A program made the position numbers and the translations under genes. Source: Leucothrix pacifica (lineage in GTDB: Bacteria; Pseudomonadota; Gammaproteobacteria; Thiotrichales; Thiotrichaceae). From it: a stretch of 32,538 nt of DNA. The notes under the pieces are model-generated. The model saw only the letters and a list, made by a program, of their open reading frames with translations, was not told the DNA's origin and did not search any database. The DNA lies in contig NZ_QGKM01000077.1 of NCBI RefSeq assembly GCF_003172875.1, positions 1-32,538 on the forward strand. The letters are read 5' to 3'. Below are positions 1-32,538 of this stretch, piece after piece (within the stretch, counting starts at the first letter, position 1; every line of letters starts with the position of its first letter).

Positions 1-1413
1 AAAAATGATGCACTACTAGCACCTGTTGAGCAAGTACGCACAGTTATTAATCCTGAAAAAATATGTGACTTGTACGAGGTTTATGTTCCCAGCGCCGCTG
101 TTTTTCGTGGAGTGGACTCAGTTGATAATGTAGACTTTTTTGGTAAAAAGAAGGTTCTGATCGAAGCGGTCGCAGGTTCTGGAAAGTCTCTTTTGATGAG
201 GCACCTTTGCATGAAAGAGCGAGATCGTGAGCAGTATATTCCTCTTTTTATTGAGTTTAGGAACTTGGATTCGAAGAGTGGTTTAGATGAAGCAATATTG
301 GCTCACCTTGACGAGCTCGGCATAGAAGCTGATCCCGAGATATTCGCTGTACTAATGAAAAGTAATAGACTTGTACTGCTGCTCGACGGGTTTGATGAAA
401 TCAAATCCTCAGAAAGAAGCAGAATGGCAAGGGAGCTAGAGAGCTTAGCTAGAGCTTATCCTGATACCACAGTGGTTGTATCTTCGAGGCCAAACTCTGG
501 GCTAGGAGGGTCAGTTTATTTTCATACTTTTCCAATACTTCCATTATCTGAGGAGACAAAGAAGGAGTTCATAATTAAGCTGACGGAAAACAAGCAGGAT
601 CGTGAAATGATTCTGGATGTGATCTTTTGTAGCGATATTCTACCTGAGGTCACTGCTACACCGTTGATGTTGACTCTGTTCGTCATTACCTTTAAGGCAC
701 GTCAATTTAAGCCTGATACCGTTGCAGAGTTTTATTCTTTAATTTTTCCGACGATGCTCTATCGGCATGACAGGATGAAGGTTGGCTTTAAGCGAGATCG
801 TGAATCAGGATTGTCAGACTTTATAATCCAAAAGTTGTTTGAAACATTTTGTTTCCTGACCCAAAAAATAGATGTTTTACGGTCTGATAGGTACAAACTG
901 CTAGGTGTGATTGAGGAAGCCGTTAAGTTTGAAGGAATAACGAGTGTAGTGCCCGAGTCACTATTATCGGATTATCTTAAAATTACGGGACTTCTTGTAT
1001 CTGATGGTTTTGAATCATATAGCTTTTCTCATAAATCGATACAAGAGTTCTTTTCAGCATCCTTTGTTTCTCGTCTGCCTGAGGATTCGAAGAAGGTTTA
1101 TTATGAGTCATTGATAGGAAATGACGAAAAGTTTGCCAAATGGAGGAATACCCTATTTTTTCTGTCCACTATCGATCAGACCTCGTATTTGAGATTTTAC
1201 CTCCTACCCACTAAAAAGCGTCTTCTGGGGCTTACTGAAGGGGAGGTCGCCGATGTTGGTTATGCGGATATGGTAGCTGTAATTGGACAAGATACTAGGG
1301 TAAAAGCCACAGAGGAGGGTGAGTTTCTTGGCATATACTGGGATGATAGGTGGCTACTTCTGATTTCGTTAAATTTAGTGGGGCTGTTAAGGCAAATATT
1401 GAAGCTTTTTTGA
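1..1413 (+). CDS. NACHT-domain NTPase, 5' end beyond the window
   Basis: The frame is open from base 1 with no stop, so the true start and any N-terminal effector domain lie outside the window; the TTG at 70 is only an internal candidate. Walker A (AVAGSGKS, codons at about 166-189) and a NACHT-type Walker B (LLLDGFDEI, about 376-402) are clear. A sensor-like VVVSSRPNSG and a winged-helix-like segment ending in SFSHKSIQEFFSA follow. Bacterial NACHT proteins of the STAND class include anti-phage sensors. The part after the winged helix is short, with no LRR or TPR repeats, so a small C-terminal sensor is possible. The last residues turn into a hydrophobic tail while another frame becomes coding-like, suggesting a frameshift near 1350. 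Family assignment is firm; a defence role is inference. Confidence 0.85.
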   Translation, partial: KNDALLAPVEQVRTVINPEKICDLYEVYVPSAAVFRGVDSVDNVDFFGKKKVLIEAVAGSGKSLLMRHLCMKERDREQYIPLFIEFRNLDSKSGLDEAILAHLDELGIEADPEIFAVLMKSNRLVLLLDGFDEIKSSERSRMARELESLARAYPDTTVVVSSRPNSGLGGSVYFHTFPILPLSEETKKEFIIKLTENKQDREMILDVIFCSDILPEVTATPLMLTLFVITFKARQFKPDTVAEFYSLIFPTMLYRHDRMKVGFKRDRESGLSDFIIQKLFETFCFLTQKIDVLRSDRYKLLGVIEEAVKFEGITSVVPESLLSDYLKITGLLVSDGFESYSFSHKSIQEFFSASFVSRLPEDSKKVYYESLIGNDEKFAKWRNTLFFLSTIDQTSYLRFYLLPTKKRLLGLTEGEVADVGYADMVAVIGQDTRVKATEEGEFLGIYWDDRWLLLISLNLVGLLRQILKLF

Positions 1414-1664
1414 GAGCAAACAATAAGGCAATAGCGGATTATTTGGGATTCTGTCCTATTTCGGAATATGAAAACTACAGAATTTCCGATTCCACCTTTG
1501 TTTTTAATCTGAGGGGGTTCATCGAAGCTGAAAAGCTAGGGACGCAGGTTCTTCGGGAGGTAAACAAGTCGATTTTTGATGAAAATATCGTAGCTGAAGT
1601 GCTGCAGTTAGAGAAGAGGGTAAATGAGTCTCTCAAGTTAGGCCTTTCTTTAGTATCTGTGTAA
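1350..1664 (+). CDS. Possible frameshifted C-terminus of the NACHT protein, or small overlapping ORF
   Basis: A 104-codon frame begins with GTG at 1350 and overlaps the end of the NACHT frame by 64 bases in a different register. Its product is mixed alpha-helical and charged, with segments such as VKANIEAFLRANNKAI and EVLQLEKRVNESLKLG, and it looks coding. No Shine-Dalgarno sequence is evident before the GTG. The simplest reading is that one base was lost or gained around 1340-1370 and that this is the natural C-terminal domain of the NACHT protein. The alternative is a separate small gene translationally coupled to it. I do not recognise a family. Confidence 0.45.
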   Translation: MATSDFVKFSGAVKANIEAFLRANNKAIADYLGFCPISEYENYRISDSTFVFNLRGFIEAEKLGTQVLREVNKSIFDENIVAEVLQLEKRVNESLKLGLSLVSV

Positions 1665-1671
1665 GCTAATT

Positions 1672-1701
1672 GAGTTAACCCTTAACTCTTGTTTAGACAA
1701 G
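1672..1701. repeat. Two adjacent short inverted repeats
   Basis: GAGTTAA-CCC-TTAACTC (1672-1688) is a perfect 7-bp dyad. It abuts CTTGT-TTAG-ACAAG (1688-1701), a perfect 5-bp hairpin. They lie between the NACHT region and the DUF1778 gene. No T-tract follows, so a terminator is unlikely. An operator for the downstream antitoxin gene is a reasonable guess. The AACCCTTA core also occurs upstream of the AAA gene near 3600. Confidence 0.4.
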
Positions 1702-1758
1702 CCTACAAGCGAGAGTGGGAAGCCATGTTGTTATGTGAATTATTAAAGGGCTGACATT

Positions 1759-2067
1759 ATGAACACTATTTCTTTGGAGCGCATTGAAATTCAAATTCCT
1801 AGTGATGTGAAGCAAGTGTTGTCAAAAGCTGCGGAAATTAATGGAAGCACATTAAGTGCATTCTTGATGAGTGCTGCGGTGGAAAAGGCGCGAGATGTAT
1901 TACAGGCACATCAACACTTTGAGCTAAGTGAGACTGAATGGCAGTTCTTTATGAGTGTTCTAGAGACTCCCCCTGAGCCAAATAATTATTTGAAAGCGGC
2001 ATGGGATGATTCTGATGAAGAATATACACTGGTGGAAGTGACGGAGCAGAAACATTCGATCTACTAG
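1759..2067 (+). CDS. DUF1778 (TacA-like) antitoxin, no toxin partner seen
   Basis: This 102-residue protein begins with the pattern ERIEIQIPSDVKQVLSKAA, then INGSTLSAFLMSAA. These are the beta-strand and two helices of the ribbon-helix-helix DNA-binding fold in DUF1778 antitoxins. The stretch SETEWQFFMSVLETPPEP also fits the family. Such antitoxins normally precede a GNAT acetyltransferase toxin that blocks aminoacyl-tRNAs. No GNAT frame follows here; the AAA gene comes in from the other strand. The C-terminal 18 residues after KAAWDD run past the usual family end, so the 3' end may have been rearranged. The product probably acts as a DNA-binding orphan antitoxin or a decaying remnant. Confidence 0.8.
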   Translation: MNTISLERIEIQIPSDVKQVLSKAAEINGSTLSAFLMSAAVEKARDVLQAHQHFELSETEWQFFMSVLETPPEPNNYLKAAWDDSDEEYTLVEVTEQKHSIY

Positions 2068-2252
2068 CAGAGCTTCAGGCAGGTGTAGGTAAATTAGATA
2101 GTGGCCTACACAAAGAAGCTATTCCAGAGTTTTGGGATAAAATAAAAATTCAGTCATTTCATAGAGCTGTAAAACTCAGCAGCTACAAAAGGGTTCTAGT
2201 AGTTGGAGGGGTATTTATAGTTACTGGTTATTTAACAAACCACTCCAAATAA
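2019..2252 (+). other. Open reading stretch without start codon, possible gene remnant
   Basis: In the +2 frame relative to the DUF1778 gene there are 77 sense codons between TGA (2016) and TAA (2250-2252). The product has an amphipathic part (TFDLLAELQAGVGKL) and a hydrophobic segment near its end (RVLVVGGVFIVTGYL) that could span a membrane. No ATG, GTG or TTG start lies in frame near its beginning. It may be the 3' remnant of a lost gene, or chance. It overlaps the end of the AAA gene on the other strand by 25 bases. Confidence 0.25.
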
Positions 2253-3568
2253 TCCTCAAGCCTGCCAGCCAAAAAATAAGGTAGATTCAGCAGCTTATAA
2301 GCCTTCCCTTCCAGCGTTGTCACATCCTCAACACTCAATTTCCCAGCATACAAACGCACTGCATAGCCATGTTCAACCTGATCCATAAATAAATGCAGGG
2401 AACGCAATCGTCCGGTTGCGCCAGACTTTACTTCAATAGGGATAATTTTATTCCCATGAGCCAGCACAAAATCCACCTCGGCATTTGATTGAGCCTTTTT
2501 ACGTACCCAAAAATGCGGTGTAAATTGCATAGAGTCATGGCTGGCAAGTAGCTCCTGACCAACCAAGTGCTCGATAATTCTGCCACCATACAGAGCGTTC
2601 AAATCAGTACTTCCAAACACCTCCGTTTGTATGCCTGAAAAGAAGTTAACTAAGCCTGTGTCTAATAGTTGCAGCTTGGGTGATTTTTTAAAGTTTGGGA
2701 TCAGTGGTAATTGCATTGAAGTGGTCGGGTAAACACGGCGTAACAATAGTGCTTTTTCCAGTATCGCTATGGCTTCAGAAATCTCTTTAGAACCATAATT
2801 GGACTGCCCGAAGCCTGCCATTTTGATGCGACTGCCTGCTTCGTGAAAGGCGCTTTGTATGACGTGCCGAATGACTTCTGCTTTTGAATCTTTGTCAGCG
2901 TATTTTTCTACATCGTCGAGGTAGGCGGTGATCAGGCTTTCGTAGATGGTCTTTAGTTGCGCCAGATTTTTGGATTCAGCATAACGCTGAACAATTTCCG
3001 GCATGCCTCCGATAAGTGTGTAACGATGGAATAGTTTGAGTAGTTTGTCGTGGGCAAAGTCAGGCAGAGGAGTGCGGTGTAGCGTTGCTACAGCCTGAGT
3101 TTCACCCGTTGCACCCAGAAATTCCTCGAAAGTCAGCGGATGCATCCGTAAATATTCAACACGCCCAACCGGAAAGCTGATGTGTCTACCCAGCAAGCTC
3201 TCCAGAAGTGAGCCTGCCGCAATGACATAGAGGTGAGCTAACTCTTCGAAAAAGTATCGTAAGCTAGCGACTGCTTCTGGTGAGCTTTGAATTTCATCAA
3301 TGAAGAGCAGCGTCCGGTTTTTCTGTGGGTCTTTGTTTTTGACAAAGCAAATGGCTTCGAATAGCTCAGAGACTGCGTAACCCTGTTCGAATAATTGGCG
3401 ATCTTCTTTGAGTTCCAGGTTGAGGTAGATGTACTGGTCGAAGTCTTCAGCCAGCATTGAGACGGCAGTAGTTTTGCCCACTTGCCTTGCGCCACGTAGT
3501 ATTAGCGGCTTGCGGTAGGGTCTTTCAGACCACTCTGTCAGTCCGTTTAGTATGTATCTCTGGAACAT
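2228..3568 (-). CDS. AAA_14/DUF4143 ATP-binding protein
   Basis: The 446 residues show Walker A GARQVGKT (26-33), Walker B LLFIDEIQ (87-94) and the sensor-like AAGSLLESLLGR (117-128). PLTFEEFL follows, then the DUF4143 domain, which ends in a PD-(D/E)XK-like signature (EVDFV at 364-368, IEVKSG at 379-383). This is the full-length architecture of the common bacterial AAA_14/DUF4143 family. Its biochemical role is unknown, though it is often found in accessory DNA. The start ATG at 3568 gives the conserved N-terminus. The intergenic region upstream carries three evenly spaced motifs that may regulate it. No neighbour is co-directional and close enough to suggest an operon. Confidence 0.9.
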   Translation of the reverse strand: MFQRYILNGLTEWSERPYRKPLILRGARQVGKTTAVSMLAEDFDQYIYLNLELKEDRQLFEQGYAVSELFEAICFVKNKDPQKNRTLLFIDEIQSSPEAVASLRYFFEELAHLYVIAAGSLLESLLGRHISFPVGRVEYLRMHPLTFEEFLGATGETQAVATLHRTPLPDFAHDKLLKLFHRYTLIGGMPEIVQRYAESKNLAQLKTIYESLITAYLDDVEKYADKDSKAEVIRHVIQSAFHEAGSRIKMAGFGQSNYGSKEISEAIAILEKALLLRRVYPTTSMQLPLIPNFKKSPKLQLLDTGLVNFFSGIQTEVFGSTDLNALYGGRIIEHLVGQELLASHDSMQFTPHFWVRKKAQSNAEVDFVLAHGNKIIPIEVKSGATGRLRSLHLFMDQVEHGYAVRLYAGKLSVEDVTTLEGKAYKLLNLPYFLAGRLEDYLEWFVK

Positions 3569-3576
3569 TATTTCCT

Positions 3577-3653
3577 AAAGTAAGGGTTGTTTGTAATATA
3601 AAATAACACAAAGTAAGGGTTAATAAGTAAGTATATAGATACAGACTAAGGGT
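3577..3653. promoter_or_regulatory. Three TAAGGGT motifs spaced exactly 33 bp
   Basis: TAAGGGT occurs at 3581-3587, 3614-3620 and 3647-3653, a constant 33-bp period (about three helical turns). The first two copies share AAAGTAAGGGTT; the third is ACTAAGGGTATT. The sequence between copies is not conserved, so this is a phased motif array rather than a tandem duplication. It fills the gap between the end of recQ and the start of the AAA gene, so it is probably an operator for the AAA gene. Confidence 0.5.
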
Positions 3654-3668
3654 ATTATTGTGAAGTAA

Positions 3669-5570
3669 TTACCCCTCCAACCAAGCCAACACATCCGAAA
3701 ACCGATACTTCTCCAGCAAAGCAAAGCCCGATACTTGACGCACTTTCAAGCGTGTAAAAATGGGTGTCGTCAACCCACAGAAAAATCGAGCCCTTAACAG
3801 CGTGCTGTCATTAACGCCTAATTTTTCGGATATCTCAGCACTCAATTCATCCGCATTATACTGCGACAAAGGTTTTAAACTTGCCACCACAGGCATCTGT
3901 GCCGGATGTCCTGAACACACAGAGCAATGCCCACAAGGGCCTTGTAAATTAGCATCTGAAAAATACTGCGCTAACTGTAAACTCAAACACTCAGTGCTCC
4001 CAAAGAACTCCAACAAATGGTGAATACGCTTGATTTCACTCTCTTCTTTTTGCACAAATCGTTGCACCAATTCATCATGCAGATGTGCGTTTATTTGTGT
4101 TTTATCGACCTTATAAACTTGGGTCATTTGCTTTGTTTGTAACTCAATCAAACCTTGCTGATCCAAGTAATCAACCGCAGTGACCACCCGTCCTCGTTCA
4201 CTCTGATAGGTCTGCTGCATTTTCTCAAAGTTTAAAGTTGACCATGTCCGGGCTTTGCTGGATGTGTCAAATATCGCTTGCACAAACTGCGCACGCTCGC
4301 CTTTAAAGCGAGCTACCACTTCACTTTCTGGCACTAAAAACTTGTATTTATATTCTGCGTAATAGCTATAAGCGGGTCGAATCACTCGCTCTAGCTCCAA
4401 GTAAACGAGTAATGTTTTTAACGCTAATAAACGGATATTGGATTGGCTCGACAGGCTGTTCATTAGAACCTCCCAATCACCTGCCGACTGGCTTATTTCA
4501 TTAATAATAAAATCAATGGCGGAACCTTCTGGTGTATCCGCATAAACAAAGTTCTCTAGTACATTCAGGTTGTTGTGATTAGCAAGCACAAGGCAGTTAG
4601 ATGCTTTACCATCCCGACCTGCACGGCCAATTTCCTGCGCATAGTTTTCAATAGATTTAGGGAGGTCGTAATGCACGACAAAACGAATATCACTTTTATC
4701 AATGCCCATACCAAAGGCAATTGTTGCTACAATTAAAGGCAGCTGTCCGCTCATGAATTGCTGTTGAATGTCTTGTCGTAATTCGTTGCCTAAACCGGCG
4801 TGGTAAGCCGTCGCAGGGATGCCTTGCTGGGTTAATGCATCTGCGACTTGTTCTGCCGTGTGTTGCAAGGTCACATAGATAATGCCGGATTCCTGCTGAC
4901 GATCAGTTAACCACGGTACTAATATTGATAGTTTCTCAGTTTCATTTACACCCACTACCGATAAATTTAGGTTGCTGCGGTAGGAGCCAGTTAAGGCAAT
5001 ATTGTTGAGGTCTATACGGAACTTCGCGGCCATATCCTCAATGACTTTTTGCGTCGCGGTTGCGGTCAATAACAGTACTTGCTCAATCGCAAATTCTTCA
5101 CGGTAACTGGCGAGTTTTAGATAGTCAGGGCGGAAATTATGCCCCCATTCACTAATGCAATGTGCTTCATCCACCACGAGCAGTGAAATGGGTACTTTCT
5201 TCAAAAAGGTTCTGAATCGCTCGTTATTCAAACGTTCTACAGAGATAAATAATATCTTAATCTCGCCAGCAGCCACTTGTTTGTAGACCTGCGCCGCTTC
5301 AGCATGACTTTGCATCGATTGAATACTCGACGCGGCAATACCTTTGCTTTGTAGAAAGTCGAGCTGGTCTTGTATCAATGCTAATAAAGGAGACACCACT
5401 AAAGTGAGGTTTGGGAGCTGTAGGGCGGGCAGTTGATAACAAAGTGATTTACCTGAGCCGGTAGGGAAAATAGCCGCTGCGCTATGGCCATCAACTAAGG
5501 CTTGGATGACTTGCTCTTGACCCGGCCTGAACTCATTAAAGCCAAAGTATTGTTGTAATAGTGCGTGCAT
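3669..5570 (-). CDS. recQ: ATP-dependent DNA helicase RecQ
   Basis: This 633-residue superfamily 2 helicase shows motif 0 (FRPGQEQVIQALVDG), Walker A TGSGKS (37-42), DEAH at 134-137 within VVDEAHCISEWGHNFRPDY, and LLTATAT. Motif VI, QEIGRAGRDG, is also present. The RQC zinc site is complete: C528, C546, C549 and C552. The segment after it (about 565-633) is not obviously an HRDC domain, and its wording differs from the E. coli RecQ end. RecQ unwinds 3'-overhang duplexes in recombination repair and replication restart. An extended -10 element lies just upstream. The length is close to the 609 residues of E. coli RecQ. Confidence 0.95.
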   Translation of the reverse strand: MHALLQQYFGFNEFRPGQEQVIQALVDGHSAAAIFPTGSGKSLCYQLPALQLPNLTLVVSPLLALIQDQLDFLQSKGIAASSIQSMQSHAEAAQVYKQVAAGEIKILFISVERLNNERFRTFLKKVPISLLVVDEAHCISEWGHNFRPDYLKLASYREEFAIEQVLLLTATATQKVIEDMAAKFRIDLNNIALTGSYRSNLNLSVVGVNETEKLSILVPWLTDRQQESGIIYVTLQHTAEQVADALTQQGIPATAYHAGLGNELRQDIQQQFMSGQLPLIVATIAFGMGIDKSDIRFVVHYDLPKSIENYAQEIGRAGRDGKASNCLVLANHNNLNVLENFVYADTPEGSAIDFIINEISQSAGDWEVLMNSLSSQSNIRLLALKTLLVYLELERVIRPAYSYYAEYKYKFLVPESEVVARFKGERAQFVQAIFDTSSKARTWSTLNFEKMQQTYQSERGRVVTAVDYLDQQGLIELQTKQMTQVYKVDKTQINAHLHDELVQRFVQKEESEIKRIHHLLEFFGSTECLSLQLAQYFSDANLQGPCGHCSVCSGHPAQMPVVASLKPLSQYNADELSAEISEKLGVNDSTLLRARFFCGLTTPIFTRLKVRQVSGFALLEKYRFSDVLAWLEG

Positions 5571-5593
5571 GTGGTGGCCTGAATAAACGATTA

Positions 5594-5609
5594 AAGGGTA
5601 TTTATAGCA
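5594..5609 (-). promoter_or_regulatory. Candidate extended -10 promoter for recQ
   Basis: Read on the minus strand, TGCTATAAA (5609-5601) matches an extended -10 element (TGnTATAAT) about 30 bases before the recQ ATG. No good -35 box is visible, as is usual for extended -10 promoters. Transcription would begin near 5594. Confidence 0.4.
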
Positions 5610-5721
5610 TAGTGCTTACAGTAGGTTGGATAGTAGGGGTGTGAAAGGTGTCATCAAAGCAAATAAAAACTATGCTATGTTGAGTTGCACCACCTGAAAT
5701 CACTAAGCGAAGCATATAATC

Positions 5722-6729
5722 ATGAAAATAGCCGTATTCAGTACCAAAGCTTATGACCGCCGTTTTCTCGATGAAGAGAACGAAAAACATAATCACGAAA
5801 TAGACTATTTCGAAGCGCACATGAGAGTGGCTTCTGCGCCGCTGGCCAAAGGCTATGACGCGGTTTGTGTGTTTGTAAACGATACGTTGGATGAGTCGAC
5901 GCTAGAAATCCTAAAGCAGGGTGGTACAAGTGTCATTGCTTTACGTTGTGCCGGTTTTAATAATGTAGATTTACAGGCAGCCCAACGTTTGGGGATGTTG
6001 GTGGTCCGAGTGCCTGCTTACTCGCCTTATGCGGTTGCTGAGCATACGGTAGCATTGATGTTGGCGATGAACCGCAAAATCCATCGTGCTCACAACCGTG
6101 TGCATGACGGAAATTTTGCGCTTGATGGATTACTTGGTTTTGACTTACATGGTAAGACCGTAGGCGTGGTCGGTACCGGTAAGATCGGTGAGGTGTTTAT
6201 CAGAATCATGAAAGGCTTTGGCTGCCATGTGCATGCATACGATATTGCTGTAAACCCAGCATGTGAAGCAGTTGGAGCGAAGTACGTTGATTTACCGACA
6301 CTGTTTGAAACATCAGATATCATTAGCCTACATTGTCCTCTCAATCCAGACACTCACCATATGATCGACGAAGTAGCTATTGAGCGAATGAAAAAAGGCG
6401 TCATGATCATCAATACCAGCCGTGGCGGCTTGATTGATGCTGCGGAGCTGATTGCAGGTCTTAAGACAGGCAAGATTGGTAACGTTGGATTGGATGTTTA
6501 TGAGGAAGAAGCCGATTTGTTCTTTGAGGACCTCTCCGGAAAAGTCATTCAGGATGATGTATTCGCAAGATTGTTGTCATTCCCGAATGTGATTATCACG
6601 GGTCATCAGGCTTTCTTTACCTCGAATGCACTACAAAATATTTCAGATACGACACTGACGAATATCAGTTTGGTAGAGGCAGGTAAGCCATGCCCGAACC
6701 TTGTGGTACCGGAGGCTTTAAAGGCTTAA
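5722..6729 (+). CDS. ldhA: D-lactate dehydrogenase (fermentative)
   Basis: This 335-residue cytoplasmic enzyme reduces pyruvate to D-lactate with NADH. It matches E. coli LdhA along its length: VFSTKAYD at the start, RCAGFNNVDL, VRVPAYSPYAVAEH, the NAD-binding GTGKIG (151-156), SLHCPL, NTSRGG, GLDVYEEEADLFFED and GHQAFFT. The catalytic triad R234, E263 and H295 is in place, one residue earlier than in E. coli (R235, E264, H296). The start ATG at 5722 gives the conserved N-terminus. Its Shine-Dalgarno sequence is weak. It is divergent from recQ, with about 150 bases between, and followed 41 bases later by the GH114-like lipoprotein gene, with which it may be co-transcribed. Confidence 0.93.
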   Translation: MKIAVFSTKAYDRRFLDEENEKHNHEIDYFEAHMRVASAPLAKGYDAVCVFVNDTLDESTLEILKQGGTSVIALRCAGFNNVDLQAAQRLGMLVVRVPAYSPYAVAEHTVALMLAMNRKIHRAHNRVHDGNFALDGLLGFDLHGKTVGVVGTGKIGEVFIRIMKGFGCHVHAYDIAVNPACEAVGAKYVDLPTLFETSDIISLHCPLNPDTHHMIDEVAIERMKKGVMIINTSRGGLIDAAELIAGLKTGKIGNVGLDVYEEEADLFFEDLSGKVIQDDVFARLLSFPNVIITGHQAFFTSNALQNISDTTLTNISLVEAGKPCPNLVVPEALKA

Positions 6730-6770
6730 ACAGCGGTGGAGCTTCTTATCCGCTTGCAGCGAGATTTCTA

Positions 6771-7604
6771 ATGAAAAAACGAATGACGCGATCGTTTTGG
6801 CAGATCATTTTAGTCTCAATCATGGCGCTGTCAGCCTGCGTTTCAGGAAATGATATTGAGCCTGTCACCGACGGTGATTGGTATCGTCCCGCGGTTGGTG
6901 CAACCTGGCAATGGCAGTTATCCGGAAAGGTCAATCAGCAGTATCAGGTTGATATCTATGATATTGACCTGTTTGATAGCTCTGCAGACTTAATCTACGA
7001 CATTCAATCAAGCGGTAGCAAGGTGATTTGTTATTTCTCCGCGGGTTCTTATGAGGGTTGGCGAGATGACGCGAAGGATTTTAAAGCGGCGGAACTGGGT
7101 AATGCACTGGACGGTTATGAGAATGAGCGTTGGTTAGATATTCGCTCAAGTAATGTGTTGTCGATTATGACTCGAAGAATGGATCTGGCTGTTGAAAAGG
7201 GCTGTGATGGCGTCGAGCCGGATAATATGGATGGCTATACCAATAATCCTGGTTTCAAACTAAGCGCGAAAGATCAGTTGGCCTTTAACCGAAACATTGC
7301 CAATGCCGCACATGCCAGAGGTTTGTCTGTAGGCTTAAAAAACGACTTGGATCAGGTGTCAGACTTGATCGACTATTATGACTTCGCAGTGAATGAACAG
7401 TGCTTTGAATATGAGGAGTGCGACACCCTGACGCCTTTTATCAAAGCCGGAAAAGCGGTGTTTCATACCGAGTACAAAGAAGAGTATCTTCAGAATGAGG
7501 GTAACAAAAAGGCCATTTGCGATCAGGCAAGAGCACTTTCCTTCAGTACCTTACTGCTTCCAGTGGAGTTAGATGACTCATTTCGGTTCAGTTGTTCGCC
7601 GTGA
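6771..7604 (+). CDS. GH114-like (endo-alpha-1,4-polygalactosaminidase-type) lipoprotein
   Basis: I chose the ATG at 6771 over an in-frame upstream start at 6690 because it begins a lipoprotein signal: MKKRM, a hydrophobic stretch, then the lipobox LSAC with the lipidated cysteine at residue 23 and Val at +2, which predicts the outer membrane. The mature part shows the family hallmarks. These are WQWQLSG, then YDIDLFD, ICYFSAGSYEGWRDD, a KGCDGVEPDNMDGY segment with the likely catalytic acids, and GLSVGLKNDLDQ. Length is 277 residues. Characterised GH114 members cleave galactosaminogalactan-type polymers, so action on an exopolysaccharide is likely; the actual substrate is unknown. Confidence 0.85.
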   Translation: MKKRMTRSFWQIILVSIMALSACVSGNDIEPVTDGDWYRPAVGATWQWQLSGKVNQQYQVDIYDIDLFDSSADLIYDIQSSGSKVICYFSAGSYEGWRDDAKDFKAAELGNALDGYENERWLDIRSSNVLSIMTRRMDLAVEKGCDGVEPDNMDGYTNNPGFKLSAKDQLAFNRNIANAAHARGLSVGLKNDLDQVSDLIDYYDFAVNEQCFEYEECDTLTPFIKAGKAVFHTEYKEEYLQNEGNKKAICDQARALSFSTLLLPVELDDSFRFSCSP

Positions 7605-7623
7605 AGCATTATTTTAATCGTTT

Positions 7624-7645
7624 TGCACCAATGTGGAGCGGTGCG
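7624..7645. promoter_or_regulatory. Candidate NtrC-type enhancer
   Basis: TGCACC (7624-7629) and GGTGCG (7640-7645) form an imperfect dyad about 130-150 bases upstream of the predicted sigma-54 transcription start, a usual distance for NtrC sites. The half-sites match the NtrC consensus, but they are 10 bases apart rather than the usual 5. TGCACC-N5-GGAGCG is a second, weaker way to read it. Confidence 0.3.
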
Positions 7646-7672
7646 TACCAGGCCGGTCACTTATCAGCCAAC

Positions 7673-7696
7673 TAGAAAATACTGCCCGATTTTCTA
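7673..7696. repeat. 8-bp inverted repeat after the GH114 gene
   Basis: TAGAAAAT and ATTTTCTA are perfect 8-bp arms around an 8-base loop. The repeat is A+T-rich without a following T-run. It could be a weak transcript end for the upstream gene or a regulator site of the nir-nas promoter. Confidence 0.3.
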
Positions 7697-7748
7697 TATG
7701 ACTGTTTTTAAAAAGGGAATTTAAATTATCGCCTGATTTTGTTTTTCT

Positions 7749-7764
7749 TGGCACTGTAATTGCT
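7749..7764 (+). promoter_or_regulatory. Sigma-54 promoter of the nirB-nirD-nasA genes
   Basis: TGGCAC-N5-TTGCT matches the -24/-12 consensus exactly, with the invariant GG and GC separated by the required 10 bases. Transcription would start near 7775. Sigma-54 control implies activation by NtrC or a similar enhancer-binding protein under nitrogen limitation, in line with the genes downstream. Confidence 0.8.
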
Positions 7765-7774
7765 TGGTTAACTC

Positions 7775-7921
7775 TATAGACCTTGCAGTCATCAACGGCG
7801 ATGACAAAGCAAACCACAATTGGCGTGTCGCCACGCATACATAAATTCGGGTAACGAAGCCCTGAGCCTATCGGTTAGACAACCGTGTGTCTCAGGGCTT
7901 TTTGTTTTTTAGGAGAGCGTA
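7775..7921 (+). promoter_or_regulatory. NasR/ANTAR-type antitermination leader
   Basis: The predicted untranslated leader contains two stem-loops with hexaloops. P1 is GTCATC-AACGGC-GATGAC (7788-7805), a perfect 6-bp stem. P2 is GGGT-AACGAA-GCCC (7849-7862), a 4-bp stem closed by a U-G pair. Both loops have A at position 1 and G at position 4, the recognition rule known for ANTAR-domain antiterminators such as NasR and EutV. The 3' arm of P2 is also the 5' arm of the terminator at 7858-7899, so the two structures exclude each other. A further hairpin (TGGCG-TGT-CGCCA, 7821-7833) lies between them. Function is inferred from structure; no ANTAR protein is encoded in the window. Confidence 0.75.
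7858..7910 (+). terminator. Intrinsic terminator in the nirB leader (attenuator)
   Basis: AGCCCTGAG (7858-7866) pairs with CTCAGGGCT (7891-7899). A nested CGGTT/AACCG hairpin (7872-7885) lies inside, and a run of T residues broken by one G follows to 7910. It lies directly before the nirB Shine-Dalgarno sequence, so it must be read through for expression. Confidence 0.85.
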
Positions 7922-10372
7922 ATGCTTAAACAAAATTTAGTCTTGATCGGAAACGGCATGGCCGGCGTGCGAACACTGGAAGAATTGCTAAAGCTGGATT
8001 CCGACCTGTACAACATCACAGTATTTGGTGAAGAACCTTATGGTAACTACAATCGCATCATGTTGTCGCCAGTGCTGGCCAGTGAAAAGACCATCGATGA
8101 GATCATGCTGAATGATGAGCAGTGGTATATCGATAACAACATCACATTGCACAAAGGCAAAAAGGTCACAGAAATCCAGCGTGGTCGCCAGCAGGTCGTG
8201 ACTGATGACGGTATTACCGTACCGTATGATCGTTTGATTATTGCGACAGGTTCTACACCGTTTATGTTGCCACTACCGGGTGCAGATAAAGAAGGCGTGA
8301 TTGGCTTCCGTGATATCAAAGACGTCAACACCATGATGAGCGCCACTGAGAACTATAAGAAGGCCGTTGTGATTGGTGGTGGTTTGTTAGGACTGGAAGC
8401 TGCAAATGGTTTGATGAAGCAAGGCATGGATGTCACGGTTGTGCATCTGGGTGGCTCACTGATGGATCGTCAATTAGATGAGCCTGCCAGTGAAATGCTA
8501 CGTCAATCGCTGGAAGAGCGCGGCATGAAGTTCTTAATGAAACACAGCAGTTCTGAAGTACTGGGTGATGAGCGTGTAACTGGTCTGCGCTTTAATGATG
8601 GCACAGAAGTTGAAGCTGATCTGTTAGTCATGGCGGTGGGCATCAAGCCAAACTTTGCGTTGGCTAAGTCTGCTGGCCTGTACTGCGAGCGCGGTATTGT
8701 GGTGAATGACACCATGCAATCCTACGATCCAAAAATCTATGCAGTAGGTGAGTGTGTACAGCATCGCGGCATCGCTTACGGACTGGTTGCACCATTATGG
8801 GATCAGGCTAAGGTTTGCGCGAATCACTTGGCGAATTTCGGTATCGCTCGTTATGAAGGTACTGTGACATCAACCAAGTTAAAAGTGACCGGTATCGAGC
8901 TATTTTCAGCAGGTGATTTTATCGGTAATGAGAATACTGAAGAAATCGTTTTCAAAGATGCTGCGACAGGTACTTATAAGAAGATTGTTCTGGAAGATGA
9001 CAAAATCAAAGGTGCTGTAATGTACGGCGACACCGTTGATGGTAGTTGGTATTTCCAGATGATGAAGGATGGCACGGATGTGTCGGCATTCCGCGATACT
9101 TTGTTATTCGGTCAGGCTCACTTGGGCGACTCTGGTCATAATCCGGAAACGCGGGTAGCTGGTCTACCGGATGATGCTGAGATCTGTGGCTGTAATGGTG
9201 TGTGCAAAGGCGACATTGTGAATGCCATTAATGAGCACAAAATCTTCACCTTGGATGAAGTACGTGCGCATACCAAAGCCTCTGCTTCTTGTGGCTCTTG
9301 TACAGGACTGGTTGAGTCATTGCTTTCTCACACAGTGGGTGGCGATTATTCTGCCACGCCAAGCACTAAACCTGTGTGTGGTTGCACCGATGCGACGCAT
9401 GATGAAGTGCGCGAAGGCATTATCAATATGCAGCTGACCACCATGAAAGCAGTACGCGAAGAATTCCAATGGCGTAACGCGGATGGTTGTGCCAGCTGTC
9501 GTCCGGCACTGAACTACTATTTACTGTGTGCATTCCCTGAAACTTACGTCGATGATCCTCAGTCACGCTTCATCAATGAGCGTGCTCACGGAAATATCCA
9601 GAAAGATGGTACTTACTCGGTTGTGCCTCGTATGTTCGGTGGTCTGTGTACGGCACAACAACTACGCGACATCGCGGATATTGCGGATAAATACAAGGTT
9701 CCTGAAATGAAGGTTACAGGTGGTCAGCGTATCGATATGTTCGGTATCAAGAAAGAAGATTTACCGCCGATGTGGAATGACTTAAGTAATGCTGGTTTTG
9801 TTTCCGGACATGCTTATGCAAAAGGTCTGCGCACGGTGAAAACTTGTGTGGGTGAGAAGTGGTGCCGTTTTGGTACGCAGAACTCCACCGGTTTGGGGGT
9901 CAAGCTGGAAGAGCTGACCTGGGGTTCATGGATGCCGCATAAATTTAAGATCGCGGTATCAGGTTGCCCACGTAACTGTGCGGAAGCCACTATCAAAGAT
10001 TTCGGTGTGGTCTGTGTGGATTCTGGCTATGAATTACACGTTGCCGGTAATGGCGGGATCAAAGTACGTGTGACAGACCTGTTATGTAAGGTGCAAACGG
10101 AAGAGGACGTGCTCGAATACTGTGCGGCGTTCACTCAGTTCTATCGTGAAGATGCACACTATCTGGAGCGAACTGCACCTTGGATTGAGCGTGTGGGTTT
10201 GGCCAAAGTACAAAAAGCACTGGAAGAACCAGAGCAGCGTAAGGCCTTGGCAGAGCGCTTTGCGATATCGCAGAAGAAAGCCCAGATAGACCCGTGGAAA
10301 GAGCGTGCACAAGGCACAGAAGCACTTGAGTTTGCACCGATTAAAGTGAGCGCATTAGGAGAGTTAGTATGA
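7922..10372 (+). CDS. nirB: Assimilatory nitrite reductase [NAD(P)H], large subunit
   Basis: The 816-residue flavo-siroheme enzyme reduces nitrite to ammonium in the cytoplasm. The N-terminus has the FAD motif GNGMAG (11-16) and a second GGGLLG dinucleotide-binding motif. Two BFD-type [2Fe-2S] modules follow (C422, C424, C457, C460, and C486, C488, C523, C526). The C-terminal ferredoxin-reductase domain carries the siroheme/[4Fe-4S] cysteines C642, C648, C682 and C686 (TCVGEKWC and SGCPRNCAEA). An AGGAG Shine-Dalgarno sequence at 7911-7915 fixes the start. The last codons overlap nirD by four bases (ATGA), indicating translational coupling. Expression is predicted to depend on sigma-54 and on read-through of the leader terminator. 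Confidence 0.97.
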   Translation: MLKQNLVLIGNGMAGVRTLEELLKLDSDLYNITVFGEEPYGNYNRIMLSPVLASEKTIDEIMLNDEQWYIDNNITLHKGKKVTEIQRGRQQVVTDDGITVPYDRLIIATGSTPFMLPLPGADKEGVIGFRDIKDVNTMMSATENYKKAVVIGGGLLGLEAANGLMKQGMDVTVVHLGGSLMDRQLDEPASEMLRQSLEERGMKFLMKHSSSEVLGDERVTGLRFNDGTEVEADLLVMAVGIKPNFALAKSAGLYCERGIVVNDTMQSYDPKIYAVGECVQHRGIAYGLVAPLWDQAKVCANHLANFGIARYEGTVTSTKLKVTGIELFSAGDFIGNENTEEIVFKDAATGTYKKIVLEDDKIKGAVMYGDTVDGSWYFQMMKDGTDVSAFRDTLLFGQAHLGDSGHNPETRVAGLPDDAEICGCNGVCKGDIVNAINEHKIFTLDEVRAHTKASASCGSCTGLVESLLSHTVGGDYSATPSTKPVCGCTDATHDEVREGIINMQLTTMKAVREEFQWRNADGCASCRPALNYYLLCAFPETYVDDPQSRFINERAHGNIQKDGTYSVVPRMFGGLCTAQQLRDIADIADKYKVPEMKVTGGQRIDMFGIKKEDLPPMWNDLSNAGFVSGHAYAKGLRTVKTCVGEKWCRFGTQNSTGLGVKLEELTWGSWMPHKFKIAVSGCPRNCAEATIKDFGVVCVDSGYELHVAGNGGIKVRVTDLLCKVQTEEDVLEYCAAFTQFYREDAHYLERTAPWIERVGLAKVQKALEEPEQRKALAERFAISQKKAQIDPWKERAQGTEALEFAPIKVSALGELV

Positions 10373-10704
10373 GTCAGTGGATAGAGATTGTAGCGCTGGA
10401 AAACATCCCGGTGTTAGGTTCACGCGTGGTAAGTGTCGACTCTGGCACAGACATTGCGTTGTTTAGATCAACGGATGATGCTGTTTTTGCAATACGTGAT
10501 GCTTGCCCTCATAAGCAAGGTCCACTGTCGCAAGGCATTATGCATGGCACGTCAGTGACTTGTCCGTTGCACAATTGGAAAATCGACCTTGCCAGTGGTT
10601 CTGCCTTTGCCCCCGATGAAGGCTGCACCAATGTGTTTCCGGTCAAAGTTGAGCAGGGCAAAGTGCTGCTTCAGCTAGAACCGGCTACAGAGAAGGTTGC
10701 GTGA
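10369..10704 (+). CDS. nirD: Nitrite reductase small subunit, Rieske type
   Basis: This 111-residue Rieske-fold partner of NirB starts within the nirB stop codon (ATGA). It keeps a full set of [2Fe-2S] ligands: C46-P-H48 and C65-P-L-H68, in CPHKQGPLSQG and CPLHNWKI. In this it resembles B. subtilis NasE and assimilatory NirD proteins rather than E. coli NirD, which lacks these cysteines. An iron-sulfur electron-transfer role alongside NirB is therefore likely. The gene ends 48 bases before nasA. Confidence 0.95.
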   Translation: MSQWIEIVALENIPVLGSRVVSVDSGTDIALFRSTDDAVFAIRDACPHKQGPLSQGIMHGTSVTCPLHNWKIDLASGSAFAPDEGCTNVFPVKVEQGKVLLQLEPATEKVA

Positions 10705-10752
10705 CACAGATCGCGCCGCCCATTGTGTAATGTAATCGCTGAGTAATGCCTG

Positions 10753-13449
10753 ATGTCTGAAGCAAGTGTAAGTCCAGTACGCACAACCTGTCCTTATTGT
10801 GGGGTGGGGTGTGGCGTGAATGTACAACCCGAAACGGATGGATCGTTTACGGTAAAGCCGGATAAATTGCATCCGGCTAACCAGGGAAGATTGTGTTCTA
10901 AAGGCATGGCGCTGGCAGAAACACTGGATCATCCGATGCGTTTGCTACATCCCGAGATTGCCGGTAGGGCGGTGTCTTGGGATGAGGCAAGCACTGAGGT
11001 GGCACAAAAGCTGAAAGACATCACGGCCAAACATGGGCCGGATTCGGTGGCATTTTATGTATCAGGTCAGCTACTGACTGAAGACTATTATGTTGCCAAT
11101 AAGCTGATGAAGGGATTCATTGGTTCGGCCAACATCGACACCAACTCGCGGCTGTGCATGTCATCAGCTGTTGTCGCGCACAAGCGGGCATTTGGTGAAG
11201 ATTTGGTGCCGTGTAGCTATGAAGACCTCGAACAGTGCGAATTAATTGTATTGGTCGGGACGAATACCGCATGGTGCCATCCGGTGTTATATCAGCGGAT
11301 GGTAAAAGCTAAGAAAGACAATCCATCGTTAAAGGTGGTGTTGATTGATCCGCGACGCACCCAGACAGCGGACTTAGCTGATCTGCACTTGGCCGTAAAG
11401 CCGGGTTCAGATGCATATTTGTACAATGGTTTGCTGGCGTATCTGGCAGACAATGGGCATACAGCGGCTGCTTTTGTCGCGCAACACACCGAAAATTCGG
11501 AAGGCGCAATCGAACAGGCAAAAATAAGCGCGAATGATGTTGTGGCAGTCGCTGAGCAATGCGGCTTATCGGTTGAGGCAGTGAGTGCCTTTTTCACTCT
11601 CTTTGCCTCGACCGAGAAAGTCGTTTCGGTCTTTTCCCAGGGCGTAAATCAATCCTCCAGCGGTGCAGACAAAGGCAATGCATTGATCAATTGCCACCTA
11701 CTGACGGGCAGAATTGGTAAACCTGGGATGGGACCGTTTTCATTCACCGGACAGCCTAATGCCATGGGTGGACGGGAAGTGGGTGGTCTGGCGAATCAGC
11801 TGGCCGCACATATGGACATTGAAAATCCTGAGCACCGTGAGTTAGTGCAGGAATTTTGGCAATCCCCGAGAATTCCTCAGCAACAAGGTTTAAAAGCGGT
11901 TGATCTGTTTGAAGCCATTCATGAAGGCAAGGTCAAAGCCGTGTGGATTATGGCTACCAATCCAGCCGTGAGTCTGCCGGATACCAACCGCGTTCGTGAA
12001 GCCTTAGAAAAATGTGAGTGTGTCATTGTATCGGATTGCATCGCCAATACGGATACCATGAAATACGCTGATATTCGTTTACCTGCACTGACTTGGGGCG
12101 AGCGTAACGGTACGGTGACGAATAGTGATCGCACGATTTCAAGACAGCGTCCTTTTGTGCCAGCACAGGGCGAATCAAAAGCCGATTGGCAGATAGTCAC
12201 GGAAGTTGCTCATAAAATGGGTTATGCCAAAGACTTCCCGTATCAGACATCACTAGATGTGTTTAAAGAGCATGCCACGCTCAGTGGATATAAGAATGAC
12301 GGGCAACGTTGTTTTGATATTTCTGTGTTGTCTGGTTTGTCGCGCGAAGCCTTCGACGCATTACAGCCGATGCAATGGCCTTTGAAAGCAGCGGATGCCT
12401 CGGCGATTGAAACAAGTGATGGTAGTCCGGAGGATTATATGGAAACCACACGTTTGTTTGAAGATGGATTGTTTTTCACACCTAGCCGCAAAGCGCGCTT
12501 TATTAGTGTGACGCCAACGCTGCCACAATCCGAAGCGAGTCACGAATACCCATTAGTTATGAATACGGGGCGTGTGAGAGATCATTGGCACACGCTTACC
12601 CGTACCGGTATTTCCTCGCGTCTATCACTGCATGTGAGTGAACCTACAGTGGAGATTAGTCCGCAGGATGCCAGTAGCCGGGGTTTGAAGGATGGTGATT
12701 TACTGCGGGTGCATAACCAACTCGGTGAATTACGTCTGCCTGCAAAAATCGATCAAGGTTTACAACAGGGCAATGTCTTTGTCCCGATGCACTGGAATCA
12801 GCAGTTTGGCCACTCTGCCACGGTAGGTAATGTGATTCCATCTGCGGTTGATCCATTCTCAGGTCAGCCTGAATCAAAACATGCTGTGGTTGAAATTGAA
12901 CCGCTGAATACTATTTGGCATGGTTTTATTATTTCACGACGTCAGCTCACGCTGTCTAATACTAGCTACTGGCACTGTCAGAAAGTGGATGATGCTTGGT
13001 ATTACGCCTTAGCAGGCGATCAGTTACCGGAAGATTGGGCGGGTATGAGTCGTAAGGTCTTATGTGGCGAAGGTAAAGCCAATTGGGTTGAATACTTTGA
13101 TTCTGCCCGTCAGACGTATCGTGGTGCGCGCTTTATTGGTGAATCCTTAGAAAGCTGTGTGTTTGTTGGGCCATCTGCAGCACAACTACCGGAGACGACC
13201 TGGCTGAAGCAATTATTCACGCAAGATCAGCTGACGAAGTCAGATCGCCAGAGCTTATTGTCGGGTAAGCCCGCTGTGGTAGTCGAGGATACCGGTAAGG
13301 TTGTGTGCTCCTGCTTCAATATCGGCGAAAAAACGATTCAGCAGGCTGTCCAGACTAACGGTTTGACTACTATTGAAGCAATCGGCAAGTGTTTGAAAGC
13401 AGGGACAAATTGCGGTTCCTGCATACCGGAGTTAAAAGCCTATCTGTAA
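10753..13449 (+). CDS. nasA: Assimilatory nitrate reductase catalytic subunit
   Basis: The 898-residue molybdopterin (bis-MGD) enzyme reduces nitrate to nitrite in the cytoplasm and feeds NirBD. The N-terminal [4Fe-4S] ligands are C13, C16, C20 and C48 (TTCPYCGVGCGV, GRLCSKG). The molybdopterin domain has typical family segments: SRLCMSSA, GTNTAWCHPV, GQPNAMGGREVGG and NTGRVRDHWHT. The C-terminus adds a BFD-like [2Fe-2S] module with C852, C854, C887 and C890, as in long-form NasA proteins that take electrons through an extra cluster. It has no twin-arginine signal. It follows nirD with 48 bases between and no visible promoter or terminator, so it is probably in the same transcript. A nitrate transporter is not encoded here. 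Confidence 0.95.
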   Translation: MSEASVSPVRTTCPYCGVGCGVNVQPETDGSFTVKPDKLHPANQGRLCSKGMALAETLDHPMRLLHPEIAGRAVSWDEASTEVAQKLKDITAKHGPDSVAFYVSGQLLTEDYYVANKLMKGFIGSANIDTNSRLCMSSAVVAHKRAFGEDLVPCSYEDLEQCELIVLVGTNTAWCHPVLYQRMVKAKKDNPSLKVVLIDPRRTQTADLADLHLAVKPGSDAYLYNGLLAYLADNGHTAAAFVAQHTENSEGAIEQAKISANDVVAVAEQCGLSVEAVSAFFTLFASTEKVVSVFSQGVNQSSSGADKGNALINCHLLTGRIGKPGMGPFSFTGQPNAMGGREVGGLANQLAAHMDIENPEHRELVQEFWQSPRIPQQQGLKAVDLFEAIHEGKVKAVWIMATNPAVSLPDTNRVREALEKCECVIVSDCIANTDTMKYADIRLPALTWGERNGTVTNSDRTISRQRPFVPAQGESKADWQIVTEVAHKMGYAKDFPYQTSLDVFKEHATLSGYKNDGQRCFDISVLSGLSREAFDALQPMQWPLKAADASAIETSDGSPEDYMETTRLFEDGLFFTPSRKARFISVTPTLPQSEASHEYPLVMNTGRVRDHWHTLTRTGISSRLSLHVSEPTVEISPQDASSRGLKDGDLLRVHNQLGELRLPAKIDQGLQQGNVFVPMHWNQQFGHSATVGNVIPSAVDPFSGQPESKHAVVEIEPLNTIWHGFIISRRQLTLSNTSYWHCQKVDDAWYYALAGDQLPEDWAGMSRKVLCGEGKANWVEYFDSARQTYRGARFIGESLESCVFVGPSAAQLPETTWLKQLFTQDQLTKSDRQSLLSGKPAVVVEDTGKVVCSCFNIGEKTIQQAVQTNGLTTIEAIGKCLKAGTNCGSCIPELKAYL

Positions 13450-13486
13450 AATTTCCTGATAAATTCTAAATATTGATAAATTTTTC

Positions 13487-13534
13487 TGAGCCTTTTTTAT
13501 TTCTGTTTGCGCTTTACAAGACAAGAGCGGCAAT
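13487..13534 (+). promoter_or_regulatory. Conserved upstream block, copy A
   Basis: This 48-base block aligns without gaps to 14368-14415, upstream of the second DUF4360 gene. Shared parts are TGAGCCTTTT at the start, TTTRCGCTTTA in the middle and AAGAGCRGCAAT at the end. The DNA around it is A+T-rich and not otherwise conserved, so the block was probably kept by selection. It lies 95 bases before the start codon. Confidence 0.55.
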
Positions 13535-13629
13535 AACAGATTAATTAAGTCACTCAAAAAAGGTTTATTAAAAAATACGATTTAATTTTAAATCACATTT
13601 ATATTATTTAGGATACTGGGAGTTTTATT

Positions 13630-14253
13630 ATGGCTAAGCAAATTAAAACAATTCTTGCTACTTCTGCATTATTAATCGGTGCTTCACAAGCTGCAGTAGC
13701 TGGTCCAAACTTATCAGGTGTTACAGTTGAAAAAGTAGGTTATGCAGGTAACGGTTGCCCGGCAGGTTCCGCTTCAGTAGTACTGGCTTCAGATAAGAAA
13801 AGTGTTTCAGTATTGTTTGATGAGTATATCGCTGAAGCAGGTGGCCACGGTCAACGTACTTTTGATCGTAAGAAGTGTGATATCGCTTTCGGTTTAAAAA
13901 TTCCTTCAGGTATCAGCGTATCTTTCATTGATGCAGACTACCGCGGATTCAACGACTTACCACGCGGTGCACGAGCCAGCTTTAAACGTGATTACTTCTT
14001 CGCAGGGACTCGCGGTGCAAGCTTGACTAAGAACTGGAGAGGTTCACGTAGTGACGACTTCCACATTAAAGATCGCATGGGTGTGTTTGCTAACGTATGG
14101 TCAGCTTGTGGTGCCGATGTCATCCTTCGCTCTAAGACATCAGCAACAGTACGTACACGCCGCGGTAATGAAGCACTGATGATGGTTGACTCAGCTGACT
14201 TGTCAGCAAAGACAGTTTACAAGTACAACTTCCGTTACAGAACATGTCGTTAA
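13630..14253 (+). CDS. Secreted DUF4360 protein, first tandem copy
   Basis: The 207 residues begin with a Sec signal (MAKQIKTILATSALL...AVA, cleavage predicted after residue 24). The mature part matches DUF4360: GYAGNGCPAGSASVVLASD, SVLFDEY, DRKKCDI, DADYRGFNDLPRGARASF, YFFAGTRG, SACGADV and a C-terminal RTCR. The cysteines in GNGC, KKCD, SACG and RTCR would suit disulfide bonds outside the cytoplasm. The molecular function of DUF4360 is unknown. It is followed by its own strong terminator. An almost identical gene lies next to it, so this is a recent tandem duplication. Confidence 0.9.
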   Translation: MAKQIKTILATSALLIGASQAAVAGPNLSGVTVEKVGYAGNGCPAGSASVVLASDKKSVSVLFDEYIAEAGGHGQRTFDRKKCDIAFGLKIPSGISVSFIDADYRGFNDLPRGARASFKRDYFFAGTRGASLTKNWRGSRSDDFHIKDRMGVFANVWSACGADVILRSKTSATVRTRRGNEALMMVDSADLSAKTVYKYNFRYRTCR

Positions 14254-14288
14254 TTCGATAACAAGATACATTAACAGGGGTCTTGTTG

Positions 14289-14329
14289 GCCGCAGCTATT
14301 GGGAAATAGCTGCGGCTTTTTTAGTTTTT
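14289..14329 (+). terminator. Intrinsic terminator of the first DUF4360 gene
   Basis: Twelve-base perfect arms, GCCGCAGCTATT (14289-14300) and AATAGCTGCGGC (14305-14316), enclose a GGGA tetraloop. Six T residues follow, then further T-rich sequence. Confidence 0.95.
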
Positions 14330-14367
14330 ATTATTAATAAATAAATATAAAAATAATTTAAATTAAA

Positions 14368-14415
14368 TGAGCCTTTTATTTAATAGTTTACGCTTTAATA
14401 AATAAGAGCAGCAAT
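14368..14415 (+). promoter_or_regulatory. Conserved upstream block, copy B
   Basis: This is the second copy of the block at 13487-13534, of the same length with no gaps. It lies 72 bases before the start codon of the second DUF4360 gene. It sits after the first gene's terminator, which implies that each paralogue has its own promoter. Confidence 0.55.
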
Positions 14416-14487
14416 TATTTAAATGGATTACTTAATAATTTATTGGCTCCTCAACTTCATTCAAATCGGGTAATAGAGGCACACATC

Positions 14488-15111
14488 ATGTTAAAGCAAA
14501 CTAAAACAGTATTAGCAACTTCAGCTCTTTTAATGGCAGCTTCACAAGCAGCAGTCGCAGGTCCAAACCTTAGTGGTATTCAGATCGAAAAAGTGGGTTA
14601 TGCCGGGAACGGTTGTCCAGCAGGGTCAGCATCTGTTGTACTGGCATCTGACAAGAAAAGCGTATCAGTATTATTTGATGAGTATATCGCAGAAGCAGGT
14701 GGCCACGGCCAACGTACCTTTGACCGTAAAAAATGTGATATCGCATTCGGTCTGAGAGTTCCTGCAGGTATCAGTGTATCATTCGTTGATGCTGACTACC
14801 GTGGCTTTAACGACCTGCCACGTGGCGCACGGGCTAGTTTTAAGCGTGATTACTTCTTTGCAGGCACACGTGGGGCAAGTTTAACTAAGAACTGGTATGG
14901 CTCGCGTAGTAATGACTTCCACATTAAAGATCGCATGGGTGTATTTGCGAATGTTTGGTCAGCCTGTGGTGCAGATGTCATTTTACGTTCTAAGACTTCA
15001 GCGACAGTAAGAACACGTCGCGGTAACGAAGCTCTGATGATGGTTGATTCAGCGGACCTGACAGCAAAGACCGTATATAAGTATAACTTCCGTTACAGAA
15101 CATGTCGTTAA
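14488..15111 (+). CDS. Secreted DUF4360 protein, second tandem copy
   Basis: The ATG at 14488 is preferred over an in-frame start 45 bases upstream, because it gives the same 207-residue length and the same signal-peptide position as the first copy. An AGAGG sequence lies upstream. The mature proteins differ at only a few positions, for example IQIEK against VTVEK, RVPAG against KIPSG, and YGSRSND against RGSRSDD. At DNA level the copies differ at many third codon positions, so protein sequence is under purifying selection after an older duplication or one kept by conversion. A UUCG-loop terminator follows. Confidence 0.9.
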   Translation: MLKQTKTVLATSALLMAASQAAVAGPNLSGIQIEKVGYAGNGCPAGSASVVLASDKKSVSVLFDEYIAEAGGHGQRTFDRKKCDIAFGLRVPAGISVSFVDADYRGFNDLPRGARASFKRDYFFAGTRGASLTKNWYGSRSNDFHIKDRMGVFANVWSACGADVILRSKTSATVRTRRGNEALMMVDSADLTAKTVYKYNFRYRTCR

Positions 15112-15140
15112 TCTAACAATAGATTAGGGGTGGGCACAGG

Positions 15141-15168
15141 AAAGGCTTTCTTCGGAAAGCCTTTTTCT
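15141..15168 (+). terminator. Intrinsic terminator of the second DUF4360 gene
   Basis: AAAGGCTTTC and GAAAGCCTTT form a 10-bp stem with a stable TTCG tetraloop, followed by T residues. Confidence 0.9.
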
Positions 15169-15252
15169 ATGGTTGGAGGTGAAGATACTTTCAGATCCGT
15201 TGAAGTGCAGCGTCATTCCAAATTGATAAATCAGAAAGACTAGTCCGTTTGC

Positions 15253-15810
15253 TTAACTAAAACGAAGTGGGTGATTAATGCCATTACTTAGGATATTTAA
15301 CACATCTCCATCCGGTGTCGTCTCATGTACACCAAGCGCTACCAACTCCGTAAATACACTACGACTTAATCGCCCTTGCATGCCGTAACGCACTTCAACC
15401 AAAGGGATTTCCTGATCAGCAATCAATGTATTATTAAGCGTTAAAGGGTGATCCGCACCCAAGATAATAGTGTCACCATAACTGCTGGTAAAGGCAATTT
15501 CTTGCTCTGCTGTACCTTGCTGGCTGACAGTCATTTGAGTGATTAAAAAAGGTGTAGTTTCAACCGTGATTTTTAACTGCTCGGCAGGCGTTTTTAAATA
15601 ATGCTCGCCGTTTTCCATCCACAATACGCTGGAAAATAAATTAACCAACTTCTCGCGTTTGATTTCCCCACCTTCATGTATCCAGCTACAGTCGTGCTTG
15701 ATGACGATATCAATATCATCTTTGCGATCAGGGTTCCAAAGATGCACCGGTGGATGCCCGGTTTCTGTGATTTTATCCAGTTCTTCAGCTAATGCAGTCA
15801 GGTCGCTCAT
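15253..15810 (-). CDS. DUF1285 family protein
   Basis: The 185 residues carry the DUF1285 pattern: PPVHLWNPDRKDDIDIVI, then DCSWIHEGGEIKREKLVNLFSSVL, HYLKTPAEQLKITVETTPF and a C-terminal PLVEVRYGMQGRLSRSVFTELV. The family is widespread in proteobacteria and the function is not established. It has no signal peptide or membrane segment. It is the second of two minus-strand genes (the YRGQ protein gene lies upstream, about 90 bases away), and it converges on the DUF4360 pair. Confidence 0.88.
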   Translation of the reverse strand: MSDLTALAEELDKITETGHPPVHLWNPDRKDDIDIVIKHDCSWIHEGGEIKREKLVNLFSSVLWMENGEHYLKTPAEQLKITVETTPFLITQMTVSQQGTAEQEIAFTSSYGDTIILGADHPLTLNNTLIADQEIPLVEVRYGMQGRLSRSVFTELVALGVHETTPDGDVLNILSNGINHPLRFS

Positions 15811-15899
15811 GGGAATAACTCAGTTAAGGGTGTATTGCACAATATCAGAGCATGCGGTTTCAGCATAGGGCGATGTCTGTATAGTAATTGGTCGCATCC

Positions 15900-16382
15900 T
15901 TAGTCGTTTACTATCTGTCCGCGATACATACGAGGTGGCTTTTTCACTGCATTTTTTGTGTCAGGCTTCGGTCTCTCGGTAAGAATCTCCTGTCCCCGAT
16001 ACGTTTTTTTCAGATAAGTCGGCTCTTCAGGTGCAGGTTTTTTTTCGACAGAGGGCTCGTCTGTTGCTGCAGTTTGTGGAAATGTAAGACCGAGTTGGTG
16101 TACGACATCTTGGTGGTTGACTTTGTCAGACTCTCTGAATAAGGAGTTATTATTTTCAGAAAATGCTGCTCGTCCTCGGAGTCCGGCTTGAATTGCTTGT
16201 ATTGCCTCTGATCCATGAAAACGCTTATAACAACAATGAGTGATTTCACCATCCTTAATCGCAAAGCGACAGGAAGTATTGTCCTCAGTGGCGATAAAGA
16301 AAGTTCCGGAGTGTTTAGCCGCCAAAGGAACACTTAATTCATGTAGTAGTTGGGCAAGGTCGGCGTAAGCGTTTGATTTCAT
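15900..16382 (-). CDS. Hypothetical protein with two C-terminal YRGQ motifs
   Basis: The ATG at 16382 gives 160 residues; an upstream in-frame TTG (16397) is less likely. The first 95 residues look like a compact domain: KHSGTFFIATEDNTSCRFAIK, then DGEITHCCYKRFHGSEAIQAI. This resembles DUF4388/PATAN-like sensor domains, but the match is only suggestive. A proline- and lysine-rich linker follows, containing two copies of a short motif, KTYRGQEI and RMYRGQIV, the second at the extreme C-terminus. Similar YRG motifs occur in DUF4278-type proteins. I do not recognise a defined family. The protein is probably cytoplasmic. Confidence 0.75.
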   Translation of the reverse strand: MKSNAYADLAQLLHELSVPLAAKHSGTFFIATEDNTSCRFAIKDGEITHCCYKRFHGSEAIQAIQAGLRGRAAFSENNNSLFRESDKVNHQDVVHQLGLTFPQTAATDEPSVEKKPAPEEPTYLKKTYRGQEILTERPKPDTKNAVKKPPRMYRGQIVND

Positions 16383-16470
16383 TACATACCTACTCAATGA
16401 TTTTATTGTCGGGGTTTTCTAAGTGTAGTAAATGTAAATGCAATATCTACGCCAATTTTATTTGATGGCT

Positions 16471-17062
16471 CTATTCGTGATGCAAAGTCCGCAGACTAGA
16501 GAGTGGCGCGAGTGCTTCATATAAAGCTAAAGCCATACCTTTTACATAGGGACGTCTGGCCCAGTCATCGCGCGCAAATAAGGATAAATTGACATAAACC
16601 GGCGGTGAGAATGCTCTGACTTCGACCTTATCGTCGGGCGATAATACTAAGGGGTCAACCAGTGCCACACCAGCGCCTGCTTCCACCATAATGACCATGG
16701 TGCGCTGTGTGCCTGCTTCCAAAGTGCCCCAGCCATGACTATTGGACGCGGCGATTCCGCTGGCTTCCAGTGCTGAGCGCAATGGGCTGCCTTCGGTGAG
16801 ACGAATTTGCCGATAAGCTTGCAGGTCATTTTCAGTCACAATATCTTGTTTTGCCAAAGCACAATCCGGTGGAATCACACACACAACCCGCAATGCTATC
16901 GTGGCAAATGTACTAATACCAGGCTCTGTGATGGTGCCGATGGCAGCAGCGATATCCAGATCACCCTGTACTAAATGTTCAATCAGTTCCTGTTTCGGTG
17001 ATTGACTGGGCATCTGCCAGAGTAACCAAAATGCGTAATTTGTGAATATCGATGGGATTCAT
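16471..17062 (-). pseudogene. LysR-family regulator with internal deletion
   Basis: An N-terminal remnant begins with ATG at 17062 and encodes MNPIDIHKLRILVTLADA, a typical LysR start, but runs into a TGA at 16979 after 27 codons. A 180-residue frame in another register (start-like ATG at 17013) supplies the C-terminal effector-binding domain, from KQELIEHLVQGDLDIAAAIG through VALVDPLVL. About 100 residues, covering most of the helix-turn-helix and the linker, are missing between them. The junction lies near 16990-17005. The regulator can no longer bind DNA as a normal LysR protein. It is divergent from dddP and was probably its regulator. Confidence 0.85.
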
Positions 17063-17095
17063 AGGTGAGAGGACTGCTAATGAGGTCTGGCTAAT

Positions 17096-17116
17096 TTATC
17101 ACTTTTCATATGATAA
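17096..17116. promoter_or_regulatory. Candidate LysR operator between the LysR remnant and dddP
   Basis: TTATCA-N9-TGATAA is a dyad with perfect 6-bp arms in the divergent intergenic region, where LysR regulators usually bind. It still looks intact although the adjacent regulator is broken. Confidence 0.45.
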
Positions 17117-17201
17117 AAATATTACTCGCTAAGCCCATAGAAAAGTTGTCATTTATATATCGGTGAAATAGTTACAATCAAAAAAAAAGGAGGTCTCCAT
17201 T

Positions 17202-18518
17202 ATGCAAAGCTCTAACCGCAAGATAGATCCGAGTCGACGCCGCGCACTTAAAGCGGATGGTTCTCCGGATGATAATGATCGGGTTGAAATTGGCCCGACA
17301 AAATTGGCGTTTGATGAATGGGAAGCGTTGGGGCTAACCACGCCGAATCTTGCCCGAATGCGTGAATTTCGATTGCAGCGAATTGTTGATCAACTACAAA
17401 AGCGCGACCTTGCGGGTGTTTTATTGTTTGATCCGCTGAATATTCGCTACGCCACCGACTCCACCAATATGCAGGTGTGGATTATGCATAATCACGCACG
17501 CGCTTGTTTTGTAACCGCGTCTGGCTATATGGTTCTGTGGGATTTTCATGGCGGCGATCATCTGTCCGCCCACCTGCCCTTGGTCAAAGAGCTGCGCCAC
17601 GGTGCATCCTTCTTTTATTTTGAAACCGGCGACTTAACCAATCAGCATGCCGCGCGTTTTGCCGGAGAGATCGAATCGCTATTGGCAGAACATTGCGGCA
17701 CTAACAAACGCATCGCGGTGGATAAAATCGAGATAGCCGGTTTACGTGAATTAGATAAATTGGGCATTGACGTTGGTGATGGTCAGGCGGTGATGGAGCA
17801 CGCCCGCGTGATTAAAGGTGATGACGAGATCAATGCCATGCGCTGCTCGATTGCCTCCACGGAAATTGCCATGCGCCTGATGCAGGACGCCTCGGTGGAA
17901 GGCGCGAGTGAAAACGATATCTGGTCAGTATTACATGCAGAAAATATTCGTCGGGGTGGCGAGTGGATTGAATGTCGCATTATGTCTACCGGTCCCAGAA
18001 CGAATCCCTGGTTTCAGGAAAGTGGCCCGCGTATTGTCAGTAATGGTGAGCTATTAGCATTGGATACCGATTTGATAGGGCCATACGGAATCTGTGCTGA
18101 CTTATCCAGAACCTGGGTCATTGGGGATGTCGAACCCACCGCAGAGCAGCGACGTTTATACCGGATTGCCTACGATCATATTATGTACAATATTGACATG
18201 CTCAAGCCGGGTATGCGCTTTCGTGAAGTCTCTGAAAAAGGGTTACGTCTGCCTGAAGAGTTCCGTCCGCAACGCTATGGGGTGATGATGCACGGCGTTG
18301 GTTTGTGTGATGAATACCCATCGATTCGCTATCCTGAGGACGTAGAAGATTATGGTTATGACGGTGTGCTGGAGCCGGGTGTCGCATTATGTGTGGAAGC
18401 TTATATCGGTGCTGTTGGCGGACATGAAGGGGTGAAACTGGAAGATCAGGTGATCATTACGGAGGATGGTTTTGAAAACTTAACCCGCTATCCTTTTGAA
18501 GAAAAACTGCTGGCTTGA
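17202..18518 (+). CDS. dddP: DMSP lyase DddP (M24 metallopeptidase fold)
   Basis: The 438-residue protein has the creatinase/M24 fold and matches Roseobacter DddP closely in sequence as I recall it: RKIDPSR, DNDRVEIGPTKLAFDEW, IRYATDSTNMQ, GGEWIE, GPRTNPWFQE, MHGVGLCDE and KLEDQVIITEDG. The metal ligands fall at D288, D290, D300, H364, E399 and E414. Each is exactly seven positions before the reported DddP ligands D295, D297, D307, H371, E406 and E421. The proposed base D377 corresponds to D370. DddP splits dimethylsulfoniopropionate into dimethyl sulfide and acrylate in the cytoplasm. A very strong AAGGAGGT Shine-Dalgarno sequence lies at 17187-17194. The two genes downstream are probably in the same operon. 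Confidence 0.88.
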   Translation: MQSSNRKIDPSRRRALKADGSPDDNDRVEIGPTKLAFDEWEALGLTTPNLARMREFRLQRIVDQLQKRDLAGVLLFDPLNIRYATDSTNMQVWIMHNHARACFVTASGYMVLWDFHGGDHLSAHLPLVKELRHGASFFYFETGDLTNQHAARFAGEIESLLAEHCGTNKRIAVDKIEIAGLRELDKLGIDVGDGQAVMEHARVIKGDDEINAMRCSIASTEIAMRLMQDASVEGASENDIWSVLHAENIRRGGEWIECRIMSTGPRTNPWFQESGPRIVSNGELLALDTDLIGPYGICADLSRTWVIGDVEPTAEQRRLYRIAYDHIMYNIDMLKPGMRFREVSEKGLRLPEEFRPQRYGVMMHGVGLCDEYPSIRYPEDVEDYGYDGVLEPGVALCVEAYIGAVGGHEGVKLEDQVIITEDGFENLTRYPFEEKLLA

Positions 18519-18610
18519 GTTACGACTTATCGATATCAATCGATTCCACGCTATGACATTATGCCGCTTCAATGCACCAATTTCAGAGACAAATACTCAG
18601 AGGAATTATC

Positions 18611-19801
18611 ATGCGCCTGACTGATATTGAAACATTTGTTGTGGGTAATCCGCCACCTCACTTTGGAGGACGTTATTTCGTATTTGTGAAGATAACGACC
18701 GATACCGGTGTGAGTGGCGTTGGTGAGGCGTATTGCCTGCCGTTTCATCCGGATGTTGTGGTGAAAATGATTGAGGACGTGTTTGAGCGCTGCGTGGCCG
18801 GACATGATCCGCATCATATCGAAGCGATGTGGCGACGCGTCTATTCCAGCGGATTTACCCAGAACCCTGACTTATCGTTGATGGGCGTGTTGAGTGCCTT
18901 AGAAATGGCTAGTTGGGATATCGTCGGTAAAGAAGCGAATCAACCGGTTTATAATCTACTTGGCGGTAAAGTTCACGAAAAGCTGCGATCTTATACCTAT
19001 ATCTACCCAAAAGAGGGCGATAAGACAGATGTCTATGCTGATCCGGTACTGGCTGCTGAGCGCGCGCTGGAGTATGTGGAGCAGGGTTTCACTGCTATAA
19101 AATTTGATCCTGCCGGGCCTTACACAGCTTTTGATGGCCGTCAGTTGTCGCTGGAAGCACTGGATCGTAGTGAACGATTCGCCAAACTAATTCGTGAAGC
19201 CGTGGGCACTAAAGCGGATCTGTTATTTGGTACACATGGCCAAATGACCGCCGCCGGTGCAATCCGTTTAGCCAAGCGTTTAGAGCCTTATGACCCCCTA
19301 TGGTTTGAAGAGCCAATCCCACCAGACAGTCCGGATGAGATGGCGAAGGTTGCTCATGCCACCAGTATTCCGGTGGCGACGGGAGAGCGTTTGGCAACCA
19401 AATATGACTTTGGACGATTACTAAAAGCCGGCGGCGCATCGATTCTGCAAATGAATCTGGGGCGTGTCGGTGGCTTGCTGGAAGCGAAGAAAATTGCAGG
19501 TATGGCTGAGGTCTACCACACGCAGATTGCACCGCATTTATACTGCGGGCCAATCGTCGGTGCGGCCAATATTCAACTCAGTACCTGTACGCCTAATTTC
19601 CTGATTTTGGAAAGTATTGAACAGTGGAAAGGCTTCCATTCCGACATTCTGAAAAAGCCGATTCAGTGGCAGGATGGTTATGTGATTCCACCTACTGAAC
19701 CAGGTTTGGGTGTGGAGTTGAATGAAGCGGTATTGCGCGCGCATCCTTACACGGGCAAAGCACTGCACTTGGAAATGGTCGAAACGCCGGTTTATGAATA
19801 A
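18611..19801 (+). CDS. Enolase-superfamily (mandelate racemase/muconate lactonising) protein
   Basis: The ATG at 18611, with AGAGGAA upstream, is preferred over an in-frame ATG 39 bases earlier and gives 396 residues. The sequence is typical of the galactonate/mannonate dehydratase-like branch: MRLTDIETFVVG at the start, K164-F-D166 on the second barrel strand, WFEEP with E233, ATGER with E259, H309 in IAPHLYCGP and E334. The usual first metal-ligand motif (DxH or ExH) reads G207-T208-H209, so the acidic ligand is replaced. The substrate is unknown; acid-sugar dehydration is the family norm. The gene sits between dddP (92 bases upstream) and a GMC oxidoreductase, whose ATG overlaps its stop codon (TAATG). 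Confidence 0.85.
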   Translation: MRLTDIETFVVGNPPPHFGGRYFVFVKITTDTGVSGVGEAYCLPFHPDVVVKMIEDVFERCVAGHDPHHIEAMWRRVYSSGFTQNPDLSLMGVLSALEMASWDIVGKEANQPVYNLLGGKVHEKLRSYTYIYPKEGDKTDVYADPVLAAERALEYVEQGFTAIKFDPAGPYTAFDGRQLSLEALDRSERFAKLIREAVGTKADLLFGTHGQMTAAGAIRLAKRLEPYDPLWFEEPIPPDSPDEMAKVAHATSIPVATGERLATKYDFGRLLKAGGASILQMNLGRVGGLLEAKKIAGMAEVYHTQIAPHLYCGPIVGAANIQLSTCTPNFLILESIEQWKGFHSDILKKPIQWQDGYVIPPTEPGLGVELNEAVLRAHPYTGKALHLEMVETPVYE

Positions 19802-21498
19802 TGGATGAGTATGATTACATTATCGTTGGTGCCGGATCAGCCGGTTGTGTACTGGCAAATCGACTGACCGCCAGCGGCAAACATCGCGTGCTGTTGCTCG
19901 AAGCGGGTGGCTCTGACCGGAATATATGGGTGCAAATGCCGCTGGGTTACGGACGCACCTTTTTTGATCCTGCAGTGAACTGGATGTATAACACAGAGGA
20001 CGATCCGGGCCTCAACGGGCGTAGTGCTTACTGGCCGCGCGGTAAAGTATTGGGCGGCTCCAGCTCAATTAACGCCATGGTGTATATCCGTGGTTTAGCC
20101 TCAGATTTCGACAGCTGGAAAGGTGAGGGAAATAACGGCTGGGGCTGGAATGATGTGCTGCCATATTTCAGGCGCTCGGAAGATCACGAATGGGGTGAGA
20201 GTGATTATCATGGAGCGGGCGGTGAGCTGCATGTGACAGATATCCGTCAGCATGTTCATCCACTGTGCCATGACTTTTTACAAGGGGCTGAGGCTTGTGG
20301 CTATCCGCAAACGGATGACTTTAATGGCCCGCAAATGGAAGGCGTTGGTACCTTTCATATCAACACCCGAAAAGGCTGGCGCGCCTCAAGCTCTAATGCC
20401 TTTCTAAGACCTGCAATGAAGCGCAATAATCTCACCGTCATCACACATGCACAGGCTAGTCGGGTGCTGTTTGATAGTGATGCTTTGGTGACAGAAGTGG
20501 GTGCTGAATCGACTGCTGGCGCTAATCCGTTTCAAATTGATGGTGCTAACTCAGCACAGAAAACACCGCGAGCTACTGGTGTTGAATACATTAAAAATAA
20601 ACAGACCCATCGGGTAATCGCGAAAAAAGAAGTGATTTTATCCGGAGGTGCCATCAATTCGCCGCAATTGTTGCAGTTGTCAGGTATAGGTGATCCGGCG
20701 TTATTGGCACGCTTTGATATTCCACTGGTGTCTGCGAACTCGTCGGTGGGGCGGCATATACAGGATCATCTGGCGATGACGCATTACTACAAAAGCCGCA
20801 AACCGACACTCAATAATGAGTTATATCCGGTGCTGGGAAAACTCAAAGCAGGCATTCAATATGTGCTGGGTCGCAAAGGTTTATTGTCTCTGAGTGTCAA
20901 TCAGGCAGGTGGATTTATTCGTTCAAACCCTGAGGAGTCGCAGCCGAATTTACAGCTATATTTTAATCCGCTGACCTACACACTCAAACCTGGCGACAGT
21001 AAATTGATGAATCCAGACCCCTATGCGGCGTTCTCCATGTCATTTAATGCCTGTCGCCCTGAAAGTCGTGGGCATTTGGAAATTCGTTCTGCTGATCCCA
21101 TGGATAAACCTTCGATTCATCCGAATTATCTGGATACGGATAAAGATATTCAGGAAGCGATTGAGGGCTGCAGAATATTGCGTGATTTAGCGGCTAGTGC
21201 GCCTATGGCTAAGTTGATCGAATCCGAAACGCTACCCGGAGCTGAGGTACAAACGGACGAGGCTTTACTGGCTGACTTTCGGGAGCGGGCAGGAACGATT
21301 TACCACGCGGTGGGTACATGTCGCATGGGGCAGAATAGCGCTGACTCGGTTGTGGATGAGCGCTTGCGCGTGCATGGGGTGAGTGGCCTGCGAGTGATTG
21401 ATGCATCAGTGTTCCCATCCATTACATCAGGTAATACCAATGCGCCTTCTATTATGGTGGGGGAGAAGGGGGCCGATTTGGTGTTGGAGGATGCTTAA
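19801..21498 (+). CDS. GMC-family FAD-dependent alcohol dehydrogenase (choline dehydrogenase-like; DddA candidate)
   Basis: The 565 residues show the FAD motif GAGSAG (11-16), [21 protein letters not shown], the second GMC signature with [11 protein letters not shown], and the catalytic pair H502 ([10 protein letters not shown]) and N545 (SGNTNAPS). It resembles BetA and the DddA proteins of DMSP catabolism, GMC flavoproteins that oxidise 3-hydroxypropionate to malonate semialdehyde. Next to dddP, a DddA role is plausible but unproven. A loop of about 25 residues around 235-260 (rich in Ala, Ser and Asn) looks like an insertion in the substrate domain. The start overlaps the upstream stop by one base, indicating translational coupling. 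Confidence 0.88.
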
Positions 21499-21552
21499 AT
21501 TGTGCGTACCAGCAGCTTTAGAAGCTAAGTAACATCACTGAGTTAAAGGTGG

Positions 21553-21609
21553 CTAAAATTGGCCTTGTCGGGAGAGCCGAGGTCGGCTATTGTCTGCGGC
21601 CATTTTTAG
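21553..21609 (+). terminator. Large stem-loop after the GMC gene, probable terminator
   Basis: CTAAAATTGGCC (21553-21564) pairs with GGCCATTTTTAG (21598-21609) with a single mismatch. A second hairpin, AGCCG-AGGT-CGGCT, lies inside (21575-21588). The outer 3' arm contains five T residues. It separates the dddP cluster from the next gene. It could instead be a structured regulatory RNA. Confidence 0.45.
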
Positions 21610-21667
21610 TAAATCGATGTGAAGTAAAACAATAAGAACTACAACCTGCCGCAGAAAGGAAGCCGTT

Positions 21668-22318
21668 ATGTTATCGAATAAAAAACCTTCATCTACCGCT
21701 AATAATCAACAAGAGCAACACAGCGATGAGCAGTCAGCGCCAGTTGAACTTAAACGTACAAAGCCAACGGCGGCCAGAAAAGCGCAAACGCAACAAGCGG
21801 ATAACCTGAAGGCTATTAAAGGAGTGAGCGCGGCGGTAGAAAAGTTGTTAAATGAAGTGGGCATCATTCATTACCGTCAGATTGGGCGTTTTACTGAGGC
21901 TAATATCAACTGGGTCAATCATTACCTCGGCTACTCAAGCCGCGTGCAACACGAAAACTGGGTTGAGCAAGCCAAACAGCTTGCCAAGGAGCAAGAGGTT
22001 AAAAATTTGGGCGGTGAAGTGTCTGATGATATGAAGCCTAATTTGCTGAGTGGGCCTGATGGTGAAGCGGATGACTTCAAACGCATCAAAGGAATTGGGC
22101 TGGTGCTTGAGCAAGCATTGCACGAGTTAGGTATTTATCATTATTACCAGCTGGCGACACTGACGTTTAATAATGTTCGATGGCTTGAGCACCAAATCGG
22201 CTTTCCCGGCAGAGTGCAGCGTGAAGACTGGATTGCGCAGGCGCGTGATCTTGCAAGGGGGAATGTGACGGAATATGCCAGTCGGTTTGATAAGGGGAAG
22301 ACGCCTTATGGTGGTTGA
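21668..22318 (+). CDS. Protein with two tandem helix-hairpin-helix-like repeats
   Basis: The 216 residues have a Gln/Ser-rich, basic N-terminal tail of about 45 residues, then two related repeats of about 60 residues. Repeat 1 reads LKAIKGVSAAVEKLLNEVGI and continues to NWVNHYLGYSSRVQHENWVEQA. Repeat 2 reads FKRIKGIGLVLEQALHELGI and continues to RWLEHQIGFPGRVQREDWIAQA. The pattern matches the helix-hairpin-helix modules appended to NuoE-like and ribosomal-protein-associated sequences in alphaproteobacteria and gammaproteobacteria. DNA or RNA binding is the usual guess for this fold. There is no signal peptide. AAAGGAAG precedes the ATG at a good distance. The precise function is unknown. Confidence 0.75.
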   Translation: MLSNKKPSSTANNQQEQHSDEQSAPVELKRTKPTAARKAQTQQADNLKAIKGVSAAVEKLLNEVGIIHYRQIGRFTEANINWVNHYLGYSSRVQHENWVEQAKQLAKEQEVKNLGGEVSDDMKPNLLSGPDGEADDFKRIKGIGLVLEQALHELGIYHYYQLATLTFNNVRWLEHQIGFPGRVQREDWIAQARDLARGNVTEYASRFDKGKTPYGG

Positions 22319-22372
22319 TTGATATAAGGAGCCTTCCATTGTGATGGGGTTAACGTTGGCTGCTTTGGGGAC

Positions 22373-22774
22373 TTAAGACACAATCCAGTTCTCAAGCCTT
22401 AATCCATCAACACGCTCAAATTCCTTAGTATTATTAGTCACTAGTAATACATCTAAATAGCGTGCATGAGCAGCGATGAGTAAGTCATTGCTTCCAATAG
22501 GCGTACCGTTGCGGCGTAATGTTGAGCGTATGTGCCCATAGTATCGTCCCGCTTCTTCAGGCCATGGTAGTACCGTTAAATTTTGTAAGAATAACTCAAG
22601 TTGTGATTTGCGAGCTGCATGAGTAGAGGGTTCGCTATTTTCTACGCCATACCAAAGCTCAGCACACACGATGCTGGAAATACATAAATCAGGTGTTTGC
22701 GTAAAACGTCGTTGTAGCTCTGCAGTTCGCTTTTTTAGAACATAAATGCAGATGTTGGTATCGAGCATCACCAT
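22373..22774 (-). CDS. vapC: VapC-type PIN-domain toxin
   Basis: The 133-residue PIN-domain ribonuclease has the acidic active-site residues D5 (MLDTNICIYVL), E39 (SIVCAELWYGVENS) and D97 (PIGSNDLLIAAHA), plus TNNTKEFERV near the end. VapC toxins cleave tRNA or rRNA and are held inactive by VapB. The gene overlaps its antitoxin by one base (TAATG), so the pair is translationally coupled. The length is normal for an active toxin, and nothing suggests decay. Confidence 0.93.
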   Translation of the reverse strand: MVMLDTNICIYVLKKRTAELQRRFTQTPDLCISSIVCAELWYGVENSEPSTHAARKSQLELFLQNLTVLPWPEEAGRYYGHIRSTLRRNGTPIGSNDLLIAAHARYLDVLLVTNNTKEFERVDGLRLENWIVS

Positions 22775-23007
22775 TAGAAAAAGTCCCGCTCTTGCGGCAG
22801 TTCATCCTCACGGTCTGCTAAAAAGTCATCATCAAATGCGCTGGGTTGGGCGAAAAAACTGTCCCACGTTGGTTTTTTAGCAGAGATGATAATGTTGTCC
22901 CCTTGGCGTATCAGATAAACCTCATCTGTATCGAAGCGGAACTCTTTAGGCAGTCGAATGGCTTGACTGCGGCCATTCATAAATACTTTGGCGGTCTGTG
23001 GTTGCAT
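22774..23007 (-). CDS. vapB: VapB-type antitoxin
   Basis: The 77 residues begin with an AbrB/SpoVT-type swapped-hairpin DNA-binding domain: AKVFMNGRSQAIRLPKEFRF, then DEVYLIRQGDNIIIS. The acidic C-terminus (SFFAQPSAFDDDFLADRED) would wrap the toxin. The module's likely operator lies directly upstream. A degenerate copy of this gene is found at 29363-29578. Confidence 0.93.
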   Translation of the reverse strand: MQPQTAKVFMNGRSQAIRLPKEFRFDTDEVYLIRQGDNIIISAKKPTWDSFFAQPSAFDDDFLADREDELPQERDFF

Positions 23008-23027
23008 TGGCGTGCCTCCAGTTAAAG

Positions 23028-23055
23028 TTGATATATATCAAAAAGTATATATCAA
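23028..23055. promoter_or_regulatory. Palindromic operator of vapBC
   Basis: TTGATATATATCAA (23028-23041) is a perfect palindrome 21 bases before the vapB start. A near copy, TATATATCAA, follows at 23046-23055. The arrangement fits cooperative binding of VapB-VapC to repress its own transcription. Confidence 0.65.
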
Positions 23056-23285
23056 ATGATTGGGGAAGGCGATACTTAGGGGTTACTAATATGCCTTCGA
23101 TTGTGATTAGAAGACAGGGTCATATTTGAATTTTAAGTACACTGAGGCTTTGTGTGTGTTGGCTGATATTTTACCAATTTTGATGTATCCTATCTAGTTG
23201 TCAAGGCTTGATAGATTGTGAAAGAGTGATTAAATATAATGCTCTTTGATGTATTTTTCGATGTTTAAATGGATAGATTTCATTG

Positions 23286-23579
23286 ATGAGTAGAAAAAGA
23301 GAACGAGTTATTCCTGATGTAATATTGATAGATTTCTCTAAGTTAAAGCTAGCTTTGCATAACTACGAAAGGCTCAAGGCTTTAAAGCATAATTGGACTA
23401 CGCCTTTCGGGATCGCTCTGTCATTATTACTTACAATTTTGGTTTCAGACTTCAAAGAAAAAATGGGTCTAGCGGGACAATGCAAACCCGCCAAAGGAGG
23501 GTTATTGATCCACGGTCACCCGGTAGCTCACAAAGCTACCTTCACCGCCCACCAGCGCACCGCTGAATACCCACGATAA
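23286..23579 (+). pseudogene. Truncated small membrane-protein gene
   Basis: The first 63 residues look genuine: a charged N-terminus, an amphipathic part (LKLALHNYERLKALKHNW) and one clear membrane segment (FGIALSLLLTILVSDF), then KEKMGL. Small membrane proteins of this kind usually continue with a second membrane helix. Here, from about 23472, the frame runs through the transcription-end region and then antisense into the last codons of the DUF11 gene, giving non-natural sequence. A rearrangement near 23472 probably removed the 3' part. A vestigial but translated 97-residue product cannot be excluded. Confidence 0.4.
23458..23491 (-). terminator. Weak candidate terminator of the DUF11 gene
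   Basis: On the minus strand GCGGG and CCCGC (23491-23487 and 23476-23472) form a 5-bp stem. A T-run follows after 8 bases (23463-23458). The distance to the T-run is longer than ideal. Confidence 0.3.
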
Positions 23580-26500
23580 GCCATCTCCTACACCAGCACT
23601 GCTCGTACAACTCATACCACCGGGCGCAGTGCCACAGTTTAGGCCGCCTTGTAACTGCGTATAAGCCGGTACCGCATCATTAATCACTAAGTCCGTCAAA
23701 GGCCCTGTCCCCGTATTACGATAGTAAATGCGGTACTCTAAAGTGTCCCCGGGCTTCGCCTGATTCGCGGTGTCTGTTTCCGCGCCACCTTGACTCACAT
23801 TGCGAACCGTTTTGCGCAATTCCAGGTTTGAAGGCCCCAGCTCAGCAGTACTTGAGGATGTTGTTGGCGCTAGAACCTGACCTGCTGTCGTGACATCTCG
23901 CACCTTCAACGACACACTGCCCGCTATGGCATTGTTGTAATCAAAATCCGCCGTAATCGTCTGAATGTATTGGTCATTCGCGGCGACATTTGCTGGCGCA
24001 TAAACCTTATTAATCAAACAAATCTCGGTACCCGCGGTCACAGGCATAGCAACGGACTGGATAGAAGACGCTGCCTCACTCCCATTCAATGTGCCGTCGC
24101 AGTTAGCATCCCTGTAAATGAGTGATGCCCAACCCGCCGTCGCATTGCCGCCACCCACATTTGTGAAAGCCACAGTGCCATTCACTGGCGTGGTGAACTT
24201 GTGATTATAAAAGACGACATTGCCCGGCAAAATCTGCCCGACATGGTTTGGCTCCAATCTCGGCTGTTGAATATCGCCAAAGTCTTGACCCGCTACACTG
24301 GTATCCACCAACGTAAATGGCGCTCGAATGCTGCTGGTGGTGGATATATAACCCGCAGGATCTCTATCAAAACCAACACCACAATTGCGTGGCACAGGTA
24401 CGCTTTCACCAAACGCTTCATACACTTGATACGTGCCTGCGAACACATTCTCAAACTGGTAGTAGCCACCGCCATTGGTGTAGGTACTCATGCAGGTATC
24501 AGAGTCTTGTCGATACAAAACAATTGCCACACGACTAATACCGGCTTCGCTGCTTTCATTCGATGTATTCACATTACTATCGACAAACACGCGGCCACTG
24601 ACGGTCGTGGTATCTATTTTAATCGCGTAGTCCTCCACTTCACCATCCGTTGCATTGCCAATGGCAGTGGCAAGCTCAGCGGCATCAGACGCCGTACGGA
24701 TACGGATAAAGCTGTCCCCCGGGCCAACATCACTAAGCCCAGTCCAATTCAATGTTGCAGAGCCACCCGAGCACGTCACGGGGTGATTACTGTTTTGCTC
24801 AGTCGTTGCGAAATCCCCGGATAAATCAAAGTCAATCCACGCAGACACGACACCACCACCTGCACACGATACAGTCACACTGTAGTCAGTGCGACCCGCT
24901 AGCAATACAGGGAAGCTGCTCACTGCATCTTCATCGTTCATGAGCGTATCTAAGTCATCACCCGTGGCACTCACACCCGCGTCACTTCCTTGCTGACTCT
25001 CTGACTCAAGGTCTGGAGAGAACAAGCCTAGGTAAACACTCGGTGAGCCGGTAAACAGGTGCATGGCGTCACCGAAGCTAATCGGTGCATCACCATAGTC
25101 AGAGCCGTATAAGATAATACTGGTCGGGATATTCTCATCACTGTTTTCGTCGTCTTCACTGCCCGTATCCATTTCATTGGCATTGCCATCACCGTCTGGG
25201 TCAATCGCGTTGAGATCACCGTTATTGGATAAGTCGGTATAGACATTCCCCACGGCATCTTCTGCCGTGACCGTGACTTGGTTAACGTAAGTCTCTGGTG
25301 ATTTATACACCTCCATCACTAACTGGAAATGCGCGGTTTCACCTTTTGCGAGTGATGAATTCGCCTGAACCAACTCGGTGACGGTTGCGCCATTGTAGGC
25401 CGTATTCACATTGATCGTGTTCGGGCCAGACACTTTGCTTAATGACACAAAATCCCAATCCTCCGTTTTCACACCAAAAATGCTACTTAAGTTTTCTGGC
25501 AAGCTAATGTTACGCAGTGTCGATAACGGACTCAGGTTTTCTAAGTTGAAGTCATACACCACCGTATATTTGAGGGGTAATGGCCCATCTGACACCGTAG
25601 CATTTTTGGCTACACCAATGGCTGGCAATTCCATTTCCGTTGTTGCATCGCTATACACCAAACCAATAATGCCATCCACACGACCACCGAATGAGTTGGT
25701 TTGCAACTGCGACGGCTCACCATTGTGCTCAAGCTCAATGCCAATGTTTCGCGTGGCCGTATTTTTAGGGAAAGTTGGCGTCAAGATACGAATCGCCGTT
25801 ACAGCGCTTAAGGCTGCCGGACAACCGCTAGTACCGGATGAGATCTCAGCTTCTGTACACCACTGTGTGCTCCCTCCCGGCTGGTTACTACTGTGTGTGG
25901 GATCAATAAAAATACTACTGGGTGCCGCATTGGTATAGAGAAAGCTCTCGTTGGCATAAGACGGCGTGACCGCTAAAAGATTCACAACCCCACTCGGTGT
26001 CGGTGTAAAATTAGTTATTGGGTTTCGTGCTTGCGTCGCTCCCGGAATATCTAAGACCGATGGGTCATCATTGATTTTGATTACACCATCACCACTAAAC
26101 GGCAAGATATCAATGAAGTCACCGGTTGAAAGGTCTGTGGAGCCAATGTTCGCAAATGACAACTCATACTCAATATTATCACCGGGCGCTACCAATGGGG
26201 TTAACGAGGTCTTCGCCACATTAAACGCACCGGAGTTACCAATCACAACCGTTCTGCTATCCGTTCGAACAGACTCATCCGAACCGTCACCCAAGCTCTC
26301 CACGAGCACGGTATTTGTCGCGCTAACCCCGTTCGGTGTATCAAATTTAGCATTGGCAGAAAATGTAATCGGTGTGATGGCACTGTCGAGTAATACATTT
26401 GGTATCGTCCACACAATGGTCGTTGTGCCATCGGGATTGACGGTGACACTGTCGGGTACTCGGTTTGACGAGTTCACCACATAAGTCAGTCTTTCTGGCA

Positions 26501-28658
26501 ACGTGTCGGTGACCACAACGTCATATGCCTGAGCAGGTGCAGGCTTCAAAATTGACGTGTGCGTCGGTGCAAGCTGAAACTCAACATTTTGCCCCGCAAG
26601 TACTGAGTTTGTATTGTCATTTGGTGTGGTTGTCTTTTCTACACGCACCAATGCTCGCGTGAGTCGTAAGCGATCACCATAAGCCTTCGTACCAGTATGC
26701 CCTGCTGGCTGATAGGAGCTGTTTACCCATGAGCTGTTATTGTAGTTGGTACGAGTCGTGTAAGCTGGCATCAAAATACCTTCCGGCAGACTCACGTTAC
26801 TCACAGGGTCAACGCCCAAGGCCACCAAGTTTAAACCAAGGTCAAAACGCGCACCGGGCGCTAAAGGCTCTAGCGCCACCACCCTGATTTTGTTCACCGC
26901 GCCAATTCCACCGGGTACATCCCGAATGTCGCTATACCAACCGCTGTTCGTATCCGACGCACCACAGGTATCCAAACGCATCTCTTCAAAGGTCGTTTGA
27001 CCATTGGTTAAAGGATTGCCGTCACCATCGGTATCGTAATAATTAATCCCGCCACTAGAGACACTTCCCCCTGAGCCGTACTCAATTTTGACCGCAACGG
27101 GTGTCGATGTTTGGTAGATCGAGTGCGCAATGGCGCCATTGTTGGCGAGGGGTTCAAAGTTATAAGTTCGGTTATCAATGCGTGAACACATGCTAAATCC
27201 TTCACCGGTATAGCCACCTGCGCCGTCATCAACAAGGCCACCGTTCCATGCCAATGCACCGTTATTGATGCCGTACATGCGATAACCATAGACTTGCGTC
27301 GGCATAACCACACCATTACCCGAGTTTTGATTGGTCATTGGCGCTAAAATTTGGCCCCGCCCCCCCGCATAATTCCTTGAGTAATAACTCGTAAAAGAAC
27401 CCCGCGTCGTAATAACGGTATAGTTATTGGTCGTGTTATTACTTAAGTTAGTTTCCGCATTATTTAAACCACTCACACCTTCCGTTGTAAGCGGCGTATA
27501 GGTGTTTCTCAGCGTGACTTCACCACCATTTGCATCGACATACGACAGTGGTATCCAATAACTGAGTAGTCCTGCAACGATATATTTTTCATCAGCCGCA
27601 ATCGCACCACCAGCGTAGTTGAAGTCGGGTGTATGGGCTGCCGATGAGTCTGCCCCTTCAATTTTTATCGAAATAGGATCGCCGGGGTTAGCTTGATCAC
27701 AGGTGTATGTCGGTATGCCTGCAACTGAGCGCTCCGGGTACGTCGTATCATAAGAGCCGTAAGGCAACGTAACACGCCCTTGTTTACCACCGTAGCGGTT
27801 TTCAAAACAACCCGGGTTGTACGATGTCGGTGCACCTGCCCAATTGACCAAGCGGTAGGGCACAGGGTCAGCGGGGTTGTTGGCATTGGCAACCGACATA
27901 TCAAACTCAATGTCTTCCGCTAAGACTTCCGTACCCTTACCGTTATCCACTTTCACCAAGATAGGGACTTGATAAATGACACCACCTTCACCCGTATCAT
28001 CATCCGTCACGATGCGATAAATCGGGTTATCGAAGGTTTTAATATCGAGGTCAAACTTCGGTCGTGCAGAAATGATGAGACGATCTGCGGTTGAGTTTAA
28101 GTCTGAGGCAACGCCTGTATTGGCGTTGGTGGCGGTCACATTTGCCATGACACGCGGTGGTTCGGTGCCATTGGCAACATCCCCGCCTAAGCGGTCACGC
28201 GTGAGTGCGGTTAGCTGTATGGGCAATGCAATAATCGACGACTGTCTAATCGAACTGCTCGGGTCACTGGCCGGATTGTTTCCAGCGATCAAACACACCA
28301 TTGTTTGCACGCCCGTTGCGGCGTCTACCGTCAAGCTTGAGCCGGTGTTACAAAATGCGGGTAAGTCTTCTAATTCAAGCTCTTTCGGGATATCCAAGGT
28401 CACGGTTGTGTTATCTAATTCACCAAAGGTTGTGAACTGGACTTCCATCGCAACAATATCAAGGGTTCTGAGATAGTCATTGGTGTCATTGGCATCGTTA
28501 CCCGGCCCATTATCCGACTCGAAGGGCACGGTACCGGTTGCCAGTGTTTTTATCTCAAATGACATATTGGCATCCGAGTCAGAAGTGCCCGCAAAAGCAG
28601 TCACACTAAGGAAGCTCAATGCACAAGCGACTAAAAATTGCTTTATTATTTTTTTCAT
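23502..28658 (-). CDS. Giant secreted surface protein with DUF11, GEVED and SdrD_B-like domains
   Basis: The 1718 residues start with a Sec signal (MKKIIKQFLVACALSFLSVTAFA, cleavage after 23). A long beta-rich, Asn/Thr/Gly-rich N-terminal region follows. DUF11-like repeats begin near residue 666 (ALVRVEKTTTPND) and 809 (FNVAKTSLTPL). A GEVED domain begins at YGDAP (about 1185) and ends at GEVEDYAI. An SdrD_B/Cna-B-like domain spans about 1350-1465 (VSGRVFVDSN, GYYQFENV, FGDIQ), and a last DUF11 begins near 1611 (LELRKTVRN). No LPXTG, RTX repeat or PEP-CTERM signal is visible, and the protein ends inside or at the edge of the last DUF11 domain. It is probably an adhesin or extracellular matrix component. 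Anchoring is unclear. Confidence 0.85.
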   Translation of the reverse strand: MKKIIKQFLVACALSFLSVTAFAGTSDSDANMSFEIKTLATGTVPFESDNGPGNDANDTNDYLRTLDIVAMEVQFTTFGELDNTTVTLDIPKELELEDLPAFCNTGSSLTVDAATGVQTMVCLIAGNNPASDPSSSIRQSSIIALPIQLTALTRDRLGGDVANGTEPPRVMANVTATNANTGVASDLNSTADRLIISARPKFDLDIKTFDNPIYRIVTDDDTGEGGVIYQVPILVKVDNGKGTEVLAEDIEFDMSVANANNPADPVPYRLVNWAGAPTSYNPGCFENRYGGKQGRVTLPYGSYDTTYPERSVAGIPTYTCDQANPGDPISIKIEGADSSAAHTPDFNYAGGAIAADEKYIVAGLLSYWIPLSYVDANGGEVTLRNTYTPLTTEGVSGLNNAETNLSNNTTNNYTVITTRGSFTSYYSRNYAGGRGQILAPMTNQNSGNGVVMPTQVYGYRMYGINNGALAWNGGLVDDGAGGYTGEGFSMCSRIDNRTYNFEPLANNGAIAHSIYQTSTPVAVKIEYGSGGSVSSGGINYYDTDGDGNPLTNGQTTFEEMRLDTCGASDTNSGWYSDIRDVPGGIGAVNKIRVVALEPLAPGARFDLGLNLVALGVDPVSNVSLPEGILMPAYTTRTNYNNSSWVNSSYQPAGHTGTKAYGDRLRLTRALVRVEKTTTPNDNTNSVLAGQNVEFQLAPTHTSILKPAPAQAYDVVVTDTLPERLTYVVNSSNRVPDSVTVNPDGTTTIVWTIPNVLLDSAITPITFSANAKFDTPNGVSATNTVLVESLGDGSDESVRTDSRTVVIGNSGAFNVAKTSLTPLVAPGDNIEYELSFANIGSTDLSTGDFIDILPFSGDGVIKINDDPSVLDIPGATQARNPITNFTPTPSGVVNLLAVTPSYANESFLYTNAAPSSIFIDPTHSSNQPGGSTQWCTEAEISSGTSGCPAALSAVTAIRILTPTFPKNTATRNIGIELEHNGEPSQLQTNSFGGRVDGIIGLVYSDATTEMELPAIGVAKNATVSDGPLPLKYTVVYDFNLENLSPLSTLRNISLPENLSSIFGVKTEDWDFVSLSKVSGPNTINVNTAYNGATVTELVQANSSLAKGETAHFQLVMEVYKSPETYVNQVTVTAEDAVGNVYTDLSNNGDLNAIDPDGDGNANEMDTGSEDDENSDENIPTSIILYGSDYGDAPISFGDAMHLFTGSPSVYLGLFSPDLESESQQGSDAGVSATGDDLDTLMNDEDAVSSFPVLLAGRTDYSVTVSCAGGGVVSAWIDFDLSGDFATTEQNSNHPVTCSGGSATLNWTGLSDVGPGDSFIRIRTASDAAELATAIGNATDGEVEDYAIKIDTTTVSGRVFVDSNVNTSNESSEAGISRVAIVLYRQDSDTCMSTYTNGGGYYQFENVFAGTYQVYEAFGESVPVPRNCGVGFDRDPAGYISTTSSIRAPFTLVDTSVAGQDFGDIQQPRLEPNHVGQILPGNVVFYNHKFTTPVNGTVAFTNVGGGNATAGWASLIYRDANCDGTLNGSEAASSIQSVAMPVTAGTEICLINKVYAPANVAANDQYIQTITADFDYNNAIAGSVSLKVRDVTTAGQVLAPTTSSSTAELGPSNLELRKTVRNVSQGGAETDTANQAKPGDTLEYRIYYRNTGTGPLTDLVINDAVPAYTQLQGGLNCGTAPGGMSCTSSAGVGDGLSWVFSGALVGGEGSFVSYRVTVDQ

Positions 28659-28827
28659 TATTCGCTGCCCCCAGCGAGATCATGAGTTTATTTTTTGCAT
28701 GCCTGATTTCAATGTCTACGCCTATTAGACAAGGTAAAGCAGGTGCATATTTTATTTTGTAACCAAGTACTTATAATGCATTAGCACTGAATAAGGGCTG
28801 ACTGAAAAATGTTTCACCACCACAACC

Positions 28828-29234
28828 ATTCTGTTTTGTGATTATGAGCGGGATGTGGATGAAGACGGTTTGTACGATGAGATTACGGACGAAGTCTTTA
28901 CGCTGACTAGCGACTTAAAAAATGAAATGGCAGCGGGGGATGAGCTGGATATCAGCTTTGAGGAGAAGGCGTTTTACGACATTCTTAAAACCTTAGCGCA
29001 TAAGTATAACTTTGAGTATGCCGAAGAGAAGCTGTTGACGCTGTCTAAAGCGGTTAAGTGCTGGTGGATGACAAGGCAAAGTACACGGATTGGTTTCAGC
29101 GGGACGACATTAAAGCCGAGCTGAAAATGGATTTGATTATGCTACTGGCGGATCATGGCTATCCGCCAGTAGATATTAATGAAGTGTATCAGGAAGTGTT
29201 TGAGCAGGCGGAGAGTTATAAGCAGCATTCATAG
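28828..29234 (+). pseudogene. 3' remnant of a type I restriction hsdR gene, frameshifted
   Basis: The translated sequence matches the C-terminal part of type I restriction enzyme R subunits: SFEEKAFYDILKTLAHKY, then FEYAEEKLLTLSKAVK. One base is missing at about 29056-29060. The next frame then continues the family sequence as VLVDDKAKYTDWFQRDD, IKAELKMDLIMLLADHGYPP and EVYQEVFEQAE, ending at TAG 29232-29234. Only about 135 residues of a protein of roughly 1000 remain. The nuclease and helicase domains, hsdM and hsdS are absent. The segment marks a lost restriction-modification island. Confidence 0.85.
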
Positions 29235-29362
29235 TCTTTCTTGGTGTAATATACGGTCAGTCACTAGTTGTTATCGCTTAGTTTGGTTTGACAAACTTAC
29301 AAATAACGTCGTTAAGCGTGCTTGCCTTAAGTCGTCTTCGTCGATTAAAAAGGTTACTGTTG

Positions 29363-29578
29363 TCATTTTAATTCACCTTCGCGGTCTTCTAAAAAGTCAT
29401 CACCAAAAGCGCTGGGTTGGTTGAAAAAATCGTTCCAGATTAGCTTCTCAGTGGAGATGATAAGGTCGTCTCCTTGCTGTTTCAGATAAACCTCATCTGT
29501 GTCAAAGAGGAACTCCTCAGGAAGTTAAATGGCTTGGCTATGGCCAATCATGATTACTTTCGTGGTTCTTGGTTGCAT
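29363..29578 (-). pseudogene. Degenerate second vapB copy with an in-frame stop
   Basis: The minus-strand sequence from ATG at 29578 parallels vapB at 22774-23007. It reads MQPRTTKVIMIGHSQAI, a TAA where vapB has the arginine codon CGA, then LPEEFLFDTDEVYLKQQGDD and later NQPSAFGDDFLEDRE. The stop falls in the DNA-binding domain. A 31-codon frame at 29366-29271 starts in the overlapping ATGA position of a toxin gene (MTTVTFLIDEDDLRQ) and then stops, so the toxin is also lost. It is a decayed vapBC module, homologous but not identical to the intact one 6.5 kb away. Confidence 0.85.
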
Positions 29579-29627
29579 CATTATGGCTATTGAAAGGTAG
29601 GGCGAAATTGAGTTGAAGTAGCTCAGG

Positions 29628-30290
29628 TCAGATTTCAGTTTCGGTATCAGTTTCTTTGGTGTGTTGTGCTAGCATGAGAACACCTAGAGTCAGATCTTTA
29701 GTGTCAGGGTCTCGGTTATCTTCCTGCCATAACTTTTCAGGAAAATTCCACGTCAGTAGGTCTGGTTTGCGACCATTTATTGGCATTTGCCAGATAGTAT
29801 TTATTTGCTCTTCAAGCGTCTCATAGATCTCACCATATTTTGTTAGCTTGGTATAAATAGCGATAAATGAAACAGCTACTGTTTTAATGTGGCGCCGTTT
29901 TTGTTTGGTTTTTATAGCATCATTCAGAGCCTTTCTTGTTGTTTTCTCAATGACACTTTTGGGATTTCGGGATTGTAATGATAGCCAATCAAATTTAGCT
30001 TCGATGTATTCCTGAGTATAATCACTGCTGCACAGATAAAGATCTGCGCGACCAGAACGCCCGTTTTCCTTATTTTTATCCCAAGCGAACTCCTGTAGGG
30101 CGATATAACCACAGCGCCAAGCAGCACCTGCTAGCATGCTGACGTTAGGGAGTTCGCCATAACCAAAAGCATTTTCTCCATCATCTGTCATGCGGCTATA
30201 GCGTTTACCAAGAAGTATCCACTCCTCGCAGATTGGCTCCCAATGGCTGAGTTTGTTATTGCGTGTATAGAATCCTTCTACTGAGTACAT
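29628..30290 (-). CDS. Hypothetical protein with a possible nuclease-like motif
   Basis: The ATG at 30290 gives 220 residues (MYSVEGFYTRNNKLSHWEP), with AGGA upstream. An in-frame TTG at 30341 would add 17 residues. I do not recognise the family. The segment GRSGRADLYLCSSDYTQEY followed by IEAKFDW has the spacing of a PD-(D/E)XK-like core (an acidic residue, a strand, then E-x-K), which hints at a restriction-type nuclease. The rest includes a basic helix (KALNDAIKTKQKRRHIK) and an acidic C-terminal tail ending in TDTETEI. It has no signal peptide or membrane segment. It lies among broken restriction and toxin genes, so an accessory or defence origin is plausible. Confidence 0.65.
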   Translation of the reverse strand: MYSVEGFYTRNNKLSHWEPICEEWILLGKRYSRMTDDGENAFGYGELPNVSMLAGAAWRCGYIALQEFAWDKNKENGRSGRADLYLCSSDYTQEYIEAKFDWLSLQSRNPKSVIEKTTRKALNDAIKTKQKRRHIKTVAVSFIAIYTKLTKYGEIYETLEEQINTIWQMPINGRKPDLLTWNFPEKLWQEDNRDPDTKDLTLGVLMLAQHTKETDTETEI

Positions 30291-30398
30291 GGTTATGTAA
30301 GTCCTACTTGGAGTCTTTAGGTGCCTGTAGTTTTGGCGCAATGATTATCAATCTGATCATAACTCTCATTGTTCGATATTCAAACTTTGCAAAATTGC

Positions 30399-30429
30399 CC
30401 TAGCTTGCTAGGATAACAATAATCGTTAT
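30399..30429. promoter_or_regulatory. Two adjoining palindromes upstream of parD
   Basis: CCTAGC-TT-GCTAGG (30399-30412) is a perfect palindrome. It is followed directly by ATAAC-N7-GTTAT (30413-30429), in which 7 of 8 pairs match. They lie 25-55 bases before the parD start and are the likely autoregulatory operator of the module. Confidence 0.6.
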
Positions 30430-30453
30430 TTATGGTTATTAGGAAGCAGCGTC

Positions 30454-30714
30454 ATGAATGTATCGTTATCAACCCCTCTGGAAAAATACGTTAACCAAAA
30501 AGTGGAAAGCGGCTTGTATAATTCTGCAAGTGAAGTGATTCGCGAAGCATTGCGTTTGTTGCAAGAAAAAGAGCAAAAACGAGAGCGTAAAGCACGACTC
30601 GATGAGTTGTTGATTCACCGCTTATCTAAAGCTGGTGGAAATACAGTATCTACCACGGATGCAAAAAAACGCATCTTTGAAAGCTTGCAGGCATCAAGAC
30701 AGAGTCAGTCGTGA
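30454..30714 (+). CDS. parD: ParD-type antitoxin
   Basis: The 86 residues have the ribbon-helix-helix pattern of ParD/CC2985 antitoxins: MNVSLSTPLEKYVNQKVESG, then YNSASEVIREALRLLQEKEQKRE. The C-terminal part carries the toxin-binding helix. The gene overlaps parE by four bases (GTGA). Twin palindromes upstream suggest autoregulation. Confidence 0.92.
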   Translation: MNVSLSTPLEKYVNQKVESGLYNSASEVIREALRLLQEKEQKRERKARLDELLIHRLSKAGGNTVSTTDAKKRIFESLQASRQSQS

Positions 30715-31013
30715 GCTACACAGTAACGCTGTCAGAGGATGCTTTCGAAGATTTGAGAGAGGTCGCTCATTACATTGAGTCCTTTGCCCCTGAAAAAGCC
30801 GAGATGTTTGTTGGTGATATCATTGACCACTTTGAAAACGTGCTTGGTCAGTTCCCACACTCAGGAAAGCTCTATTTAAAACAAATCAGGAAACTCACTT
30901 ATAAAAAGCACACTGCCTTTTATATAGTCGATGATGAGTACCGAAGTGTAGAGATTTTGCATGTCATTGATTTAGCTAAGCCTTTGGAAGAGCGAGGGAT
31001 TGATTTGGGGTAA
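30711..31013 (+). CDS. parE: ParE/RelE-superfamily toxin
   Basis: The 100-residue product starts at a GTG overlapping the parD stop codon. It has the ParE pattern: VTLSEDAFEDLREVAHYIES, then VLGQFPHSGKLYLKQIRKLTYKKHTAFYIV and VEILHVIDLAKP. Characterised ParE toxins inhibit DNA gyrase, while RelE relatives cut mRNA. The partner and the module architecture favour ParE. The length is full and the module looks active. Confidence 0.92.
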   Translation: MSYTVTLSEDAFEDLREVAHYIESFAPEKAEMFVGDIIDHFENVLGQFPHSGKLYLKQIRKLTYKKHTAFYIVDDEYRSVEILHVIDLAKPLEERGIDLG

Positions 31014-31135
31014 ACATTGACTCACTGAGGGGGGGGGATGTGGCCAGATGAAACGCAAAATAAGCCAGTAGTCATTTTCGAGTGCACCTGCAACTTGTGC
31101 ATTCTTAATTTAGAGCTAACTCATATAGAGACAGA

Positions 31136-31169
31136 CCAAAGAGAGCTAAATCACCCTCTTAGTCTTTGG
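31136..31169. terminator. Hairpin between convergent parE and kdgF-like genes
   Basis: CCAAAGA and TCTTTGG are perfect 7-bp arms, with a GAG/CTC pairing possible inside. No T-run follows on either strand, so termination would be weak. It sits where a bidirectional transcript end is expected. Confidence 0.3.
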
Positions 31170-31195
31170 GCAGGTTTAATTGCGCTGAAGGTTAA

Positions 31196-31516
31196 TTAAA
31201 CAAAATCCTGACGCATCGGTGTGAATGTGTCGATCAGTACACCTGCTTTTACACAGCGACAGCCGTGCATAATGTTCGGTACTTTGTACATGGTGTCACC
31301 CGCTTTAACGAGCTTAGTTTCATCACCAATAGTGAATTCAAATTCACCAGACAGCACATAAGTCAGCTGCTCGTGTGGATGCTTATGCATCGCCCCAATT
31401 GCACCCTCTTCAAAGTGTACTTCCACAGACATCATATTGTCAGAATGTGCTAAAACCTTGCGGCTAACACCATCGCCCAAGTCTTCCAGCTCTACATTTT
31501 CATTATGTACAAACAT
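31196..31516 (-). CDS. KdgF-like cupin protein
   Basis: The 106-residue single-cupin protein has MHKHPHEQLTYVLSGEFEFTIG (histidines 44, 46 and 48, and Q50) and NIMHGC (H84), which supply the metal ligands. The opening VELEDLGDGVSRKVLAHSDN and closing FTPMRQDFV match KdgF. KdgF converts unsaturated uronic acid monomers from pectin or alginate into linear ketouronates. A GGAGAAAG Shine-Dalgarno sequence precedes the ATG. It lies 113 bases downstream of a beta-hydroxyacid dehydrogenase on the same strand, which could act on the product. No polysaccharide lyase is seen in the window, so the substrate is inferred. Confidence 0.78.
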   Translation of the reverse strand: MFVHNENVELEDLGDGVSRKVLAHSDNMMSVEVHFEEGAIGAMHKHPHEQLTYVLSGEFEFTIGDETKLVKAGDTMYKVPNIMHGCRCVKAGVLIDTFTPMRQDFV

Positions 31517-31571
31517 GTTCTTTCTCCGTGTGATTTAGTGATAAACATCAATTAACTAAATTTTATAAACC

Positions 31572-31615
31572 GCTACCCCTCGTGAGTCAATTTATCAACT
31601 GAGGTGTGGGGCAGC
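31572..31615 (-). terminator. Candidate terminator between the dehydrogenase and kdgF-like genes
   Basis: Read on the minus strand, GCTGCCCC and GGGGTAGC form an 8-bp stem with one G-U pair. The following sequence is only moderately T-rich, so the kdgF-like gene may be partly co-transcribed. Confidence 0.35.
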
Positions 31616-31629
31616 GTTAGAAAATTAAA

Positions 31630-32511
31630 TTACTTCTTAAGCTTCAGGAAGTAATCAAAGATTTCCGGTACATTGCCATCGCCCATGCCTGCGTCGAATG
31701 CAGCTTGTAAGTTGGCTGATGTGCCTTCACCAATTAACGTACGCGTATCGAGATCCTTCGCCATTTCAAGGAAGTAGCCCAGGTCTTTATTAGCATTGGC
31801 GATTGAGAAACCAAGGTCGCTTACACCATCAACGGCGTAGTTTTTGCAGAAACCCATAAACGGTGAATTTGATGGGCCAGTTGACATGATTTCAAACAAC
31901 TGTTGACGGTCAACACCAGCAAGATCCGCAACTGCGAATGCCTGAGACATGGCACAGACTGTTGTCATACCCATGAAGTTATTGATCAGCTTAGTCGTGT
32001 GACCTGCACCTAATGCACCCAGATAGAAAACGTTTTCGCCTTGCTCTTCCAGTACCGGCTTAACCTTGTCAAAAGTAGCCTGATCACCAGATGCCATAAT
32101 GTTTAGCAGTCCGTCTTTAGCATGTGCCGGAGTACGTCCTAGAGGTGCGTCGATCATGCCAGCGCCTTTCTCTGCCAGTGCTGCACCGATCTTGCGAGTA
32201 GATGCTGGAATTGATGTACCGAAGTCGATTAATACCGAACCTTCTTCAATACCTGCCAAAATACCGTTGTCTGCATAGACGATTTTTTCTACTACTTCAG
32301 ACGTTGTCAGACACAGCATGACGATGTCACTGGCTGCTGCTAATTCTGCAGGTGAGCTTGCTTCAGTAGCGCCGCCACGAGCAATAACTGCAGCAACAGC
32401 ATCTTTGTTAAGATCCATTACTTGTAGCTCGTAGCCTTTGTTTTGCAGGTTTTCGACCATGTTGTTGCCCATAAGGCCCAGACCGATAAAGCCGATAACA
32501 GGTTTTGACAT
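31630..32511 (-). CDS. Beta-hydroxyacid dehydrogenase (3-hydroxyisobutyrate dehydrogenase family)
   Basis: The 293 residues show the NAD(P) motif GFIGLGLMG (7-15), the substrate-binding motif DAPLGRTPAHAKDG (121-134) and the catalytic lysine K174 in GHTTKLINNFM. Canonical 3-hydroxyisobutyrate and tartronate-semialdehyde reductases carry SGG where this protein has GRT. GRT is the form seen in sulfolactaldehyde/YihU-like reductases, so the substrate may be an unusual aldehyde or keto acid. The adjacent KdgF-like gene suggests reduction of a uronate-derived ketose, but malonate or succinate semialdehyde are also possible. The product is cytoplasmic and full length. The start ATG is at 32511. Confidence 0.85.
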   Translation of the reverse strand: MSKPVIGFIGLGLMGNNMVENLQNKGYELQVMDLNKDAVAAVIARGGATEASSPAELAAASDIVMLCLTTSEVVEKIVYADNGILAGIEEGSVLIDFGTSIPASTRKIGAALAEKGAGMIDAPLGRTPAHAKDGLLNIMASGDQATFDKVKPVLEEQGENVFYLGALGAGHTTKLINNFMGMTTVCAMSQAFAVADLAGVDRQQLFEIMSTGPSNSPFMGFCKNYAVDGVSDLGFSIANANKDLGYFLEMAKDLDTRTLIGEGTSANLQAAFDAGMGDGNVPEIFDYFLKLKK

Positions 32512-32538
32512 TTCTTACTATATGAACGCATCCCAGTT

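Follow-up and report, generated by a model that had tools for sequence, protein, structure and literature searches.

Wang et al. 2012 (doi 10.1128/AEM.01720-12) reportedly described NasT-mediated antitermination of the nasAB nitrate/nitrite reductase operon of Azotobacter vinelandii. The locus studied here lies in a stretch of 32,538 nucleotides, which we call the window, from the filamentous marine bacterium Leucothrix pacifica. It resembles nasAB, an operon under sigma-54/NtrC control, in that NasT antitermination is predicted for a nitrate/nitrite reductase operon. However, the operon is nirB-nirD-nasA, and we read its leader as having three hexaloops.

Control by NasS and NasT is known in Azotobacter, Pseudomonas and Paracoccus (PMC5424462, PMC3795266). 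The nasA gene of Paracoccus denitrificans resembles our locus in its NasTS control and leader hairpins. There, hairpin HI is located 137 bp and hairpin HII 91 bp before the gene; HI is essential, while mutation of HII had little effect with nitrate (PMC5424462). Bradyrhizobium diazoefficiens also has a NasT regulon with leader hairpins at several genes, but its NasT targets, namely nosR, nirA and others, are partly denitrification genes (PMC6759348). The nasF leader of Klebsiella oxytoca shares with ours the loops with A at position 1 and G at position 4 (A1/G4), a second hairpin (P2) that overlaps the terminator, and Ntr control. By contrast, its sensor is the one-component NIT-ANTAR protein NasR, where our genome encodes NasT with NasS, and two hexaloops are described for it (PMC3369936, PMC3369931). 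Dual control by Ntr and NasR in Klebsiella has already been published (PMC5424462, PMC3369936).

The eut leaders of Enterococcus faecalis, bound by EutV, are similar to our leader in the G4-contact residues of the ANTAR domain and in a last hexaloop that overlaps the terminator (PMC3369931, PMC8934654). They have two hexaloops and a linker of 5-12 nt (PMC3369931), whereas the outer hexaloops are 43 nt apart here, with a hairpin between them. ANTAR RNAs are described as dual stem-loops (PMC8164766); the EutX RNA has one further, single G4 hexaloop beside the dual motif (PMC8934654). We found no triple-hexaloop ANTAR RNA in a literature search that covered papers outside subscription, which is not proof of absence. 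Dual control is therefore known, and the new part of this locus is the hairpin in the 43-nt linker.

The leader upstream of nirB

A preliminary description of this DNA had proposed that nirB is preceded by a sigma-54 promoter, two A1/G4 hexaloops (AACGGC and AACGAA), a terminator that has its 5′ arm in common with the second hairpin, and a 43-base linker with a hairpin of its own. Each of these elements could be placed (Table 1). The linker between P1 and P2 is exactly 43 nt long (7806-7848) and contains the middle hairpin, P1b. The 3′ arm of P2, GCCC, belongs to the 5′ arm of the terminator stem, and P2 and the terminator are therefore mutually exclusive. Folded in isolation, the terminator has an energy of -24.8 kcal/mol and P2 one of -5.7 kcal/mol, so P2 would need a protein to form. 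The leader as a whole folds better than shuffled sequences (z -2.85), 3 of 200 shuffles being equally good.

Table 1. Features of the nirB operon and its predicted control region, in positions of the window
Feature	Position	Strand	Remarks
NtrC-like enhancer site (predicted)	7624-7640	+	TGCACCAATGTGGAGCG; 10/12 against what we take to be the NtrC consensus
Sigma-54 promoter	7749-7764	+	TGGCACTGTAATTGCT; -24 TGGCAC and -12 TTGCT, spacing N5; GG and GC ten bases apart
P1, first hexaloop hairpin	7783-7812	+	loop AACGGC at 7794-7799; upper part GTCATC-AACGGC-GATGAC (7788-7805), extended by lower stem UUGC/GCAA (TTGC/GCAA in the DNA)
P1b, middle (linker) hairpin	7823-7836	+	GCGU-GUCGCC-ACGC; hexaloop with purine at position 1 and G4 (R1/G4), here G1
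P2, predicted antiterminator hexaloop hairpin	7849-7862	+	GGGU-AACGAA-GCCC; stem invariant in 9/9 nirB leaders
Intrinsic terminator	7856-7910	+	GAAGCCCUGAG...CUCAGGGCUUUUU; T-runs 7899-7903 and 7905-7910
nirB, nitrite reductase large subunit	7922-10372	+	TIGR02374, E 2.6e-285, above cut-off; ATG at 7922
nirD-like small subunit	10369-10704	+	Rieske_2, E 1e-15; overlaps the end of nirB by 4 nt
nasA-type nitrate reductase	10753-13449	+	Molybdopterin, E 7.5e-77; C-terminal Fer2_BFD, E 5.3e-15

Compared with the usual marks of an ANTAR leader, P1 and P2 supply the two hairpins with six-base A1/G4 loops, and the final hairpin has its 3′ arm within the 5′ arm of the terminator, which starts at 7856. 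The short linker between hairpins is missing between P1 and P2, and is present in the window only if P1b and P2, which are 12 nt apart, are taken as the pair. Published limits for this linker are 5-12 nt in eut leaders (PMC3369931) and 2-25 nt in the search criteria used for actinobacteria (PMC8164766).

Standard searches did not recognize the leader. It has no match to any Rfam family, even at E<=1, and a simple terminator scan with a loop limit of 8 did not list its terminator, probably because the terminator loop is larger than that limit. A lone sub-threshold Rfam match (E<=1) to a snoRNA at 8563-8620, inside nirB, was taken as chance.

The putative enhancer site, which was scored against a 12-letter sequence that we presume to be the NtrC consensus, begins 125 nt upstream of where the -24 element begins, and 0 of 200 shuffles were as good. 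In all nine nirB promoters that carry the leader, the best predicted NtrC site scores 9-11 of 12 and lies at a distance of 90-136 nt (shuffle p 0.00-0.05). RpoN and NtrC are both encoded in the genome, above cut-off. By sequence, the -24/-12 element, the two proteins and the predicted upstream site thus provide what sigma-54/NtrC control calls for.

We fetched 30 full-length nirB genes, including that of the window, from 57 genomes, and nine of them have the leader directly upstream. When these nine leaders (window included) are aligned, the TGGCA and TGC of the promoter, the terminator core, and A1 and G4 in the loops of both P1 and P2 are invariant, and the P1 loop AACGGC is identical throughout. 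Changes on both sides of a pair are seen in four of the six upper pairs of P1 and in two of the four pairs of P1b, which makes 6 of 14 pairs of the named structure overall. This structure pairs in 99.2% of alignment cells, versus 25.5-48.4% when partners are slid. Three measures exceed all 500 shuffles, namely cells paired, cells with both-side changes, and the covariation score. The count of pairs with both-side changes was reached by 17 of 500 shuffles, and that of pair types by 98 of 500, which is nothing unusual. Since P2 never varies among the nine leaders, covariation speaks neither for nor against it.

Unaided, RNAalifold recovers P1 and the middle hairpin from both the core alignment and the full leader, together with P2 in the former and the terminator in the latter. 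On both alignments it closes the middle loop to four bases by a pair between loop positions 1 and 6, which is kept in six of the nine leaders and broken in three.

NasT, NasS and the distribution of the leader

The genome, whose assembly is estimated to be 100% complete, encodes a single ANTAR protein (PF03861, E 2.1e-19 to 3.3e-19). This protein has 194 residues, in which Pfam reports Response_reg (E 9.9e-10) and ANTAR only, and no NIT domain. The gene that follows, with a 4-nt overlap, encodes a protein of 409 aa (NMT1_2, E 2.7e-83) with NrtA and CmpC as relatives in the PDB. Thus a receiver-like domain is joined to ANTAR, and the adjacent gene encodes an NrtA-like, predicted nitrate-binding protein, as in NasS/NasT systems; the fusion of ANTAR to a NIT domain that characterizes NasR is not seen in the one ANTAR protein of the genome. 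Judged by predicted domains and gene order, the protein is NasT with a NasS partner, and not NasR. Neither NasT nor NasS had an NCBIfam match above cut-off (for NasT, among the best 25 of 30 matches).

The matches of NasT to EutV (6wsh) and NasR (4akk) have E-values of 2.2e-22 and 1e-10, respectively. NasT keeps EutV residues R142, K149, E160, Y164 and M172, as placed by hand on the alignment; these have roles at G4 or in binding (PMC8934654). At N173, R175 and R177, whose joint mutation abolished binding, NasT differs from EutV, and so does NasR. The preliminary description had likened the locus to Klebsiella nasF, and had made its reading depend on an ANTAR protein in the genome and on conserved hexaloop residues in relatives. 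Dual control by sigma-54 and an ANTAR leader holds up, while NasR as the protein has to give way to NasT and NasS; the genome has its one ANTAR protein, and A1/G4 are kept in all nine aligned nirB leaders.

We built a covariance model, R1, from the nine nirB leaders and a second, R2, from 26 leaders obtained with R1. In its own genome, R1 matches the nirB leader only, while R2, up to E 10, has two matches: one before nirB and one before nrtA, beside nasTS. Both leaders carry a sigma-54 element and a terminator. The 26 leaders lie upstream of nirB (11), nrtA (9), an MFS transporter (3), and, one each, nasA, a formate/nitrite transporter and a DsrC-like gene; because so many of them are related in this way, counts over the 26 are not independent. 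R1 matches above about E 0.06 (L056-L059, L067, L068, L071-L075) showed no convincing order of promoter, hairpins and terminator, and were dropped.

R2 matches 2 of 369 genomes of the class at E<=0.01, and both belong to this family and have an ANTAR protein; this search used strict filters and scored 11 candidates per genome among the matches listed. Within 80 named NasT loci, the best 80 of at least 573 relatives, R2 has strong matches only in loci of its own family and weak ones elsewhere. Among 63 genomes of the family, the leader (E<=0.001) is present in 20, a count that leaves out G017 (E 0.063), and an ANTAR protein above cut-off in 21. Both occur in 17 genomes, the leader only in 3, the ANTAR protein only in 4 and neither in 39. 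In the 30 nirB genomes, an ANTAR protein is encoded in 9 of 9 with the leader and in 6 of 21 without a leader directly upstream (Fisher p 0.0007, ignoring relatedness).

One of the three leader-only genomes is 74% complete. The other two carry what seem to be deletion relics of an nrtA leader: in one, the leader is followed by an nrtA whose likeness stops after 16 codons, and in the other, P1 has a broken loop-closing pair and the 3′ arm of a terminator is missing downstream (both read by eye). These two relics, L188 (G419, 1501-1750) and L189 (G421, 1501-1640), are in genomes of the genus Thiothrix (g2) without an ANTAR protein. Conversely, L079 (G015, 90-668) encodes a NasT-like ANTAR protein in a genome that was searched and has no convincing leader of this type.

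Over Leucothrix, Thiothrix and Thiofilum, the candidate regulon comprises nirB, nrtA, a formate/nitrite-type transporter, an MFS transporter, nasA and a DsrC-like gene, although not all members were found in each genome. The DsrC-like gene (PF04358) would be an unexpected member of a nitrate regulon. It follows a sigma-54 element and a triple-hexaloop leader with the middle loop GUAGUU (L061 in G025, 1501-2038). In two loci, two NasT leaders stand back to back on opposite strands within less than 600 bases: L064 (G014, 1146-1601), before nrtA and an MFS transporter, and L092 (13155-13736), before nirB and an MFS transporter.

Among 20 nirB genes without a leader directly upstream (L012-L031), 17 are preceded, at a distance of about 60-105 nt, by a sigma-54-like element, and no ANTAR match was obtained in 15 of these 17 genomes. 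The attenuator therefore looks like a separable module.

The linker hairpin and its possible role

The preliminary description had regarded the linker hairpin as a possible variant of the ANTAR motif. From comparison of the linkers, we argue instead that it is a third ANTAR-type hexaloop that is conserved in leaders of the family. By script, we took from each of 25 linkers its best hairpin with a six-base loop and 4 or more bp, ignoring the letters of the loop. Such a hexaloop was found in 22 linkers, and in all 22 it has a purine at position 1 and G4, while 0.51 of 25 R1/G4 middle hexaloops are expected from shuffled linkers. With two loops assigned by hand, there are 24 middle loops, all with G4; 15 of them start with A and 9 with G, 23 have a pyrimidine at position 5, and positions 2, 3 and 6 vary. 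In the nrtA leader of Leucothrix arctica, the middle loop (on 3 bp and a bulge) was assigned by hand, and so was the position of P2 in the L092 leader. A purine occupies position 5 in 25 of 26 P1 loops and 19 of 26 P2 loops; the A1/G4 of P1 and P2 in all 26 leaders was a requirement of the parse and not a test.

Position 1 of the middle loop is G in the nirB leaders of the window and of L. arctica (G006). In the EutV structure, G4 is the recognized base and A1 makes no specific contact (PMC8934654), so G1 in P1b need not be fatal. It has been suggested that A1 prevents pairing across the loop, and that a pair between positions 1 and 5 would hinder flipping of G4 (PMC8934654). Such a pair is possible in the middle loop because of its pyrimidine at position 5.

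Minimum-energy folds of the 25 linkers, read by eye, close positions 1 and 6 in 11 cases and leave the hexaloop open in 10, while the other 4 show neither. The window's loop, GUCGCC, can also close to a UCGC tetraloop. By comparison, the nrtA leader of the same genome has the middle loop AGUGUA on a 10-bp stem and is drawn as an open hexaloop; the genome therefore carries a clear third hexaloop. Of the three leaders before an MFS transporter, two have no hexaloop on their middle hairpin, and the third has AGUGCU. The middle hairpin also lacks a hexaloop in the leaders of G050 and G054 (read by eye). Leaders outside the 26 mostly agree with this; AAUGGC, GAUGCA and GCGGUA are examples of their middle loops. 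In one of these, the Thiofilum nrtA leader, P2 has G1, and at L196 no leader was read at the position examined by the script.

P1 and P2 are 33-53 nt apart in the 25 parsed leaders. The spacing between P1b and P2 is 5-16 nt in the 23 leaders measured, and at least 14 nt in 4 of these. The hairpins of eut leaders are 5-12 nt apart, and an eutP linker of 3 or 14 nt hurt induction (PMC3369931); 20 nt added to a eut linker abolished antitermination in vitro (PMC8934654).

We also scanned the 80 named NasT loci and five fetched loci by script for a P2 and terminator before an ORF. One or more further A1/G4 hexaloops stand upstream in 26 of the 35 resulting candidates, where 2.29 would be expected, and two or more in 8, against an expectation of 0.07; these expectations come from shuffles that ignore relatedness. 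Nine have no upstream A1/G4 hexaloop; the script also yields false candidates, and L151 was counted twice because its first hexaloop was also called as P2. The eight triple candidates come from Sulfuricellaceae, Marinomonas, Thiothrix, Inquilinus, Billgrantia, two unclassified Gammaproteobacteria and G056, those of Inquilinus (L099) and Billgrantia (L137) being weak, with atypical loops. Leaders of Acidihalobacter (L093), Alcanivoracaceae (L116) and Halomonas eurihalina (L107) have two hexaloops, and three leaders of the Halomonas group (L119, L125, L128) have a possible third. With 8 of 35 triple and others dual, the triple form is recurrent: it is neither private to the window nor universal.

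We consider it very probable that the leader is a nitrate-responsive attenuator of nirB-nirD-nasA, in a circuit that combines Ntr control with NasS/NasT antitermination. Release of NasT by nitrate, binding of NasT and activation by NtrC are inferred by analogy with the described systems. When nitrogen is short, phosphorylated NtrC about 120 nt upstream would activate sigma-54 RNA polymerase at the promoter (7749-7764). Without nitrate, NasS would hold NasT, the terminator (7856-7903) would form and transcription would end before nirB. With nitrate or nitrite, NasS would let go of NasT, and free NasT would stabilize P2, such that the terminator loses its 5′ arm and the operon is read. P1, with its extended stem, would recruit NasT to the nascent RNA, and P1b might then hand NasT on to P2, giving an order of recruitment, relay and antitermination. 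The relay by P1b is the least certain part of the mechanism, and our doubts about it slightly outweigh our belief. We propose it because only P1b lies near P2 at a distance where ANTAR hairpins are known to cooperate.

Two rival explanations concern the leader as a whole. It could belong to a NasR-type (NIT-ANTAR) system like that of Klebsiella nasF, given that the leader logic is identical and the operon is nitrate-related, but with a receiver-type N-terminus on the only ANTAR protein found, and a NasS-like gene next to it, we regard this as highly improbable. The idea that the hairpins are due to chance, the leader being merely a constitutive terminator or an unrelated 5′ UTR, is scarcely credible. 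A..G hexaloops are short motifs and could in principle arise in this way, but covariation and the conservation in nine of nine leaders speak against it, as do the R2 matches in just two genomes of the class, each with its ANTAR protein, and the relics in two of the three leader-bearing genomes that have no such protein.

The other rivals accept the attenuator and differ on the middle hairpin. The leader might be an ordinary dual-hexaloop NasT leader in which this hairpin has no binding partner and, as a folded spacer, only makes the long linker shorter. The tetraloop fold in the window points in this direction, as do the folds of 11 of 25 linkers and the RNAalifold consensus, which close positions 1 and 6, and the middle hairpins without a hexaloop in two of three MFS leaders and in G050 and G054. 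However, a spacer would need no G4, whereas the search that was blind to loop letters returned R1/G4 in 22 of 22 hexaloops even though positions 2, 3 and 6 and the stems vary, and leaders of some other lineages have three plain A1/G4 loops. We find the spacer somewhat less likely than not. Alternatively, the middle hairpin could lower NasT occupancy or hold a second NasT dimer, as a decoy or memory, and so tune the nitrate threshold instead of relaying. A second EutV dimer may occupy the recruitment hairpin (PMC8934654), the Paracoccus NasT oligomer is consistent with a hexamer (PMC3795266), and the R1-Y5 consensus makes P1b a distinct, possibly weaker class of loop. Nevertheless, the short distance between P1b and P2 argues for a cooperative role, and we think a decoy or memory unlikely.

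Extended beyond this locus, the relay reading would mean that some NasT-type nitrate leaders form a class of their own among ANTAR RNAs, with three hexaloops: a long recruiting hairpin, a middle relay hairpin with the loop rule R-N-N-G-Y-N and an antiterminator hairpin, along which NasT moves during transcription. We offer this class tentatively, as a somewhat doubtful proposal. If it is true, the unit of two hexaloops known from the literature would be a shortened version of a longer relay. It would also bear on a puzzle in EutV, whose dimer cannot touch both hexaloops at once, yet the spacing of the hexaloops matters; a hand-over from the recruitment hairpin to the antiterminator hairpin has been proposed (PMC8934654). 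A natural leader with three successive hexaloops, a distant outer pair and a different rule for the middle loop would be a ready test of that hand-over model. The leaders described here also suggest that covariance searches built on two hexaloops and a short linker may mis-pair or miss nitrate leaders.

Other genes in the window

For the nasA-type protein, all equivalogs listed are below their own cut-offs (Fdh-alpha first, NasC second), and its name is thus taken from context. Just 3′ of the nitrate operon, 13630-15111 encodes two tandem DUF4360 proteins of similar length. A NACHT-domain protein with a C-terminal SNaCT11 domain, a type linked to antiviral defence, is encoded at 70-1413. A 1718-aa protein matching SdrD_B, GEVED and DUF11 (23502-28658) is possibly a surface protein.
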